Under the pieces are notes generated by a model, which saw nothing but the letters and a program-made list of their open reading frames with translations, had not been told where the DNA came from and did not search any database. A stretch of 64,000 bases of DNA from an uncultured Bryobacteraceae bacterium (lineage in GTDB: Bacteria; Acidobacteriota; Terriglobia; Bryobacterales; Bryobacteraceae). Below are positions 1 through 64,000 of the stretch, piece by piece. Position 1 is the stretch's first letter, and every line of letters starts with the position of its first letter. The DNA is taken from contig CALDSU010000007.1 of the NCBI GenBank assembly GCA_937924525.1, positions 248,001-312,000 of the forward strand, given 5' to 3'. The translations under genes were made by a program, and so were the position numbers.

Positions 1-1
1 G

Positions 2-400
2 CCCGCGCCGCGCGAGCGGTTCGCGGTGATTCACCCTTTCGCCAGCCAGCCGCGCAAACGCTGGCCGCTCGACCGGTTCCAGGAATTAGGCCGCTTGCTG
101 GAACAGAACGGCCTGCCCGTGCGCTACTGCGCCGGTCCCGAAGAGCCGCTCGCCGGGGCGGCCCGCTTCGAGAATCTTTGGGACCTGGCGTGCTGGCTCG
201 CGCGCGCCGCGGTGTTCGTGGGGAACGATTCCGGCATCACGCACCTGGCGGCGGCCGCGGGGACTCCGGTGGTGGCGCTGTTCGGCCCCACCGACCCGCG
301 CGTGTGGGCGCCGCGCGGCGTCCGGGTTTGTGTGCTGGACCGCATGGAGGCGCGCGCCGCCGCGGACGTGGCCGCGCACGCGCTCGCTCTCACCAACTAA
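2..400 (+). CDS. Glycosyltransferase family 9 (heptosyltransferase-like), C-terminal part; 5' end outside window
   Basis: The reading frame is open from the left edge, so the start codon lies outside the window and only the last ~132 residues are seen. The segment [17 protein letters not shown] followed by VALFGPTDP is the sugar-nucleotide-binding signature of GT9 lipopolysaccharide heptosyltransferases; the upstream [12 protein letters not shown] matches the start of their C-terminal Rossmann lobe. Known members add heptose or related sugars to the lipid A core at the inner membrane. Acceptor and donor cannot be told from this fragment. The 3' end overlaps the tail of the convergent inositol oxygenase gene by about 11 bases. 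Confidence 0.85.
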
Positions 401-1235
401 TTTGCGGGGGAAAAAACTCGGCGATCAGCTCCTGGTAATACGGGCGCAGCGCCCGCGCATCGGGCCGCGCCGCGCTCTTCGAGTACAGGTCGAACGGATT
501 GAACGCCCGCACCCAGGCGAACATCTCGCGGTCGTGCGCGCTCATCAGGTGCGCGTAGGCGCCCTCCCGGTGGCACGGGTAGAACGAATGATACCGGATC
601 ATGTACTGGGCCGCTTCGGGCAGGTAAGGCTTGGTGACATGGTAGAGGTACTCGTCGTGCCCCCAGGACATGTGCACCTGGCCGAGCCCGCAGCCCTCGG
701 CGTAAATGCCGCACGGCGTTTGATAGGCGGGCACGCCGGCGTCCGGATTCCCTGCGAACATCTCGTGGTAGACGATCTTGCTCGACCAGGCGCACCCTAC
801 CGGAAACGTGTCGCCGACCACCGCCCACTGCGGTTCGCCGTACAAGCACAGCACCTTGCCGAGATCGTGGATCAGTCCGGTGAGGACAAACCAGCGCGGA
901 TGCCCCGCCGCCCGGATGGCCTCGGCGGTCTGCATAGCGTGCTCCATCTGCGACAGGTCCGTGTCGGGGTCGCTGTCGTCGACGATGGCGTTCAGCTCCT
1001 CCAGCGCCTCCCACACGCCCATCCGCCGCTTGCGTAATGGCAGATACTCCCGTTTCTTGGCCAGCACGAACTCCAGCGTCTGGCCGGTATGGTTCTGTCG
1101 GTAAAACTCCCGGACGCCTTCCGGCGCTTCGGCGGTGAACTGCCGGAACTCCTCCGTCCTCCGGTTGGGGTCGTAACGCGCTTTGACGAAATCGTCCCAT
1201 TGCTCGAGGTTGTCGAGCGGACCCTCCTGCCGCAT
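390..1235 (-). CDS. Inositol oxygenase (MIOX family)
   Basis: A 281-residue protein of the family that oxidatively cleaves myo-inositol to D-glucuronate at a mixed-valent diiron site (EC 1.13.99.1). The six expected iron ligands are visible in family order and spacing: H99 (QMEHAMQ), H123 and D124 (GLIHDLGK), H193 (SWGHDEY), H216 (IRYHSF) and D249 (FNPFDL). The length equals that of the animal enzyme. A strong purine-rich Shine-Dalgarno (GGGGAGGAGGAG) lies just upstream of the ATG, which fixes the start. The product would be D-glucuronate, which fits the ACS-family hexuronate-type transporter near 48 kb, although the two loci are far apart. The gene stands alone and is convergent with the GT9 gene. 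Confidence 0.92.
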
Positions 1236-1348
1236 GGATGCTCCTCCTCCCCTCCCGGTTAGATGTGAAGACCAAAACCCGGGCGGAAACTTCCGGACCG
1301 CCGTGTGTGGCGCTCAATCCAGTCTGCCACAGCCGGCGGGAGGCGCGC

Positions 1349-1654
1349 TCACTCGATCATGTACAACCCCCCCAGCGCGAAGCTCGGATCGTCGAGCGAC
1401 CTGAGCCGGTCGCCGTCCACGACTTGGTCGCGAGGCTCCACCAGGAGCTTCGTCGCCGTCAACGGGGAGCCGGCGAGTCTATCGCCATTCTCGGCCGCCC
1501 AGTTGCTTTGCATCGGGCGGGGATCGTCGGGGCGGAAGTGCCCGCACAGGTCGAGCTCTATCCACCGCCAGCGGTCGAAATTGACGAAACTGCGGCCATA
1601 GATGTCCTCCCCGCCGCAGGTCCAGCGCTCGCCAAGCGCGCCGGTGAGTTCTGT
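1349..1654 (-). pseudogene. Start-less coding remnant, C-terminal domain of an unrecognised exported-type protein
   Basis: Directly after the TAG stop of the PfpI gene, in the same frame, 101 codons run open to a TGA. They carry almost exclusively G or C at third positions, like the real genes here. The translation is protein-like and Trp-rich (CGGEDIYGRSFVNFDRWRW, then LLVEPRDQV and SFALGGLYMIE). This resembles the last beta-sandwich of large sugar-active or uncharacterised secreted proteins; the resemblance is my impression, not a confirmed family. There is no ATG, GTG or TTG before an internal ATG that would leave only about 55 residues. It therefore looks like a decayed 3' gene end, or much less likely an amber read-through extension of the PfpI protein. 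Confidence 0.5.
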
Positions 1655-2191
1655 CTACTGCTTGACGGCGTTCGCCAGCACTTCGAGGCAGGCGCGGCAG
1701 AACGCGGGCAGATCGTCCGGTTTGCGCGACGTCACCAGGTTGCGATCCACCACCACTTCGGCATCCACCCACTCGGCCCCGGCGTTGACGACATCGTCCT
1801 TGATCGCGAAGAAGCTGGTCACTTTGCGGCCCTTCAACATGCCGTGCGCCGAGCAGAGAACCCAGAGGCCATGGCAGATGGAGGCGACCAGCTTGCCTTG
1901 CGCGTTCAGGTCCGCCACGAACTGGTTCGCCCTGGGGTGGCGGCGGATGTAGTCGGGCGCGTACCCGCCGGGCACGACCACTCCATCGTAGTCGGCAGCC
2001 GACACCTCGTCGTAGGACTTCTCGGCAACCACCGGATAGCCGAGCTTGCTCGCGTACGTCTGGCCTGCCGTGGCGCCAACGGTGTGCGCTTCGGCTCCGG
2101 CCTCCCGCAGGCGATAAAGCGGGACCCAGACTTCCATTTCCTGATACACGTTGTCGACCAGCACCGCGACCTTCTTGCCCTTGAGTTCCAT
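1655..2191 (-). CDS. DJ-1/PfpI family protein (type 1 glutamine amidotransferase-like)
   Basis: 178 residues covering a whole DJ-1/PfpI domain. The nucleophile elbow is ASICHGLW with C106 and H107, and the upstream acidic residue of the triad region is in QEMEVW (residues 17-22). VVVPGGYAPD is the conserved loop of the PfpI branch. Family members are intracellular proteases, glyoxalase-III or deglycase-like enzymes, or chaperones; which activity applies cannot be read from sequence. The length is typical, so the TAG stop is the normal end. No neighbour suggests a pathway. Confidence 0.88.
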   Translation of the reverse strand: MELKGKKVAVLVDNVYQEMEVWVPLYRLREAGAEAHTVGATAGQTYASKLGYPVVAEKSYDEVSAADYDGVVVPGGYAPDYIRRHPRANQFVADLNAQGKLVASICHGLWVLCSAHGMLKGRKVTSFFAIKDDVVNAGAEWVDAEVVVDRNLVTSRKPDDLPAFCRACLEVLANAVKQ

Positions 2192-2197
2192 GCGAAT

Positions 2198-2203
2198 ATC
2201 GTA
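2198..2203 (-). promoter_or_regulatory. -10-like hexamer six bases before the PfpI start
   Basis: TACGAT lies 6 nt upstream of the PfpI ATG and there is no Shine-Dalgarno between. If used, transcription would begin at or next to the start codon. No convincing -35 is seen. It is one of several similar placements in the window. Confidence 0.25.
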
Positions 2204-2226
2204 GCAGCCCGCGCGCGCATGCCAGA

Positions 2227-2982
2227 CTATGGGCGGACGATGCGATCCATTTCGAGGAATTCCTGAATATGCGGGTGATCCGCCTGCTCTAGGTGCTGGA
2301 CCGGACCGAAATAGATCACGCGTCCGTCGTGGAGAAAGACGACGCGGTCGGCGACCTTGCGCATCAGGCCCAAGTCGTGCGTGACCACGACCGAGGTCAG
2401 GTGGAGTTGCCGCTTGAGTTTCATCATCAGTCCGGCCAGGTGCGAAGACATCAGCGGGTCGACCATGGTGGTCGGTTCATCGTAAAGGATGCACTGAGGT
2501 TGGGCGGCCAGCGCGCGGGCGATGGCCACGGCGCGCTTGTAGCCGGTGGAAAGATCTGACGGGTAGGCGTCTTTGGCTTCGGCGATGTCCACCATCTCCA
2601 GCAAACCGTTGACGACATCCTCTTTGTTCTGAAAGTCGTAGTCCTCCCGTAACTCCAGTGAAAACAGGATGTTCTCGGCCACGGTCATCGAATCGAACAA
2701 GGCGCCGGACTGGAATACCATGGTCACTTTGCGGCGGATGCGGCGCATTTCCGGCTCGAGGTAGTCGGTGATGTCCTCGTGAGCGACAATCACCCGGCCG
2801 GAATCGGGACGGAGGAACCCCATAATGTGTCCCAGCGTCACCGACTTGCCGACGCCCGAACGCCCGATAATGGCCACTGTCTCTCCCGGGTCGACCTGAA
2901 AGCTGCAATCGACCAGAACGGGCTTGTCGAACGTCTTATACACATGCCGGAATTCGATGTAGTGCGGGAAGCGCTCACTCAT
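2227..2982 (-). CDS. ABC transporter ATP-binding protein, MlaF-like
   Basis: A 251-residue ABC ATPase. The Walker A region is GRSGVGKS, the Q-loop VFQSGALFDSMTV is typical of the MlaF/Ttg2A subfamily that drives phospholipid transport between the membranes of Gram-negatives, and the Walker B is CILYDEPTT followed by the switch histidine in VVTHD. Two elements depart from the usual form: the signature is LSTGYKR rather than LSGGMRKR, and the D-loop is TMVDP rather than TGLDP. The ATG overlaps the stop of mobA as ATGA, which fixes the start and indicates translational coupling. No MlaE permease or MlaD/MCE partner is adjacent, so its partners must be encoded elsewhere. Confidence 0.85.
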   Translation of the reverse strand: MSERFPHYIEFRHVYKTFDKPVLVDCSFQVDPGETVAIIGRSGVGKSVTLGHIMGFLRPDSGRVIVAHEDITDYLEPEMRRIRRKVTMVFQSGALFDSMTVAENILFSLELREDYDFQNKEDVVNGLLEMVDIAEAKDAYPSDLSTGYKRAVAIARALAAQPQCILYDEPTTMVDPLMSSHLAGLMMKLKRQLHLTSVVVTHDLGLMRKVADRVVFLHDGRVIYFGPVQHLEQADHPHIQEFLEMDRIVRP

Positions 2983-3539
2983 CGGCGAATCCTTGCCCAC
3001 TCGTCAGGGGTATTCACATTCAAGATACGCCGGGGGTCCTCTACCGGGCAGGTCTGGACGCGCAATCCTCCCAGCGCGCGCACGATTTGCCTGGTTCCGG
3101 AGGAGAAAGCGTTTCGGAGTACCTCCAGGCAGCGCGTATGGTAGACGGCGCAAGTCGGTTCCAGACGGCCGGACGGATCCACCGGGACCAGGCAGTCCGG
3201 TTCCGCCTTTTCCGCCAGATCCAGCAGCTCAGCCAGCCAGACGGTTTCCGCGTGGGGCATGTCACAGGCGACGATGAGGTTCCAGTCGGCCTGATGGGCC
3301 GCCAGCGCGGAGAGGATCCCGGAAAGCGGACCGCAACCGGTCTCGGCGTCCGGCAGGACAGGAAAGCCCAGGAGAGTGTAACGCTCCGGTGGGCCCAGCA
3401 GGGTGACCGACCCCGCAGCCTGCTTCACCTGATCCGCTACCCACTCCACCAAGGGCCGGCCGCCGAAGTCCAGCAGCGCTTTGTCCTTGCCCATCCGGGA
3501 ACTGCGGCCCCCGCACAAAACGAAACCTGCGCGGCTCAC
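2979..3539 (-). CDS. mobA: Molybdenum cofactor guanylyltransferase
   Basis: A 186-residue nucleotidyltransferase with the MobA hallmarks: LCGGRSSRMGKDKALL near the N-terminus for GTP binding, GCGPLSGI, VACDMP for the metal-binding aspartate, and the C-terminal NVNTPDE. MobA transfers GMP from GTP to molybdopterin, forming the guanine dinucleotide cofactor. The start is a GTG with TATCCT six bases upstream and no clear Shine-Dalgarno. It is divergent from the lytic transglycosylase gene and overlaps the downstream ABC ATPase start by four bases; why these two are coupled is not obvious. Confidence 0.9.
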   Translation of the reverse strand: MSRAGFVLCGGRSSRMGKDKALLDFGGRPLVEWVADQVKQAAGSVTLLGPPERYTLLGFPVLPDAETGCGPLSGILSALAAHQADWNLIVACDMPHAETVWLAELLDLAEKAEPDCLVPVDPSGRLEPTCAVYHTRCLEVLRNAFSSGTRQIVRALGGLRVQTCPVEDPRRILNVNTPDEWARIRR

Positions 3540-3545
3540 TGCCTC

Positions 3546-3551
3546 AGGATA
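3546..3551 (-). promoter_or_regulatory. -10-like hexamer six bases before the mobA start
   Basis: TATCCT lies 6 nt before the GTG start codon of mobA, a geometry expected for a nearly leaderless transcript. No good -35 match. Confidence 0.25.
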
Positions 3552-3574
3552 GCAGGCCGGAGGCGTTCGTTATC

Positions 3575-4288
3575 ATGAAAAGGTTTAAGTTGAGTGACGT
3601 AAACAAAACCATGCGCTCCTGTTCTCTTTATGGCATGATGGGTATGGTACTCCTGGGAGCCAGCCCGGTGTTGAGTGAAACCATGCGCATTGCATCGGAT
3701 GTCCGGGTGGACTCCCGCAGTGGACGGCTGGTCCGGACTCGTGCCGTTACCCCCCGCGATGCCAGACCGGGGGCAGTGCGGACAAGTTCGCGGAGGCCGC
3801 CCCCACAACCCATCGCGAAGCTCGTGGACGAAGTGGCGGACCGGCATGCGGTCAAGCCGGAACTGGTTCATTCCGTGATTCAGGTGGAGAGCAACTACAA
3901 TCCGTTGGCACTCTCTCCCAAGGGGGCGCAGGGGTTGATGCAATTGATTCCCTCGACGGCCCAGCGATTCGGGGTGCGCAATGCGTTTGACCCCAACCAG
4001 AATCTCGAAGGGGGGGTGAAATATCTGAAGCATTTACTGGCGCTCTACCAGGGGGACGAGCGCCTCGCGCTGGCGGCGTACAACGCCGGGGAAGGTGCGG
4101 TGGAGCGCTGGAAGGGCATTCCGCCCTATCCCGAGACTCGGCATTACGTCGGCGAAGTTGGCAGGCGGGTGAGAGATGCGCGGCAGAACGCCCGGAAGCG
4201 AACGGGGGATGAGACCGCGCCGAGGGAGTTCCCGGCGATTGTGAAGCGTGTCGGCGCGGACGGACGGGAGTACTACTCGGCTCGGTAA
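3575..4288 (+). CDS. Lytic transglycosylase, SLT domain
   Basis: A secreted peptidoglycan lytic transglycosylase of 237 residues. A hydrophobic signal segment (MMGMVLLGASPVLS) is followed by a basic Pro-rich linker and an SLT domain from about residue 78. The catalytic glutamate is E105 in IQVESNYNP; PKGAQGLMQLIPSTAQ and AAYNAGEGAV are the conserved goose-lysozyme-fold motifs. The first ATG has a GGAGG about 12 bases upstream. The alternative ATG 36 bases later would give a shorter, more conventional signal peptide, so the start is uncertain. It is followed after three bases by the amidase gene, forming a peptidoglycan-hydrolase pair. Confidence 0.88.
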   Translation: MKRFKLSDVNKTMRSCSLYGMMGMVLLGASPVLSETMRIASDVRVDSRSGRLVRTRAVTPRDARPGAVRTSSRRPPPQPIAKLVDEVADRHAVKPELVHSVIQVESNYNPLALSPKGAQGLMQLIPSTAQRFGVRNAFDPNQNLEGGVKYLKHLLALYQGDERLALAAYNAGEGAVERWKGIPPYPETRHYVGEVGRRVRDARQNARKRTGDETAPREFPAIVKRVGADGREYYSAR

Positions 4289-4291
4289 GCC

Positions 4292-5770
4292 ATGCGAGGG
4301 CGCCAGACAGCGACGTGGATCCTGGCAACGGCCATGCTGGCCAGCGCGGCGCCTCCCCTGGCCCGCCTGAAATCCGTTCGCCCGGTTTCCACAAGCTCGG
4401 TAACGCGCATTACGGTTGAGGCCACGGGGGAAGTCCAATGGGTGGCCGACCGGCTGGAAAACCCCGCCCGTTTGGTATTCGATTTTCCGCGGACCGTTCC
4501 AGGCGATGGGAAACGCGGCATCCGGACGATTCCGGTTGGCGACGCCCGTGTCAAGCAGCTACGCGTGGCGGAGACTCAGCCAGGCAGGATGCGCGTGGTG
4601 GTGGACTTAGCCGGTCCGGTGGACTTCACCGCGGAGAGGATGCGCCGTTCGCCCGGGGTGGTGATCCAGATTACGTCACCCCGCGGGCTGGCCGCGCAGC
4701 AGGCCAAACCCATTCGTACCGCGGAAGAGACGGCGGTTCGTCAACCGGTGGGGCGGGTCGAGCCGCCGCCTCAAACGGAACCGGCGCCGGTTCTGGAAGC
4801 AAAGCGCCGGGAACCCACGGCGGCGGAGAAGATGGCGGCGGAACTGGCTGCGCGTCCTGAGCCGGCCCGGGAGTCGGCGCCGGCCCGTGACGCGGAACCG
4901 CCCCTGCCAGTGGTTGCCGCGCTGCCTCCTGCGAAAGCGGTTCCGCCCGCCCCGGACCCTGCTCCGGTTTCCGCCCCGGTGCGTGCCTCTCCCCCCGCGC
5001 CTCGCCCGCCGGACCGCCTGCCGCCGGCGGCTGCGGCGCGTGGCAGTCAGACTTTGATTCGGGCGCTGGGGCTGAAGCTTGGCCGCGTCGTCCTCGATCC
5101 CGGCCACGGCGGGCACGACCACGGCACCATCGGCCGCAACGGCCTCACCGAGAAAGAACTCGTCCTGGACATCGCCCAGCGCTTGGGCGGTTTGCTGGAG
5201 GAACAACTCGGCGTGGAGGTCATCTACACGCGCACGGACGACACGTTTGTTCCCCTCGAAGAGCGCACGGCGATGGCAAATGAACAGCGGGCGGACCTCT
5301 TTTTGTCGATCCATGCGAATTCCGCTCCGTACCGGAACGTCTCCGGAGTGGAGACCTACTACCTGAACCTTTCCACTTCCCGCGAAGCCCTGAACCTGGC
5401 CGCCCGTGAGAACGCATCCTCACAGCGCTCGATCCACGAGCTCACTTCCCTGATTCAGAAGATCACCACGAACGAGAAGATTGCCGAATCGCGGGAATTC
5501 GCGAGCAAAGTGCAGATGGCCCTGCACGGGGCGGCGTCGCGCCTAAATCCCGGGGCTCAGAACCGGGGTGTGAAGAAAGCTCCTTTTGTGGTCTTGCTGG
5601 GCGCCTCGATGCCGTCCATCCTGACGGAGATCGGCTTCGTGAGCAACCCCCAGGAAGAAGCCCTGCTCAGCAAGCCCGAATACCGGCAGCGCATTGCCGA
5701 AGGCCTGCTGCTGGGGGTCAAGCGCTACGCGGAGACGCTGTCCCATTTCCAAATCGCGACGAAAGATTAG
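4292..5770 (+). CDS. N-acetylmuramoyl-L-alanine amidase with AMIN domain (AmiC-like)
   Basis: 492 residues: a signal peptide, an AMIN domain (about 30-128) that in known proteins targets septal peptidoglycan, a long Pro/Ala/Glu-rich linker (about 140-250) and an Amidase_3 catalytic domain (about 264-485). The zinc ligands and catalytic glutamates are visible: H272 in DPGHGGHD, E287 in GLTEKELVL, H341 in LSIHANS and the glutamate in LTEIGFVSN. The enzyme should cleave the amide between MurNAc and the stem peptide in the periplasm, probably during cell separation. It sits between the lytic transglycosylase and the amidotransferase genes, the latter starting right after its stop. Confidence 0.9.
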   Translation: MRGRQTATWILATAMLASAAPPLARLKSVRPVSTSSVTRITVEATGEVQWVADRLENPARLVFDFPRTVPGDGKRGIRTIPVGDARVKQLRVAETQPGRMRVVVDLAGPVDFTAERMRRSPGVVIQITSPRGLAAQQAKPIRTAEETAVRQPVGRVEPPPQTEPAPVLEAKRREPTAAEKMAAELAARPEPARESAPARDAEPPLPVVAALPPAKAVPPAPDPAPVSAPVRASPPAPRPPDRLPPAAAARGSQTLIRALGLKLGRVVLDPGHGGHDHGTIGRNGLTEKELVLDIAQRLGGLLEEQLGVEVIYTRTDDTFVPLEERTAMANEQRADLFLSIHANSAPYRNVSGVETYYLNLSTSREALNLAARENASSQRSIHELTSLIQKITTNEKIAESREFASKVQMALHGAASRLNPGAQNRGVKKAPFVVLLGASMPSILTEIGFVSNPQEEALLSKPEYRQRIAEGLLLGVKRYAETLSHFQIATKD

Positions 5771-6469
5771 ATGAGGCCGCCGGTTCTGGTTTTTCGCCAC
5801 GTTCCTTGGGAACACTTGGGCTACGTTGCAGATGAACTGGAAGCGCGTGCGGTCGATTATGTCTATGCAGACCTGATGGAAGATCCCTTCCAAGCCCTGC
5901 CTGTCGCCGTGGACGTGTGCGCCGGCGTGATCTCGATGGGGGGACCGATGTCGGCCAATGATCGCCACCCGGGTGTGGCGCGCGAACTCTCCCTCCTGGC
6001 CTCAGCGGTCGAACTGGAAAAACCGCTTCTGGGTGTCTGCCTGGGCGCGCAACTGCTGGCGAAGGCGGCGGGCGCCCTGGTCTACCGGAACCCGGTGAAG
6101 GAAATCGGCTGGTATCCGGTCCATTTCCGTCCCGAAGCGGGGGCGGATGCCCTGTTTGCGGGCATCTCCAGCCCGCAGACCGTATTTCAATGGCACGGCG
6201 AGACCTTCGATCTGCCCTCCGGGTCGGTTTGGCTTGCGTCGAGCGCCGCCTGCGCCCACCAGGCATTCCGCCTGGGGGAGCATGCCTGGGGCCTCCAGTT
6301 TCATCTGGAAACCAGCCCGGTGATGATCGCGCAGTGGCTGCGGGAGGACGCCATGGAAGGCGACTTGTGGGAGGTCTTCGAACCGGTGGACCCGGAACGC
6401 TACGCGGCGGCGCAGCGGGAACTGGCCCGAACGGTCTTTGGCCGGTGGGCGGGACTGCTGGCCCCTTGA
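5771..6469 (+). CDS. Class-I glutamine amidotransferase-like protein (GMP synthase GATase type)
   Basis: 232 residues forming a single class-I glutamine amidotransferase domain. The triad is visible: C90 in GVCLGAQLLA, with H178 and E180 in LQFHLET. The motif ISMGGPMSAND and the lack of a synthetase domain place it with stand-alone GMP-synthase-like amidotransferases of unknown acceptor. The ATG directly abuts the amidase stop (TAGATG), so it is probably co-translated with the cell-wall genes. A role in amidating a cell-wall component would be speculation from position only. Confidence 0.82.
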   Translation: MRPPVLVFRHVPWEHLGYVADELEARAVDYVYADLMEDPFQALPVAVDVCAGVISMGGPMSANDRHPGVARELSLLASAVELEKPLLGVCLGAQLLAKAAGALVYRNPVKEIGWYPVHFRPEAGADALFAGISSPQTVFQWHGETFDLPSGSVWLASSAACAHQAFRLGEHAWGLQFHLETSPVMIAQWLREDAMEGDLWEVFEPVDPERYAAAQRELARTVFGRWAGLLAP

Positions 6470-6529
6470 CCCTGGTTTCGCTGGGGTTTCAAGCAGCACC
6501 TCCGATCCAAAGAACTTTTTCGCCGCCTC

Positions 6530-6559
6530 TTGCCTGCAGCCTGATTCCGTGGGGATAAT
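6530..6559 (+). promoter_or_regulatory. Promoter of the Rrf2 regulator gene
   Basis: TTGCCT and GATAAT are separated by 18 bp, a sigma-70-like arrangement. The -10 ends only 8 bases before the ATG, so the transcript should start next to the start codon, giving a leaderless or nearly leaderless mRNA; no Shine-Dalgarno is seen. Confidence 0.55.
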
Positions 6560-6567
6560 ACAGAACC

Positions 6568-7005
6568 ATGCTGTATTCCCGCTCGGCCGAGTACGCCATT
6601 CGCGCACTCGTGTACATGGCGCGAATGCCGGAAGGCAAATATGCCATGACGCGCACCATTGCCGAGGAAGAGCAGATCCCCATGCATTTTCTGGCGAAGA
6701 TCCTCCAGGACCTGGCGAGGAGAGGGTTGCTGAAATCGAGCAAGGGTCCGTCCGGCGGGTTTATGCTCAAGGTTCCTCCCACCCAGATCCACTTGCTGGA
6801 GATCGTCGAGGCGCTCGACGGGCCGGTCCTGGCCGAGGCGGCGCACCGGATCCCCTGGATGCTCGATTCCTGGAAGCCGCTCCACTCGCGTATCATGGAA
6901 GTATTGGCGGAGAGTTCGGTGGCCGCGGTAGCCCGGGCGCTTGAAGACGCACGGGACTCGGCGAAGCGATCCAAACGTCCTCGCCGGGCGGCCGCCAGGT
7001 CTTGA
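6568..7005 (+). CDS. Rrf2 family transcriptional regulator without iron-sulfur cysteines
   Basis: 145 residues starting with the Rrf2 winged helix: SRSAEYAIRALVYMA, the recognition region IPMHFLAKILQDLARRGLL, and the wing KGPSGGFML. Rrf2 proteins bind DNA as dimers and often sense Fe-S, NO or redox state through three cysteines in the central loop. This protein has no cysteine at all, so an Fe-S sensing role like that of IscR or NsrR is excluded. The C-terminus is a basic Lys/Arg tail. It lies 30 bases ahead of clpP, and control of clpP or of itself is a reasonable but untested guess. Confidence 0.85.
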   Translation: MLYSRSAEYAIRALVYMARMPEGKYAMTRTIAEEEQIPMHFLAKILQDLARRGLLKSSKGPSGGFMLKVPPTQIHLLEIVEALDGPVLAEAAHRIPWMLDSWKPLHSRIMEVLAESSVAAVARALEDARDSAKRSKRPRRAAARS

Positions 7006-7035
7006 TTCCGGAATCGGTAAAGGAAACGAACGCGC

Positions 7036-7647
7036 ATGAAGGACGCCAGTGCGGTCCTCGTCCCGATGGTGGTGGAACAAACCTCCCGGGGGGAGCGGGC
7101 ATTTGATATTTATTCCCGGCTGCTCAAGGAAAACATCATCTTTCTCGGCACTCCGATCGATGACACGGTCGCCAACCTGGTGATCGCGCAGTTGCTGTTC
7201 CTGGAAGCGGAAGACCCCGAAAAGGATATCTCCATTTACATCAATTCGCCAGGCGGCTCGATTACGGCGGGGCTGGCCATTCTGGACACGATGCGGTTCG
7301 TCAAACCGGATATCGTGACCATCTGCGTCGGGCAGGCCGCGTCCATGGCGGCGGTGCTGCTGGCGGCGGGCGCCAAAGGCAAGCGCTTCAGCCTGCCGAA
7401 CTCACGCATCATGATTCACCAGCCCTCCATGCATGGTCTGGCCGGGCAAGCCGCGGACATCGACATCTACGCCCGAGAGATCCTCCGCATGCGGGAGGTG
7501 TTGAACCAGATTCTGGCCGAATCCACCGGCCAGACCCCGGAGCGGGTCGCCCGCGACGTGGATCGCGACTACATCATGAATCCTGAGCAGGCGCTGGAAT
7601 ACGGCATGATCGACCGCGTGATCGCCAACCGTATCCAAACTGCCTAG
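7036..7647 (+). CDS. clpP: ATP-dependent Clp protease proteolytic subunit
   Basis: A 203-residue serine protease with the catalytic triad S103 (GQAASMAAV), H128 (RIMIHQPS) and D178 (DVDRD). The conserved [15 protein letters not shown] and [17 protein letters not shown] motifs are present. ClpP forms a tetradecameric chamber fed by ClpX or ClpA. A good Shine-Dalgarno (AAAGGAAA) precedes the ATG, unlike the Rrf2 gene before it. The usual partners tig and clpX are not adjacent; the next gene is an SDR. Confidence 0.95.
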
Positions 7648-7673
7648 CAACGCGCGACTCGAATCCCAACGCA

Positions 7674-8435
7674 ATGCGGCTGGCCAACCAAGTGGCAATT
7701 GTGACCGGTGCGGGCGCGGGCATCGGAGAGGCGATCGCGCTCCGGTTCGCGGAAGAGGGCGCCCGTCTGGTCGTCAACGACATCCACGAGGAGAACGGCC
7801 GCGCCGTGGCGGCCAAGGTCGAGGCGCTCGGCGCCCAGGCCCATTTCGTGCGCGGCGATATCTCGCTCGAGGAGGACGCGCGCCGGATTGCGGCATCGGC
7901 GGAGGAGGTCTTCGGCGGTATCGACGTCCTGGTCAACAACGCGGCCGAGTTTACCCAGAAGAGCGTCGAGGCGGCGGAACTAGCCGACTGGCGCCGCGTA
8001 TTCGGCGTGAATGTGTTTGGCACGGCGCTGGTGACCAAATACGCGATCCCGTCCCTGAAGCAGCGCCGCGGCGCCATCGTCAATGTCGCGTCGATGAGCG
8101 GCGTCATCGCCCAGCAGGATTTTGCCACGTACAATTCGAGCAAAGCCGCCGGACTGATGATGACCAAGTGCCTCGCCTACGACCTGGCGCCGTACGGCGT
8201 GCGGGTGAACGCGGTCTGTCCGGGATGTATCGTGACGAGCGCCTCGTACCGGGAGATCGAACGGCTGGGACTCACCTTCGAGGAGTGGAGCGGGCGCATG
8301 GCGCCGCTGCACCTGCTCAACCGCCTGGGGCATCCTCGCGAGGTCGCCAACGCCGTTCTCTTCCTCGCCTCGAGTGAGGCCAGCTTTATTACCGGCACGG
8401 AGTTGTTGGTGGACGGGGGATACACGGCGCGCTGA
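7674..8435 (+). CDS. Short-chain dehydrogenase/reductase
   Basis: 253 residues with all classical SDR motifs: the NAD(P)-binding TGAGAGIG (11-18), NNAAEF, the catalytic S140 in VNVASMSG and Y153/K157 in YNSSKAA. D36 in VVNDIHEE suggests NAD(H) preference. The C-terminal SFITGTELLVDGGYTA is typical of FabG-like and sugar- or alcohol-oxidising SDRs. The substrate cannot be told. It follows clpP by 26 bases and has no recognisable Shine-Dalgarno. Confidence 0.88.
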   Translation: MRLANQVAIVTGAGAGIGEAIALRFAEEGARLVVNDIHEENGRAVAAKVEALGAQAHFVRGDISLEEDARRIAASAEEVFGGIDVLVNNAAEFTQKSVEAAELADWRRVFGVNVFGTALVTKYAIPSLKQRRGAIVNVASMSGVIAQQDFATYNSSKAAGLMMTKCLAYDLAPYGVRVNAVCPGCIVTSASYREIERLGLTFEEWSGRMAPLHLLNRLGHPREVANAVLFLASSEASFITGTELLVDGGYTAR

Positions 8436-8521
8436 GCCGCAGCCGGGTCCGATGCCAGTACTGGGAACAGAGTACTCGGTTGTCCACCCGCAACTGGCGG
8501 AACCGCCGCGCGTATGTTCCA

Positions 8522-8887
8522 ATGAAAGAGTGGAATCCGGTGAAGCGGACCCGGTGGAGATCTGGCGCGGCGGTTTTCCTGATTTCCGCCCTCTTCACCT
8601 CGGTCTTTTTCATCAACTTTTGTGACTGGGTGTTTGCCTGTGGGTGCACCTGGCTGTGGGCCGGAGCGGATGCGCATTGTAATATTCACCAGCCCGGCAG
8701 CCGTCACTGTCCCTGGTGCGCGCACAATCCGCTGCCGGTTTATGTGGCCATCCTGGCTGCGCAGGGGTGGTTCAGTTCGCGCCGCTGGAATGTGTGGCGC
8801 CGGTTAGCGGCGTCGCTAACGTCCTTCCCGGTAGTGGGCGGCTGGGGCGCGCTCTTGTACGGTTGGCGATCCGGTTATTGGAGTTAA
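8522..8887 (+). CDS. Small membrane protein with a Cys/His-rich external loop, unrecognised
   Basis: 121 residues from the chosen ATG. A basic N-terminus (KRTRWR) leads into a membrane segment (about 16-33), then a loop with seven cysteines and three histidines: C34, C40, C42, H52, C53, H56, H62, C63, C66. A second weakly hydrophobic part follows (PVYVAILAAQGW, and again near the C-terminus). The CGC, CNIH and HCPWC arrangement looks like a metal or thiol-redox site on the outer face of the inner membrane. I do not recognise a named family. It lies downstream of an SDR and upstream of the hpnE pair; a longer start 42 bases upstream is possible. Confidence 0.6.
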   Translation: MKEWNPVKRTRWRSGAAVFLISALFTSVFFINFCDWVFACGCTWLWAGADAHCNIHQPGSRHCPWCAHNPLPVYVAILAAQGWFSSRRWNVWRRLAASLTSFPVVGGWGALLYGWRSGYWS

Positions 8888-8895
8888 CGGGAAGA

Positions 8896-9006
8896 ATGTC
8901 GGAAGCAAGCTTTTTGCTGTTCATGACGGTGGTGCTGATTCTCGCCATTCTTTGGGATGGTGATTCGGGCGGCGGCCGCCGTGCGCGCTTCCCCGTCCCG
9001 CGGTGA
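8896..9006 (+). CDS. 36-residue single-pass membrane micro-ORF coupled to hpnE
   Basis: ATG preceded by a purine-rich AACGGGAAGA and encoding MSEASFLLFMTVVLILAILW plus a short Gly/Arg tail. The first 20 residues form one clear transmembrane helix. Its TGA overlaps the GTG start of hpnE as GTGA, a configuration normally seen for translationally coupled genes. It could be a true membrane micropeptide or a leader ORF that sets hpnE translation. No family is recognisable at this length. Confidence 0.4.
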   Translation: MSEASFLLFMTVVLILAILWDGDSGGGRRARFPVPR

Positions 9007-10328
9007 CGCCAGACGTCCTGATCCTGGGCGGAGGGTTGAGCGGGTTGGCGGCGGCCGCCGCGCTGGGCTCGGCCCGATTCCGCACGACCGTGCTGGAGGC
9101 GCGGGGTTTTCTGGGAGGCCGCGCGACCTCGTACCCCTTGCTTCCCGCCACAGAGCACTCCGACCTCATCGACAACTGCCAGCACATCCTCCTGCGCTGT
9201 TGCGTCAACCTGCTGGATTTTTATGACCGCCTGGGAACGGGAGACAGAGTTCGCTTTTTCGACGAGTACTACTTTGTGGAGCCCGGGGGACGGGTGTCCA
9301 GGCTGGCTGCGGGCCGGGCGCCGGCTCCGCTGCACCTGGCGGGAGCGTTTCTGCGGATGCGCTGTCTGGATGCCGCCGACAAGTTCGCCATCGCCCGCGC
9401 CCTGTGGGCCATCCGGCGGCAAGCCTCGCGCCCCGGTCTGGAAAGCATGACGATGCTGGACTGGCTCCGCGAGCAGCGGCAGACGCCGCGGGCGATCGAG
9501 CGGTTCTGGCGCCAAGTCCTGGTCAGCGCGGTGAACGAGGACTTGGAGCGGATGGCGGCCAGCCACGGTTTTCAGGTCTTCCGCCTCGGCTTTCTGGCCA
9601 ATGCCACCGCTTATCAGATGGGCGTGCCGGCGGTTCCCCTGGCGGAATTGTACGCGGCATCCGCCTGGGCGAAGCTTCCGCAGGTGACCATTCGGCTTCG
9701 GACGGCCGTGGAGGGGATCGAGCACGACGGGCGGCGCGTCACCGGAGTGGTCGCGGGCGGGGACCGGCTGAGCGCCGCCTACTACATCAGCGCCCTGCCG
9801 CTCGAGCGATTGGCGGCCCTGGCGCCGGAGTGGGCGCCGGACAGTTCCTGGCTGGAACATTCCCCCATTACTGGAATTCACCTCTGGTTCGACCGGCCGG
9901 TGATGCCGCTGCCCCATGCCACCCTGCTCGACCGCACCATCCAATGGGCGTTCAACAAACAGGGCGGCCGCTACATTCAACTGGTCGTCAGCGCCTCGCG
10001 CACCTTGCTGCCCCTCAGCCGGAGCGAAATCGTCGAAGTCGCGCGCCGGGAACTGGCCGATTTCTTCCCGGCCGCGGGGGAGGCGCGCCTGGTGAAGAGC
10101 CACGTGGTGAAAGAGGTTCGCGCCACGTTCTCCGCCAAGCCTGGAATCGAATCCCTCCGTCCGGAACCCGCTACACGCTTCACCAATTTTTTCCTGGCCG
10201 GGGACTGGACCCGCTCCGGGTGGCCAGCCACGATGGAAGGCGCGGTCCGCAGCGGCTACCGCGCCGCCGAAGCGGTGGCCTCGGCCGCGGGACGGCCGCG
10301 GCGTTTTTTGCTGCCGGACATCGCCTGA
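9003..10328 (+). CDS. hpnE: Hydroxysqualene dehydroxylase
   Basis: A 441-residue FAD-dependent amine-oxidase-fold protein. The dinucleotide-binding motif is LILGGGLSGLAAA at residues 6-18, followed by LEARGFLGGRA. The segment DNCQHILLRCCVNLLDFYDR is characteristic of HpnE, which reductively removes the hydroxyl of hydroxysqualene to give squalene for hopanoid synthesis. FFLAGDWTRSGWPATMEGAVRSG is the C-terminal FAD-binding motif. The start is a GTG overlapping the stop of the preceding micro-ORF. hpnC, hpnD and a squalene-hopene cyclase are not in this window. Confidence 0.87.
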   Translation: MTPDVLILGGGLSGLAAAAALGSARFRTTVLEARGFLGGRATSYPLLPATEHSDLIDNCQHILLRCCVNLLDFYDRLGTGDRVRFFDEYYFVEPGGRVSRLAAGRAPAPLHLAGAFLRMRCLDAADKFAIARALWAIRRQASRPGLESMTMLDWLREQRQTPRAIERFWRQVLVSAVNEDLERMAASHGFQVFRLGFLANATAYQMGVPAVPLAELYAASAWAKLPQVTIRLRTAVEGIEHDGRRVTGVVAGGDRLSAAYYISALPLERLAALAPEWAPDSSWLEHSPITGIHLWFDRPVMPLPHATLLDRTIQWAFNKQGGRYIQLVVSASRTLLPLSRSEIVEVARRELADFFPAAGEARLVKSHVVKEVRATFSAKPGIESLRPEPATRFTNFFLAGDWTRSGWPATMEGAVRSGYRAAEAVASAAGRPRRFLLPDIA

Positions 10329-10345
10329 ACAGCCCCGTCAGGGGC

Positions 10346-10351
10346 GATAAT
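10346..10351 (+). promoter_or_regulatory. -10-like hexamer before the small secreted protein gene
   Basis: GATAAT lies 6 nt before the ATG and just after a short GCCCC-GTCA-GGGGC hairpin. The spacer AAAGGC could also act as a weak Shine-Dalgarno, so a leaderless start is not the only reading. Confidence 0.3.
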
Positions 10352-10357
10352 AAAGGC

Positions 10358-10741
10358 ATGCGTGCCGCGCTCACGTTTGCGTTCGCATTCCTGATGTCCG
10401 CCTTGCTCGCTTTGGCCGAGGACGGGCTGACCGCGTTGCGGATTCAGGTGACCACGGCGGGCGGACGCCCCATCGACCGGGCGAGCGTTGTGGTGAAGTT
10501 CGTGGAGGGCCGGTCGATTGCCAAGTTCGGCAAGAAAATCAGGACTTCCTGGGAGGTCCGTACGAACCAGGACGGCCTGGCGAAGGTTCCGCCCATTCCG
10601 CAGGGCAAGATCCAGGTGCAGGTCATTGCCAAGGGGTACCAGACCTTCGGTCAGATGTTCGACATTGACGAAGAAGAGAAGTTGATCGAGGTGAAGCTGA
10701 ACCCGCCTCAACCGCAGTATTCTTCCCACCAGGACCAGTAA
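10358..10741 (+). CDS. Secreted carboxypeptidase-regulatory-like beta-domain protein
   Basis: 127 residues: a signal peptide (LTFAFAFLMSALLALAE) and one beta-sandwich domain with the pattern of carboxypeptidase-regulatory/CnaB-like domains (VTTAGGRPIDRASVVVKFV, TNQDGLAKVPPIPQGKIQVQV, AKGYQTF). The last residues are polar and Gln-rich. Such domains are common as the N-terminal part of Oar-like receptors in this type of genome, but here the domain stands alone and is periplasmic or extracellular. Function unknown. It sits between hpnE and a HEAT-repeat gene. Confidence 0.72.
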   Translation: MRAALTFAFAFLMSALLALAEDGLTALRIQVTTAGGRPIDRASVVVKFVEGRSIAKFGKKIRTSWEVRTNQDGLAKVPPIPQGKIQVQVIAKGYQTFGQMFDIDEEEKLIEVKLNPPQPQYSSHQDQ

Positions 10742-10804
10742 GCGAGGCCCGCGGGCAGACTGGCCGGATTCGCGCCGATAAGGAGGGGAAGGGAACCCGC
10801 GCGC

Positions 10805-11707
10805 ATGCGGATGGAGCGTTTCGGCGAACTCATTCGGTCCCGGTTGCGGTCCGAGGAATCCACCGGGTTGCGTAGCCTGGACGATGCGCTCCGGGCGGCC
10901 TCCGGGGCGGCGTCGCTGCTTCGCCACGCCCGCGAGGAGATGCCCGCCGCTCTCGCCCTGGCCGCTCTCCACGCGCTGGAGACGGAGTCCAACCCCGGCC
11001 GGCGTCATTGGTTAGCCACCATGCTGACCGAAGACAACCTGTGGCTGGAACCGTTGCTGAACGGAGACTTGCTGGAGGAAGAGGCGGCGGCGGAGGTCCT
11101 TCAGTCGCTGGCCGCGAGCGAACCCCATTTGGACGTGATGCTGCTCCGGCGTTTGTTGGCCGGCGTCGGTGGTAATGTCGCCCGTCTGGACGAGCGTCGC
11201 GCCCTCCGCGCCTTGGCGGCGGTGGAGAAACTCGGAGTCCAGCAGCGCCTGCTGCCTTTGCTGGCCCAGTTGCTCCGGCACCCCAGCCCCCAGGTGCGAT
11301 CCAAAGTGGCCCTCTTGATGGGCCGGGCCAACTTCAGCGCCACCCGGATTTCCACCTTGCTCGAAGCTGCGGACTCCCGAGTGCGGGCCAACGCCCTCGA
11401 AGCCCTCTGGCATTCGACCGAACCAGCCATCGCCGCCGTTTTCCGCAAGGCGCTGGACGACCCCGCCGTGCGCGTCCGCGTCAACGCCTTGGTTGGCCTG
11501 GCGCTGATGCAGGATGACGCTGCCCTGCGCGAGCTCGAGCGGTTGACCCAAGCCGAAGATCCTGGCTTGCGCGCCGCCGCCGCGTGGGGCGTCGGCCGGG
11601 TGGGTCACCCTGACATGCAGCCCTTGCTGAAGCGTCTCGCCGAGGACCCCGACCCGGGAGTCAGCCGGATCGCCTCGCGCTGGCTGGCCAGTCAGGCGCC
11701 CGCGTAG
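10805..11707 (+). CDS. HEAT-repeat domain protein
   Basis: 300 residues, almost entirely alpha-helical, with at least four HEAT-like repeats in the second half (LLPLLAQLLRHPSPQVRSKVALLMG, then RISTLLEAADSRVRANALEAL, AVFRKALDDPAVRVRVNALVG and PLLKRLAEDPDPGVSRIASRW are readable units). There is no signal peptide, so it is presumably cytoplasmic. HEAT proteins act as scaffolds or phycobilin-lyase-like binding surfaces; nothing here indicates a partner. A strong Shine-Dalgarno (AAGGAGGGGAAGGG) precedes the ATG. The 3' end overlaps the convergent lysA tail by 16 bases. Confidence 0.78.
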   Translation: MRMERFGELIRSRLRSEESTGLRSLDDALRAASGAASLLRHAREEMPAALALAALHALETESNPGRRHWLATMLTEDNLWLEPLLNGDLLEEEAAAEVLQSLAASEPHLDVMLLRRLLAGVGGNVARLDERRALRALAAVEKLGVQQRLLPLLAQLLRHPSPQVRSKVALLMGRANFSATRISTLLEAADSRVRANALEALWHSTEPAIAAVFRKALDDPAVRVRVNALVGLALMQDDAALRELERLTQAEDPGLRAAAAWGVGRVGHPDMQPLLKRLAEDPDPGVSRIASRWLASQAPA

Positions 11708-13029
11708 CCGCCTTGCAGGTGGGCGGGAATCTCGAACCGCCCGAGCACATCCGCCAGCGTCTCCCGATGGCGGACCACAAAGGTTTTCCCTCCATCCACC
11801 AGCACCTCCACCGGGCGCGGCCGGCTGTTGTAGTGCGACGCCTGCGCATACCCGTATGCCCCTGCGTCCAGCAGCGCCACCACATCGCCCACCTTCGGCT
11901 CCGGCAGCGGCAGGTTCGCGCCCAGCACATCCCCGGATTCGCAAAGCGGGCCGATGACCTCGCACGGCACGGGATGGTCCGGGCACGGGTCGTCGACGTT
12001 CCGTAAATCGTGAAACGCCCCGTAGAGCATGCACCGCACAAACGTGCTGTAGCCGATGTCGACGCCCACGAAGCGCTTGCCGACGTCCTGCTTCAGCGAC
12101 ACCACCCGTCCCAGCAGGATCGAGGCGTCGGCCACCAGGATCCGGTTCGGCTCGAAATAGATCGCCGGCCGCGCGGAGGGCGCGAACGCCGCCGTCAGCC
12201 GCTCCTCCACGCCGCGGGCCAGCGCGTCGAAATCGAAGGCGACGCGCATCAGGTCCTCGTTCTGAATGCCCATGCCGCCGCCCAGATCCACCAAGTCGAC
12301 CGGGAAGCCGAACCCTTCCCGGAACCGCCGCGTCAAATTGAAGACCACATCCGCGGCTTCGAGCAACTTGTCCGGGTCGCAGTTCTGCGAGCCGATGTGG
12401 GTATGCAGCCCGCGCACCCGGACGTGGCGGCAAGCTGCGGCCCGCCGCGCCACATCCTCGAGCGCTTCCGCGCTGAAGCCGAACTTGGTCTCCTCGTGCC
12501 CGGTGGAGACGTGCTTGTGAAAGCCCGCCCGCACGAAGGGCCGCACCCGGAAGGCCACTGCCGCGACGCGTCCCAGCCGGCCGGCGATCCGCTCGATCGC
12601 CTCCAACTCCGATTCGCTGTCGATTACGATCAGGCCGATCCCGGCGCGAATCGCGTAGTCCAGTTCCTCGTCGGTCTTCACCACGTTGTTGAAGACGATC
12701 CGCCGCGGCGGCACGCCCAGCAGCAGCGCCTGGTGCAATTCGCCGAGGGAAACCACTTCGGCGCCCGCGCCCGCGTTGTGCAGCACCTTGCACACCGCCG
12801 GGCACGAATTCCCCTTGTAGGCGTAAAAGATCTCGTACGGCGACGTCAGCCGCCGGCCGAGTGCTTGGTCCATCGCCTGGTAATTGGCCCGGATCGCCGG
12901 GGCGGAATACACATAGGCGGGCGTGCCGTACTGCTCCGCCAGGGCCGAGCACAGCAGTCCCTCAAACCGCATCCGCCCGGCGTCATCCACCGTGACGGCC
13001 GGAGGGAAGGTGGGCAGTGTTTGCATCAA
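11692..13029 (-). CDS. lysA: Diaminopimelate decarboxylase
   Basis: A 445-residue fold-III PLP decarboxylase, the last enzyme of lysine biosynthesis. The PLP lysine lies in FYAYKGNS; KFGFS, HTHIGSQ, the glycine loop DLGGGMG, EPNRILVADA, the CESGD motif with the catalytic cysteine and DAGAYGYAQASHYNSRPRP are all present. Two motifs differ from the common form: YAYKGN instead of YAxKAN, and GVDIGYSTFVRCMLYG instead of DxGxNDLIRPALY. A related decarboxylase of another basic amino acid is therefore possible, but length and the CESGD context favour LysA. Two ATG codons in tandem leave the start ambiguous by one residue. Confidence 0.8.
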   Translation of the reverse strand: MMQTLPTFPPAVTVDDAGRMRFEGLLCSALAEQYGTPAYVYSAPAIRANYQAMDQALGRRLTSPYEIFYAYKGNSCPAVCKVLHNAGAGAEVVSLGELHQALLLGVPPRRIVFNNVVKTDEELDYAIRAGIGLIVIDSESELEAIERIAGRLGRVAAVAFRVRPFVRAGFHKHVSTGHEETKFGFSAEALEDVARRAAACRHVRVRGLHTHIGSQNCDPDKLLEAADVVFNLTRRFREGFGFPVDLVDLGGGMGIQNEDLMRVAFDFDALARGVEERLTAAFAPSARPAIYFEPNRILVADASILLGRVVSLKQDVGKRFVGVDIGYSTFVRCMLYGAFHDLRNVDDPCPDHPVPCEVIGPLCESGDVLGANLPLPEPKVGDVVALLDAGAYGYAQASHYNSRPRPVEVLVDGGKTFVVRHRETLADVLGRFEIPAHLQGGYAGA

Positions 13030-13047
13030 GACGAGATTCTCCCGCAG

Positions 13048-13074
13048 GAATCCGGCGCGAGCGGCGCCGGATTC
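13048..13074. terminator. Perfect 11-bp hairpin between the enolase-superfamily gene and lysA
   Basis: GAATCCGGCGC, five loop bases, GCGCCGGATTC. It lies 27 bases after the stop of the enolase-superfamily gene and 18 bases before the lysA start. On the plus strand it is followed by TTT; on the minus strand, the direction of both genes, no U-run follows. It may be a weak terminator, an RNA-stabilising 3' structure or a structured lysA leader. Confidence 0.45.
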
Positions 13075-13101
13075 TTTAGTGTACCCGGAAGCGCCGGTCC
13101 C

Positions 13102-14268
13102 TCAGCTTGCCTGCGCCCGGTACTTCTTCACCGCGTCCTCATCCAGCTCGACGCCCAGGCCGGGCTTCTCCGGCACGATAGCCCAACTGTCCTTGATTTC
13201 GATGGGGCGCACGATCAGGTCGTCCTCGCGCAGGAAGCTGAGAATATCGCTGGGCAGTGTGCAGTTGGCCGCCGCCGCGCAGGAATGCAGATAAGCGGCG
13301 TCGACAATTCCCAGGTCGTTACCCGAGCCATGCCAGACCGGCATGTCATGCGACGCCGCCAGGTAGCAGTTCGCCACAAAACTCGCCATGCCGGGGTTGC
13401 CGCCGGTGTTGAATACCGAACACGCGCCTTCGCAGATGCCGCGCATCATCTGTTTCGGATTGCCCAGGTGTAAGGCGACATCCGTCTTCACCTGCTTGCG
13501 CAACTGCCGGTAGCCCTCGTAATCGCTCTTGTCGAACGGATCTTCGTAGACCAGCATGTTGCCGATCTTCTCGAGTTTGAGCGCGACTTCGAGGAAGGCT
13601 TTCAGGCTTTCGTAGCGCGTGTTCGGATCGAGGATCACTTTCACGCCGGGCGCGGTCCGGGCGACCATCTCTACCGCCTCCACCACCGGGTCGCCCTGCT
13701 TTGCCTTCATCTTGATAGAAGTGAATCCGCCGGCGACGGCGCGCTCGGCGACGCGCTTCATGCCCTCCGCCGTTTTGCGCCCGCACCAGTAACCCACCAG
13801 GACCTTCGGCTGAAGCATACCGCCCAGCAGTTTGCACACCGGCCAGCCGACCGCCTGGCCCACGATGTCGTACAGCGCCATTTCGAAAGCCGCATAGCCG
13901 GCGCCGGCAGGCAAGCCGAGCCGTGTGAGATTGAGATCGAACACGCCCTTGCGCTGGAGGAAGTCCGCGTTTTTCCGGACGCCCTCCGGGCTTTCGCCGC
14001 GTCCGGTCTCGCCGATGCCGGTGATGCCCGAGTCGGTGTGGATCTTCAGGATGATTTTGGGCACCAGGTCGAAACGGCTGGCTTCAGCCAGTTCGGGATC
14101 GGCCGTGATGTCGGGTTTCATAGGCACCACCACGGGATGCAACTCCATGGAAGTGATGGTGATCTTTTCTCGTTTGCCCACCGTGCAGGCTGGCAGCATC
14201 GCCAGACCCGCCGCGCCGCCCCCCGCGGCGAGCCAAGTTCGCCGGGACCATCGGTCGTTTCCAGGCAT
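13102..14268 (-). CDS. Tat-exported mandelate racemase/muconate lactonizing enzyme-like protein
   Basis: 388 residues. The N-terminus is a twin-arginine signal (SRRTWLAAGGGAAGLAMLPAC) ending in a cysteine that could be lipidated. An enolase-superfamily N-cap (about 34-155) and barrel follow. Barrel residues visible are the K-x-K pair in SIKMKA, metal ligands in VILDPN and VYEDPF, and a likely C-terminal catalytic histidine in PVWHGSGNDLG. These enzymes abstract the alpha-proton of a carboxylate, typically in sugar-acid dehydration or racemisation; the substrate is unknown. Export is unusual for the superfamily as a whole. The start is supported by GGGAGGTT before the ATG. Confidence 0.83.
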   Translation of the reverse strand: MPGNDRWSRRTWLAAGGGAAGLAMLPACTVGKREKITITSMELHPVVVPMKPDITADPELAEASRFDLVPKIILKIHTDSGITGIGETGRGESPEGVRKNADFLQRKGVFDLNLTRLGLPAGAGYAAFEMALYDIVGQAVGWPVCKLLGGMLQPKVLVGYWCGRKTAEGMKRVAERAVAGGFTSIKMKAKQGDPVVEAVEMVARTAPGVKVILDPNTRYESLKAFLEVALKLEKIGNMLVYEDPFDKSDYEGYRQLRKQVKTDVALHLGNPKQMMRGICEGACSVFNTGGNPGMASFVANCYLAASHDMPVWHGSGNDLGIVDAAYLHSCAAAANCTLPSDILSFLREDDLIVRPIEIKDSWAIVPEKPGLGVELDEDAVKKYRAQAS

Positions 14269-14375
14269 GAAGGAACCTCCCGGACGATTCGATCACGCGC
14301 GCCTTCGAAACGCAACCGGATGCGGGCGCCGGTGGGGTCCTGACCCGTTCGCGGGGGCGGCTGGGAGAGGTCGTG

Positions 14376-14381
14376 TAGAAT
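14376..14381 (+). promoter_or_regulatory. -10-like hexamer seven bases before an orphan gene start
   Basis: TAGAAT followed by AAGGTCA and then ATG. A nearly leaderless start is possible, though AAGG could also serve as a very close Shine-Dalgarno. No clear -35. Confidence 0.3.
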
Positions 14382-14388
14382 AAGGTCA

Positions 14389-14892
14389 ATGCAGGTACTG
14401 CAGGCCGGTCCGCACAAGCTGATCCTCCTGGAACTGGACCCGGAACTGGTGCTGAACGTCGCCAAACAGGCGGGGTTTGAGGTCCGCGCGGAGGAGTCCG
14501 CCCGCGCGCTGACGCTGGACCTGACCGCGACCGGACGCCAGGCGCCCCTGCTGCTCTTCGATGCGGCTGACCCGGCGAATCTGGGCTGGTTCTCGCGCTG
14601 CCAGTTCTATGTGGACGGTCGGACCGGTCAGGTGATGCAGACCCCGCTCACCCTGGCCAACCAGCGCGACCGCCTTGGCCAGCCACAGCACGCTTCCGTG
14701 CGGGTCCGGGTCGCTAAGGAACTCCCCTCGGGTTACCGCTTGCCGGGGCGGCAACCGGTGACCGAGCAAGTAGTGTACGCGATCCTGTTCAACTTCCTGA
14801 CCGCCTTGATGAAAACCGGCGTGGCGGTTTGCGGTTCGGGCGTCGTCCAGCCTTTGGCGGGCCGCTCCGAAGGAGTCGGCGTCCGGAACTGA
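14389..14892 (+). CDS. Hypothetical protein
   Basis: 167 residues with no signal peptide or membrane segment. Sequence features are an N-terminal beta-rich part (KLILLELDPELVLNVAKQ), a central DPANLGWFSRCQFYVDGRTG stretch and a C-terminal ILFNFLTALMKTGVAV helix. I do not recognise a family. Codon use matches its neighbours and the gene fills the space between two minus-strand blocks, converging on the DUF4175-like gene with 19 bases between stops. It is probably real but of unknown function. Confidence 0.55.
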   Translation: MQVLQAGPHKLILLELDPELVLNVAKQAGFEVRAEESARALTLDLTATGRQAPLLLFDAADPANLGWFSRCQFYVDGRTGQVMQTPLTLANQRDRLGQPQHASVRVRVAKELPSGYRLPGRQPVTEQVVYAILFNFLTALMKTGVAVCGSGVVQPLAGRSEGVGVRN

Positions 14893-14911
14893 CGCCCGCC
14901 GCGGCGGACGG

Positions 14912-17900
14912 CTACTGCTTGCTTAACCTTCGGAAGTACTCGGCGATGGAGCGCGAGTACTCGGGCGGCACCGGCGGCGGCGACGTGGCGCGTACGCTGC
15001 CGCCACCCTTCTCATCGAGTTTGCGGCGCAGCATCAGCTCCAGGTTCTCCAGCCCGGCGAGGATCGAGCGGTCCAGCCGATTGACCAATTCGGGATTCCC
15101 GGGGAAGCGTTTGGGGTCCAGCCGCGCCATCTCCCTCAGCAAGTCCTGAATTTCCGCCGAGATTTCCGGCGTGTCGCCAAGCTGCTGCCGGAGCCGGGTC
15201 AAGTCGCGCATGGTGTCGCGATACACGCGCTCGGCGGTCTGCGCGTCGTAAGCTCCGCCGTCGCCGGCCAGGCGCTCGCCACGGTTCATGCCGCCCCAGC
15301 CGCCGGCCTCGGACCGCCCGCCCGGCTGGAAAGGGCCCGCCATTTGCTCCCCGCCCGTTTCGCCGCGGCGGCCGCCTGGACCCGGCAGGCCGGGCGGTCC
15401 TTGCTGCCCAGGCTGGTGGCCCTGGCCAGGCTCCTGGCCCGGCCGCTGGCCGGCTTGCGCTTGCTGCTGGCCGCGTTCCCCGGGCTGCCCACCCGGTTGG
15501 GGCTCCGGTTGGCCCGGTTGCCCCGGCTGCTGTCCGGGTTGGCGCTGGCTCTGCGGGCGCGATCCTTCGCGCTGGCCGGTCCTTGCGCCGAGGGACTTTG
15601 CCATCCGCTCCATCTGCTGCCGCAGAGATTCCGCTTGCCGCAGCGCCTCTTCCAGCCCCTGGTCGCCGGCCTTGCCTCGCTCGAGGGAATCGGCCGCCTC
15701 CTTGAGCCGCTCGCGCAGGTTGTCGAGGGCGTACGTCGTGGTCCCCTCGCGCATGGTGGCGTAAGCGCCATAGCCGCGGCGGATCGCCTCGGCGCTCCAG
15801 CGCATGTTCCGGGCCACTTCTTCCTGCTGGAGGTCGCCCAGCGCCTTGCGCAGCTTGTTCGCGGCCACCTTGTCCGCGCCAGCCAGCGCGCGCGCCGCCT
15901 CCTGGATTTCCTTCTCCAGCCGCTGGAGATCCTGGCTCATACCCTCCTTTTCGCGGGCTAGCTGCTCGTTCTTCTCGCGGTTCTTCCCACCGGCCTGGGG
16001 CGCGCCGCCTTGCGCGCCCGCCTGGCCGAACTCCTTCATCAGCCGTTCGCTGAAATCACGCTGCCGGCCCGCCAATCGCGCGGCTCGCTCGGAGAGCTGG
16101 CCCAACTGGTCGCCCGCTTCGCGTTTGCGCATGCCGGAGAGCACGTCCCGCGCCTCGCGGAGGCGGTCCGCGGCGCGGCGCGCCTCCGCTTCGCTCTGAG
16201 GCGTGCCGGCGCGCTGCGTGGACATCGCGTTCTGCATGTCGCGGGTCGCCTGCTGCAACTGCTCGAGCGCCCGCTGCAATTGTTGCTGGTTGGTCCGCCG
16301 CGGATCGGATTGATACTGGCGTTCCTCCCCGGCGCGGTCGGCGCTCTGCTGCTGCGATTGCTGCTGCGACGAGGACTGCGGCGAAGACGACTGCGGGGAG
16401 GAGGACGAGGCTTGGCTGTTGCTCCGCTGGGAAGACTGCTGCGGCGGGCTGGGCGTCCCGCGCGCCAACTGTTCCATTTGCCGCTTCAGTTCTTCCGCTT
16501 CGCGCCGCAGCAGTTCCTGCTGCCAGCGCTGTTGCGGCACGTGCTGGTTGCGCTGTTGCTGCTCGGCGAGCTCCTGCTGGCGGCGCGCGAGCTGTTCCAG
16601 CCGCGCGAGGGCTTCGTCGATCTCCTTCTGGCGCTGGTCGCCGCCGCTGGCCGACCGTTGCTCGGTCTCGTACTGGTTCTTGTCGGTGTCGAGTTCGAGG
16701 TCGAACAGACTTTCCAGCTCGCGGCCCAGGTTGCCACCCGCTCCGCCGCCGCCCCGGCTGTTGAAAGCCACCTGAATATCACGGAAGACGCTCTCCGCGC
16801 GGAGCAAGTGTTGGAGCGCCTTCTGGGCCGGAGGCAACGCGTCCTTCCAGGCCGTCGCCTTCAGCTTTTCGGCCGACGGCCCCATCGCCTCGACCGCGGC
16901 GTCCATTTCCTTGACGAAGGTCTTGATTTCCTGGTTGGCCCCGGCGAGGGCGCGGCTCCGCATGCGGTTGGACAGAGACTTGGCCTGGTCGCGCAGCTTG
17001 CCCTGGACATCGCTCAGAAAGGCGCCCGTACTCGGGTTGCCCGGTTTGCCGCCGCGAATCTCGTTCCACGCCGCGACGATGATCTCCTTCTGCCGCGTGG
17101 AGATCTGTTGCTGGTCGTCCTGTTCGCCGCCGCCCTGACCGCTCACCTGCGACTGGGAGAAGTTGCGCTCGAACGGCTGCGCCTCGGCGAAATAGATATC
17201 GGTTTGGGCCGAGGAATTCGCGTCCCGCGCCGTCGCGTACATGCTGACGATGTCGCCGGGCGCCAGGTGGAAGTCCTCCAGGGAAAGCAGCGTCCGGCCG
17301 GTGGCCTGCTTGCCGCCGCGGCCGGAAAGCAGCGAAACGGTTTTGGGTTCTCCGCCATTCACCGAGTAGACCAGCTTCAACTCCTGGAGTCCGAAGTCGT
17401 CCGCCGCTTCCACCACCACCGGGAGTTCTTCGATCGGGCTGACCTTGGCGTCGCGTCCGGGGCGGACCAGGCGCACCTGCGGGGCGCTGTCCTTCACCGC
17501 CTGAATGAAGTAGTCGTCGGTCAGGCGCACGTCCTCGTCGCGGTCCCGCGCGGCCACATAGTACACTCCGTCCTTCCGGATGGGGACATCGGCCTGGCCG
17601 CCGGAAAGGACCACGCGCTCTGTCCCGTCAATCAGCAGAAAGCCGTTTGCCAGAGGCCGGTCGGTTTCCACCTCCACTTGCGCAACGGTTCCTTCCACCG
17701 CGTGCAGGTCACCTCCGGGATCCTCGACCGTCTCCTGGAAGCCGGTCCAGGCGGGGTAGCGATAGGTGACTTTGATCTTGCGGACGGCGGGCAATTCGGT
17801 GACGGTAAGGCGGTAGGTCTCCGAACGCAGCGCGCCCGCGCTGACGTAGTAATCGAGCGTTTCCGGAATGCCCGAGAACAGGAATTCGAAACCCGGCGCG

Positions 17901-18619
17901 CCCGAGCGGGGCCGCATGGGCACATCCTCCCACTTCGACGCGCTGGCGTAGCGGACCGACAGCCGGACCGCGCCCGGCACAAAACCAAACGTCTGGGCGG
18001 TGATCAACTGGTCGGCGCGCTTGCGCACGGTGCGGCTGCCGGGTTCCACGCGCAGGCTGTAAAACGGCGCGGCTTCCTGGCGAGCCGGACCCGCCCACAG
18101 CAGGGAAGTGCCGTAACCCCAGAAGCCGGGGCCGGAAGCGCCCAGCCAGAGCAGCAAAGCCGCCGACCCGGCGCCGGCGGAGAGAAAGCCCAGCAGCTTG
18201 CCCGAGCCCGCGACTTCACGGGGCGCGGCGCGCGCGGCCGTTTGCAGCGCATCGGCGGCCAGTAAGTCTAAAAAGGCGTCCCGCGCGCCCGCTCCCCGCC
18301 GTTCGGCAAAGGTCAGCAGGCGCTCCTGGAATTCGGGAAATCTTTCCTCCGCCTCGCGAGCCGCGCGGCGGGCATTGAGCTTCAGCAGCGGCGTCAGCAG
18401 GCCAAACCCCACCGCAACCGCCAGCGCGATGTATAGTACCGTGCGGGAGAAGGTGAGGCTGAGAGAAGAGAACGCGAAGGCATTGGCCACCAGCACCAGG
18501 ACGACGGTGAGCAAAAGCGCACAGAGCGCCACCAGGGCGATGCCGCGCGCCCAGGCGGCGAGTTTCAGGCGGCCTTCCACTCGCTGCAAATAGTCCGACA
18601 ATTGATCATACGGATTCAT
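14912..18619 (-). CDS. Giant DUF4175-like membrane protein with Gln-rich and collagen-like segments
   Basis: 1235 residues, last gene of the MoxR operon. Three membrane segments lie in the N-terminal part (about 26-50, 60-80, 142-160), followed by periplasmic beta-domains (about 180-480). A long helical, Gln/Arg-rich coiled-coil half comes next, with low-complexity runs (SSSSPQSSSPQSSSQQQ; later repeated QPGQ and GPPGLPGPGG). The layout matches DUF4175-type proteins often found with MoxR/VWA genes; function is unknown. An SD of AAGGGGAA supports the ATG. It probably acts as an elongated envelope structural or substrate-engaging component. Confidence 0.72.
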   Translation of the reverse strand: MNPYDQLSDYLQRVEGRLKLAAWARGIALVALCALLLTVVLVLVANAFAFSSLSLTFSRTVLYIALAVAVGFGLLTPLLKLNARRAAREAEERFPEFQERLLTFAERRGAGARDAFLDLLAADALQTAARAAPREVAGSGKLLGFLSAGAGSAALLLWLGASGPGFWGYGTSLLWAGPARQEAAPFYSLRVEPGSRTVRKRADQLITAQTFGFVPGAVRLSVRYASASKWEDVPMRPRSGAPGFEFLFSGIPETLDYYVSAGALRSETYRLTVTELPAVRKIKVTYRYPAWTGFQETVEDPGGDLHAVEGTVAQVEVETDRPLANGFLLIDGTERVVLSGGQADVPIRKDGVYYVAARDRDEDVRLTDDYFIQAVKDSAPQVRLVRPGRDAKVSPIEELPVVVEAADDFGLQELKLVYSVNGGEPKTVSLLSGRGGKQATGRTLLSLEDFHLAPGDIVSMYATARDANSSAQTDIYFAEAQPFERNFSQSQVSGQGGGEQDDQQQISTRQKEIIVAAWNEIRGGKPGNPSTGAFLSDVQGKLRDQAKSLSNRMRSRALAGANQEIKTFVKEMDAAVEAMGPSAEKLKATAWKDALPPAQKALQHLLRAESVFRDIQVAFNSRGGGGAGGNLGRELESLFDLELDTDKNQYETEQRSASGGDQRQKEIDEALARLEQLARRQQELAEQQQRNQHVPQQRWQQELLRREAEELKRQMEQLARGTPSPPQQSSQRSNSQASSSSPQSSSPQSSSQQQSQQQSADRAGEERQYQSDPRRTNQQQLQRALEQLQQATRDMQNAMSTQRAGTPQSEAEARRAADRLREARDVLSGMRKREAGDQLGQLSERAARLAGRQRDFSERLMKEFGQAGAQGGAPQAGGKNREKNEQLAREKEGMSQDLQRLEKEIQEAARALAGADKVAANKLRKALGDLQQEEVARNMRWSAEAIRRGYGAYATMREGTTTYALDNLRERLKEAADSLERGKAGDQGLEEALRQAESLRQQMERMAKSLGARTGQREGSRPQSQRQPGQQPGQPGQPEPQPGGQPGERGQQQAQAGQRPGQEPGQGHQPGQQGPPGLPGPGGRRGETGGEQMAGPFQPGGRSEAGGWGGMNRGERLAGDGGAYDAQTAERVYRDTMRDLTRLRQQLGDTPEISAEIQDLLREMARLDPKRFPGNPELVNRLDRSILAGLENLELMLRRKLDEKGGGSVRATSPPPVPPEYSRSIAEYFRRLSKQ

Positions 18620-18634
18620 CGCGTTCCCCTTGGA

Positions 18635-20647
18635 TTATGCCTTCATTCGCTGTTCCTGTACGGCGAGGTGGCGGTTGCCAACCCAGGCTTCCGCCAGCGA
18701 CAACAGAAAGGCCGCCAGCAGCGCATACCACCACAAAGAAACCCGGCGCGTCTGGGCGGCGGCGCCCACCGAAGCGCCCGCCGAATCCTGGCCGGTATTC
18801 CGCCACAGCGCCAGCGTCTCGGCGGGCAGCACGTCCAGATCCGACTCCTGCCGGTCCGGGTTCACCGCCACCAGTTCCTGGAAACCGCTCGGGCGCCGGA
18901 TTTCATAATAGCCGCGTTCAGCGAGCGTGATCCCGCGGACTTCGGCCGCTTCCGTGAGGCTGAGCGCCCGCTGGCCCCGCGGGTCCCGCACTTCGACCGC
19001 GGCGCCGGCTCCCGCGGCGGCGCGGATTTCGTAATAGGCGCCTACCTGCTGGCTCGCCCGGGACTCTTCCATGCGCGCCAGGTAGCGCGCGGTCTCGACC
19101 ACAAACGGCACAAACGACGGGTGCAGCGGAAAGTCGTTGGCGATATTGTCGAGCGGGGAGGCGAACACCAGCACCCGGCCCTCGCCGACCGGCCGTTCCA
19201 GCAGCAGCGGCGCCTCGTCGGAAAGCCGCGCCACCACCCGCGCGCCGTCCGGGTCCACCGCCACCGCCTGGAAGAACTTCACGCCTTCCCACCGGGGGGC
19301 GGAGCGCACCGCGGGGTGTGCGGTGTCCAGCGCCGCCACCGTGCGGAAGCGTTCGCCCTCGCGCGGCGAATAGCGGGACTCCCGCACCTGCTCCCCCGAA
19401 ACCGGCACCAGGTCGCGCGCCAAGGCCGTCCGGCCCAGCACGACCCACAGCGCGCCGCCGGCCTCGACGTATCGCCGCAGGTTCTCCTCCAGGCCCGCGG
19501 GCATGGCGCCCACGTCGGAGAGCACCACGCAGGCATAGGGTTTGAGCGGCAACGCCGCCGCTTGCGCCGCCGTCATCGCCTCCATGGCGAAGGCGGCGTC
19601 ACTGGCCGATTCGAGCGCGGTCCGGAAATACAATTGCGCGCGTGAGCCGCGTCCTTCGCTGACAAACAACACCTTGCGCGGTTCGGTGCGCTCCACCGCG
19701 AAGTACAGGACATCGTCGTCCGGAAAGGCGTCGGCCGGGCTGAGACGCGCCTCGGCGCGGTTCCAGCCGTAAGATGCCTCCAGCGCGAAGAACTCCACGC
19801 TGGCGCGCCCGTTGGCGGGCAGGTCGACTTCTTTGGACTCGATCTCCCGGCCGCCCGCCGCCAGCGTGACCCGGCGTCGCGCCGGCCCCGTCCCGTAGCC
19901 CGCCACGGTTACCTGCACCCGCACCTTCTTCGGGTCGTACAGCCGCGCGGGCGCCAGCACGCTCTCCACCGCGAAGTTCGCTTCCCGCTCTTCCACCACC
20001 GGATGAGGGATCAGGCGCACGCCGCCGCCCAACTGCGCGTCGGCGAAATTCGGCGGCCAGGATGACTTCTGCATATCGGAGAACACGTGCGCTTCCACCG
20101 GAACCTGGAGCGTCTGCGCCGTCGCGCGCAACGCCCGGGCCAGTTCCGCGAACGAACTGCGTTCGTCCGTCGCGCGCACGCCCTGGATCGCGGCCCGCAC
20201 CGCCGCTGGATCCGTCACCGGGTTCTGTTCCACCTGCACGCCGGCGCCGAAAGAAATCACCTCGACGCGGTCGCCGCCGGCGAAGCTGCGCGCCGCCTCC
20301 AGCGCCTGCTGCTTCGCCCGGTCCAGCCGTCCCCCCTGGCGCATGCTGAAGGAGTGATCAATGGCGATGACCTTGACCGCTTTGCCCGCCGCCCCCGCGC
20401 TTGCGCGCCGCTCGAAATACGGATGGGTGAACGCCAGCACCAGCAAGGCGAGCAGCAGCAGGCGCAGCGCGAACAGCAACAGGTATTTCAGCCGCCGGTG
20501 CTTCACCGAGCTTTGCAGCCGCCGCTCGAACAACATCAGCGAGGCAAACGGCACCGGAGTCGAACGGTGCTGTTGCAGCAAGTGCAGCCACACCGGCAGC
20601 CCCAGCGCCAACAGTCCCGCAAAAAAAGCCGGCGTGAGGAACCCCAT
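18635..20647 (-). CDS. BatA N-terminal domain / VWA domain membrane protein
   Basis: 670 residues. The N-terminus MGFLTPAFFAGLLALGLPVWLHLL is a classical BatA start, a second membrane helix follows (about 53-74), then a von Willebrand A domain with an intact MIDAS, D97-H-S99-F-S101. A beta-rich middle and a class-I amidotransferase-like fold region (about 330-480) precede a C-terminal membrane helix (SLWWYALLAAFLLSLAEAWV). Membrane VWA proteins of this type work with MoxR ATPases in metal-dependent protein assembly or envelope stress functions. The ATG comes one base after the DUF58 stop, and the stop is 15 bases before the next gene. Confidence 0.82.
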   Translation of the reverse strand: MGFLTPAFFAGLLALGLPVWLHLLQQHRSTPVPFASLMLFERRLQSSVKHRRLKYLLLFALRLLLLALLVLAFTHPYFERRASAGAAGKAVKVIAIDHSFSMRQGGRLDRAKQQALEAARSFAGGDRVEVISFGAGVQVEQNPVTDPAAVRAAIQGVRATDERSSFAELARALRATAQTLQVPVEAHVFSDMQKSSWPPNFADAQLGGGVRLIPHPVVEEREANFAVESVLAPARLYDPKKVRVQVTVAGYGTGPARRRVTLAAGGREIESKEVDLPANGRASVEFFALEASYGWNRAEARLSPADAFPDDDVLYFAVERTEPRKVLFVSEGRGSRAQLYFRTALESASDAAFAMEAMTAAQAAALPLKPYACVVLSDVGAMPAGLEENLRRYVEAGGALWVVLGRTALARDLVPVSGEQVRESRYSPREGERFRTVAALDTAHPAVRSAPRWEGVKFFQAVAVDPDGARVVARLSDEAPLLLERPVGEGRVLVFASPLDNIANDFPLHPSFVPFVVETARYLARMEESRASQQVGAYYEIRAAAGAGAAVEVRDPRGQRALSLTEAAEVRGITLAERGYYEIRRPSGFQELVAVNPDRQESDLDVLPAETLALWRNTGQDSAGASVGAAAQTRRVSLWWYALLAAFLLSLAEAWVGNRHLAVQEQRMKA

Positions 20648-20648
20648 G

Positions 20649-21542
20649 TTACATCTGCCCCTGGCGGACGGACAGGTATTCGCGCAACCCCGCGTCCAGC
20701 GGCCGTCCGGTGCTCATCAGGAAATAATCCAGGCCCACGCCCCGGGCCTTCTCGCTGAGCGCCGCCAGGTGGGCGCTGATCTTGGAGGGATACTCGCTGC
20801 GCGCGTACTCCGGCGTCACCTCCAGCGCGGAGTCGTTTTCCATGTCCACCAGCAGCACGGGCTCGCGGAAGTCGGGCTCCAGTTCCCGCGGGTCGAGGAG
20901 GTGAAACAGAATCACCTCGTTGCCGTGGAAGCGGAGCGGCGCGATCGTCTTGACCAGCTCGTCCGGCGGCGCGTAGAAATCGCTCAACACCGCCACGATG
21001 CCCCGCCGCCGGATGAACTGCTGAAAGTGGTGGAAGGGCCGCAAGTAGTCCGTCCGGCTGGCGGGTCCGGGCTCGGCGCGCTCCAGGGCATGCAGCAGCC
21101 GCGGCAATTGGCCCTGCCGCCCCGAGGGGGCCACGTACTGCGTCACCGCTTCGTCAAAAACGATCAGCCCCGCCGCGTCGCGCTGCTGGCTGGCCAGATA
21201 GCACAACGACGCCGCCAGGTAGCGCGCGTAATCCAGCTTGGACACGCGGTGGGAGGCGTACGCCATGGACCGGCTGGCGTCCAGCAGCACCATCACGTGC
21301 GTATTCGTCTCCCCGTGGTAGCGCTTCAGGTAGCAGCGTTCCGTGCGCGCGAACACGTTCCAGTCCACATGGCGCAGGTCGTCGCCCGGCACGTAGGCGC
21401 GATACTCGGCGAACTCCTGGCTGAAGCCAAAGTCCGGGGAACGGTGCAGCCCCGCGATGAAGCCGTCGACGACGGTCTTCGCCACCAGGTCGATGCCGGA
21501 AATCGACGCCAGCGTGGCGGGATCCAGGAAGCGCTGCAACAT
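20649..21542 (-). CDS. DUF58 domain protein (VWA-like)
   Basis: 297 residues with the DUF58 hallmark FAEYRAYVPGDDLRHVDWNV and a VWA-type metal site DASRSM. The remainder is a VWA fold with VLSDFYAP. DUF58 genes almost always follow moxR, as here, six bases downstream. It is probably cytoplasmic or membrane-peripheral and is thought to act as an adaptor for the MoxR ATPase. The C-terminus mentions nothing catalytic. Confidence 0.87.
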   Translation of the reverse strand: MLQRFLDPATLASISGIDLVAKTVVDGFIAGLHRSPDFGFSQEFAEYRAYVPGDDLRHVDWNVFARTERCYLKRYHGETNTHVMVLLDASRSMAYASHRVSKLDYARYLAASLCYLASQQRDAAGLIVFDEAVTQYVAPSGRQGQLPRLLHALERAEPGPASRTDYLRPFHHFQQFIRRRGIVAVLSDFYAPPDELVKTIAPLRFHGNEVILFHLLDPRELEPDFREPVLLVDMENDSALEVTPEYARSEYPSKISAHLAALSEKARGVGLDYFLMSTGRPLDAGLREYLSVRQGQM

Positions 21543-21548
21543 AAACCG

Positions 21549-22568
<1,020 letters not shown>

Positions 22569-22569
22569 G

Positions 22570-24687
22570 TTACTTTTTGTCCGATTCTCCTCGCGATAAT
22601 TCGAGCAGCATTTTTTGGGCCGGCCGGTAACCCGGCGCGGCCTCCAGCGCGGAAATCAGCGCGTCCTTGGCGGCTCCCGCCTGGCCGGCCGCCCGCAGCG
22701 CCTGGGCCAACTGAAAATGCGCGCCGGCCACGTCCTGCGGTTGCATCGCGAGCAGGGCCCGGAACTCGCGCACCGCGTCCTGAGGGCGCCCGGTGCGCAG
22801 GTACAAGCTGCCCAGCCGCTGATGCAACTCCTCGTCATGGGGATAAATCAGGTTCAGGCGGGCCAGCGCCGCCGCGGCTTCCTGCGGACGTCCGGCCTCC
22901 TCCAGCAGCCTGGCCAGTTGTTTGAGCGTATCCGGACGCCGCCCGCCCGCGCGCGCGTACCGGCTGAGCTCCTCGATCGCCTTCTCCTTTTCCCCTTTCG
23001 CCTGGTAGGCCTCGGCGAGGAACTCGTACACGCTGCCGGCCTCCACATATTCCCGATACAGGTCGCGGATGGCGACGCCTTCGCGGATCACCTCGTCGTG
23101 TTTGCCGGCCCGGGCCAGTTCCGCGAGGGTCTTCACCTTGCCGCGCCACTCGTCGAACCGCTCCAGCAGAGGCTTCAGTTCCTGTTCCAGCGAGACGAGG
23201 AACTCCTTGTCGAACTCCGCCGCCGGCATTCCCAAATGTTTTTCGAAGACTTCCGGGGTGGATGCGCCCTCGCCGAAGCCATGCATCATCTCGAGCAGCT
23301 TGCCGAATCCCCATTTGCGGTTGATGTAATCGCAGATGCGGCCCGCCTGGAAATACGAAACCACCACCTGGTGGGGATACGAAGGGCGGATAAAGCCGCG
23401 GTCGAGTTCGGCCACCGGCAGCAGTTTCTTCTGTTTGACAGCGGCCAGCGTGTGCGGGTCCAGCCGGTCGCCCCATTCGGGCGAGACCGCGGTTTCCTCG
23501 TGCACCGCCAGCCCCTCGGTGAACCAGCGGGGCACCTTATGCCTGGTCGCGGCAAGCACGAACACGTGGCTCATCTCGTGCCAGAGCGTGCTAGCCCAAT
23601 GGAACGTCCCGGGCTTACGGCCGGAAGGCGAATCCATGGCCACCACGTGGCCGAAGGTCACGCCCAGCGCGCCCAGTCCCGGCATGCCCATCGTCCGGAC
23701 GGCGAAATCTTCGTGATCGGGGTACACCTCGATCTGGACGGGCCGTTCCAGTTTGACCCGGTACTTCTTCTCGAACGTGCGAATCGACCGGTCGAGTTCG
23801 GCCTGAAAATACGGGCGCAGCAGTTCGGCTTCCTTCTTGTGGAGGCGGAGCGCCGTGGCGGGCGTGCGAAACGTGACGAACCGGGCGTAGCTGTCCATCA
23901 GGGTCAGCGTGTTCTTTACCGCGGTGCTGGTGTAGCCATTCGCCCAGCACTGTTCCAGGTGCGCGCGGGCTTCCTTTTCTTCGCCCAGCCGCATCAGGTT
24001 GATGCCCAACTGCGCCCGGGCGCTCCACAGGTCCGGTTTGAGCGCCAGAGCCTGGCGGTAGAGTGCGATCCCTTCCTCGTAGCGCCGGTTGAGCACAAAG
24101 AAGTTCCCGGCCGTTTCGAACGCCTCCCCGTACTTTGGGTTTCGGGAGAGGACGCGCCGGATCCACGGGTTGTCCTGGGTGACGCCCGGGCCCTTCGGAT
24201 CCAGCCAATCGATGGTCGCCCGGATCGCCATGGCCTGCCAGGCATCCGGAGACATGCTCAACGCCTTTTCGCACTGCGCAACCGCTTCGGTGATATCGTT
24301 CGTTTCCAGCGCCAGGCGCGCGAGCAGTTCCTGAGCCGGCAGGAGTTTCGGATCCGCCCGCAGCGCCCTCTCGGCCAGTTCCACGGCCTTGCTGTCAAAA
24401 CGGCTGGCCGCGACCTCCGCCAAGCCGAGCAGCGCCCCGGCGTGATCCTTCTGCAGCGCCAGCGCCTCCTCGAACAACTGGGCGGCATCGGCGGGCTGGA
24501 AGCGTTCCAGATACAGCCGTCCCCACGCGACTCGGTAATCCGGATTCTTGGGGTGCTGTTTGACCAGGGCGCGGAAGGCGTCGTTGGCTTCCGCGTAACG
24601 TCCCGCTTTCCACAGGCTGAGGGCGCGCTGATCGGGCTGCGCCGCCAGCGGCAGCGTCACCACCATCGCCCAGAGGAGCCGCCTCAT
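22570..24687 (-). CDS. Secreted TPR protein with embedded zinc metallopeptidase domain (HExxH)
   Basis: 705 residues: a short signal peptide (RRLLWAMVVTLPLAAQ), N-terminal TPR repeats (about 18-250), a peptidase-MA-like domain and further TPRs (about 520-690). The metallopeptidase site is H370-E-M-S-H374 in TLWHEMSH with a third ligand candidate E391 in FTEGLAVHEE, the gluzincin pattern. It would act in the periplasm. The ATG overlaps the stop of the caspase-fold gene as ATGA, and moxR follows one base after its stop. Proteins with this domain order are found in Acidobacteria-like genomes without assigned substrates. Confidence 0.8.
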   Translation of the reverse strand: MRRLLWAMVVTLPLAAQPDQRALSLWKAGRYAEANDAFRALVKQHPKNPDYRVAWGRLYLERFQPADAAQLFEEALALQKDHAGALLGLAEVAASRFDSKAVELAERALRADPKLLPAQELLARLALETNDITEAVAQCEKALSMSPDAWQAMAIRATIDWLDPKGPGVTQDNPWIRRVLSRNPKYGEAFETAGNFFVLNRRYEEGIALYRQALALKPDLWSARAQLGINLMRLGEEKEARAHLEQCWANGYTSTAVKNTLTLMDSYARFVTFRTPATALRLHKKEAELLRPYFQAELDRSIRTFEKKYRVKLERPVQIEVYPDHEDFAVRTMGMPGLGALGVTFGHVVAMDSPSGRKPGTFHWASTLWHEMSHVFVLAATRHKVPRWFTEGLAVHEETAVSPEWGDRLDPHTLAAVKQKKLLPVAELDRGFIRPSYPHQVVVSYFQAGRICDYINRKWGFGKLLEMMHGFGEGASTPEVFEKHLGMPAAEFDKEFLVSLEQELKPLLERFDEWRGKVKTLAELARAGKHDEVIREGVAIRDLYREYVEAGSVYEFLAEAYQAKGEKEKAIEELSRYARAGGRRPDTLKQLARLLEEAGRPQEAAAALARLNLIYPHDEELHQRLGSLYLRTGRPQDAVREFRALLAMQPQDVAGAHFQLAQALRAAGQAGAAKDALISALEAAPGYRPAQKMLLELSRGESDKK

Positions 24688-25607
24688 TGATCCAACTCCT
24701 CCTGCGTCTTGGCCAGCTCCAAGAGAAGCGCGCTTAACTTGCGCCGGTATTCTTCGGTGGGCATGGCGGCTTTCTGATACTTCAGCCGGTCGACCTCCTG
24801 TTCAAGCTGCTCCTTGCGCGCAAACAGCTTTCGCTTGGCCGGATCATTGGCGGCCACCGCCGCATCGCCCAGCCTCACCACCGGGAACGCGGCCGCCACC
24901 AGGCCGTAGCCATTCTCCGGCGAAGGAGCGCGCACCCCCTCCCCCTTGCCCCGATCGTCCAGGACAGCGTGTTCGGTGGCGATCCGCTTCTGCGACTCAT
25001 AAAAGCGGGCGGTCTTCGCTTCGGCGTACCGGAACGCCTCCAGCGCCGAAACCGCACCATTCTTGTCCGTATCCGCCGCGGCATCCCGCAACGCTTCGAT
25101 CCAGTAGCGCGCGAAGACGGTGGCGTTCTTCTCAAACCCGCTGCGCGTGGCGGCGATTACGATGCGGCCGGGTTTGGCCAGGGCCTTCAGCCCGCCGCCG
25201 CTGGCGCTGGTCATGGCGACCACCAGCTGCCGCTGCGCGGGCACCTGATCGGCCAGCGCGGCCAGGTCCGCCGCGGTCAGGTCCGGTCCCGGCAGATTGA
25301 ACTTATAGTCGTCGCCGTCGAACGTCCCGTGCCCGATCAGCATCACCACCAGCGTGTCGTCCGCCGCCGCCTCGCCCGCCAGGCGCGAGAATAGCTGCTT
25401 CACGTTTTGCCGGGTAGCCTGCGCCCCTTTGAGGACCTCGCTGCGCACGTCCGGAGCGAACTTTAGGATCTTCTCCACATCCGCCGCCCAGCCGGTAAAG
25501 CGCTGTTCGTAGTCCGGCTCGCCGCCCAGCCCCGCGATCGTGACATAGTGGGTGGCGGCGCTCAGCGGCGTCAGGCACAGGAGGCCCGCCAGCAGCCGCG
25601 CCTTCAT
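24684..25607 (-). CDS. Caspase-fold (C13/C14-like) protein lacking the catalytic cysteine, with an EF-hand loop
   Basis: 307 residues from the ATG that overlaps the upstream VWA gene stop (ATGA). A signal peptide (LLAGLLCLTPLSAA) precedes a caspase/legumain-like fold: VVMLIGHGTFDG carries the histidine (H93), but where active members have D-x-C-x-S-G the sequence reads TSASGG (133-138), so the nucleophile is absent. A canonical calcium loop DTDKNGAVSALE (179-190) follows, and the C-terminus is a charged coiled coil (about 255-305). A binding or regulatory pseudo-protease in the periplasm is the simplest reading. Longer upstream starts exist but would lie deep in the preceding gene. Confidence 0.7.
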   Translation of the reverse strand: MKARLLAGLLCLTPLSAATHYVTIAGLGGEPDYEQRFTGWAADVEKILKFAPDVRSEVLKGAQATRQNVKQLFSRLAGEAAADDTLVVMLIGHGTFDGDDYKFNLPGPDLTAADLAALADQVPAQRQLVVAMTSASGGGLKALAKPGRIVIAATRSGFEKNATVFARYWIEALRDAAADTDKNGAVSALEAFRYAEAKTARFYESQKRIATEHAVLDDRGKGEGVRAPSPENGYGLVAAAFPVVRLGDAAVAANDPAKRKLFARKEQLEQEVDRLKYQKAAMPTEEYRRKLSALLLELAKTQEELDQ

Positions 25608-27853
25608 ATCACACCCCATTTCCGCCGCAACAGCCACTCGGTGGCGCGCAGGCCGGCCAGCAGGAGGAATACCGCCGGCATGTCCCAGAGATCCCGTGCT
25701 TCCCGCGCCGTGATGCCCGCCTCGGAGTACGAAATCTGCTCCGGCAGTTTTTTCGCCGCGGCGGGCGTCCAATAGCGGCCGCCGGTCTGTTCGGCGAGTT
25801 TCTCCAGCAGTTCGCGGTTTTGCGCCAGGCGAAAATGTTCGGCGACCCCTTCCTCCCGGCGGAACTGCACGGTGTCGCGGCCGACCTCCTCCTCGTTGCG
25901 GCGGGCGATCACCTCGGCGACATACGCGCCCGGCTTCAACGCCGGCCAGGAGGCGGCATACACCCCCTCTTCATGAGGCGAAGGCGTCAATTCCACGGTC
26001 TCCGCCAGCCCTTCGGGACCGACGATCCGCGCCTCCACGCGCGCGTCCGCCATGGGCTGGTATTCCTTGTTCCGCACCTCGGCCCGCAGCGGCACGCGAG
26101 TTTCGTCCGACAGCACGGTTTTCGGCATGGAGGCCGACACCAAGCCGGGCGTTTCCGAGACCAGCCAGCGCGCCAACTGCCGCCAGAACATTTCGTGGGT
26201 CTGGTCTCCCGCGTCTTGCGACATCTGCCAGCGCCAGGAACCGCCCGTGGCGAACACCGCCGTCCGCCCGCGCCCGTAGGGTTGGATGACCAGCAACGGC
26301 GACTTCCGCCGTCCCGGCACACTCAAGAGCAGCAGGGGCGCCGCTCCCGGTTTCACTTCTCCCACTTCCTGATAGTCGGCCAGCAGCGGCATCTTGCGCC
26401 AGCGCTCGGCGTTGGCCGCGGGGTCGTCCACCAGCCGACAGATCAGGCTGTCGAGGCCCTGGGGGGTCAGTTCGAATCCCGCCGGGTCGCGATGGAACGT
26501 GTTCTTCCGGTCCTCGACGCGCACCGGGAGCATCTCGGCCAGTTCCGACTGGGCGTAGCCGCCGTCGCCGAGCGTCGCGCGTCCGCCGAGAAACAGGACG
26601 CCGCCGCCGCGCCGGTTGGCGAACTCCCGGATCAGCGTCTGCTGTTCCCGGGTGAAATAACTGGCTTCGCTATTGCCGATGATCAGCGCGGCGTATCCGA
26701 ATAACTCCTCCGCCCGGGCAGGGAATCCGTCCTCGAGTTCGGCGGCGTTGGCGATGCCCTGCCGATAGAACTTGTTCTGGGTGGTCCGCAGGATGGTCGT
26801 CAGTTGCAGGCTGGAGTCCTCGCCCAGCGCGCGGCGGATGAACTTAAACTCCCAGCGCGGCTCGCCTTCAAACCAGAGAATGCGCGGCTTGGCCGCCTCC
26901 ACCTGCAACACGCGCGCCACGGCGTTGTTCTTGGCGTTTACTTCGCCGGGCAGGGGTTCGAGCGTGAATTGCAGCGTCCTGACGCCCGCCGAGCCTGCGG
27001 TCAGGGTTACCGTCTGCGCGAGCGGCGCGTCCTGCTGGCGGAAGACCACGGGCACGGACGCCACCACGCGGCCGGCATCCCGCACCGTCAACTGGCTCTT
27101 GCCCCCGGTGAGCCCGTGCTGGCGAATCGTGACCTGCGCGGTGAGGCGCGATTCGGCCAGGGTGCGGACCGGAATCACGGCGTCGACGATTTCGGCGTCC
27201 GGGGAAATCACCTCCCGCCCAAAGCCCACCGGATGCACCGGGACCCGCCGCTGGCGCAACTGCTGGATGGTTTCGCGATCAATGCCGCCGGTATTGTCGG
27301 CGCCGTCCGTCAGCACGATCATCGCGCCCAAAGGCAGGGTGGCCGTATCGGCCAGCACTCCTTGCAGCGCTTCGCCGATCCGCGTAGCTGGCTGCGCGCC
27401 GGCCACGCCCAGGAGGTCGTCGATCCGTTCCGCCGCGGCGCCGAACCGGTACAACCGCACCTGGAACCGCTCGCGCAGCCGGTCCAGCATGCCGCTCTGC
27501 AACACCCCCCGCGCCTGGTCCAGCCGCGTGGTGTTTCCCTCCTGCATCGCCATGCTTCCGGAATCGTCGATGAGCACGGCGACGACATTCTGCTGCGGGC
27601 GCAACGTCGCCACGCTGAGCGCGGGATGCCAGAGCAGGAACAGCAACATCGCCGCCATCAGCGTCTGCAAAAGCCAGATCACCGCGGGCCGGCGTCCCGT
27701 CAGCCGCTTGGGACTGCGCCGCAGAAGCCACGCCAGCGCCACGCCCGCCGCCACCACGCCCAGCCCCAGCAGCCAGACCGGCCACCCGCCCAGGAGCACA
27801 AACTGGCCCCGGGAAAAGACGCTGGCCGGATACTTGAATAAAAACTCGAACAT
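25604..27853 (-). CDS. Membrane VWA protein with class-I amidotransferase-like domain
   Basis: 749 residues. Two N-terminal membrane helices (about 21-44 and 57-75), then a VWA domain with MIDAS D96-D-S98-G-S100 and GAMIVLTDGADNTGG, a beta region, and a GATase1-like domain (ILWFEGEPRWEFKFIRRAL through LLLSVPGRRKSPLLVIQPYGRGRTAVF). The conserved amidotransferase Cys is not apparent. The C-terminus ends with a membrane-like LWDMPAVFLLLAGL and a basic tail. The architecture parallels the BatA-type gene downstream. It begins 38 bases after the DUF4159 gene. Confidence 0.8.
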   Translation of the reverse strand: MFEFLFKYPASVFSRGQFVLLGGWPVWLLGLGVVAAGVALAWLLRRSPKRLTGRRPAVIWLLQTLMAAMLLFLLWHPALSVATLRPQQNVVAVLIDDSGSMAMQEGNTTRLDQARGVLQSGMLDRLRERFQVRLYRFGAAAERIDDLLGVAGAQPATRIGEALQGVLADTATLPLGAMIVLTDGADNTGGIDRETIQQLRQRRVPVHPVGFGREVISPDAEIVDAVIPVRTLAESRLTAQVTIRQHGLTGGKSQLTVRDAGRVVASVPVVFRQQDAPLAQTVTLTAGSAGVRTLQFTLEPLPGEVNAKNNAVARVLQVEAAKPRILWFEGEPRWEFKFIRRALGEDSSLQLTTILRTTQNKFYRQGIANAAELEDGFPARAEELFGYAALIIGNSEASYFTREQQTLIREFANRRGGGVLFLGGRATLGDGGYAQSELAEMLPVRVEDRKNTFHRDPAGFELTPQGLDSLICRLVDDPAANAERWRKMPLLADYQEVGEVKPGAAPLLLLSVPGRRKSPLLVIQPYGRGRTAVFATGGSWRWQMSQDAGDQTHEMFWRQLARWLVSETPGLVSASMPKTVLSDETRVPLRAEVRNKEYQPMADARVEARIVGPEGLAETVELTPSPHEEGVYAASWPALKPGAYVAEVIARRNEEEVGRDTVQFRREEGVAEHFRLAQNRELLEKLAEQTGGRYWTPAAAKKLPEQISYSEAGITAREARDLWDMPAVFLLLAGLRATEWLLRRKWGVI

Positions 27854-27891
27854 CGTTCCTTGGTGATGACTGCGGCCAGGCGACCACCGCG

Positions 27892-28683
27892 CTAGTGCGT
27901 CATGGAATAAATGATGTAATTAATCGCCATCCGGTAGGCTTGCGAGGCGTATTTCTCCGGGTAGGTCGGATCGTCTGCCCACTCCCAGGCGTCTCCGTTG
28001 TCCTGGTTAAAACAAATCCCCATCATCACCCGGCCTTGGTCGTCATACACGCCGCGCCAATGGGGCTCCACGCCATCCTTTTCGTACGTCCGAAAATAGG
28101 GGCGGTTTACAATGCCAGGCACCTGCATCATATCGTCGAGGTCCCAGAGCACGTGAAAAATGGGGTCGCTGCGCTCGATTTCCACCACCGGGCGGTCCGG
28201 AAACACCCGGCTGAGGCTCGCCATGAAGACTTCCCATTCATCGCTCCCGTGAAAATCGTCCGCCATCAGGAAGCCGCCACGCAGCAGATACTCTCTCAGT
28301 TTCTTGCACTGGGCGTCCGTCAAAGTCCAGTGCCCGGGCTCGACGACGTAGACCCACGGGTAATCAAAGATCTTGTCGTCGTCCAGCGAAACCACTTCCT
28401 CCACCGAGCGGGCGTGAATGCGGGTCAGTCGCCGCAGTCCCTGGAGGAACTGGCGGTCGGCCTTGGGATAATCGATGGTCCAATAGCCGGCGTAGCCCCA
28501 GAACCGACCCGAGGGATAGCGGAGGCGGGCAAATACGAACTCCGTCTTTTCGCCCGCGTCGGCGGGCATGGGCGCGTCGTCTTCGTCGGAGAAGAAGCGA
28601 AAGCCTCCCCGCTGGGCGTACGCCGCGCCAACGATGCAAAGCAACGCTGCGCTCGCCGCAATACCCGCGCGGATGGCGTTCAT
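27892..28683 (-). CDS. DUF4159 domain protein, exported
   Basis: 263 residues with a signal peptide (IAASAALLCIVGAAYAQ) and a DUF4159 domain: FVFARLRYPSGRFWGY, DYPWVYVVEPGHWTLTD, LREYLLRGGFLMADDFHG and the late RMAINYIIYSMTH. DUF4159 resembles an inactive amidotransferase-type fold and is repeatedly found beside MoxR/BatA genes; its function is unknown. It is the first gene of the eight-gene unit. AAGGAAG precedes the ATG, and a TATGCT that could be a -10 lies about 20 bases further upstream. Confidence 0.83.
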   Translation of the reverse strand: MNAIRAGIAASAALLCIVGAAYAQRGGFRFFSDEDDAPMPADAGEKTEFVFARLRYPSGRFWGYAGYWTIDYPKADRQFLQGLRRLTRIHARSVEEVVSLDDDKIFDYPWVYVVEPGHWTLTDAQCKKLREYLLRGGFLMADDFHGSDEWEVFMASLSRVFPDRPVVEIERSDPIFHVLWDLDDMMQVPGIVNRPYFRTYEKDGVEPHWRGVYDDQGRVMMGICFNQDNGDAWEWADDPTYPEKYASQAYRMAINYIIYSMTH

Positions 28684-28765
28684 TCCCAGCTTCCTTTTGG
28701 CCTCAGCATAACATGACGCGCCGGAAGGCGATCCGTTGCGGAGAAAGCGCCGCTCACGAGCCCGG

Positions 28766-31165
28766 CTATTCTTTCAGCTCCGCAATCGTCGCTCCCGCCC
28801 CGCCTTCCTGGGGCGAGGCTTCATAGAAGCGCGCGACGTGCGGATGCGCCCGTAGCAGGTCGGCAATGGCCCGTTTCAACACCCCCATGCCATGGCCGTG
28901 CACGATGCGCACCCGGCTGGCGGTGGCCATCACCGCCGCGTCCAGGAAGCGGTCGACCTCCTCGCAGGCTTCGTCGGCGTGCTTGCCGATCACGTTGATC
29001 TCCTGGTGCAAGGGGCGCAGTTCCGGCGCGGGTTGAAACCGCACGTTGCGGGGCAGGCGGGGCGCTTCGCTTTCCGCGGGAAGCACTTCCAGGACCTCGT
29101 CCGCCGAGACCTGCATGCGGAGAAACCCGGCCTCGACTTCAATCTTGCCCCCGGACAGTTTGCGGCGCACCCGGGCGATGTCCCGGAGTCCTTTCAGCCG
29201 CACGCGCGCGCCCTCTTCCATGCGGGGCGCCGGAACGGGAATCCCCGCCGCGTTCGCCAGCACAGCGGCCTGGAACTCCTCCCGCAACTCCCGCCGCACG
29301 CGCGCGGTCTGGCGCTGGGCCTGGCTGGCCGCCTTGCGCGTCTCCGCCGATTCCCGGATCCTCTCAAGCGTCGAGTGCGCATCGTTTTCGAACCGGGCCA
29401 GCACCTGTTCCATGCGTTTTTCCAATTCGCGGATTTTCGCGGATTCCTTCTCTTCCCACTCCTGCTTCAACGCGCGCTCACGCTCGATCAGTTCCTGCTG
29501 ACGCCGGCGAAGGTCCGCTTCCAGCGCCGCCACCGATGCCAGGCGCGCGTGCAAATCGGCGAGGAAACGCGCCAGGTCCTGCTCGCGCGTCGACATCGCC
29601 CGCCGCGCCCGCTCCATCAGCGCCGCCGGCATGCCGAGGCGCGTCGCCACATCGAGCCCCGCCGACTTGCCCGGCACGCCCACCGCCAGCCGGTAGGTCG
29701 GCTCGAACGTATCCTCGTCAAAACCCATGGACGCATTGACTACGCCGGGCGTGTTGGCGCCGTACAACTTGAGCGGCAGCAGGTGCGTGGAGGCCAGGGT
29801 GAATGCGCCGGCCTCCCGGAAATGATCCACCACCGCGACGCCGAGCGCCCCGCCCTCTTCCGGATCCGTCGCCGCGCCCAACTCGTCCAGCAGCACCAGC
29901 GCCACGGGCGCCGCGGCGAGCACCATGTCGCGTATGTGCGAGATGTGCGCCGAGAAGGTGCTCAGGCTTTCCTGGATCGACTGGTTATCGCCGATGTCGG
30001 CCAGCACCTGGTCGAAGACCGGGAATTCCGCTTCCGCGGCCGGCGCCGGAATCCCGGCGTGCGCCATCAGCGCCAGCAGCCCCACGGTCTTCAGCGTCAC
30101 GGTCTTGCCGCCGGTGTTGGGACCGCTGATGACCAGCGTGCGGCGTTCCGCATCCAGTTCGAGCGAAAACGGGACCACGGCTTTCCGTTTCCGGCGAAGG
30201 ACATCCTCGAGCAGTGGGTGCCGCGCCTCGCGCAGGCGCAACCGGGGAGCGCCGGGCGGGCTGAAGACCGGCCGCGCACAGTCGAACTCCACCGCGAAGC
30301 GGCCCTTGGCGAAGACGACCTCCAGGTCCGCCAGCGTGTCCAGAGTACGCCGGATCGGCTCGGCGTAGCGGCGCAGCCGCTCGCTCATCTCCCGGGCGAT
30401 CCGGTGGCATTCCCGTGCTTCCTCTTCCGTCAGCCGCACCAGGTCATTGTTCAGGCCGATGGTCTCCAGCGGCTCGACAAACAGAGTATGGCCGCTCGAA
30501 CTGGCGCCATGAATCACGCCGTCGATGCGCTTGCGCTGCCCGGAGATCACCGGCACTACGAAGCGGTCGTTCCGGATGGTGACCAGTTGGTCCTGCAACA
30601 CCCCCTCTTCGCCGTGCTGCTTCAGGAAGCGTTCGAGGGAGTCCTGGATGGCCTTCTTCTGTTTTTCGATCTCGCGGCGGAGGCGGGACAGCGCGACGCT
30701 TGCGTGATCGGCCAGCCTGCCGCCGGGCAGAATCTTGCCTCCCAGGTCTTGGAGCACCGGCCGGAAATCGCCGATTTCCTCGGCGCGCCGGCCCAGGCGC
30801 GGGAATCTGGCGGCGGCCGCGCTCAGGCTGATCCGGATGGACCCTGCCCGGTCCAGGACCGCCAGAACCTCGAAGATCTCCAGCGGGTCCAGCACCGCGC
30901 CCTCCATGCGCAGCTTGTGGCAGGAGGCCGTGATTTCGGGCAGGTCGCGGAAATCCACCCGCGGGAGGCCCGCGCCCGGCTGCCCCGCGGCGCGCAGATA
31001 ACCCGCGGCTTCCTCCGCTTCGGCCAGTTCGCGTTCCGCCCGGTCCCGTTCGCCGTGGGGCGTCAGCCCCTCCAGCCGCGCGTGACCCATGGGACTGGCT
31101 ACGTAACGGCGGAGCAAATCGACGAGCAGGTCGAACTCCAGGATCTCGGCGCTGGTCTTCAGCAT
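28766..31165 (-). CDS. mutS2: MutS2 family DNA-binding ATPase/endonuclease
   Basis: 799 residues, normal length for the family. MutS core and clamp helices precede the ATPase: Walker A SGPNTGGKTVTLKT, SIQESLSTFSAHI, Walker B VLLDELGAATDPEEGGAL and ASTHLLPLK. A KOW-like region (about 640-700) and a C-terminal Smr domain follow, with HGHGMGVLKRAI. The Smr start reads INVIGKHADEA where many have LDLRG, so nuclease activity is not certain. Known MutS2 proteins suppress homologous recombination or rescue collided ribosomes. The start overlaps the NUDIX stop by seven bases. Confidence 0.93.
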   Translation of the reverse strand: MLKTSAEILEFDLLVDLLRRYVASPMGHARLEGLTPHGERDRAERELAEAEEAAGYLRAAGQPGAGLPRVDFRDLPEITASCHKLRMEGAVLDPLEIFEVLAVLDRAGSIRISLSAAAARFPRLGRRAEEIGDFRPVLQDLGGKILPGGRLADHASVALSRLRREIEKQKKAIQDSLERFLKQHGEEGVLQDQLVTIRNDRFVVPVISGQRKRIDGVIHGASSSGHTLFVEPLETIGLNNDLVRLTEEEARECHRIAREMSERLRRYAEPIRRTLDTLADLEVVFAKGRFAVEFDCARPVFSPPGAPRLRLREARHPLLEDVLRRKRKAVVPFSLELDAERRTLVISGPNTGGKTVTLKTVGLLALMAHAGIPAPAAEAEFPVFDQVLADIGDNQSIQESLSTFSAHISHIRDMVLAAAPVALVLLDELGAATDPEEGGALGVAVVDHFREAGAFTLASTHLLPLKLYGANTPGVVNASMGFDEDTFEPTYRLAVGVPGKSAGLDVATRLGMPAALMERARRAMSTREQDLARFLADLHARLASVAALEADLRRRQQELIERERALKQEWEEKESAKIRELEKRMEQVLARFENDAHSTLERIRESAETRKAASQAQRQTARVRRELREEFQAAVLANAAGIPVPAPRMEEGARVRLKGLRDIARVRRKLSGGKIEVEAGFLRMQVSADEVLEVLPAESEAPRLPRNVRFQPAPELRPLHQEINVIGKHADEACEEVDRFLDAAVMATASRVRIVHGHGMGVLKRAIADLLRAHPHVARFYEASPQEGGAGATIAELKE

Positions 31166-31602
31166 GGGCCCTCCGCGCGGGGCGGTACGGGTGGAGGTTC
31201 CGCGCCCTGAAGCATGCGATATGCCCGCTCGATCACCGGCGTGGTGCCCTCCGTGATCGAAAACTCGCCCAGCCGGGCCAGCGGAATCCAGGCGACCCGG
31301 CTCGCATCGTCCTGCGCCGCCAGATGGCCGCCGGTCACCCGGCAGACGTAGTCGACCAGCACATAGTGATATTCCGGGCGGCCGCCGGCGTCGCGCAAAA
31401 TCCGCTCGAAGATCTCGGCGATAAACTCGGGCTCGATGTGGAGACCCGTCTCCTCGGCAACCTCCCGGCGGACCGCCGCCGCCAGCGTCTCCCCGGCCTC
31501 CACCACGCCGCCGGGCAGCGACCAGTAACCTTTCAAAGGCTCGCGTCCGCGTTCCACCAACAGCACTTCACTGCCGGAAAACAGGATCGCGCCCACCCCC
31601 AA
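31159..31602 (-). CDS. NUDIX hydrolase
   Basis: About 147 residues with a complete Nudix box: GGVVEAGETLAAAVRREVAE followed by ETGL, which binds the catalytic metal for hydrolysis of nucleoside diphosphates linked to another group. The substrate is unknown. The start is uncertain: a TTG gives this length, and a GTG six bases downstream would begin VGAILF, the usual first strand. It overlaps mutS2 and follows the SMP-30 gene by 31 bases. Confidence 0.88.
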   Translation of the reverse strand: MGVGAILFSGSEVLLVERGREPLKGYWSLPGGVVEAGETLAAAVRREVAEETGLHIEPEFIAEIFERILRDAGGRPEYHYVLVDYVCRVTGGHLAAQDDASRVAWIPLARLGEFSITEGTTPVIERAYRMLQGAEPPPVPPRAEGPC

Positions 31603-31633
31603 AATTGGCCGCGGGGGGTAGCGGCGGGAATCG

Positions 31634-32512
31634 CTAATAATTCATCGCTCCTTTGACGGTCAGGCGGATGCGATAAAGCGACGTGCGCGCGGTGATGTAC
31701 AGCGTCATCCGGTCCGCGCCGCCGAATTCGCAGTTGGAGGGCGGTTCGCCGAGTTCCCAGGACGCCAGCTTGGCTCCCTCGGGCGAATAGACAGTCAATC
31801 CGTTGGCGGCGACGTACACGTTGTCCTTCTCATCCAGTCGGATGCCGCCCGGGGGACCGTCGATGCCGGAAACGAACACTCGCTCGGCGGAGGCCTTGCC
31901 GTCCTTGTCCAGCGTAAACATGCGGATGTTCCGCTCGTCGGCATTCGCCACAAACAACCGCCGCCCGTCCGCGGACAGGGCAAGGCCATGCGGCCGGGTC
32001 TTCCACCGGGCGAGGGTCGCCAGCGGGCCGCGCGGCGGCACATGAAAGACGCCGTGGAAATCCAGTTCGCGGGCGTCCGCCTGCTTGCCGAAGGCGGGGT
32101 CGGTGAAAAAAACATGCCCGTCCTTCCGCACCGCGATCTCGTTCGGCGCGTTCAGCCGTTTGCCTTCCCAAGCGGCGGCCACGATCTCGATTTGTCCCCG
32201 GCGGTCCAGGCGCACCACGCGCCGCGCATGCGTTTCGCAAGTGTAGAGACGGCCCTGCGCGTCAAAGGCGTTTCCGGCGGGACCGTTGGCGTCCGGCCGG
32301 TACGACTCCGAGCGGCTGCCCGGCGTCAGCTTGCGCAACTCCCCCTTCGCGGTGTCGCTGAACACCAAGAAGCCCTCGCGGGACCAGGCCGGTCCCTCCG
32401 CGTACTCGAAACCGGCGTCGACCCGCTCGATGGAGATCTTCCCTAAATCCTGCCCGCCGGCCAGGACGGGAGCGGCGAGTCCGACAAAGCCGCGGCGCGT
32501 CAGTTTCATCAC
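31634..32512 (-). CDS. SMP-30/gluconolactonase-like protein, Tat-exported
   Basis: 292 residues starting with a twin-arginine-like signal (KLTRRGFVGLAAPVLAGG). A six-bladed propeller of the SMP-30 type follows: AEGPAWSREGFLVFSD, RLNAPNEIAVRKDGHVFFTDP, RPHGLALSADGRRLFVAN and PPGGIRLDEKDNVYVAAN. The metal-binding glutamate (AEGP), asparagines (APNE) and aspartate positions are in place. Members hydrolyse sugar lactones. Its ATG overlaps the BON gene stop by four bases, so it is co-translated with a housekeeping block. Confidence 0.85.
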   Translation of the reverse strand: MMKLTRRGFVGLAAPVLAGGQDLGKISIERVDAGFEYAEGPAWSREGFLVFSDTAKGELRKLTPGSRSESYRPDANGPAGNAFDAQGRLYTCETHARRVVRLDRRGQIEIVAAAWEGKRLNAPNEIAVRKDGHVFFTDPAFGKQADARELDFHGVFHVPPRGPLATLARWKTRPHGLALSADGRRLFVANADERNIRMFTLDKDGKASAERVFVSGIDGPPGGIRLDEKDNVYVAANGLTVYSPEGAKLASWELGEPPSNCEFGGADRMTLYITARTSLYRIRLTVKGAMNY

Positions 32513-32778
32513 CCCACGCGCAACTGGTTGATCACCTGCTTGACGCCCTTGACCTTCTTGGCCAGTTTCTCCGCGCGGTCGCGAAGCTTTTCGGAGGCGA
32601 CGATGCCCTTGAGGGTGACCACCCCCTCGTTCACCTCGACTTCAAGCTGATGGCCTTTCACCTGCGGGTCGCTGGTCAGACGCCGCCGCACCTGGTCGAA
32701 GATAATATCGTCGTCCGGCGCTTGCGCCCACAGCAGCGCGGGCGCCGCGGCGGCCATCAGAAAAAATCTACGTTCCAT
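32509..32778 (-). CDS. BON domain protein
   Basis: 89 residues: a signal peptide (FFLMAAAAPALLWAQ) and a single BON domain (IFDQVRRRLTSDPQVKG, VNEGVVTLKGIVASEKLRDRAE, VKGVKQVINQL). BON domains bind phospholipid or peptidoglycan surfaces in the periplasm, as in OsmY and BamE-like settings. The start lies inside the 3' end of era (11-base overlap). Single-BON proteins have no fixed function. Confidence 0.85.
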   Translation of the reverse strand: MERRFFLMAAAAPALLWAQAPDDDIIFDQVRRRLTSDPQVKGHQLEVEVNEGVVTLKGIVASEKLRDRAEKLAKKVKGVKQVINQLRVG

Positions 32779-33694
32779 CTCCGCCCGCCATTGTACGCCA
32801 GTCGAGCGCGTTCAGAAAGGCCGGATTCTCGCGCCAGTTCTCCCTTACTTTGACGTGCAGGCCCAGAAAAAAGCGGCGGCCCAACAGCCGCTCGGCTTCC
32901 TCCCGCGCCCGCGTCCCCACGCGCTTGATCCGCTCGCCGCCCGCGCCGATGAGGATCGCTTTCTGCCCGTCGCGCTCCACGTAGACCGTCGCCGCCACGC
33001 GCGTGATTTGGGGCGTGTCTTCCCACTGGTCCACCACCACGGTGACCGCGTGGGGGATCTCCTGGCGCGTTTCGTGCAACACCCGCTCGCGAATCAGTTC
33101 GGCCAACAGGAACCGCTCCGGCTGATCGGTCAGATGGTCCGGCGGGAAATACGCCGGTCCCTCGGGCAGCGCGCGGAAAATCGCCCGCCGCAACTCGTCC
33201 ACGCCCTCGCCGGTGCGCGCGGACACCGGCCAGAATTCCTGAAACTCGTGCAGGGTCCGGTATGCGTCCAGCACGGGCAGGAGCGCGGACTTCGGCTGCA
33301 CCAGGTCGATTTTGTTCAGCACCGCGAAAACCGGCGTCGCGGCGCGCGCCACCAGGGCGACCGCCTCCCGGTCTTCCGCCCGGATCTCCCGGCGGGCGTC
33401 GGCGACGAACAGCAGCAGGTCGCGTTCCGCCAAAGCTTCGCGCACCGCCTGCATCATTCGCTGGTGGATCAAGGCCTTTCCCTGGTGGATGCCCGGCGTA
33501 TCAAGAAACACCGCCTGGCCGTCCTCCGTGGTCAGCACGCCCTGAATCGTGGTGCGGGTGGTCTGCGGCTTGGGAGCGACGATGGCCACCTTGCTCCCCA
33601 CCAGCGCGTTCAGCAGCGAGGATTTCCCCGCGTTCGGCCGGCCCACCAGCGAAACGAACCCCGAAACAAATCCCGGCTTAGTTGTTTCCGTCAT
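32768..33694 (-). CDS. era: GTPase Era
   Basis: 308 residues. G1 GRPNAGKSS, G2 around TTRTTIQG, G3 DTPGIHQG, G4 NKID and a C-terminal KH domain with IGAGGERIKRVGTRAREEAERL. Era binds the 3' end of 16S rRNA and helps 30S assembly. The ATG overlaps the 3' end of the CNNM gene by 17 bases; phoH, ybeY, CNNM and era form the conserved block found in many bacteria. Confidence 0.96.
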   Translation of the reverse strand: MTETTKPGFVSGFVSLVGRPNAGKSSLLNALVGSKVAIVAPKPQTTRTTIQGVLTTEDGQAVFLDTPGIHQGKALIHQRMMQAVREALAERDLLLFVADARREIRAEDREAVALVARAATPVFAVLNKIDLVQPKSALLPVLDAYRTLHEFQEFWPVSARTGEGVDELRRAIFRALPEGPAYFPPDHLTDQPERFLLAELIRERVLHETRQEIPHAVTVVVDQWEDTPQITRVAATVYVERDGQKAILIGAGGERIKRVGTRAREEAERLLGRRFFLGLHVKVRENWRENPAFLNALDWRTMAGGDGT

Positions 33695-34949
33695 GTTTCA
33701 CCGCTGGCGCGGCCCGCAGCCGGACCGATTCCACGCGCAACCCGTTGCTGGCGAGCACTTCAATGCGCAGGCCGTTCTTCTCTACCGCTTCACCGGGCTG
33801 CGGCACATGGCCCAGCCACTCGCTGACCAGTCCGCCCACGGTCGTCGACTCCGGTTCCCCGCTCAGCCGGACGTCAAACAACTCGTCCAGGCGGCTCACG
33901 TCGAAGCTGCCGGAGACCACGCAGGCGCCATCTTCTTCCCGGGTGATGTCCGTGGCGGGCTCGTGCTCGTCCCGGATCTCGCCGACGATCACCTCCACCA
34001 GGTCTTCCATCGAAGCCAGCCCGGCGGTGTTGCCGTACTCATCCACCACGATCACCAGGTGGGTGTTCTTCTCCTGCATCTCCCGCAGCAGGTCGTTGAC
34101 CGGTTTGGTTTCCGGGACGAACCGCACGGGGCGCGCCAGTTCCCGGACGGTTTTGGCGCGGCGCGACTCTTCGTCGAGTTCGAACATGTCGCGCACGTGA
34201 ACGTAGCCGATGATGTCGTCGATGGTCGTTTCGTAAACGGGGATGCGCGAGAACTGTTCGTGAATCACCAATTGCCGCAACTCGTCCAGTCCCGCCGAAG
34301 CGCGAATCGCCACGATCGCTGGGCGCGGCGTCATCACTTCCCGCACGGTCTTGTCGCCGAACTCGACGACCGACTGTAACAGCTTGCGGTCTTCCTCTTC
34401 GATCAGCCCCTCCTCGGCGCCGGCCTCGATCAACGCCTCCACCGCCTCGGTGGAGGTGATCGCCTCCTCCTGCGCGGCCTTTTCCTCGGCGGTGTCCATC
34501 AGCGACTGAATGATCTCCAGCGGCGCCACCAGCGGGCGGGCCAGCAGCGCCAGGGTCTTCAGCAGTGGCACGAACGGGGCCAGCCAGGCGCCCTGCGTGC
34601 GGCGGTACAGCGCCTGCGGCAGCACGTACGCCGCCGCCATCATGGCGATCCACGCCGCGAGGGATCCTTCCGCCAGGGTCATGGGCGACGGCGTCCGGCC
34701 CCAGGAGAGCGCCGCGTACACCGCCACGCCCAGGAGCAGAATGAGACTGTGCTTGATCAACGAGAAGGAGAGTACGCCGCGCTCCAGCCGCAGGCCGAAC
34801 TCGTCCTCCCACCGCTCCTTGAACAGGTCGAGCGCCGGCAGGTCGCGCGGCCGCAGCCGCTGGCTCTCCAGATACAGAATCTGCACGAAGCTCACCAGCA
34901 CCAGCAGCACCGCCAGCACAGCGATCAACAACAACAAAAGCGCGATCAA
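33678..34949 (-). CDS. CNNM/HlyC-CorC family protein (DUF21 and CBS domains)
   Basis: 423 residues: a DUF21 membrane domain with three to four helices (about 1-160), a CBS pair (about 205-330; MTPRPAIVAIRASAG and FVPETKPVNDLL) and a C-terminal CorC_HlyC domain (about 345-415). The family includes magnesium/cobalt efflux and CNNM-type Mg transporters. The start is a TTG whose last two bases share the TGA stop of ybeY (TTGA), so translation is coupled. Position between ybeY and era is the conserved one. Confidence 0.9.
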   Translation of the reverse strand: MIALLLLLIAVLAVLLVLVSFVQILYLESQRLRPRDLPALDLFKERWEDEFGLRLERGVLSFSLIKHSLILLLGVAVYAALSWGRTPSPMTLAEGSLAAWIAMMAAAYVLPQALYRRTQGAWLAPFVPLLKTLALLARPLVAPLEIIQSLMDTAEEKAAQEEAITSTEAVEALIEAGAEEGLIEEEDRKLLQSVVEFGDKTVREVMTPRPAIVAIRASAGLDELRQLVIHEQFSRIPVYETTIDDIIGYVHVRDMFELDEESRRAKTVRELARPVRFVPETKPVNDLLREMQEKNTHLVIVVDEYGNTAGLASMEDLVEVIVGEIRDEHEPATDITREEDGACVVSGSFDVSRLDELFDVRLSGEPESTTVGGLVSEWLGHVPQPGEAVEKNGLRIEVLASNGLRVESVRLRAAPAVKHDGNN

Positions 34950-35395
34950 GATTTCGTCCGTTCAATCAGTCCGGCGGGCAGGCCCAGCCGGGCGCGCCAG
35001 CGGGTCTCCGCCCGGGCCATGCGGCCCCGGTCGCGCTCGTGGTCCATGCCCGTCAGGTGCAGCACGCCGTGCAGCATCAGAATCCGGATCTCGTCCTCCA
35101 CCCGGTGACCGTAGCGCGCCGCCTGCTCGCGGGCGCGCTCCGCCGAGATGGCCAATTCCCCCAGGAACGCGCGGCCGGGTTCGTCCGATTCCGGAAAGGA
35201 AAGCACGTCCGTCGGGTAATCCTGTCCCCGGAATTGACGGTTCAGCCGCCGCAACTCGCGATCGTCGGTGATCAGGCAGTGGAACCCCCGCCCCTGCCCT
35301 GTGGTCTCCCGTAATTGCCGGGCGAACGCCTCCAGGCCGCGGCGCACCAGGCGGCCGGCGCGACGATAAGAGACCAATCTATCGCTATCCGGCAT
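34946..35395 (-). CDS. ybeY: Endoribonuclease YbeY (rRNA maturation factor)
   Basis: 149 residues with the zinc-binding signature H109-GVL-H113-LTGMD-H119 in MLHGVLHLTGMDH and upstream YPTDVLSFP. YbeY takes part in 16S rRNA 3'-end processing and 70S quality control. It starts seven bases after phoH. Confidence 0.94.
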   Translation of the reverse strand: MPDSDRLVSYRRAGRLVRRGLEAFARQLRETTGQGRGFHCLITDDRELRRLNRQFRGQDYPTDVLSFPESDEPGRAFLGELAISAERAREQAARYGHRVEDEIRILMLHGVLHLTGMDHERDRGRMARAETRWRARLGLPAGLIERTKS

Positions 35396-35402
35396 GGAAA
35401 TT

Positions 35403-36437
35403 CTAAGCGGCCGGCAACCCGTCCGCCGCCGCCGCGGCCGGTTCGGCCTCCGGCTCCACCGTCAGCTTCAACGTCAACTGGCGTCCCACGCCTGCGCTCT
35501 CGGCGTGCCGCTCGTACGCCTGCACGATGCGCTGCACCAGCACGTGGCGGATCACGTCCCGCTGGTCGAAATAGACGAAACTGATTCCTTCCACCCCGCG
35601 CAGCACCTCGATCGCGTCGTTCAGCCCGCTCCGCTTGCCGCCCGGCAGGTCCACCTGCGTGGTGTCGCCGTTCACCACCATCTTGGAATTAAACCCCTGG
35701 CGGGTGAGCACCATTTTCATCTGCTCGGCGGTACTGTTTTGCGCCTCGTCCAGGATGATGAAGCTGTCGTTGAGCGTCCGCCCGCGCATGAAGGCGATGG
35801 GCGCCACCTCAATGATGTTCCGCTCCAGGTACTTTTCCACCTTCTCGGCGTCCAGCATGTCGTACAGCGCGTCATAGAGCGGCCGCAGGTAAGGGTCGAC
35901 CTTCTCCTGCAAGGTGCCGGGCAGAAAGCCCAGCCGCTCGCCGGCTTCCACGGCCGGGCGCGTCAGAATGATTCGCGAGACGCGCTTGGCCAGCAGCGCG
36001 GAAACGGCCATCGCGACCGCCAGATACGTTTTGCCCGTTCCCGCCGGACCGACGCCGAACACCAGGTCGTTGCGTTCGATCGCCTCCAGGTACCGCCGCT
36101 GATTGATCGTCTTCGGGACCAGGACCTTCTTGCCGAAATTGCGCTGCCGGCCGCTGGCCACCAGCGCCCGCAGGGTGACGTCCGGGTCCTCCGTCACCAC
36201 GCGCAGGTAACTGTTCAGATCGCCGTTGCCGAAAACATGACCTTCCGCGACCAGGTCGTTGTATTCGCTCAGGATGGCGGCTGCCCGCGCAACGCCCTCG
36301 TCCGCGCCCTCAATTTCAATCGACTTGTCCTGGAGGCAGGTGCTGACGCCCAGCGAGGATTCCAGCAACCGGATGTTCTCGTCGCGCGTGCCGTAGAGGC
36401 TTTCGATCCCCCGGTGAACTTGGACACTGACTTTCAT
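35403..36437 (-). CDS. PhoH family ATPase
   Basis: 344 residues from the chosen start: an N-terminal KH-like part ([20 protein letters not shown]), then the PhoH NTPase with Walker [10 protein letters not shown] and Walker [14 protein letters not shown] clean extended -10 promoter lies between this ATG and an upstream in-frame ATG 138 bases away, so the longer form cannot be transcribed from it. PhoH-like proteins are probably RNA-associated and head the ybeY-era block. The C-terminus has a Pro/Ala-rich tail. Confidence 0.93.
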
Positions 36438-36530
36438 GCCTGGCCGGCTAAATCCCTCCCTGTTGCCTACGCGAACGGGTCGACGGGCCGTGTCACCATG
36501 GGGCGAATCAAAACAAAACTCACCCCTGGA

Positions 36531-36539
36531 ATTATACCA
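36531..36539 (-). promoter_or_regulatory. Extended -10 promoter of the phoH operon
   Basis: On the minus strand TGGTATAAT, a perfect -10 with the TGn extension; no -35 is needed for such promoters and none is obvious. The predicted start of transcription is about 87 bases before the phoH ATG. It may drive the whole minus-strand run that begins here. Confidence 0.65.
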
Positions 36540-36569
36540 GCCCCCACGGCGTCCGGCCGGTCCGGGCGT

Positions 36570-36575
36570 TATCAT
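36570..36575 (+). promoter_or_regulatory. -10-like hexamer before the xylose-isomerase-like gene
   Basis: TATCAT lies 14 nt before the ATG, preceded by GGGCGT. If used, the leader would be about seven bases. GAAGGGCG between could alternatively serve as a Shine-Dalgarno. Confidence 0.25.
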
Positions 36576-36589
36576 GAAGGGCGATTGCC

Positions 36590-37828
36590 ATGAAACCCGT
36601 TCCCCCTTCCGAACAGCAGGCGCTCGTCGAGCGGCTTGCCGCCGCCTGCGGTGGCGCCTATTCTCCGGAAACGCGCCGGAAATATTTCCTCTCCGGCCCG
36701 CAGTGGGCCGCGGCCTACGAAGGGCAGGCGCTGTTTCACGCGCCGACCCGCCAACCGGTGACCTTCACCCACGTGATTGAGCAATGGGAGCGCCTGGGCA
36801 TTGGTTACTGGACCACCCACGACACGGACGTGATTCCCACCAGCGCGCTGGGCACGGATCGCCAGTGGGAGATTGTGGCCGAAATCGCCGCGGCGCTCCG
36901 CAAGCACGGCGTGGCCTGTTCGATGGTGACGACGGAAACGTTTCACCACGCCGTTTTTGCCGCCAGCCCGGCGGCGGAATCTCCCGAGATTCGCCAGTAC
37001 GCGGCGTTTCGGGTGCAAAACACCGTGCGCATCGGCCACGAACTGGGCGCGCAGTTCGCCGTGTACTGGCCGGGCTCGCTCGGCTATTTCACGCAGGGCG
37101 CTGTCGAAGAAACCGAGACGCTGCGCTGGTACGCGGAAGCGCTGAACGCCGCCTGCGAAACCGACCTGGAAGTGGCGAAAGCGAAGGGCCGGCCGACGCT
37201 CAAGCATTGCCTGGAGGCCAAGCCGTTCGAACCCCAGGCGGAGATCCTGCTGCCCACCAGCGACGCGATGCTCGCCTTCATCGGCAGCGGCCTGCTGACG
37301 CATCCCGAGATGGTGGGGTTGAATCCCGAGTACCTGCATGAACTGATGTGGGGCGGTGCGCCCCGGGCCGCGCTGGCCCGGGCGCTGCTGGCGGGTAAAC
37401 TGTGGCATTTCGACATCAACGACGGGTACCGGCTAAAACACGACGTGGACATCGCCATCGGCCTGGTGAACCCGCTCGACTGGCTCAACGTGCTGGTGCT
37501 GTTGCGCAGCCATGGCTACCAGGGGCCGTTCAATCTTGACTACAAGCCGCCGCGCACCACGTCCAACTGGGGCGTTTTCCACGTCAGTTTTCCCACGGCG
37601 GTCGACCGGTTCATTACCCTGTGGGAGATGGCCGGCGAAGTCATCAGCGACCCGGTCGTCAGCGAAGCCACGGCGGCGCTGAAGGCGGGCGCCGGCGTGC
37701 GGGCCGGCGTGGACGCGGCGGCGCTGCACGAGGCGAATAAGGAACTGCTGACGCTGCACGAGTTGATCGCCCACCGGATCGTGCAGATCCTCTGGGGCCA
37801 GCATCGCGGCCGGACGTACTCGTGGTAG
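36590..37828 (+). CDS. Xylose isomerase-like TIM-barrel protein
   Basis: 412 residues. Motifs of the metal-dependent xylose isomerase family are readable: THDTDVIPTSALG (His and Asp of the base-catalysis/ring-opening dyad), LEAKPFEPQ (metal glutamate and neighbouring Lys), GLNPEYLHELM, WHFDINDGY (metal aspartates) and FNLDYKPPR (last metal aspartate). The glutamate before the second histidine is replaced by asparagine (LNPEYLHE). An aldose-ketose isomerase is likely, but the exact sugar is unknown. The gene stands alone, divergent from the phoH operon. Confidence 0.8.
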   Translation: MKPVPPSEQQALVERLAAACGGAYSPETRRKYFLSGPQWAAAYEGQALFHAPTRQPVTFTHVIEQWERLGIGYWTTHDTDVIPTSALGTDRQWEIVAEIAAALRKHGVACSMVTTETFHHAVFAASPAAESPEIRQYAAFRVQNTVRIGHELGAQFAVYWPGSLGYFTQGAVEETETLRWYAEALNAACETDLEVAKAKGRPTLKHCLEAKPFEPQAEILLPTSDAMLAFIGSGLLTHPEMVGLNPEYLHELMWGGAPRAALARALLAGKLWHFDINDGYRLKHDVDIAIGLVNPLDWLNVLVLLRSHGYQGPFNLDYKPPRTTSNWGVFHVSFPTAVDRFITLWEMAGEVISDPVVSEATAALKAGAGVRAGVDAAALHEANKELLTLHELIAHRIVQILWGQHRGRTYSW

Positions 37829-38176
37829 GTTGCCGCGCTCGGGTGGGGGGCGCGGCGGCGTGGGCTGGCATCGGCTCCGCCGCGTTCCCCGCCGCGCCGG
37901 CGCGCCAACTTGCCGCCCAGCCCCTGAAGCGGACCGGCATCGGGTGGGAGAACATGAGCGCCGTTTGATGCCGGGGGCGGCCCTGGCGCCGCAACTACGG
38001 CCGTGCGGACGACTATTCCCGATAGAGGATCACGGGTGCAACGCCGCTGAGCGCCTCGCCTTGCCCATGGCTCTGCCTCTCGAGTAGTTGCCGAGTAAGC
38101 GGTCATCCCGAACTGCGGCGCCCCCGGGGTCGAACGCCGGGAGCCCGCACCGCAAGAACAAAGCGACGGCTCGTCC
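37829..38176. other. Intergenic region without recognisable gene
   Basis: About 350 bases of high-GC sequence between the isomerase gene and the convergent receptor gene. Both strands were read; the open stretches have Arg/Pro/Gly-rich, non-protein-like translations and no Shine-Dalgarno. No T-tracted terminator hairpin or tRNA cloverleaf was found. Confidence 0.6.
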
Positions 38177-41100
38177 CTACCAGAAGAACTTCAACGCCAG
38201 TTGCACTTGCCTCGAGGTACGCGCGAACGTCACCGGGACCCCCGCGCCCGAGATCTGTCCGAACGCCGGGCTGCCGAACGTGGTGTTCGGCACGTTGAAC
38301 TGCGGTGTGTTGAACGCGTTGAAAAACTCGCCGCGGAATTGGAAATAACGCTTCTCGTCCAGGCGGGTGACCTTCAGCACGGAAAGATCGAACTGCTTGG
38401 TGCCGGGTCCGTCCACCGTGCCCACACCCGCGTTGCCGTAGGTGAACTGCGGTGGGGTGGAAAAGCATTGGGTGTTGAACCAGCGGCTGGGCGTGCGCTC
38501 ATCCAGCCGCAAGCGGCAGCCTCCGACGGCGTCCGCCCGGCTGCCCAAACCCGTGTTGGCGGTGGCTGTCGCCAGAGTCACCGTGGCGGCCTCCCCGCTA
38601 TAGAGATTGATAATACCGCCAGCGCTCCATCCTTCAATGAGTTTTCCGCCGAAACCTCGGGCGTCCGCCAGGAACTTCTTGTTCTTACCGAAGGGCAGTT
38701 CGTAGTTCAGGCTCGTCACCATCCGGTGGCGGATGTCCCAGTTCAGCCGCCCGCGCTCGGTGGAGCGGTCGTAGAAGTTCTGTGCCTTGCTTCCTTCGCC
38801 GGCAAAATCGCCCAGCGTCTTGCCCCACGTGTAGTTGGTAAGGAAGTTCAAGCCGGACGAGTAGCGCTTTTTCAGCGTCAACTGGAGCGAGTTGTGCGAG
38901 GCGCTGCCGGCGTTCGCCTGCCCGTTGATGTTGGCAAACCCGGGATAGGGCCGCCGCGCGGCGACGGCGCCGGGACCGGGCCGCGCGTCGTTCACGCCCA
39001 GATTCACAAAGAACTTGGTCGTTTTGCTGCCGACGTACGTGGCGTCGACCACCATGTTCGAACCTAGCTCGCGCTCGGCGGTGAAGTGCCATTGCTGCAC
39101 GTAGGTGGTGCGGGTTTCCGGATCCTGCCAGCGGCCCGCGAACACGAATCCGGGCGCCGCGTTGGGTCCGACAATGCCATTGGTCACCGGCACCGGAGTC
39201 AGCGCCGGAAAGCCATCCTCCAATCGATTGGTCGGCTGGGTCTGGTTGTTGATGATGTTCTGTCCCGAGGTGAAAGGAGGGTTCTGAATCAGAGCGAAGA
39301 TCGTGCCCTGGAACCGGTTCGATCCCGTGATGTCGTAATAGATTCCGTAGCTCGAGCGGATCACCGCCTTCTGGCTTAGCCGGTAGGCGAAGCCGAAGCG
39401 CGGCGCGAGGTCGTTGCGGTCGGTGATTTTCATCGCGCGGCCGTAGGGGCCGCTGGCGGACGCGACACGGAACCCTCCGCCCGGAACGCCCAAGTCGAAG
39501 TTCGACTGGCGGTCACCCACTTCGTAGCGGGGCGTGGTGAGTTCGTAGCGCAAGCCAAGATTGAAAGTCAGGCGCGGCGTCACCTGCCACGTGTCCGCGA
39601 TGAACCAACTGGCTTCGGTGGATCGCTGGCCGGTGAGACTGTTCAGCTTCGCCTCCTGGCTTGAGTTCGCGGGGAGACCGAGCAAGAAGTCGCCCAGCCC
39701 GCTGCCGCTGTTGCCCGGCGATGGCGGGTTGTTAGTAAAAACGCCGGTGAAGGAGAAGTTCCCGCGCTGCTGCGGCGGCTGGAAATAGTTGAACTGCCTG
39801 CGGCGGATGTCGGTACCGAACTTGAACGTGTGCCGCCCCTTGATCCAGGTCAGCGTGTCGATGAACTGGAACGTGTTGATCACATTGAAATACGGCAGGA
39901 ACGTAATCTCGCCGATGGTCGTGAAGCCCGAAATGGCAATCTGGGGCAGGCCGTTGGTGAACGGCAACTGCGGATTGTTGAGATTGCGGATGCCCAGCCG
40001 CTCGGCCGCCGGTACATCGAAGAGGCGGTTGACGGACTCCTGGTCGAAACGCGTGTAGCCGGCGCGCGTTTCGTTGATCAGGTTGGGCAGGAAGGTGTGG
40101 GTGTTGCTCAGCGCCACGAAATGATTCCGCACGCTGGAAGGATCGGTGTCGCGCGGCTGGTCGATGCCCAGCAGGGGGTTGGGGAGGACAGGGCGAGGCG
40201 AGATCGTTAGCCCTGCGTCGAAATCCGCGAAACTGTAGCGCAGGAAGAAATTGTCCTTCGAGGTCATCAGGTGGTCCAGCCGGACGTCAAACGCGTCCTG
40301 GTTGGAGGGCCGGATCGGATTGTAGATGAAGTTGTTGCCCGTCCCGGCCCGGGTCGGCAGCGGGTATTGCACGTCGATCACGTTCAGCGCGGCTTGGCTC
40401 AGGCGCGAGGCCGGGATCCGATTGCCCGCAAACGCCTGGCGTGAATTGGTGGCCGCACTGTAGGTGAGCGGGTCGAAAATGCCGCGGCCGAGCTCGGTCA
40501 GATCGCCGGTCCGCATCCGCGGCGTAGGAACCGTCTGTACGAAGGTCTGCCCCTGGCGGACCCGGCTACCCTCGTAGTCGCCGAACAAGAAGGTCCGGTT
40601 TCGGTCGAGCGGCCCGCCGGCCGTGAAGCCGAACTGGTTGAGCTTAAACGGTGGAATCCGGGCCGTAGGGCTGTCGAAGAAGTTCTTTGCGTCCATCCGG
40701 TCGTTGCGCAGGTAGTGAAACAGGTTGCCATGAAACTCGTTGGTGCCGGACTTCAGCGTCACGTTGACCTGCCCGCCTCCCGTCGAGCCGAACTCGGCGT
40801 CGGAGCTGGCGGTCTGCACTTTGAACTCCTGAATCGCATCGATGGGCGGGAAGATAATCAGACCGCCGATGGAGGCCTCCATGTTATCCATGCCGTCCAG
40901 CAGGTAATTGGTCGAAAGGTTTGACTGCCCATTGATCTGCACGGCCGATGGCGCGCGCACGCTCGACAGGGAGCCGCCCGAAGACTGGGCCGTGCGGGAG
41001 ATTCCCGGCGTCGCCCCCGCTGTGAGGGTGAGCAACTGGACAAAGTTGCGGCCATTGAGTGGCAGTTCTTTCACCTGCTTCTCCGTAACGACATCGCCGA

Positions 41101-41512
41101 TGGTCACGTTCTGCGTCTGCAAAAGCGGCGCCGCCGCGGTCACCTGTGTAACTTCGGCCACGCTGCCGACCTGGAGCGTGAAATCGATCACCGCCACCTG
41201 GTTGACCGCGACCACGATCCCCGTGAGTACCTCCCTCCGGAAACCCTGCAGTTCAGCGGCTACTGAATACTGGCCCGCGCGCAGGGCGGGCGCGACGTAG
41301 TTGCCGGATTCCCCGGTCTCGGTCCGGAACGCCACGTTCGTCTGCACGTTGGTCACCGTGATGGCAACCTTCGGTACGACGGCGCCCGTCGCGTCCCGGA
41401 CGGTGCCAGTAATCGAGCCGGCATCCCGCTGGGCCCCTGCGGGGAAACAAAAGACCGCCGCCAGGCAGAGAGCGGCACGGACCAATCGAGCGACAAAACG
41501 AGCACCTCCCAT
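38177..41512 (-). CDS. Oar-like TonB-dependent receptor with carboxypeptidase-regulatory domain (receptor 1)
   Basis: 1111 residues: signal peptide (VRAALCLAAVFCFPAGAQ), a carboxypeptidase-regulatory-like beta domain (about 28-110; SITGTVRDATGAVVPKV), a plug region with the conserved ELPLNGRNFVQLL, and a long beta-barrel ending in the outer-membrane-type LALKFFW. The ATG has GGGGGAGG eight bases upstream. Such proteins import large ligands, often glycans or peptides, across the outer membrane. The ligand is unknown. A URO-D-like gene lies upstream on the same strand, with a hairpin between. Confidence 0.88.
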   Translation of the reverse strand: MGGARFVARLVRAALCLAAVFCFPAGAQRDAGSITGTVRDATGAVVPKVAITVTNVQTNVAFRTETGESGNYVAPALRAGQYSVAAELQGFRREVLTGIVVAVNQVAVIDFTLQVGSVAEVTQVTAAAPLLQTQNVTIGDVVTEKQVKELPLNGRNFVQLLTLTAGATPGISRTAQSSGGSLSSVRAPSAVQINGQSNLSTNYLLDGMDNMEASIGGLIIFPPIDAIQEFKVQTASSDAEFGSTGGGQVNVTLKSGTNEFHGNLFHYLRNDRMDAKNFFDSPTARIPPFKLNQFGFTAGGPLDRNRTFLFGDYEGSRVRQGQTFVQTVPTPRMRTGDLTELGRGIFDPLTYSAATNSRQAFAGNRIPASRLSQAALNVIDVQYPLPTRAGTGNNFIYNPIRPSNQDAFDVRLDHLMTSKDNFFLRYSFADFDAGLTISPRPVLPNPLLGIDQPRDTDPSSVRNHFVALSNTHTFLPNLINETRAGYTRFDQESVNRLFDVPAAERLGIRNLNNPQLPFTNGLPQIAISGFTTIGEITFLPYFNVINTFQFIDTLTWIKGRHTFKFGTDIRRRQFNYFQPPQQRGNFSFTGVFTNNPPSPGNSGSGLGDFLLGLPANSSQEAKLNSLTGQRSTEASWFIADTWQVTPRLTFNLGLRYELTTPRYEVGDRQSNFDLGVPGGGFRVASASGPYGRAMKITDRNDLAPRFGFAYRLSQKAVIRSSYGIYYDITGSNRFQGTIFALIQNPPFTSGQNIINNQTQPTNRLEDGFPALTPVPVTNGIVGPNAAPGFVFAGRWQDPETRTTYVQQWHFTAERELGSNMVVDATYVGSKTTKFFVNLGVNDARPGPGAVAARRPYPGFANINGQANAGSASHNSLQLTLKKRYSSGLNFLTNYTWGKTLGDFAGEGSKAQNFYDRSTERGRLNWDIRHRMVTSLNYELPFGKNKKFLADARGFGGKLIEGWSAGGIINLYSGEAATVTLATATANTGLGSRADAVGGCRLRLDERTPSRWFNTQCFSTPPQFTYGNAGVGTVDGPGTKQFDLSVLKVTRLDEKRYFQFRGEFFNAFNTPQFNVPNTTFGSPAFGQISGAGVPVTFARTSRQVQLALKFFW

Positions 41513-41569
41513 CACACACCTCCCCCTATTTTCTTCGCGGGCCAAGCACCCCAATCCGCGGATGGCGGC

Positions 41570-41600
41570 AGTATATCGCGGAAAAGGCGAAATAGCGCAA
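41570..41600 (-). promoter_or_regulatory. Promoter of receptor 1
   Basis: On the minus strand TTGCGC, 19 bp, TATACT. The sequence around the -10, CCGCGATATACT, is identical in 12 bases to that before receptor 2. The predicted leader is about 50 nt, with a Shine-Dalgarno inside. Confidence 0.55.
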
Positions 41601-41644
41601 GAATCTTTGGCCGTTTTCGGAGAGACTCCGCTGGAAGCCGCGCC

Positions 41645-41673
41645 GTCACACCGCCCCGACCGGTCACACCGCC
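41645..41673 (-). repeat. Two 11-bp direct repeats upstream of the receptor 1 promoter
   Basis: GGCGGTGTGAC occurs twice on the minus strand, 18 bp apart start to start, centred roughly 85-105 bp upstream of the predicted transcription start. Identical tandem copies at this position are what an activator binding as a direct-repeat dimer would need. Confidence 0.5.
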
Positions 41674-41708
41674 TGCTGTGTCCCGCCACGCAGCGGACTT
41701 AACGAAGG

Positions 41709-41736
41709 TCGGCGCCGCTCCCCCGGCCGGCGCCGA
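41709..41736. terminator. Nine-bp hairpin after the URO-D-like gene
   Basis: TCGGCGCCG, ten loop bases, CGGCGCCGA. It lies 26 bases past the stop of the URO-D-like gene. No T-run follows in either direction, so it is at most a weak terminator or RNA end-protecting structure. Confidence 0.35.
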
Positions 41737-41761
41737 GAAGGCGTACCGCCGTTAACTCCCC

Positions 41762-42979
41762 TCACGCCCGCACGGCGTCGTACATGGCGATGATGTTTTC
41801 GGGGGGGACGTTAGCCAGAATGTTGTGCACCTGCTGGAAGACGAAGCCGCCGCCGGGGGCGAGGATCTCCACCTGGCGGCGGACGTGGGCGCGCACTTCG
41901 TCGGGCGTTCCGTTCGGCAGTACCTGCTGGGTGTCGCAGCCGCCGCCCCAGAAGGTGATTTCCCGGCCGAAGTCGCGCTTCAGACCTTCGGCGTCCATTC
42001 CGCGGCAACTGATCTGCACGGGGTTGATGGCGTCGAGCCCGGCGTCGATCAGGTCGGGCAGCAGCGGCCGGATGGCGCCGCAACTGTGGAGCATCACCTT
42101 GACGCCGGCAAGCTGGCGGGCGCGTGTCCACATGGCCTGGTGCCGGGGTTTGAAGAACTCGCGATACATGCGCGGGGAAATTTGCGGGGCGTTCTGCGCG
42201 CCGAGGTCATCGCCGAACACAATGACGTCGATGTACGGTCCCGCCGCACCCAGAAACTTTTCGAGGTTACGGAGATGGACTTCCACCACGGCGTCGAGGA
42301 ACCGGTGGGCGCGAGCCGGATCTTCCGCGAGCAGCATGAGAAAGCGGTCCATGCGGTAGTAGAACTGGCCCATCTCGAGCAGATTGCCGCCAAACAGGCC
42401 GAGAATTGCGCGACTGGTGGAGGCGCGCAGGCGGGCGGCGCCGGCGGCCAGTTCGTCCAGCGTCCGGATCGAGGGGCCGGGCGGCGAAGCTACGCCGGTC
42501 CACATGTGCTCGGGATAGAGCTCTTCGATGCGGGAGAGATCTTCCTCCCCGTCGCAGAAAGGCCAGTACACCTGGTCGAAGTGATAGGAGCCTTCCGGCA
42601 TGCGGGCGATGACGCGGCCGCTCGGCGCGCGGATCACCCACTCGACGCCATCGCGTTCCGGCAGGGCCCACACGGGCATTTTGGCGGGGGTTCCGTCGGG
42701 TAGCGGCCAGTCGGCCCACCACTTCTCTTCCTGGCAAAACGCCCGCCCGAGTTCGATCGTGTCCACGCCGAAGCGCTGGAGCACGTCCTCGTCGACGATC
42801 GCCAGTTGCTGGATGGGATCGTAGACGTAAATCGGCCGGGGCGGCAGGCCGAGCGCGGCGCGGAGCCTCGGGTAGGCCACGGCCGAAATGCCGGAGGAAC
42901 GGTACCCGGAGAGGTCAATGGGAACCGCGTCGGGCTCGCGCCGGGCGAGGGTGGTCAGGATGCGCTCGCGGGAAGTCAT
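41762..42979 (-). CDS. URO-D/MtaA-like methyltransferase-family protein
   Basis: 405 residues from the ATG opening TSRERILTTLARREPDAVPID, the usual beginning of uroporphyrinogen-decarboxylase-superfamily proteins of the corrinoid methyltransferase branch. A zinc motif H-x-C in MLHSCGAI plus a later cysteine in WGGGCDTQ matches the MtaA/CmuA H-X-C...C pattern rather than true HemE. DVIVFGDDLGAQNAPQISP is the second conserved block. Such proteins transfer methyl groups to or from corrinoids or thiols; substrate unknown. A longer start is unlikely since it would reach into the epimerase gene's tail. Confidence 0.82.
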   Translation of the reverse strand: MTSRERILTTLARREPDAVPIDLSGYRSSGISAVAYPRLRAALGLPPRPIYVYDPIQQLAIVDEDVLQRFGVDTIELGRAFCQEEKWWADWPLPDGTPAKMPVWALPERDGVEWVIRAPSGRVIARMPEGSYHFDQVYWPFCDGEEDLSRIEELYPEHMWTGVASPPGPSIRTLDELAAGAARLRASTSRAILGLFGGNLLEMGQFYYRMDRFLMLLAEDPARAHRFLDAVVEVHLRNLEKFLGAAGPYIDVIVFGDDLGAQNAPQISPRMYREFFKPRHQAMWTRARQLAGVKVMLHSCGAIRPLLPDLIDAGLDAINPVQISCRGMDAEGLKRDFGREITFWGGGCDTQQVLPNGTPDEVRAHVRRQVEILAPGGGFVFQQVHNILANVPPENIIAMYDAVRA

Positions 42980-43043
42980 GGTACCTCGATCGGTTCGGGG
43001 AAGCGGGCGGGGCCGTTCTCCAGCCGGCCCCGCCGGTGTGCAA

Positions 43044-44096
43044 TCAGTCGCTGAGGCCGAGAATCCTCCGGTTGCGCGCGGCATCGGTGGCGGCGCCGGC
43101 GAAATCGTCAAACGCGCGGGCGGGCACATCGATCAGCATCGAAGCAATGAACGGCGCCCCTTCGGCGGCGCCCTGCGCGCTGTCTTTGTAACAACACTCC
43201 CACTCCAGCACGGCCCAACCGGAGTAGCCGGCCGCGGTGAGGCGCGTGAACACCTGCTTGAAATCCACCTGTCCGTCGCCGAGCGAGCGGAACCGGCCGG
43301 GGCGTTTCTTCCAGTCTAGGTAGCCCCCGTACACGCCCGCTTTGGCCGATGGGCGGAACTCGGCGTCCTTGACGTGGAACGCCTTGATGAAGGGACCGTA
43401 CTCATCGATAAAGCCGATATAGTCCAGGCATTGCAGCACGAAATGCGAGGGATCGTAGTTGATGCAGATGCGGGAGTGGTTGCCGCAGGCCTCGCGGAAC
43501 TGCTCGAACGTGGCGCCGTCGTACAGATCCTCGCCGGGGTGGAGTTCAAAGCAGATGTCGACGTTATGCTCGTCAGCGAGGTTAAAAATCGGCAGCCAGC
43601 GCTTGGCGAGTTCGCGGAAGCCCTCCTCCACCAAACCGGCCGGCCGCTGCGGCCAGGGGTAGATCGTCGGCCAGAGCAGCGCGCCCGAAAACGACGGCAG
43701 GGCCGTCAGGCCCAGATTCGCCGAAGCCTTGATGGCCAGTTTCATCCGCTCGATGGCCCACGCGGTGCGTTCCTTCGGTCGGCCGCGCACCTCGGGCGCC
43801 GCGAAGACATCGAACAGTTCATCGTAAGCCGGATGGACGGCTACCAACTGCCCTTGCAGGTGCGACGCCAGTTCCGTGATCGCCAGCCCGTTGGTATTGC
43901 CTTTGAGTTCGTCGCAGTAGGTCTTGGATTCCGCGGCTATGTTCAGGTCCATGAGGCGCGCGTCCCAGGAGGGCAACTGCACGCCCAGGTAGCCCAGCGA
44001 TTTCGCCCAGGCGGTGATGGACGGCAGGCTGTGAAAGGGCTCCGTGTCGCCCATGAACTGCGCCAGAAACAATGCAGGTCCTTTGATTTGTGGCAT
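43044..44096 (-). CDS. Sugar phosphate isomerase/epimerase (AP endonuclease 2-type TIM barrel)
   Basis: 350 residues of the xylose-isomerase-like TIM-barrel superfamily (as in IolE/IolH or hydroxypyruvate isomerase). Metal ligands are visible at ICFELHPGED, INYDPSHF, KAFHVKDAEF and AVLEWECCYKD. GALLWPTIYPWPQRP is a typical loop in Acidobacterial and planctomycete relatives. AAGGTG precedes the ATG. The frame stays open far upstream, but that is antisense to receptor 2 and not coding. The URO-D-like gene follows 64 bases downstream, so the two are probably one transcript. Confidence 0.85.
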   Translation of the reverse strand: MPQIKGPALFLAQFMGDTEPFHSLPSITAWAKSLGYLGVQLPSWDARLMDLNIAAESKTYCDELKGNTNGLAITELASHLQGQLVAVHPAYDELFDVFAAPEVRGRPKERTAWAIERMKLAIKASANLGLTALPSFSGALLWPTIYPWPQRPAGLVEEGFRELAKRWLPIFNLADEHNVDICFELHPGEDLYDGATFEQFREACGNHSRICINYDPSHFVLQCLDYIGFIDEYGPFIKAFHVKDAEFRPSAKAGVYGGYLDWKKRPGRFRSLGDGQVDFKQVFTRLTAAGYSGWAVLEWECCYKDSAQGAAEGAPFIASMLIDVPARAFDDFAGAATDAARNRRILGLSD

Positions 44097-44292
44097 AACA
44101 CCTTCTCGCGTGGAATGTACGTTCGGCCCAATCTTGGCGCAGATCCGGCTCGGGACGCAAGGGGCTGCGCCCGCTCTCCGGTTCCGCGCTCCAAATAGCC
44201 GGTTCTCCTTTGGGTATGCTACCCCGGAGCGGCCGTGACCGGGGGAGAATTCCTTGCTGTTGAATCGGTTCTCCAGGTCCGATGAATCCCTG

Positions 44293-44322
44293 TTGACCTG
44301 TGAGCGTTCCCCGCGATATACT
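44293..44322 (+). promoter_or_regulatory. Strong sigma-70-like promoter of receptor 2
   Basis: TTGACC, 18 bp, TATACT: the best promoter match in the window. Transcription should start near 44330, giving a ~30-nt leader that includes the AAAAGG Shine-Dalgarno. The preceding ~190 bases contain CGGTTCTCC twice as a direct repeat but no gene. Confidence 0.75.
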
Positions 44323-44360
44323 CCGTCACATTCCTCTTGGAAGGGGTTAGAAAAGGTCGC

Positions 44361-47300
44361 ATGAAAAAGAAGCTGACGGGGCTGGTGTTTGCCGGCCTTC
44401 TTGTTGGGTTTCTGGGGATCGTGGGCGGACCCGTTTTGCGGGCGCAGTCTCTTACCCAGACGGTTCAAGGCTTGGTCACCGACACCACGGGGGCGGTGAT
44501 TTCGGGGGCGAAGATCACGCTCACGAACGAGGGCACCAACGTCTCCCAAACGGTGTTGACGAACGATACAGGAAATTACACCTTCTCGCTGGTTCCGGTC
44601 GGGAACTACACGGTCCGGTGCGAGATGCAGGGCTTCAAGTCTGAAATCGTGCGCGGGTTGCGCGTCGAAACGGCGGCCCAGGTACGGCAGGACTTCAGCC
44701 TGACGCTCGGCAACGTGACCGAATCGATTGAAGTGTCCGCCTCGGCGGTTCTGCTGCAAACGGAAAACGCCACGATCGGCGGCGTCGTCGAAAACCGCCG
44801 CATCATCGAGTTGCCGTTGAACGGACGGAACGTCCAGAATCTGGCGGTGCTGGTGCCTGGCGTGCAGTTCGGCGAGCGCACCGGCCGCGGCGACGGTTCG
44901 GGCGGCTTCCCGATTCCCGGGCAGGGCTTCTCGGTTAGCGCCAACGGCCAGCGCGAAATCCACCAGGTGGTTTCGCTCGACGGCGTGGACGCCAAGGATC
45001 CCCGCATCCACATCACGAACTTCGTCCCCTCCATTGAGGCGATTGAAGAGTTCAAGATTCAGACCAACGCTTACCAGGGCGAAATCGGCTTCGGCGGCGG
45101 CGCCTACGTCAACATCACCATGAAGAGCGGCACCAACAACCTGCACGGCACGTTCTTCAACTTCCTGCGCAACGACAAGTTCGACGCCGAGAACTACTTC
45201 CTGAACTTCAACCGTCCGGCGAATGCCCGCTTGCGGAAGAACACCCTGCGGCAGAATCAGTTCGGCTTCGTCATGAGCGGTCCCGTGCTGCTGCCCAAGA
45301 TCTACGACGGCAAGAACAAGACGTTCTGGGCGTTCAACTACGAAGGCCGCCGGACGCGCGAGGGCGTGCTCCAGACCGTGTGGTGGCCCAACGCCGACAT
45401 GCGCCGCGGGAACTTCTCCTCGGTCCAACGCGGCGCGATCAACGCCAACGGCCAGTTCCGCCGGCCGATCGTGATTTACGATCCGGTGACCGGGAATCCG
45501 TTCCCGAACAACACCATTCCCACCACGCTGATCCATCCCGGCGCGACCAACATCCTGAATCAGTTTGTGCCGCAGCCCCAGTTCGCCCCGTCCGACCCGC
45601 TGGACTTCACGGCCAGCGCGGCGGTCAGCCAGCCGATCGATGTGAACACGTATTTCGCGCGCGTCGACCACAACTTCAGTTCCACGGACCGAGTCTTCGC
45701 GCGCCTGGCGTGGGACCGTTCCAGCCGCAACAACAACGACATCAATCCGAATCTGCCGGTCTTCGTCACTTCTCGCGTCACGAACCTGGCGTCGCAATGG
45801 ATCCACACCTTCACGCCGACGATGATTAATGAAGTGCGGTTCGGGTTCAACATCTCCAACGATCTGACGTCCAACCCGCGCACGGACAACACCAGTTTCG
45901 ACATGGACGCGCTGGGCGTGGGACTGTTCCGCATTCCTTCCGACGGTAACCGGAGGCTCACGCCGCGCGAGCATGGCATTCCGCAGATGAACGGCATCGG
46001 TTTTACGATGGCGGAGCGTACGGCCGGCAACGGGTACGACGAAATGGATACGATCCAGATGGGCAACCACCTGTCCTGGATCAAGGGCAAGCACAACCTG
46101 AAGTTCGGCGCGGAACTTTATTACGCCACCATGGAGCGCGGCGCGGCCAACCTTCAGGAGGGCGCGCTGGACTTCTCGGCGGAACAAAGTGGACTGGGCT
46201 TCGCCTCCTTCCTGCTGGGCCGTCCCAATCAGACCCGCACGCCGGAAGGCCTGCCGCTGACCTACCCGCGGGCGACCCGCTGGGGCGCCTATATCCACGA
46301 CGACTGGAAGGCCACGTCGAAGCTGACGATTAACGTCGGCCTCCGTTTCGACTACATCGGTGTGCCGTACGACGCCAAGGGCTTGTGGCGCACGCTCGAT
46401 CTCCCGGGCGACCGCGTCAACATCGGGGGCGGCCAAGGTTACCGCACGCCGGACGGGCGGACGATTCCGATCATCTCGCCCCCCCGCGTGGACGAGTCCG
46501 GCGCGGTGAAACTGTTCAATCAGGATGTTCGGTTCTTTATGCCGCGGCTCGGCATCGCCTACCGCCCGGCGGAAAAGTGGGTGCTGCGCATGGGCGCGGG
46601 GTGGTTCGACAACATCAACCACTTGAACACGTTCACCATCTTCAACCTGATGCCGCCCAAGGCTGGCAACCAGATCTACAACACCCAAATGCAAAACGCG
46701 GTCACGGTGCCGATCACCGGGCTGGACAACAACAATTACAACATCGTCACCCGGCGCTACGCGCCCACTTCGCTCCAACTCACCATGAACGATCCGTTCC
46801 TCACCCGGGGCGGCGGCGCGGCGACGATCCGCCCGGTGAACGTCCTCTACCTGCCTACGGACTACAACGACGGTTCCGTGTACAAGTGGAGCTTTGACAT
46901 TCAGCGCGAGCTCCCCGGTCAGATGGCCCTGACCGTCGGATACGCCGGCAGCAAAGGAACGCACATCGGCAACTCCATTGGCAACGCGAACGACCCGCGG
47001 ACTCCCTCGCAGGCGTTCCAGCAGGCCAACCGGCCGTACACCCAGTTCTTCGATCCCGCGCTGCCCCAACTCGGGATTCAGGCGCTGGGGAACATCCGGT
47101 ACATCGACTCCTACGGCGAGTCGTTTTACCACGGACTGCAAGTCAAGTTAGACAAGCGCGCCCAGCGCGGCTTGACGTTCGGCGTCGCCTACACATATAG
47201 CAAGGCGCACGGCGACGGCGAGAACGGCGGCCAGGAGGGCGCCGGCATCCAGGAGTTCCTGAACCGGAAGGGCTCCCGCGGCCGGTTCCGCTTCGACCAG

Positions 47301-47867
47301 ACGCAGCGCCTGGTCAGCAACTTCGTTTGGGAACTGCCGGGCCGTAACCTGCCGGGCGCGCTCAAGTATGTCATTGGCAACTGGCAGGCGAACGGTATCT
47401 TCACGTTCGCTTCCGGATTCCCCTTCACGGTGAACCAGGGCGCGGGCGACATCGGCATGGCCGTCGGTCCCGTGCGTCCCGACGCGGTCAGCACTTGGGA
47501 AATCGACAACCCGACGCGGCAGCGCTGGTACAACCCGCAGGCCTTCCAGCGGGTGACCTGCCAGTTCCTGACCACCCGTCCGGAACTCTGCAAATACGGC
47601 AATGCCGGGTACAACATCCTCCGCGGCCCCGGCCAGGCGCAGGGCGATTTCTCGATGTACAAGAACCTGCCTATCACGGAGCGTTTCCGGGTGCAGTTCC
47701 GCTGGGAGGCGTTCAACGTGTTCAATACCCCGTGGCTGGGCGATCCGGGCGGGATCGGGTTCTCGAACCCGAGCGTTCTGGTCAACGACAGTCCCACGGC
47801 CGGCGAAATCCGCTCGATCCGCGTTCCGATGCGGCGCATGCAGTTCGGCTTGAAACTCTTCTTCTAA
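44361..47867 (+). CDS. Oar-like TonB-dependent receptor with carboxypeptidase-regulatory domain (receptor 2)
   Basis: 1168 residues. Signal peptide (KKKLTGLVFAGLLVGFLGIV...RAQ), carboxypeptidase-regulatory domain (about 37-120; QGLVTDTTGAVISGAKITL), plug with ELPLNGRNVQNLAVLVPG and a barrel ending FGLKLFF. AAAAGG lies just before the ATG. The MFS transporter gene follows after a strong terminator. Together with the isomerase/epimerase in the opposite direction it looks like a nutrient-uptake locus, probably for a sugar acid or polyol; the ligand is inferred only from neighbours. Confidence 0.9.
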   Translation: MKKKLTGLVFAGLLVGFLGIVGGPVLRAQSLTQTVQGLVTDTTGAVISGAKITLTNEGTNVSQTVLTNDTGNYTFSLVPVGNYTVRCEMQGFKSEIVRGLRVETAAQVRQDFSLTLGNVTESIEVSASAVLLQTENATIGGVVENRRIIELPLNGRNVQNLAVLVPGVQFGERTGRGDGSGGFPIPGQGFSVSANGQREIHQVVSLDGVDAKDPRIHITNFVPSIEAIEEFKIQTNAYQGEIGFGGGAYVNITMKSGTNNLHGTFFNFLRNDKFDAENYFLNFNRPANARLRKNTLRQNQFGFVMSGPVLLPKIYDGKNKTFWAFNYEGRRTREGVLQTVWWPNADMRRGNFSSVQRGAINANGQFRRPIVIYDPVTGNPFPNNTIPTTLIHPGATNILNQFVPQPQFAPSDPLDFTASAAVSQPIDVNTYFARVDHNFSSTDRVFARLAWDRSSRNNNDINPNLPVFVTSRVTNLASQWIHTFTPTMINEVRFGFNISNDLTSNPRTDNTSFDMDALGVGLFRIPSDGNRRLTPREHGIPQMNGIGFTMAERTAGNGYDEMDTIQMGNHLSWIKGKHNLKFGAELYYATMERGAANLQEGALDFSAEQSGLGFASFLLGRPNQTRTPEGLPLTYPRATRWGAYIHDDWKATSKLTINVGLRFDYIGVPYDAKGLWRTLDLPGDRVNIGGGQGYRTPDGRTIPIISPPRVDESGAVKLFNQDVRFFMPRLGIAYRPAEKWVLRMGAGWFDNINHLNTFTIFNLMPPKAGNQIYNTQMQNAVTVPITGLDNNNYNIVTRRYAPTSLQLTMNDPFLTRGGGAATIRPVNVLYLPTDYNDGSVYKWSFDIQRELPGQMALTVGYAGSKGTHIGNSIGNANDPRTPSQAFQQANRPYTQFFDPALPQLGIQALGNIRYIDSYGESFYHGLQVKLDKRAQRGLTFGVAYTYSKAHGDGENGGQEGAGIQEFLNRKGSRGRFRFDQTQRLVSNFVWELPGRNLPGALKYVIGNWQANGIFTFASGFPFTVNQGAGDIGMAVGPVRPDAVSTWEIDNPTRQRWYNPQAFQRVTCQFLTTRPELCKYGNAGYNILRGPGQAQGDFSMYKNLPITERFRVQFRWEAFNVFNTPWLGDPGGIGFSNPSVLVNDSPTAGEIRSIRVPMRRMQFGLKLFF

Positions 47868-47890
47868 CCAGAACCGCACCTCCAACAACC

Positions 47891-47920
47891 GGGGTTGGCC
47901 GACGGGCCAGCCCCTTTTTT
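47891..47920 (+). terminator. Rho-independent terminator after receptor 2
   Basis: GGGGTTGGCC, loop GACG, GGCCAGCCCC (ten pairs, one G-U) followed by six T. It begins 24 bases past the receptor stop and ends 22 bases before the MFS start, so the transporter must be expressed by read-through or its own promoter. Confidence 0.88.
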
Positions 47921-47942
47921 GCGCCCGCAAGGGAACTCCCGA

Positions 47943-49208
47943 ATGACGCTGCGCTGGTGGATCGCAGGCCTGCTGCTGCTGGCCACCTGCATCAGCTACC
48001 TCGACCGGCAGACCATGGCCGTCGCGGCGCCCGCGGTGGCGCGGGAGTTTGGGCTGTCCAACGAACAGATCGGCCACATACTGTCGGCGTTTCTGCTCGC
48101 TTATGCCTTTGGCCAACTGGTGGCGGGCCGGGTGCTCGACTGGACCGGCAGCCGCTGGGGTCTGTCCCTTTCGATCACCGTATGGTCGCTGGCGAATCTC
48201 TGCACGGCGTGGGTGACCCGCCCGTGGGGTCTGACGTTCTTCCGGTTTCTCCTGGGACTCGGTGAGTCCGGCAACTACCCCGGCGGCGTCAAGGTGATCG
48301 CCGAGTGGTTCCCGCCCCGGGAACGCGCGCTGGGAGGCGCGATTTTCGCCAGCGGCGCCAGCGCGGGCGCCGTGCTGGCCGCGCCGCTGGTGGCGACCAT
48401 CACCCACCATTGGGGATGGCGCGCCGCTTTTCTGACGACGGGAGCGCTCGGGTTCTTCTGGCTGGCCGTGTGGCTGCTGGTCTATCGGACTCCGGATCGT
48501 CACCCCTTCCTGTCCCCTCGCGAGCGCGCGCTGCTGTCGGAAGCCAGGCTGACCGAAACCGAAACCACCGCCCTGCGGTGGCAGGATCTGCTGCGTTACC
48601 GGCAAGTCTGGACCATGACCGTGGCGCGGTTCCTGGAGGAGCCGCTTTTGTGGCTCAGCGTGTTCTGGCTGCCGAAGTACCTGGTGGATGCCCGGGGACT
48701 CTCGCTGCTCGAGACGGGCTACGTGCTGATGATTCCCTATCTGACGCTCGATGCCGGCTACCTGCTCGGCGGCTGGCTGACCGGGCGGCTGGTGCGGCGC
48801 GGTCTGCCCCTGGCGGAGGCCAAGCAGCGGGTGCTGTGGGGCGCCGCGTGCTGCATGCTGGCAGCGGTTCCGGCGGCGCTGGCCTCCGGCGCCGCCGGAG
48901 CGGTCGCCTGGATCAGTCTGGCTACGTTCGGCCACGGCGCGTGGTTTTCCAACGTCATGACCATTCCCGCCGATCTGGCGCCGCGCCCGCTGGTAGCCTC
49001 CTTCTATGGCATCACCGCGCTGGGCGGGAGCCTTGGTGGCATCCTGTTCACCGAGCTCACGGGCCTGGTGGCCGACCGCTGGCACACCTACGCACCCTCG
49101 CTGATCGTGGCCGGCATCCAGCCCCTGCTGGCCACGCTGGCCTTCCGCCTCGTGCGTGGTTCCCTGGCGAGGGTGGGAGATGACTCACTGCCCGCCGTTG
49201 AAAGGTGA
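47943..49208 (+). CDS. MFS transporter, ACS family (hexuronate/organic anion type)
   Basis: 421 residues with about 12 hydrophobic segments. SYLDRQTMAVAAPAV in the first helix region, VAGRVLDWTGSRWG in loop 2-3 and GLGESGNYPGGVKVIAEWFP with ERALGGAIFASGAS are characteristic of the anion:cation symporter family, which includes the ExuT galacturonate/glucuronate carrier. The ATG with AAGGGAA upstream was chosen over a longer frame start because that precedes the terminator tail. The enzyme context (inositol oxygenase, isomerases) fits hexuronate import. Confidence 0.87.
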   Translation: MTLRWWIAGLLLLATCISYLDRQTMAVAAPAVAREFGLSNEQIGHILSAFLLAYAFGQLVAGRVLDWTGSRWGLSLSITVWSLANLCTAWVTRPWGLTFFRFLLGLGESGNYPGGVKVIAEWFPPRERALGGAIFASGASAGAVLAAPLVATITHHWGWRAAFLTTGALGFFWLAVWLLVYRTPDRHPFLSPRERALLSEARLTETETTALRWQDLLRYRQVWTMTVARFLEEPLLWLSVFWLPKYLVDARGLSLLETGYVLMIPYLTLDAGYLLGGWLTGRLVRRGLPLAEAKQRVLWGAACCMLAAVPAALASGAAGAVAWISLATFGHGAWFSNVMTIPADLAPRPLVASFYGITALGGSLGGILFTELTGLVADRWHTYAPSLIVAGIQPLLATLAFRLVRGSLARVGDDSLPAVER

Positions 49209-49232
49209 ACGGTCCCACAACCCGCCCAGGAT

Positions 49233-52200
49233 TTACCGCTCGCAGGGCGGCGTCTCAATCCGCACGTTGTTGATCCGCCCGCCCTTCACGTCGAACGTGC
49301 CGGTGCGGCGTCCCGAATCCACGCAGGGAGTCGTGTAGTTGTAATTCACCGTGTACTGATAGCCGTCGGCGACCAGCAGTCTGGCTTCATACGCGCCGTT
49401 CCGCGCGATGGACTCGCCGCTCTCGATCAGCTTGCCATTTCGGTCGGTGATGGAGATCCGATAATTGTTGCACATCTGGTTGGAGGTGAAGCTTCCCACT
49501 TTCAGGCGCCGGTACACCTCGAAGAGCACGTCCTCCTTGGCGACCGGCGTATCCCGCGCAATCTTGAACACGATCTTGTCCCGCAGCGTCTTCGTGCCAA
49601 AAGTCACCACGAGCTCAATGGGATGGTCGCCATCCGTCGTCCAGGAGTTCTTTACCGTCCGTCCGGTCTTGGACCCGTTGTCGAAGATCCACTGGTACAC
49701 GGCGTCCTCTGGCACGTTGCGGTTTACCGTAGTGAAATCGTACGTGGCGCCGGTAACGCCAACGAAATCGCGATACCCTTTGATCTTGGCCTCGGGCTCC
49801 GCCAGGTCGACCAGCACGTAGATGTTCCGCTTGGCGTCCGGCTGGAGGGTGGCCCGGTTGTTCACCACGCCGAGCAGCACGGTCTTGCGGCCCCGCGCCA
49901 GATCGGCGGCTTTCGGGAAGAGCAACTCCTTTCCCCCCGTTTGTTTCCCGATATATTCCTGCGTCTGCGCGTTGAAGGCGTAGCCAAGCAGATCCACATC
50001 CGGGTCGGGATTCTGGGTCTTGGCTGCCAGCACGACCTCATCGGTGAGAGCCGGCAGTTCTTTCACGGAGGTAAACTTTACGCTAAACGTCGTCATCGCG
50101 AGGTCCGGCGCCCAGACCCATGCAAACCGCTTGCGGCTGTCGGTGGAGCCGCCCCCAAAAGCCAGGAAGACGTCCGCGCCTCCCTGCGGCAGCAAATCCT
50201 GCAACCTGGGGAACTGCTTGTCGGGATACACAATGCCGGCGAAATAGTGGTCCGCAAACAAAGCCCACTCTTTAGAAAGCTCCGCCGGTCCGCCCAGCAC
50301 TTTGCTGAGCGCCTCCACCGCGCTCTCCGCAGGATTCCTCCCACGGAGCAAGCGCGCCACCGCGGACGGCTTCCGCCGGAACACATCCGTCAGGAACATC
50401 GAGGCCCCGTAGCCATGTTCCTGCTGATCTTTCCGCAACGCGGGAATGTTATTCAAGCCGGCCGACGTGAAGGTCTTATAGTTATCCGATATATTTGTGC
50501 CGCGTCCACATGTGGAGCAAACCGTAGTCGCGATGTGAGTTTCCCGGTGGGTCCCCACTGCTTCGTACCAGGTGCTCAGCGCCTCGTCCATCCAAAGCCA
50601 CGGAAAACCGTACCAATATTTGGACAATCCAAAGGGCGCGGCCCCTCCGTGAACCGCTTGGACCAGGTGCATGAACTCATGCGCGGGCACAGAATAGAAC
50701 GCGTCGATGTCGTCAGGAGACTGCAGTTTGAGCGTGTTAAACCAGAGCGCGGAGCCATCGCACTCTCCGTCCAGGCTGGCATCCAGCTTCTTCAAAGTCA
50801 CTTCGACGGGTGGAAAAACGGCGCCCAGCACCAGCCTCTCCGTGAGGTCTTTGATGCCTACTTCCGCTTCAAGGGTATCCCACGCCTCCTCGAGCCAGCC
50901 GCCGATCCTTCGCGCCGCATCGCCGTAGTTTTGCGGATAGTAGATCAGGAATCGCCCGCGTGGTGTCTTCCCGGAGTGATAGCCCTTCAGCATCCATAAG
51001 GAAAATGTTTTTTTCAATTTGAGTTTGGCCGGATCCACCGACGCGGTCGAAGCCGCGCCGGCTGGAGATGCCGACACCATCCGGGTCTGGTTCTTGGTCA
51101 TCCCTCCGGCGGGATCCGGCCGGGGATACATCACCGCGAGGACGGAGGCCGGGCCATCCGGCGTTACCGCGCGCGCTTGAGTCTTAACCGGCGTCGCAAG
51201 CCCGACCGACAGCGGTTTGGCGACGTTTTCCGGCAGCCCCTCCACCCGGAAAATGTCGCTGTCGTGATATTCTTCCAGGCCCGTGGGCGGACGGCCTTTC
51301 GCCAGCCGCAGCAGCACGGTTTCGGCAAACGCGCCCGCCGGCACGCTGACGCGCGCGGCTTCCGCGGCCACCTCTCCGCCTTCCGGCCCAATCCAAGCCT
51401 CGGCCAAGACACGCCAGCGGTTGACAGGAATCTCCACTTTCGCCCGCTGCCCACCGCTCTCGCCGGTCACCACGACGCGGAACAAATCCTCCTCGACCTC
51501 CCTGAGGCCAGTCAGCCGCAGCGAAGCTCCGTCGCCAGCCTGCGCTTCCTCCGGCGCCAGGCTGATCTCCACGGGCACTCCCGGCGGATCGGTTGCCGCG
51601 GTGAACCGCACCGAACCGTTCCAAGTCCCCTTGGGCACCACTCCGATCTCCACCGTCTCGTCGCCCGAGGACTCGGCCAAGTCGACGGATTCGCGATCCG
51701 GGGCCAGCGAGAATGGCGCCTCGGCAGGCGTTTCCGGCAGATAGCTGACCACGGCGCGCAGCATCAGGTTCGCCGGTTGCGTTTCGCCATTGAACTGGAC
51801 CTGGAACGGTCCATCAAACGTCGCGCCGCCGTCGAAGGACCGGAAGCTGCGCCGCGCTTTGGGCCCGTCGAAGTCGAGCGCGAAGCCAACCCCGTTGTGG
51901 GGGTCCGGCGCCTGGTAGCCCACGTACACATCGCCGGACTCGATCACCGGGCCATCCACCGCTACTTCGAGGAACTCCCGGGTGGCCTTGATCGTTTCCT
52001 CGCGGTCCACATCCAGCGTAATCTGTTCGGGCGGTTGGCCCGCGCCGGTCGCGTCGCGGAAGACCACGATCCGGATCCGCTGGTTGATAGGCGAGGGACG
52101 GTTGGCGAAGCTCACCATATAAAAGCGCAGCCTGGTCAGCTTGGCCGGATAGCGCGAAGGCGTCAGGCGGTTCACCATTAGGGCGCCGTCGCGCACCACG

Positions 52201-52988
52201 CCGGTTTCCACGCTTCCATCGTCGGCGGAGAGTTCTTCCTCGTCGCCGCCGCCGGGAGTGATCTTGCGCACGACCGCGCGCATCATCGGATTGGCGCGCT
52301 GCCCGTCGGTAAACTCGAGTGGTCCGTAGAACGTCGCGCCGTCGTCCTCCGACCAGAAGCCGCGTTCGAACGGGGCGCCGCTGGTATCAGTGGCGAAACC
52401 AACCCCGTTGGCCGGCCGCGGCGCCTGATAGCCGACATAGATATCGCCGCTGTCCACCCGCAGACCGTCAACTGGGAAGTCCACAAACTCACGGAGTGCG
52501 GGAATGGTGACCTGCCGGTCCACCAGCATGCGCGGGCTCCGCGGCGGCTTGCCGGCGCCTTGCGGGTCGGTGAACGCCAACAGGCGTATCTGCTGGCCCA
52601 CCGGGTCCGGTTGGTTCCGGAACTTCGTAAAGTAGAGGCGAATTCTGGTGACGTTTACGGGATAGCTCGACGGCGTCAAACGCGTCACCAGCACCAAGCC
52701 ATCTTCCAGGAGACCGACCCCGTCGGAAGCGCCGTCGTCCGCAATCAGCTCCTCCTCCGGCGCGTCCGCATGCAGCCAGCCAGCCCCGGCAGCGTCCCGC
52801 GCTTTGCCCCCTTCCAGCGGCGGCGCCAGTTCCGCGGCCGCCAACCCGGATCGCGCGGCCGCGGGATCCGTGGCGGCGGGCGCAAACGCTTTGCGAGGAA
52901 TCCCGCCGGCGACAAGCGTCGCCAGCGCCAGTACGACAATTACCAATGCGATGAAACCGCGATTCCGAAATGGTCCAAAGGCATCCAT
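49233..52988 (-). CDS. Large secreted zinc metallopeptidase-like protein with tandem N-terminal repeats
   Basis: 1251 residues. After a signal/anchor (GFIALVIVVLALATLVAG) two ~165-residue repeats follow (about 79-242 and 250-415), sharing EEL-ADDG, VNRLTPS-YP, RIRLYF and SGD-YVGYQAP. A beta region, then a peptidase with H770-EFM-H774 (SVPAHEFMHLVQAVHG) and a following W-x-DE-LSTWYE (E802) give a gluzincin pattern. The C-terminal third is beta-rich with an Ig-like/PKD-like segment (YQWIFDNGSKTGRTV). No named family recognised. GGAGG lies about 11 bases before the ATG. Confidence 0.75.
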   Translation of the reverse strand: MDAFGPFRNRGFIALVIVVLALATLVAGGIPRKAFAPAATDPAAARSGLAAAELAPPLEGGKARDAAGAGWLHADAPEEELIADDGASDGVGLLEDGLVLVTRLTPSSYPVNVTRIRLYFTKFRNQPDPVGQQIRLLAFTDPQGAGKPPRSPRMLVDRQVTIPALREFVDFPVDGLRVDSGDIYVGYQAPRPANGVGFATDTSGAPFERGFWSEDDGATFYGPLEFTDGQRANPMMRAVVRKITPGGGDEEELSADDGSVETGVVRDGALMVNRLTPSRYPAKLTRLRFYMVSFANRPSPINQRIRIVVFRDATGAGQPPEQITLDVDREETIKATREFLEVAVDGPVIESGDVYVGYQAPDPHNGVGFALDFDGPKARRSFRSFDGGATFDGPFQVQFNGETQPANLMLRAVVSYLPETPAEAPFSLAPDRESVDLAESSGDETVEIGVVPKGTWNGSVRFTAATDPPGVPVEISLAPEEAQAGDGASLRLTGLREVEEDLFRVVVTGESGGQRAKVEIPVNRWRVLAEAWIGPEGGEVAAEAARVSVPAGAFAETVLLRLAKGRPPTGLEEYHDSDIFRVEGLPENVAKPLSVGLATPVKTQARAVTPDGPASVLAVMYPRPDPAGGMTKNQTRMVSASPAGAASTASVDPAKLKLKKTFSLWMLKGYHSGKTPRGRFLIYYPQNYGDAARRIGGWLEEAWDTLEAEVGIKDLTERLVLGAVFPPVEVTLKKLDASLDGECDGSALWFNTLKLQSPDDIDAFYSVPAHEFMHLVQAVHGGAAPFGLSKYWYGFPWLWMDEALSTWYEAVGTHRETHIATTVCSTCGRGTNISDNYKTFTSAGLNNIPALRKDQQEHGYGASMFLTDVFRRKPSAVARLLRGRNPAESAVEALSKVLGGPAELSKEWALFADHYFAGIVYPDKQFPRLQDLLPQGGADVFLAFGGGSTDSRKRFAWVWAPDLAMTTFSVKFTSVKELPALTDEVVLAAKTQNPDPDVDLLGYAFNAQTQEYIGKQTGGKELLFPKAADLARGRKTVLLGVVNNRATLQPDAKRNIYVLVDLAEPEAKIKGYRDFVGVTGATYDFTTVNRNVPEDAVYQWIFDNGSKTGRTVKNSWTTDGDHPIELVVTFGTKTLRDKIVFKIARDTPVAKEDVLFEVYRRLKVGSFTSNQMCNNYRISITDRNGKLIESGESIARNGAYEARLLVADGYQYTVNYNYTTPCVDSGRRTGTFDVKGGRINNVRIETPPCER

Positions 52989-53123
52989 AGGGCCTGATCC
53001 TCCAGGGACACTATGCGAAATTCAGATACGCAAGTCCATCCCCTGGGCGTACTAGACTAGAATGCTCTCCCGGCGGCAGACCCTTTGCCTCAGGGAACCA
53101 CACGGGGTGTGGCGGGCAGGCTT

Positions 53124-54119
53124 TCAGTAGCCTTTTTCCTTGTCCACGATGTGCAGCAGCGGCTCTCCGGCGGCGAAGCGGCGCAGGTTCTCCTTATAGA
53201 GTTCCATCCGGCGCTTGCCCACTTCATCAGACCCTCCCGCCGAGTGGGGAGTGATGATGACGTTGTCGAACTTCCAGAGCGGATGGCCCTTGGGCAGCGG
53301 TTCCGGATCGGTGACGTCCAGCCCCGCTCCGGCCAGATGCCTGGAATCGAGGGCCTGGACCAAGGCGGGCGTCTGGTACAAGCCGCCCCGCGACACCGCC
53401 ACAAAGTAGCTGTCTTTCTTCAGGAGGTTGAACTGGCGTTCGCCGATCATGCCCCGGGTCTCCGCGGTGAGCGGAGCGGCCAGAAACAGGACGTCGGCTT
53501 GGGGCAGCACCTCATCCAGGCGGTCCGGCCGCACCACTTTCTTCCAGAAGAACGTATACGGCAGATCGCGTGGGTCTACGCCAATTACCGTCATGCCGAA
53601 CGCGTGCGCCCGCTGCGCGATCTGCATGCCGATGCCGCCGACGCCGACGATGACGGCGGTCTTCCCGCTCAGTTCCACCAGCCGAAGCTGGCCGCGTCCC
53701 CATTCCTCGCGGGCCATCATCGTGACCGCGCGCGGAATCTCGCGGGTCAGACCGAGCAGCAAGGCCATGGCGTGATCGGCGATGTTCGGGCCCTGGATGA
53801 TGCGGCAGTTGGTCAGCGTGACCGGCCGGTTCCGCAATTCGCCAACGAAGCGCTCGACCCCCGCGCTGTTGGTCTGCACCCAGCGCAGTTTGGGGGCCAG
53901 AGCAAAGATGCGCCCGTGCGGGGGCTCGATGATCGCGTCGGCGTCGGCGAGTTGGGCGGCGGCGTTTTCCTGCGAGGCCGCCACCACGGTCGTTCCGGGC
54001 GCGGTGGCCTGCAATTCCCGCAACTGGTCCGCCCGGCCTCCCCAAAACACAATCTTCTGCGGGTAGAGGGGCCACCCCCCGGCCAAACCCAGGGTGAGCC
54101 AAACGGCCAATCGCGACAT
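53124..54119 (-). CDS. D-isomer-specific 2-hydroxyacid dehydrogenase with N-terminal signal
   Basis: 331 residues. The NAD-binding Rossmann motif is VGVGGIGMQIAQ; catalytic residues appear as the arginine in VSRGGLYQT, glutamate in TDPEPLPKGHPLW and histidine in ITPHSAGGSDE. GVDPRD after the second strand suggests NAD. Unusually, the first ~20 residues (LAVWLTLGLAGGWPLYPQ) look like a secretion signal; NAD-dependent enzymes are rarely exported. GGAGG precedes the ATG, so this start is well supported. Confidence 0.83.
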   Translation of the reverse strand: MSRLAVWLTLGLAGGWPLYPQKIVFWGGRADQLRELQATAPGTTVVAASQENAAAQLADADAIIEPPHGRIFALAPKLRWVQTNSAGVERFVGELRNRPVTLTNCRIIQGPNIADHAMALLLGLTREIPRAVTMMAREEWGRGQLRLVELSGKTAVIVGVGGIGMQIAQRAHAFGMTVIGVDPRDLPYTFFWKKVVRPDRLDEVLPQADVLFLAAPLTAETRGMIGERQFNLLKKDSYFVAVSRGGLYQTPALVQALDSRHLAGAGLDVTDPEPLPKGHPLWKFDNVIITPHSAGGSDEVGKRRMELYKENLRRFAAGEPLLHIVDKEKGY

Positions 54120-54176
54120 GGCATTCCTCCGGCCCTGTGATTCTATCTCAGCGGGCGGGGCGACGGGCGGCCGCGG

Positions 54177-55385
54177 TCAACGCTGGTGAAGCGTGACCAC
54201 TTGGATCTGAGTGGGGGCGCCCTTCTCCACCCGGACATGCAGGAGCGCCTCGAAAGGCCGTACCTGGCGCGACCCGGTCACGCGCGCCAGACGGGCCAGC
54301 AGTTCCTCCGCCAGGACCGGATGACTGACGAACTCGGCGGCCGCGCCGGTGCCAAAGGTCGTGCACCCTGCCAGAATCAGCGCCCATTTGCCGGGCTGAA
54401 CGCCTGGCAGCAAGGCGACGAGCGCGTAATCTTCGACAATCGGCCTGCCTTGGGCCACCAGATATAAGGAGGGTTCGCCCTCGCGCGGCTTCCGGTTCCA
54501 GAATCCTGGCCTGCCGACCTCCGGTTCCAGGTCCCGGGATTTGAGTTGAAACTCCAGCGACCCCGCCAGCACCCGCAGTTCCGCGTTCTCCGCGGGAGAG
54601 CCGATGAAAATCAGGTTGGCGTTCTTGTCCTCATCCCAGGTCAGCAGGCGGCCGCGCTTGACGCGCAACGGGCGACGCAGGCCGCTGAACATCTGCACCA
54701 GCTCGCGCACCGCCATCACTTCGCCCACGCCGGTATAGGTATCCAGCATCGACTCCGGATCGTCCTGGCCACGCCGGAAGTAGCGCAGTCCGTCACGCGG
54801 CGATCCCACGAATTCCGCGTTACTGAAGATGGCCAAGGGCGGCTCAGGGGACTGGAAAAAGGGCGACCATAACTCCACCAACGCCCGCGCCACCGGAGCC
54901 GGACGGGTGAGCCACCAGGTAATTCCCGCCGAGCCAGCGGCCGTGACGGCCAAAGCCAGGATCGTCCGCAGGAGATTGCGCCGGCGGGCCGGGCGACCCG
55001 GATCCGGTTCGGTTCTCGGCCGGTCGCCGTTGGTCCGGTAGCTGAAGGTGACTTCGTGGCGACCCTTGGGGATCTCCAGCAGCAGGGGGTCCTCCGCGCC
55101 CTGGGCCATATAGTACTCCGCCAACTTGGAGCGGAGGCGTCCGATCTGGACCCGCACCGTCGGGTCCGTCTGGGGATCGAAACCCGCACCGCGTCCCAAC
55201 ACCTGGGTGGCGATCACGTACTCTTTCGGCGGACTACCGGGATGGTCGAGGGACCAGCGAACCAGAAACGCCAGGAGGCTACGCAGGGACTCGGCGCCGC
55301 GGAGCGGCTGGCTTTCCAGGATGCGGCTGGCCTGCGCCTCGCACTCCTCTACCGGCGGGACGGAGCCATTGGACGTTGCATTCAT
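54177..55385 (-). CDS. ToxR-like membrane-anchored winged-helix regulator
   Basis: 402 residues. The N-terminal part (about 30-125) has the winged-helix pattern seen in OmpR/ToxR-type regulators of Acidobacteria (FDPQTDPTVRVQIGRLRSKL and LLLEIPKGRHEVTF as the wing), followed by a basic linker, one transmembrane helix (about 145-165) and a ~235-residue extracytoplasmic domain that could sense a ligand. It is divergent from receptor 3, 270 bases apart. The start chosen is the ATG before NATSNGSVPP; longer forms would reach the shared regulatory region. Confidence 0.78.
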   Translation of the reverse strand: MNATSNGSVPPVEECEAQASRILESQPLRGAESLRSLLAFLVRWSLDHPGSPPKEYVIATQVLGRGAGFDPQTDPTVRVQIGRLRSKLAEYYMAQGAEDPLLLEIPKGRHEVTFSYRTNGDRPRTEPDPGRPARRRNLLRTILALAVTAAGSAGITWWLTRPAPVARALVELWSPFFQSPEPPLAIFSNAEFVGSPRDGLRYFRRGQDDPESMLDTYTGVGEVMAVRELVQMFSGLRRPLRVKRGRLLTWDEDKNANLIFIGSPAENAELRVLAGSLEFQLKSRDLEPEVGRPGFWNRKPREGEPSLYLVAQGRPIVEDYALVALLPGVQPGKWALILAGCTTFGTGAAAEFVSHPVLAEELLARLARVTGSRQVRPFEALLHVRVEKGAPTQIQVVTLHQR

Positions 55386-55457
55386 GGCGTATCGGGGCCT
55401 GATCCACCTAAGTGGCGACGTTCCTTGTCGATCCGTTCCGTATGTTACCAAGTTTGA

Positions 55458-55487
55458 TACTTCGAGAATACCTGGAGGGTACTTCTC
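55458..55487. promoter_or_regulatory. Candidate operator between the ToxR-like gene and receptor 3
   Basis: TACTTC occurs twice as a direct repeat 22 bp apart (two helical turns), and GAGAATACC with GGTACTTCTC forms an imperfect inverted repeat over the second copy. OmpR-type winged helices often bind direct repeats. It sits about 75 bases upstream of the regulator and 170 bases upstream of the receptor start. Confidence 0.35.
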
Positions 55488-55655
55488 AATCGTCCATTTC
55501 GGGACTACGTTGGGAGTAACCAGAAGCTTCAGGAGAAGGTGACCTGGAGAGAGGGCCGTAGTCCCGGCGGCACGCAGGTGGCGGGCGACCGGGGGAGTGA
55601 CGCGAAGATCGTTCGCCCTCTCCCGCCATCTTCCTCCGGAAGCAGGGGGTAGATT

Positions 55656-58600
55656 ATGGCAAGCCGATTTCATGGCGGAATTCTTTTCCTTATCGGAATC
55701 CTTCTGGCAGGGAGTCTTGCGGGGCAGTCCAACTATGGTTCGCTACGCGGCCGCGTAACGGATCCCACCGGCTCGCCGGTTCCCGGCGCGACGATTACGG
55801 TGACCGACCCGGCCACGAACCGGGCGCTTACCGTGCAGGCGAATGAAGAAGGGGTGTACGTGGTTCCCGCCTTGCGTCCCGTCACGTACGACGTCATGGC
55901 GGAATCGCAGGGCTTCAAACAGAAGCTGGTAACGGGAGTCAAGATCGACACGGCCAAGGAGGTCGGGCTCGATCTGACGCTGGAAGTCGGTTCCGTCAGC
56001 GAGCGGATCGAGGTAACCGGCGAGGCTCCCCTGCTGCAAACCGTCAGCGGCGCGGTGACCACTACCGTCGACCAGAAAACCATCGTGGAGATGCCGCTTA
56101 ACGGTCGGAATACGTTACAGTTAGCGCTGATTCTCCCCGGCACTTCCGGGTCTGCGGGCACGGAGATTTCGGAATTGACCACGAACGAACCGCTGCCCGG
56201 GCGGGAACTGTCGATCAACGGCAGCCGGATCGGCTCCACCCAGTTCTTCGCCGACGGAACGAACGTGACCAGTGTCGCCTTGGCGCGTATGAGCATTTCG
56301 TTCACCCCGGACACGATTCAGGAATTCTCGGTTCAGCAGTCCAACTATTCCGCGCAGTATTCACAGGCGGGCGGAGCCATTATTCAGCAGACGACCAAGA
56401 GCGGAACCAATGAGATCCGGGGGACCGGCTACTGGTTTCACCGGCAGAAGGCCTTCACGGCCAATCCCTTCGGCGCGCAACGCTCACCCGTGTTCAACAA
56501 CGACAGCCGTCCGCCCCTGCGGCGGCAACAGTTGGGCGCCACCGTAGGAGGGCCGGTCTGGCTGCCCAAGTTGTACAACGGCAGAGACAAAACCTTTTTC
56601 TTTTTCGCCTATGAACCGACGCGACAATTGGCGTCGAACCCCGGCGGCCCAACGTTCGTCCGCGTGCCGACCGCCGACGAGATCAACGGCGATTTCTCGA
56701 AGACGCGGGTCTACTTCCGGGACACCGCGGGCAACGTTTCCAGCCGGCCCATCGCGCCCCTGTACCAGCAGTTCTTCCGGCGGGCCGATGGCACGCTGGT
56801 GATGATGCCGAACCCGCGCTTCAATCCCGCCGCCCCGGTCAGTGTGTCGAATTCCCGCTTCCTGTATCAAGGTTTCCCGCTGTTCAATCCGAATGATCCG
56901 GACCCGGCGCGGCGCGGGCGCGTGCTGCGCGACGCCAACGGCGTCAGCTTCGTGAATCCGGTCTCCCAGCGCATCATGCGCGAGTTGTATCCGCAGCCCA
57001 ACATCACGGATCCGCAGGCGGTGACGGATTTGCTGGGCGCGAACTTCGCGTTCTTCCGGCGGACCGAATTTCTGGACGACCGCTACTCGGTGCGCCTCGA
57101 CCACCGGCTGACCAATGCGCACCAGATCTACGGGCGGTGGACCGAACAGCCGCAATACGGCAATCGCATGCAGCGCGACGTGATTCAGAGCGGCCTGATC
57201 AGCGACGCCAACAAAAGCCGCCAGATCATGACCACCCTGGTCAGCACCCCCCGGCCCACCATGGTGAACGAATTGCGTCTGAATTATGTCTACGGCAACT
57301 TCGGCAGAAACTTTCCGCAACCGCTGCTGAATCGGGATTACACCTCTGAATACCTGAACATCGGCGGACCCGGGCAAGGCGCCGTCAACCTGCTCGGCTA
57401 TGGCATGGCGCGGTTCTACGACGGCGGAACGATTCGCGCCGACAATGCCCAGGCCAGCGGCGCGCCGTTCGACGCCGTGGGTTTCAACCAGCCCCAGGAC
57501 GTGGGCAAGAACATCGAGCACACCTACGGCCTCACCAATGACTTCAGTTGGGTGCGCGGCAACATGACCTGGAAGATGGGCTTCGCCGCCAGCCACCTGC
57601 AACTGAATCAGGGGAACCTCGGCATCGGTTCGCTCGCGGGCGGACGTTTCGCCTGGAACGCCAACACGACGGCGGAAAAGTGGTGCCGCACGACCCCGAT
57701 CGGCGGCAACCTGCCGGACTGCACGGGCAACCCGCTCGGTGGCGACAAGTTTGCGGCGTTCCTGCTCGGCGTGCCGGAATGGGTGCAGACCCAGACGGAG
57801 AACCTCTCCGCCACTTACTATTACCGCTGGCAGAACATCGGCGCCTACGTCCAGAACGACTGGAAGGTGAATTCGAGCCTGACGCTGAACCTTGGCCTGC
57901 GGTATCAATATCAGTCGCCGCGCTGGGAGAAGAACGATTTTCAGGGCATGCTCAACCTGAATCGTCTGGAAGCGAACCCCTTCGTGGTCGACCCGGCGAC
58001 CGGTCAAGCGCTCGCTGCGCCGGTGTTCGAGTTCGCCGGCGCCGATGGCCGTTCGCGCTACCTGACGCCGGCGCAAAAGCTGGTGTTCGAACCGCGGTTC
58101 GGGTTCGCCTGGACCCCGGGCTTCGCTTGGAACTCGACCCGCAGACTGGTGATTCGCGGCGGTTACGGCATGACGCACGGCACGTTGATGGGGAATGATC
58201 GTGAGCCGCTGCCGAACCTAGGCTCGCAAACGTTCACCGCCTACCGCGGCCTCAGCTATCTGCTGGGCAGCAACGACTGGCTGCCTCCTACCAACATCGC
58301 CACCTGCGGTCTGGCGCGCTGCAACGAACCGGAAGTGCCCATGCAACTGGGTTTCAACAACATGGTGCTCGCCAGCGATCCCAGCCTGTTCTTCCGGTCC
58401 CCCAACGGATTGATCCGTCCCGGCGATACCGCCGACATCTCGCTCACCCGCGGCGTGGTCCGGCAGGACGTGCGTTATCAGGCGACGGGGATCGTGGGCA
58501 ATCCCAACTTCCGGATGCCCACCGTACACAATTACAGTTTGCAGTTGCAGTACCAGGTGATGGCCAACACGGTGTTCACCTTCGGCTATCAGGGCAGCCG

Positions 58601-59795
58601 GGGACACAACCTGTTTGCGCCGCCCCTGAACCTGAACCGTGTGGACCCGTTCACCGGGCGGATGCCGATCCCGGGCTTCGCCGGGCGCGCCGGCGGCGCC
58701 ATCTACATGATCGGCATGACGAATTCCGGTTCCACGTATCACGCCATGATCGCGGAAGTCGAGCGCCGCTTCTACAAGGGGCTCCAGTTCCGGTTCAACT
58801 ATACGTGGTCCAAGTTGCTGGACGATTCGAGCGGCGGCATCAACTTCCCGATTCCCAACAACTCGTTCAACAACGCCTCCGCCGATGTGCCGCTGACCCG
58901 CAACCAGAACCCCTATAATCTGGCGTTGGAGAAAGGCCTGTCGTCCACCGACACGCCGCACATCTTCAACATGGTGGGCTTCTGGGAACTGCCCTTTGGC
59001 CGCGGCAAGCGTTTCCTGACGGGCGGGGGCTGGGTCAACCAGTTGGTGGGCGACTGGCAATGGAGCACGCTCGGCAAGGTCCGGTCCGGTTATCCGATCT
59101 CGGTCACGTTAGGCCGCGCCAACTCCCTGGACACAGGCATTCCGGGCGGGGCGCTGCGTCCTGACTTGCTTCCCGGCGTGCCGCTGCGCAACCCGGATTG
59201 GACCCCGGAAAACACGCTGTTCACGCCTTTCGTCAATCCCCGCGCGTTCGCCTGGCCGGAACCCGGCCAGTACGGAAACGCCGCGCGCAACTATGCCGCC
59301 CGGCTGCCATGGGTGCGCACGTTCGATATGAGCCTGTCCAAGCGCATCCGGCCTTTCGAGGACGGGCGCCGCTTCTTTGAGCTGCGCGCCGAGTTCTTCA
59401 ACGTCTTCAATCTCCGCAACTATGAGAGCAACTTCAATACCGCGCTGTTCAGCGCGGGCGATCAGAATCCGCTGCTGGCGGGAACCGCGCCGTTCCAGAC
59501 GCCGATCGCCGGCGTGGAGCATCGTTTCGCCGCCTTGCGGACGCCGGGCGTGTGGGACGCGATCATCGCCAAGAGCCAGGGCGTGCCCGTCGATACGGCC
59601 ATCGCACAGCTCGCCGGACCGGGGTCGGGCGGCCTCGGGTGCCCCTCGAACGCGGCGGAACTCGGCAACACGCGGGCGCGACTCAGCCCGGCGTGCGCCG
59701 CCCGGGTGTTGGGGCTCAATACCGGTTTCTACCGGTTGAACCTGAACACCTACCAGTCGCGTATCGTGCAGTTCGCGCTGAAGTTTTACTTTTAG
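55656..59795 (+). CDS. Oar-like TonB-dependent receptor with carboxypeptidase-regulatory domain (receptor 3)
   Basis: 1379 residues, the largest of the three. Signal peptide (FLIGILLAGSLAGQ), carboxypeptidase-regulatory domain (about 27-110; LRGRVTDPTGSPVPGATIT), plug with EMPLNGRNTLQLALILPG and barrel ending VQFALKFYF. It is about 200 residues longer than receptors 1 and 2, mostly in barrel loops. GGGGG lies eight bases before the ATG. The divergent ToxR-like gene probably regulates it. A truncated gamma-glutamyltransferase follows. Confidence 0.9.
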   Translation: MASRFHGGILFLIGILLAGSLAGQSNYGSLRGRVTDPTGSPVPGATITVTDPATNRALTVQANEEGVYVVPALRPVTYDVMAESQGFKQKLVTGVKIDTAKEVGLDLTLEVGSVSERIEVTGEAPLLQTVSGAVTTTVDQKTIVEMPLNGRNTLQLALILPGTSGSAGTEISELTTNEPLPGRELSINGSRIGSTQFFADGTNVTSVALARMSISFTPDTIQEFSVQQSNYSAQYSQAGGAIIQQTTKSGTNEIRGTGYWFHRQKAFTANPFGAQRSPVFNNDSRPPLRRQQLGATVGGPVWLPKLYNGRDKTFFFFAYEPTRQLASNPGGPTFVRVPTADEINGDFSKTRVYFRDTAGNVSSRPIAPLYQQFFRRADGTLVMMPNPRFNPAAPVSVSNSRFLYQGFPLFNPNDPDPARRGRVLRDANGVSFVNPVSQRIMRELYPQPNITDPQAVTDLLGANFAFFRRTEFLDDRYSVRLDHRLTNAHQIYGRWTEQPQYGNRMQRDVIQSGLISDANKSRQIMTTLVSTPRPTMVNELRLNYVYGNFGRNFPQPLLNRDYTSEYLNIGGPGQGAVNLLGYGMARFYDGGTIRADNAQASGAPFDAVGFNQPQDVGKNIEHTYGLTNDFSWVRGNMTWKMGFAASHLQLNQGNLGIGSLAGGRFAWNANTTAEKWCRTTPIGGNLPDCTGNPLGGDKFAAFLLGVPEWVQTQTENLSATYYYRWQNIGAYVQNDWKVNSSLTLNLGLRYQYQSPRWEKNDFQGMLNLNRLEANPFVVDPATGQALAAPVFEFAGADGRSRYLTPAQKLVFEPRFGFAWTPGFAWNSTRRLVIRGGYGMTHGTLMGNDREPLPNLGSQTFTAYRGLSYLLGSNDWLPPTNIATCGLARCNEPEVPMQLGFNNMVLASDPSLFFRSPNGLIRPGDTADISLTRGVVRQDVRYQATGIVGNPNFRMPTVHNYSLQLQYQVMANTVFTFGYQGSRGHNLFAPPLNLNRVDPFTGRMPIPGFAGRAGGAIYMIGMTNSGSTYHAMIAEVERRFYKGLQFRFNYTWSKLLDDSSGGINFPIPNNSFNNASADVPLTRNQNPYNLALEKGLSSTDTPHIFNMVGFWELPFGRGKRFLTGGGWVNQLVGDWQWSTLGKVRSGYPISVTLGRANSLDTGIPGGALRPDLLPGVPLRNPDWTPENTLFTPFVNPRAFAWPEPGQYGNAARNYAARLPWVRTFDMSLSKRIRPFEDGRRFFELRAEFFNVFNLRNYESNFNTALFSAGDQNPLLAGTAPFQTPIAGVEHRFAALRTPGVWDAIIAKSQGVPVDTAIAQLAGPGSGGLGCPSNAAELGNTRARLSPACAARVLGLNTGFYRLNLNTYQSRIVQFALKFYF

Positions 59796-59812
59796 ACCGC
59801 AGCCCGGCTGTT

Positions 59813-59828
59813 TTCTCCTGGCGGAGAA
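59813..59828 (+). terminator. Six-bp hairpin after receptor 3
   Basis: TTCTCC-TGGC-GGAGAA, with CCGG on both flanks able to extend it. It is 18 bases past the stop, without a T-run, so termination would be weak. Confidence 0.3.
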
Positions 59829-59869
59829 CCGGTGACGATTCTTCGCACGTCGCGGGGTAAGCCTCTGGC

Positions 59870-61126
59870 TTGCCTGGCAAGCAGGAAGGGGGTGCCCAGG
59901 TGCTGGCGAGCGAGGGCTATGCGGTGTCTCCGTATCTGGCCGGGCTGCTGGAAAGCAACCGGGACGCGCTGACCAAGTGGCCCTCTACCCGCAAGGTCTG
60001 GTTTCCGGAGGGGCGCCCTCTCCAGTCCGGCGACTGGCTGGTCCAGCCTGACCTGGCCGAAACCCTCCGGCTGATCGGCGCCGGCGGCCGCGATGCTTTC
60101 TACCGTGGGCCCGTCGCCCGCCGCATTGTCGAATTCCTCCGCGCGCACGGCGGCATCCTGGAGGAGGACGATCTTGCGGACTACCAGGCCCGCGAATCGG
60201 AAGCGCTCCACCCCACCTACCGGGGGTACGAGATCTATGACGGCGCGCCCCATTCTTTTGATCACATCACCCTGGAGGCGCTGAATATCCTCGAGGGTTT
60301 CAACCTGCGCGCCATGGGCGACCATTCGGCCCGCTATCTCCACTACGTCATGGAGGCGATGAAGCAGGCCTTTGCCGACCGGGACGCCGCAGTGGACGAT
60401 CCGGACTACCCGGCGAATATGCCGCGCCTGGTCAGCAAAGAGCTGGCCGCCCGGCGCCGTGCTGTCATCCGGCCAGACCGTGTCTGGATTCCCGCGGGCG
60501 TCCGCCCCGCCGCGCGGAGCGGCTTTGCCTCGAGCTATGCACTCACCGCGTTCGTGGCCGCGGCGGACGAGGCGCGCAACCTGGTGTCCATCACTTCGTC
60601 CGTTTCGGGCGCTTTCGGCAACATGATGTACGTCGACGGGCGCGGCGGCGGCTTCTTTCTGAACAACTGGTCGCCGCTGTTCCAACTGGACCCGAAGAGC
60701 GCCAACGTGATCGCGCCGCGCAAGGTGCCCCGCACCGGCTGGAGCCCCATGCTCGCCCTGAAGGACGGAAAGCCCGCGCTGGCCTTCGGGACGCCCGGCG
60801 GCGACACAATCCCCCAGACGCAACTCCAGTTCGTGCTGAATTACATCGATTTCGGCATGAACGTCCAGGAGGCGCTGGAGCAGCCTGCCGTGATCACCTC
60901 GGCGTTCCGCGCCTATCGCTACCCGAATGCCGTGGGCAAGGAATTAGCCGTTTCGACGCGGATTCCGGACGATGTCCAGGAGGAACTGCGTCGTCTGGGA
61001 CACACCGTCACCGCCCACGCGGCGCTGGGCGTCGGCAGTGTCAAGGCGATTGCGGTGGACGTCCGCCGCGGCATCCTGATGGGAGGAGCGGCGCCGGAAG
61101 CCGACGCCTACGTCCTGGGACGTTAA
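59870..61126 (+). pseudogene. Gamma-glutamyltransferase family gene missing its N-terminus
   Basis: The frame begins after a TAA and has only a TTG start; 418 residues align with the C-terminal three quarters of gamma-glutamyltransferases (usually ~550). Missing are the signal peptide and the N-terminal region with the substrate-binding arginine. What remains keeps the nucleophile threonine position (T226 in SYALTAFVAAAD, aligning with TTHxSVVD), VSITSS, LNN and GTPGGDTIPQTQLQ. The TTH pair, the LNNxMDDF aspartates and the SS of the binding loop are altered. Either a 5'-truncated pseudogene or a divergent short relative; truncation by rearrangement downstream of receptor 3 is more likely. Confidence 0.65.
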
Positions 61127-61127
61127 T

Positions 61128-61577
61128 TTACGGGCAGACCTTCAGCTTCTTGGTGAGTTCCACCCGGTCCAGGTCAGGACCCCAGCCGCCGGGCAGCGTC
61201 CGCGTGAGGTGAAAACCCTGGCGTTCAAAGAATCCCGCCGCAGCCGGGGGGCAGTACGCCTCGACCAGCGCGGGGTTGTGCTCCGTGCTCAATTTCTTGA
61301 GCACCGCGAACAGCAGGAGACGTCCAAGCCCATTGCGGCGCAGGTCGCGGCGGACCATCAGCCACGGGATGCAAGCCTGGCCGGTGGATTCCAGCCGGAA
61401 TGTCGCGCAGCCTGCTGCCTTCTGCTCAAGCTCGAAGACCAGGACGCACTCCGGAAACTGGCTCAGGAACGCGGCAAACTCATCGCGGAGCCGGAGAGGC
61501 CACGGGGGCTCGCGGTTCGAATCGAACAGCTCCAGACAGGCTGCGAGGTCCCCGGGTTGGAAAGGACGGAGGGACAT
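61128..61577 (-). CDS. GNAT family N-acetyltransferase
   Basis: 149 residues of a typical GNAT fold: FQPGDLAACLELFDSN at the N-terminus, the acetyl-CoA loop RRDLRRNGLGRLLL and the C-terminal GFFERQGFHLTRT. Substrate unknown. Stop codons of this gene and the convergent truncated gamma-glutamyltransferase are one base apart. It starts 12 bases after the cpoB stop and may be read with it. Confidence 0.85.
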   Translation of the reverse strand: MSLRPFQPGDLAACLELFDSNREPPWPLRLRDEFAAFLSQFPECVLVFELEQKAAGCATFRLESTGQACIPWLMVRRDLRRNGLGRLLLFAVLKKLSTEHNPALVEAYCPPAAAGFFERQGFHLTRTLPGGWGPDLDRVELTKKLKVCP

Positions 61578-61589
61578 CGCGCGCGGCGG

Positions 61590-62477
61590 TCAATCTCTCC
61601 GCTTTGGCGCGGCAACGCCGCAGGACGCGTAACCCATCCGCTTCAGTTCCGAGCAGCCCTTGGCCGCCAGTTCGTGTTTGGGATAGCTGGAGTAAAGCTC
61701 CCGAAACGAGCGGGCGGCGTCGGCGCGCCGGTTCAACTTCAGCAGCGACTGCCCCTTCATGTAGAGCGCGTCGGGCGCTTTGCGGCTGTCCGGATAGTTG
61801 TCCAGCAGCAGGTCGAAATTCTTCAAGGCCGCTTCGAAATCGCCTTTGTCGTAGTAAATCTGGCCGATCCAATATTGGGCGTTCGGGGCGTTCTCCGTGT
61901 TGCCGTAATAGCGAAGATACTCGGCGAACTGCTGGAGCGCCAAGTCGCTCTTGCCGCCCATGGTGTCGCGCCGGGCGTTTTCGTAAAGTTGCTCGGCGGA
62001 AAGCGGAGGCGCCCCGCCAAACGCCGCGGGGCCGCTCCCCGGAGGGGGCGGCGCGGGCTGGCCTAACGTGCGAAACTCGTTACTGAGATCGACCATCCGC
62101 TGCTCCAACTTGCCCAGGCGCGACAACACATCGCTCAGATTCTCGCGCACCTGCTGGAACTCCGTCGACATCCGGTCGACTCTCTCCCCCACGGAAGCGG
62201 TGGGTAAGGTCAGCTTCTTTTCCTGCTCGGCAAGCCGGTCATTGACGCGGGCTTCCATGACAGCCAGAGCTTTGTTCGCGCCGTTGGCCGAATCCAGGGT
62301 TTGCTGGACCAGTACGGTCAGGGCGGTCATCTTCTCGTCAAACGTGCGCTGCAGGGTGCGCATCTGATCCTGCAACGTGGCGATGTCGCGCTGAAGCTGG
62401 ACGTATTCTTTCTTTTGGGCGAAAGACACGCCCGGCAGAGCCAACAGCGCCAAGGCCGCCAGCAAGCGTTGATACAT
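61590..62477 (-). CDS. cpoB: Tol-Pal system coordinator CpoB/YbgF
   Basis: 295 residues: signal peptide (YQRLLAALALLALPGVSFAQ), a long coiled coil (about 22-150, the trimerisation part), a short Pro/Gly linker and three TPR repeats at the C-terminus (AEQLYENARRDTMGGKSDLA, PNAQYWIGQIYYDKGDFEAA, DALYMKGQSLLKL). CpoB links PBP1B and Tol function in the periplasm. GAGGGAG precedes the ATG. A hairpin separates it from pal. Confidence 0.88.
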   Translation of the reverse strand: MYQRLLAALALLALPGVSFAQKKEYVQLQRDIATLQDQMRTLQRTFDEKMTALTVLVQQTLDSANGANKALAVMEARVNDRLAEQEKKLTLPTASVGERVDRMSTEFQQVRENLSDVLSRLGKLEQRMVDLSNEFRTLGQPAPPPPGSGPAAFGGAPPLSAEQLYENARRDTMGGKSDLALQQFAEYLRYYGNTENAPNAQYWIGQIYYDKGDFEAALKNFDLLLDNYPDSRKAPDALYMKGQSLLKLNRRADAARSFRELYSSYPKHELAAKGCSELKRMGYASCGVAAPKRRD

Positions 62478-62495
62478 TCGCACTCCCTCTTCCTG

Positions 62496-62526
62496 GCTGG
62501 AGGAGGGCTTCCCACCCTCCTCCAGC
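62496..62526 (-). other. Perfect 12-bp hairpin between pal and cpoB
   Basis: GCTGGAGGAGGG, seven loop bases, CCCTCCTCCAGC, beginning 19 bases after the pal stop and ending 18 bases before the cpoB start. No T-run follows. It may set relative levels of pal and cpoB by partial termination, RNase-end protection or masking of the cpoB Shine-Dalgarno. Confidence 0.6.
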
Positions 62527-62545
62527 GCATCGCTGCCCCGCGCCG

Positions 62546-63319
62546 TTACTGTCCGGGCGCGAAGTGGGCGCGGCGGTTCCGCTGCCAGCAGCTTTCGTTC
62601 GACTCCGTGCACTGCGGCCGCTCTTTGCCGTAGCTGATGGTTCTCAGCTTGTCGGCAGGCACTCCCAGTTGCACCAGGAATTCCTTGGCGGAGGTGGCGC
62701 GGCGGTCGCCCAAGCCGAGGTTGTACTCGGCCGAGCCGCGCTCGTCGCAATGGCCCTCGACGGACACGGAGCGATCCGGGAAATCGCGGAAGATCGCCTT
62801 GAGCGCGTCGGCGTTGCGGGTCAGCGTCGCGCGGGCATCGTCACGGATATTGCTCTTGTCGTAATCGAAGAACGCGTCCTGGACCTCGCGGGCCAACCGC
62901 TCCTCGAAAGTCGCCTTGGGCGCTGGCGGCGGAGGCGGCGGCGGAGGCGCGGTGACGTTCACCGTGGCCGTGCGGCGCGCCTCGCCACCCGGACCCCGCG
63001 CGATCAGCGTGTAGGTGGTGGTGCTCGACGGGAACACCTGGCGGGATCCGTTGGCGGACACCCGGCCGATGCCTGGTTCAATGGTAATGTCATCGGCGCC
63101 TTCGACCGCCCACTTCAGCGTGGACGACTGGCCGCGTTCGATGGTGCCCGGTTCAGCCGCGAACAAGGTGATCATGGGCGGATTCGGCTTCGGCGCGGGG
63201 GCCTCGGCCGGCGGCGGTGGAGGAGGAGGCGGTGGGGCAGGGGCCTTCTTCTTGCAACCCGCCGCGAACAGTATCGCGAAACTCAGCAAGAGCGCAGCAA
63301 CGTACTTTTTGGTCAGCAT
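62546..63319 (-). CDS. pal: Peptidoglycan-associated lipoprotein Pal
   Basis: 257 residues: lipoprotein signal (VAALLLSFAILFAAGC), a Pro-rich stretch, an Ig-like beta domain (about 45-125; PGTIERGQSSTLKWAV), a second poly-Pro run and a C-terminal OmpA/Pal domain with FFDYDKSNI, VEGHCDERGSAEYN and GDRRATSAKEFL. Pal anchors the outer membrane to peptidoglycan with Tol proteins. The extra Ig-like domain makes it longer than the enterobacterial protein. AGGAGAAGG supports the ATG. Confidence 0.92.
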   Translation of the reverse strand: MLTKKYVAALLLSFAILFAAGCKKKAPAPPPPPPPPPAEAPAPKPNPPMITLFAAEPGTIERGQSSTLKWAVEGADDITIEPGIGRVSANGSRQVFPSSTTTYTLIARGPGGEARRTATVNVTAPPPPPPPPAPKATFEERLAREVQDAFFDYDKSNIRDDARATLTRNADALKAIFRDFPDRSVSVEGHCDERGSAEYNLGLGDRRATSAKEFLVQLGVPADKLRTISYGKERPQCTESNESCWQRNRRAHFAPGQ

Positions 63320-63356
63320 GGTAGAAACCTTCTCCTGGCTTTGCACAACACAGATC

Positions 63357-64000
63357 CTATTTCCCCCAGACCGGTTTCTCGTTCCGGCCTTGTGAGGTCA
63401 ACCTTCGCAACTTCGTTCCGTCCGCCAGCATGGTCCAGATCTGTGAAGACCCGCTGCGGTTGGAGGAAAACGCCAAATGACGGCCGTCGGGAGCCCAACT
63501 CGGATTCTCGTTCCGGCCCGCGCCGTGCGTCAACTGGTCCACCCGGCGCGAAGCCACGTCCATCAAGAAGAGATTCCAATTCCCTGGTTCGAATCCCCGG
63601 GTCCAGGCGAACGCAATGACTTCCCCGGATGGATGCCACGCCGGATTTGAAGCTTCGCCTTCCCCGGTCGTCAGACGCTCCACGTTCGCACCGTCCAAAT
63701 TCATTTTATATATTTGCTGGGGCCCGGAGCGGCCCGACACAAACACTACCTCGCCGCCCTTGGGACTTACCTTGGGCTCCACCTCAATGGCCCGGACATT
63801 GCTTAACCTCCGGACACCACTGCCATCGGCATTGGCGATGTAGATCTGCGCGTAGCCGCTCGCCGTCGATGCGTACAGCACTTGGCGGCCATCCGGCGTG
63901 AAGGCCGGCGTGGCGTTCATCGACGCAACTTGATTATAAAACGGCAACCTGCGTCCCGTCTCCAGGGAATGGATAAAGATCATGGGGTTGACGCGGGCGT
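63357..64000 (-). CDS. tolB: TolB, C-terminal beta-propeller part; 5' end outside window
   Basis: The last ~214 residues of a periplasmic TolB propeller, open to the right edge. Repeated blades read TPAFTPDGRQVLYASTASG, EPKVSPKGGEVVFVSGRSG, NPAWHPSGEVIAFAW and NPSWAPDGRHLAFSSNRSG. TolB links Pal with the TolA/Q/R complex. It is 37 bases upstream of pal in the usual tolB-pal-cpoB order. Confidence 0.9.
   Translation of the reverse strand, partial: ARVNPMIFIHSLETGRRLPFYNQVASMNATPAFTPDGRQVLYASTASGYAQIYIANADGSGVRRLSNVRAIEVEPKVSPKGGEVVFVSGRSGPQQIYKMNLDGANVERLTTGEGEASNPAWHPSGEVIAFAWTRGFEPGNWNLFLMDVASRRVDQLTHGAGRNENPSWAPDGRHLAFSSNRSGSSQIWTMLADGTKLRRLTSQGRNEKPVWGK

Follow-up and report, generated by a model that had tools for sequence, protein, structure and literature searches.

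We analysed a stretch of 64,000 nucleotides from an uncultured Bryobacteraceae bacterium (hereafter, the window) and use the name CASP for the pseudo-peptidase that is encoded by 25607..24684. The gene lies within an operon on the minus strand, the members of which, from upstream to downstream, are as follows:

27892..28683, minus strand: DUF4159 protein with a signal-peptide-like N-terminus, operon member (E 9.4e-46)
25604..27853, minus strand: VWA_GAT, membrane protein with a VWA domain (DDSGS) and a GATase1-like region, the upstream partner
24684..25607, minus strand: CASP gene, 307 aa, pseudo-peptidase of predicted legumain/caspase fold (ATG at 25607, stop ending at 24684)
22570..24687, minus strand: TPR_MA, TPR protein with a Peptidase_MA domain and an HEMSH motif, the downstream partner
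21549..22568, minus strand: MoxR-type AAA+ ATPase, operon member (AAA_3, E 3.9e-61)
20649..21542, minus strand: DUF58 protein, operon member (E 4.3e-42)
18635..20647, minus strand: membrane protein with BatA N-terminal (E 7e-15) and VWA_2 (E 5.2e-13) matches, operon member
14912..18619, minus strand: large membrane protein with a weak DUF4175 match (25.2 bits, under the cut-off of 27.3), operon member

The CASP gene overlaps each of the VWA_GAT and TPR_MA genes by 4 nt (ATGA), and the domain matches of these two agree with a sequence-only reading that had placed CASP between a VWA and a metallopeptidase gene. The following features were located in CASP itself:

25557..25607, minus strand: signal-peptide-like N-terminus MKARLLAGLLCLTPLSA, residues 1-17, read from the sequence
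25329..25331, minus strand: codon of H93, the caspase/legumain catalytic His
25197..25208, minus strand: S134-A135-S136-G137, the place of Cys-x-Ser-Gly, with the nucleophile place at 134 or 135
25038..25073, minus strand: EF-hand-type loop DTDKNGAVSALE, residues 179-190, fitting the EF-loop pattern
24690..24842, minus strand: C-terminal helical hairpin, about residues 256-306 (AF2 helices 239-264 and 267-289, numbered on the mature chain)

CASP is probably exported, as had been proposed, judging from the signal-peptide-like N-terminus, and the orthologues inspected have hydrophobic N-termini at the same place. The coiled coil of the sequence-only reading corresponds to the predicted C-terminal hairpin, a region in which L275, Y287 and A299 are conserved in the family.

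Predicted fold and kinship to C13 peptidases

The AlphaFold2 model of CASP (pLDDT 88.8, pTM 0.79) found legumain as its best Foldseek match (4n6o, E 6.6e-8), and VIA superimposed the model on legumain with a Z score of 19.9 and an rmsd of 2.2 Å over 190 residues. The proposed caspase fold is thus supported in the form of a predicted legumain (C13)/caspase fold, and the model gave no indication of another one. Matches to ACE2 and a glycosyltransferase, which appeared in the comparison that also gave metacaspase-4 and GSU0716, were taken as chance.

Among 61 near genomes, 54 have a match to CASP, one of them being the genome that contains the window, and an alignment of CASP with 23 orthologues (31-66% identity) contains 27 invariant columns. 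The family model matched 242 frames in 239 loci; with 10 frames under 150 bits dropped, 232 remained, corresponding to 202 distinct sequences (members) and 180 representatives at 90% identity. This family sample is part of the strong places found in a scan of the phylum. Eighty of the loci, the best 80 of a longer list, came from pattern searches; since GHG is part of one of the patterns, His93 conservation was recounted without these loci.

Kinship to C13 peptidases is evident at the profile level. With hhalign, the family matched intact acidobacterial C13 proteins at probabilities of 99.0 (E 9.4e-18) and 99.3 (E 4.2e-20); three of the intact proteins surpass the PF01650 (Peptidase C13) cut-off, and a profile built from three intact cousins recovers the CASP gene at E 1.1e-12. 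CASP itself had no PF01650 match in a Pfam search up to E 1, and its match to Peptidase C14 (PF00656) reached 19.2 bits, under the cut-off of 21.4. Across the family, 11 of 24 members matched PF01650 at E<=0.1 (best 1.8e-8), with L240 over the cut-off (31.5 vs 22.8 bits), and another member, L166, passed the C25 cut-off (23.8 vs 23). A PF01650 survey of 199 phylum genomes gave a match in six, over the cut-off in four, and three of the six matches are CASP family proteins (G192, G219 and G255). Because this survey matched so few members, Pfam alone misses most of the family.

Catalytic residues and the EF-hand-type loop

The sole Cys of CASP is residue 11, within the signal-like N-terminus, so that the mature protein is Cys-free, in line with the reported loss of the catalytic Cys. 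The catalytic His of IGHGTFDG (residues 91-98), said to be kept, is indeed present in all 202 distinct members, and in 134/134 members of the subset whose loci came without the GHG pattern. With His93 kept and the mature protein devoid of Cys, CASP is therefore a C13 relative and not a C13 peptidase.

Which residue of TSASGG (residues 133-138) stands in for the nucleophile, Ser134 (codon 25208-25206) or Ala135 (codon 25205-25203), depends on the aligner. Setting Ser136-Gly137 on the Ser-Gly of DxCxSG brings Ser134 into the Cys place, and matching the preceding strand instead brings Ala135 there; neither register puts a Cys in the nucleophile place of CASP. Joint MAFFT alignment with intact cousins set their Cys on 134 in 6/6, as did the E-INS-i and auto variants, with 5/6 for G-INS-i and 4/6 for one-at-a-time runs, in which the remaining two fell on 135. 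In a comparison with metacaspase-4, Cys139 falls on 134; in one with GSU0716, the Cys falls on 135 and is followed by a one-residue insertion. Aligning the intact cousins with hmmalign placed the Cys on 134 in four of six and on 135 in L232 and L237. Two hhalign comparisons of the family with intact cousins paired the Cys with 135 by way of a single-residue deletion, and a further set of eight hhalign runs was split evenly, four giving 134 and four 135. The AF2 model, in which the strand ends at 133 and the helix starts at 136, decides for neither residue.

The outcome for orthologues with an intact Cys, which the sequence-only reading had named as a test, depends on the register: Cys occurs at 134 in none of the 202 members, but at 135 in 18, so that TSASGG is not a fixed string. 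Loss of the Cys is therefore usual but perhaps not universal, and the 18 Cys135 members mean that the family may include active proteins. We accordingly considered a mixed family, in which the nucleophile place is 135, the Cys135 members (the TSCSGG type, comprising most of f34 and some scattered proteins) are working C13-like cysteine peptidases, and most others, including the window's Ala135 protein, are dead versions that share the gene position. This is a possible reading, to which we would give a distinctly minor share of our confidence. It draws on the hhalign comparisons that favour 135, including half of the eight runs, and on the resemblance of the intact cousins L256 (NMQQCNSGG) and L257 (DMQQCNSGG) to the family string NMTSCSGG. 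Cys135 is moreover concentrated in the family code f34, where 6/7 representatives carry it, with Ser, Thr or Asn at 134; of two more f34 places, L278 has Cys135 and L270 lacks it. It also occurs in three (L167, L170 and L211) of the six representatives that lack Ser134 and are followed by TPR_MA. The gapless Ser136-Gly137 register speaks against this reading, since it puts the Cys on 134 (MAFFT, Cys139 of metacaspase-4 and the other half of the hhalign runs), as does the scatter of Cys135 outside f34, for which the tree requires 11 changes or more. The tree was computed with FastTree with residues 132-138 omitted, and its counts are the fewest changes, in which gain and loss are indistinguishable. 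For the window's own protein, the mixed-family reading is compatible with the non-cutting role proposed below.

Ser occupies position 134 in 186 of the 202 members (Ala135 is found in 113), and the oxyanion-type Gly94 and the columns N104, G107 and D109 are kept in the family, a pattern with which serine catalysis may be reconciled. A working Ser134-His93 dyad would make CASP a serine hydrolase (esterase, amidase or transacylase) on a legumain/caspase fold, an improbable reading in our judgement, although it is consistent with the prevalence of Ser at one candidate nucleophile place beside an invariant His and with the conserved Gly94 and pocket columns. Position 134 is A, N, E, G or P in 14/202 members, all of which, lacking S, T and C there, retain His93 and the first Asp and last Glu of the loop. 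These replacements of Ser amount to at least nine changes on the tree, with the His invariant throughout, which argues against the dyad; counted in the same way (A, N, E, G or P at 134), Ser134 is lost in 5 of the 141 representatives with TPR_MA next. Furthermore, the nucleophile place may be 135, where Ala predominates, and passages of PMC6426788 presume caspase homologues with Ser for Cys to be inactive. Were the dyad to work after all, which we consider unlikely, CASP proteins would be phylum-wide envelope serine hydrolases, joined with a VWA protein and a gluzincin in a machine that is driven by MoxR.

The EF-hand-type loop that had been noted at residues 179-190 proved to be real. The relaxed pattern D-x-[DN]-x-[DNS]-x-x-[ILV]-[STDN]-x-x-E fits 169/180 representatives, and an EF-loop pattern arises in just 7 of 100000 shuffles of the CASP sequence, so that the loop is not a matter of chance. 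In the AF2 model it forms a loop with a short strand at positions 7-9, followed by a helix. CASP has the canonical Gly at loop position 6, but only 60/180 representatives share it, and the commonest residue there is Glu (83/180). Since a similar EF-type loop is present in all seven intact C13 cousins examined, it was inherited and not specially acquired. The calcium responsiveness that had been proposed is hypothetical. EF-hand motifs have also been reported in seven archaeal caspase homologues, in passages of PMC6426788.

Partner genes and a possible conflict module

Gene context was read from BLAST match coordinates, and the 232 loci include some duplicates. VWA_GAT is the nearest recognised upstream gene of CASP in 223/232 loci and TPR_MA the nearest recognised downstream gene in 193/232; a further 25 loci have no recognised downstream neighbour, a count in which contig ends and diverged genes are pooled. 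Among 34 chosen genomes, both partners were matched strongly in 11/11 genomes with CASP and in 0/22 without it, 16 of these 22 having been picked because they lack the CASP gene, and the lone exception is the fragmentary G016. Weak partial VWA_GAT matches were found in the CASP-less G002 (E 7.8e-6), G041 (1.1e-9) and G060 (2.8e-4). The HExxH..E motif is kept in 167 of 183 TPR_MA relatives, with 15/183 frames lacking HExxH, and a crude scan did not find the DxSxS motif in 65/214 VWA_GAT relatives; as scanned, the partners are therefore not uniformly intact. Gene order is stable over the acidobacterial phylum sample, and a Gemmatirosa plasmid, from another phylum (Gemmatimonadota), has the identical order.

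The co-occurrence of MoxR, VWA and an inactive caspase fold recalls the MoxR-vWA ternary systems (Kaur et al. 2020), in which one gene set combines MoxR and VWA with caspase-like domains that are often inactive, about 70% of those in the effector position according to passages of PMC7159879. The window's MoxR also matches bpMoxR (37.1 bits vs a cut-off of 27). CASP could thus be the inactive-caspase effector of a defence or conflict module, a reading that we regard as very unlikely. The AAA_3 match of the same MoxR is far stronger (205 bits), PADLOC applied to seven proteins linked just the ATPase, and that weakly, to mad8, and the Pfam rows listed for nine proteins of the window (one of the lists comprising its first 25 rows) show neither VMAP nor iSTAND, FtsH or beta-propeller components. 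Moreover, the ternary systems, as described in those passages, have a different third component and fusions, whereas here the gene order is stable, the caspase is a separate, unfused and apparently exported protein, and a TPR-gluzincin is present.

Proposed role and comparison with known systems

Because the Cys-less CASP stays with one set of neighbouring genes in many related bacteria, it probably has a non-cutting role in which it binds or organises partners. We consider it rather probable that CASP is a pseudo-peptidase, stabilised by Ca2+, that provides the recognition or scaffold subunit in an envelope MoxR/VWA-metallopeptidase unit, a unit that has apparently not been described before; what CASP binds, its Ca2+ ion and its location in the cell are inferred. 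In such a unit, CASP would not cut, and its former substrate cleft would hold a peptide or protein segment, with a Ca2+ ion in the loop stiffening the domain. Within the envelope, the VWA protein and the TPR metallopeptidase would be connected through CASP, and the MoxR ATPase might remodel the CASP assembly from the cytoplasm. There are known precedents for pseudo-proteases with an organising or regulatory effect on partners.

Besides the MoxR-vWA ternary systems, three known groups invite comparison. The C13 family (legumain, GPI8/PIG-K and bacterial members) shares with CASP the predicted fold, profile kinship at 99% probability, the catalytic His, the Ser-Gly after the nucleophile and, in intact acidobacterial members, the EF-type loop; it differs in that the mature CASP is Cys-free and has no PF01650 match. 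Prokaryotic pseudo-caspases as such are already known (passages of PMC6426788 and PMC3501461), so that CASP, which had been called unusual, is not so on that account but is as a Cys-less version in a fixed gene partnership. Like CASP, the pseudo-orthocaspases have a prokaryotic caspase fold and a substituted dyad, with the Cys often replaced by Ser (in passages of PMC6426788). According to the same passages, however, Tyr and Ser replace their His and Cys, and 90% of them come from Alphaproteobacteria or Cyanobacteria, whereas the CASP family has an invariant His and its hosts are Acidobacteriota. CASP itself has a substituted dyad and a predicted caspase-clan fold, yet the nearest solved fold to its model is that of C13 legumain; the main text of PMC6426788 contains neither 'acidobacteria' nor 'legumain'.

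Literature searches returned no paper on the CASP family or on its MoxR/VWA operon, and CASP offers a first handle on the latter. The family is a predicted legumain-fold pseudo-protease, mostly Cys-less, spread across the acidobacterial phylum sample and one Gemmatimonadota plasmid and nearly always accompanied by the same partner genes, with a minority retaining a Cys next to the nucleophile place. It is a testable case of a protease fold turning into a component of an envelope machine that no longer cuts, and active and dead versions may exist together. The third group, the Bat-type MoxR-DUF58-VWA operons, likewise contains MoxR, DUF58 and BatA-type VWA genes. Compared with a plain Bat-type operon, the extra genes here are those for DUF4159, VWA_GAT, CASP and TPR_MA.

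CASP gene, predicted fold and kinship

CASP, predicted to encode a legumain/caspase-fold pseudo-peptidase, overlaps its neighbors by four bases (ATGA) at both ends, its start with the stop of the preceding gene and its stop with the start of the next, which is the usual layout for translationally coupled genes.

24684-25607, minus strand, CASP gene (start at 25607, 307 residues)

The residues named in the sequence-only reading are all present in the protein, namely, H93 in IGHGTFDG, TSASGG at 133-138, and DTDKNGAVSALE at 179-190. Residues 1-17, as read from the sequence, resemble a signal peptide, and CASP is probably exported. The sole Cys, residue 11, lies inside this signal-like part, which rules out cysteine-peptidase activity of the mature protein under any alignment. 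Two long plus-strand open frames, opposite the operon strand (16010-18265, 751 aa; 28892-31210, 772 aa), are apparent shadow frames of high-G+C coding sequence.

The mature protein was modeled with AlphaFold2 from an alignment with 54 relatives of 55-68% identity (mean pLDDT 88.8, pTM 0.79). Among solved structures, the top Foldseek match of the model was legumain (4n6o, E 6.6e-8), and VIA-align placed prolegumain first (4nol, Z 20.8, rmsd 5.7 over 232), with mature legumain superimposing on model residues 1-228 at Z 19.9 (rmsd 2.2 over 190 residues), followed, among the matches listed, by plant legumains, metacaspases, PIG-K (GPI transamidase), MALT1 and caspases. The caspase-type fold proposed from the sequence is thus borne out by the predicted structure.

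The window's CASP scores 19.2 bits against Peptidase_C14, below the cut-off of 21.4. At E<=0.1, Peptidase_C13 matches 11 of 24 members of the family (CASP and its orthologs), with the best at 1.8e-8; one member (L240) exceeds the C13 cut-off and another (L166) that of C25, a related family. Three acidobacterial proteins with an intact catalytic Cys (L232, L233 and L236) also exceed the C13 cut-off. Profile-profile comparison matched the family to these three (probability 99.0, E 9.4e-18) and to a set of seven intact cousins (probability 99.3, E 4.2e-20), and a profile built from the three recovers the window's CASP gene (E 1.1e-12). Elsewhere in the window's genome, three other places score above the Peptidase_C14 cut-off: G000:C2:427460-428098, C13:37237-37938 and C4:372221-372922 (genome:contig:positions; L247-L249).

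Catalytic residues across the family

Family members came from three sources, namely, near genomes (54 of 61 with matches, the window's own counted), named genome contigs (the best 80 of at least 543 relatives) and an even phylum sample (140 of 396 genomes at E<=0.001, weak matches counted). Residues were counted in 202 distinct sequences, each of at least 150 bits. Position 134 is Ser in 186, Ala in 4, Asn, Glu and Gly in 3 each, Thr in 2 and Pro in 1; position 135 is Ala in 113, Ser in 61, Cys in 18, Gly in 6, and Val and Thr in 2 each. The expectation that orthologs lack the Cys holds at position 134, where none of the 202 carries it, and fails at position 135 in 18 of them.

The intact motif is Cys-x-Ser-Gly-Gly, and the window's CASP has Ser134 and Ala135. 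With Ser-Gly in register, Cys falls opposite Ser134, as in a joint MAFFT alignment with six intact caspase-like proteins (6/6), under three further MAFFT settings (6/6, 6/6 and 5/6), in one-at-a-time alignments (4/6) and in the metacaspase-4 alignment. With the preceding strand in register, Cys falls opposite 135 and the family is one residue short, as in both hhalign profile comparisons; the GSU0716 alignment and the resemblance of NMQQCNSGG in an intact cousin (L256) to NMTSCSGG in family members also place Cys on 135. Eight hhalign runs on subsets were split, four for each position, and either 134 or 135 may be the nucleophile place.

The main alternative is a mixed family, with active Cys135 members alongside dead ones. 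It draws on the alignments that place Cys on 135 and on the acidobacterial family f34, where six of the seven representatives have Cys135, preceded by Ser, Thr or Asn, and this Cys may be a working nucleophile; the alignments that place Cys on 134 speak against it. Of all members, the f34 loci L166, L167, L170, L175, L179 and L211 are the most promising candidates for activity.

His93 is kept in all 202 sequences; among the 134 with a locus from the whole-genome search, His93 is present in 134 and Ser134 in 118. A Ser-His hydrolase is less likely: all 14 members with Ala, Asn, Glu, Gly or Pro at 134 keep His93, two of them having Cys135, and some members, such as L029 with Ala-Ala at 134-135, have a nucleophile at neither place. 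That His93 survives in these points to a binding or structural role.

EF-hand-type loop

In 169 of 180 representatives (90% identity), the CASP loop conforms to a relaxed EF-hand pattern; loop position 1 is Asp in 178 and position 12 is Glu in 179. The AlphaFold2 model here has a loop, a short strand at positions 7-9 and then a helix. Because an EF-type loop is shared by 7/7 intact C13 cousins (including a near-identical pair) and by 5/6 caspase-like proteins of the joint MAFFT alignment, the CASP loop is inherited; it would hold a putative, stabilizing Ca2+. In two intact cousins (L254 and L255), a large insertion separates the catalytic core from the loop. In three members (G101:C33, G312:C7 (L230) and G336:C29), the match falls into two blocks that break at about residues 175-179, immediately ahead of the calcium loop, as an insertion would cause.

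Partner genes and a possible role

Across 232 CASP loci, the nearest recognized upstream gene is VWA_GAT (a VWA and GATase1-like membrane protein) in 223, and the nearest recognized one downstream is TPR_MA (TPR and Peptidase_MA) in 193. The commonest long order, in 43 loci, is DUF4159, VWA_GAT, CASP, TPR_MA, MoxR, DUF58, Bat-type VWA, DUF4175-like. In a second arrangement, which carries a second type of CASP copy (DUF4175-like, VWA_GAT, CASP; 18 representatives, including L212, L215, L216, L222-L226 and L239), Ser134 is present in nine and absent in nine, and the Gly after Ser136 is mostly replaced by Phe. Among 34 chosen genomes, both partners match strongly (VWA_GAT at E<=1e-142, TPR_MA at E<=1e-87) in 11/11 with CASP and 0/22 without it, although VWA_GAT gives weak, partial matches in three of the latter. 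The one exception is G016, a genome that is 62% complete: its VWA_GAT match is truncated on one contig and its TPR_MA match starts at base 1 of a different one, consistent with a gap in the assembly where CASP would lie. The TPR_MA metallopeptidase looks active, given that HExxH and the following Glu are kept in 167 of 183 relatives.

Inactive prokaryotic caspase homologs as such are already known: of 9,994 orthocaspases, 858 are reported to have an incomplete dyad, and 90% of these are in Alphaproteobacteria or Cyanobacteria (PMC6426788), Ser is described as the commonest Cys replacement (PMC3501461), and inactive caspase domains are also described in MoxR-vWA conflict systems (PMC7159879). 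Our literature searches found no report of such a C13-fold family with its operon. The computation gives the fold, the kinship, the Cys loss, the kept His and pocket columns, the loop and the gene partnership. Beyond these, we propose that the former cleft would bind a peptide or protein segment, so that CASP would link the VWA protein to the metallopeptidase as a scaffold or recognition component, and that MoxR would act through the VWA protein, as described for MoxR/VWA pairs such as NorQ/NorD (PMC9976466).

An identical gene order is found on a 1.1 Mb plasmid of Gemmatirosa kalamazoonensis (Gemmatimonadota; NZ_CP007129.1, 738169-756870, L250), where CASP, inspected by eye, has the motif SSAS and the loop DLDKDGGVSLLE. 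The first part of this CASP is out of frame with the remainder, through either a sequencing error or a frameshift.
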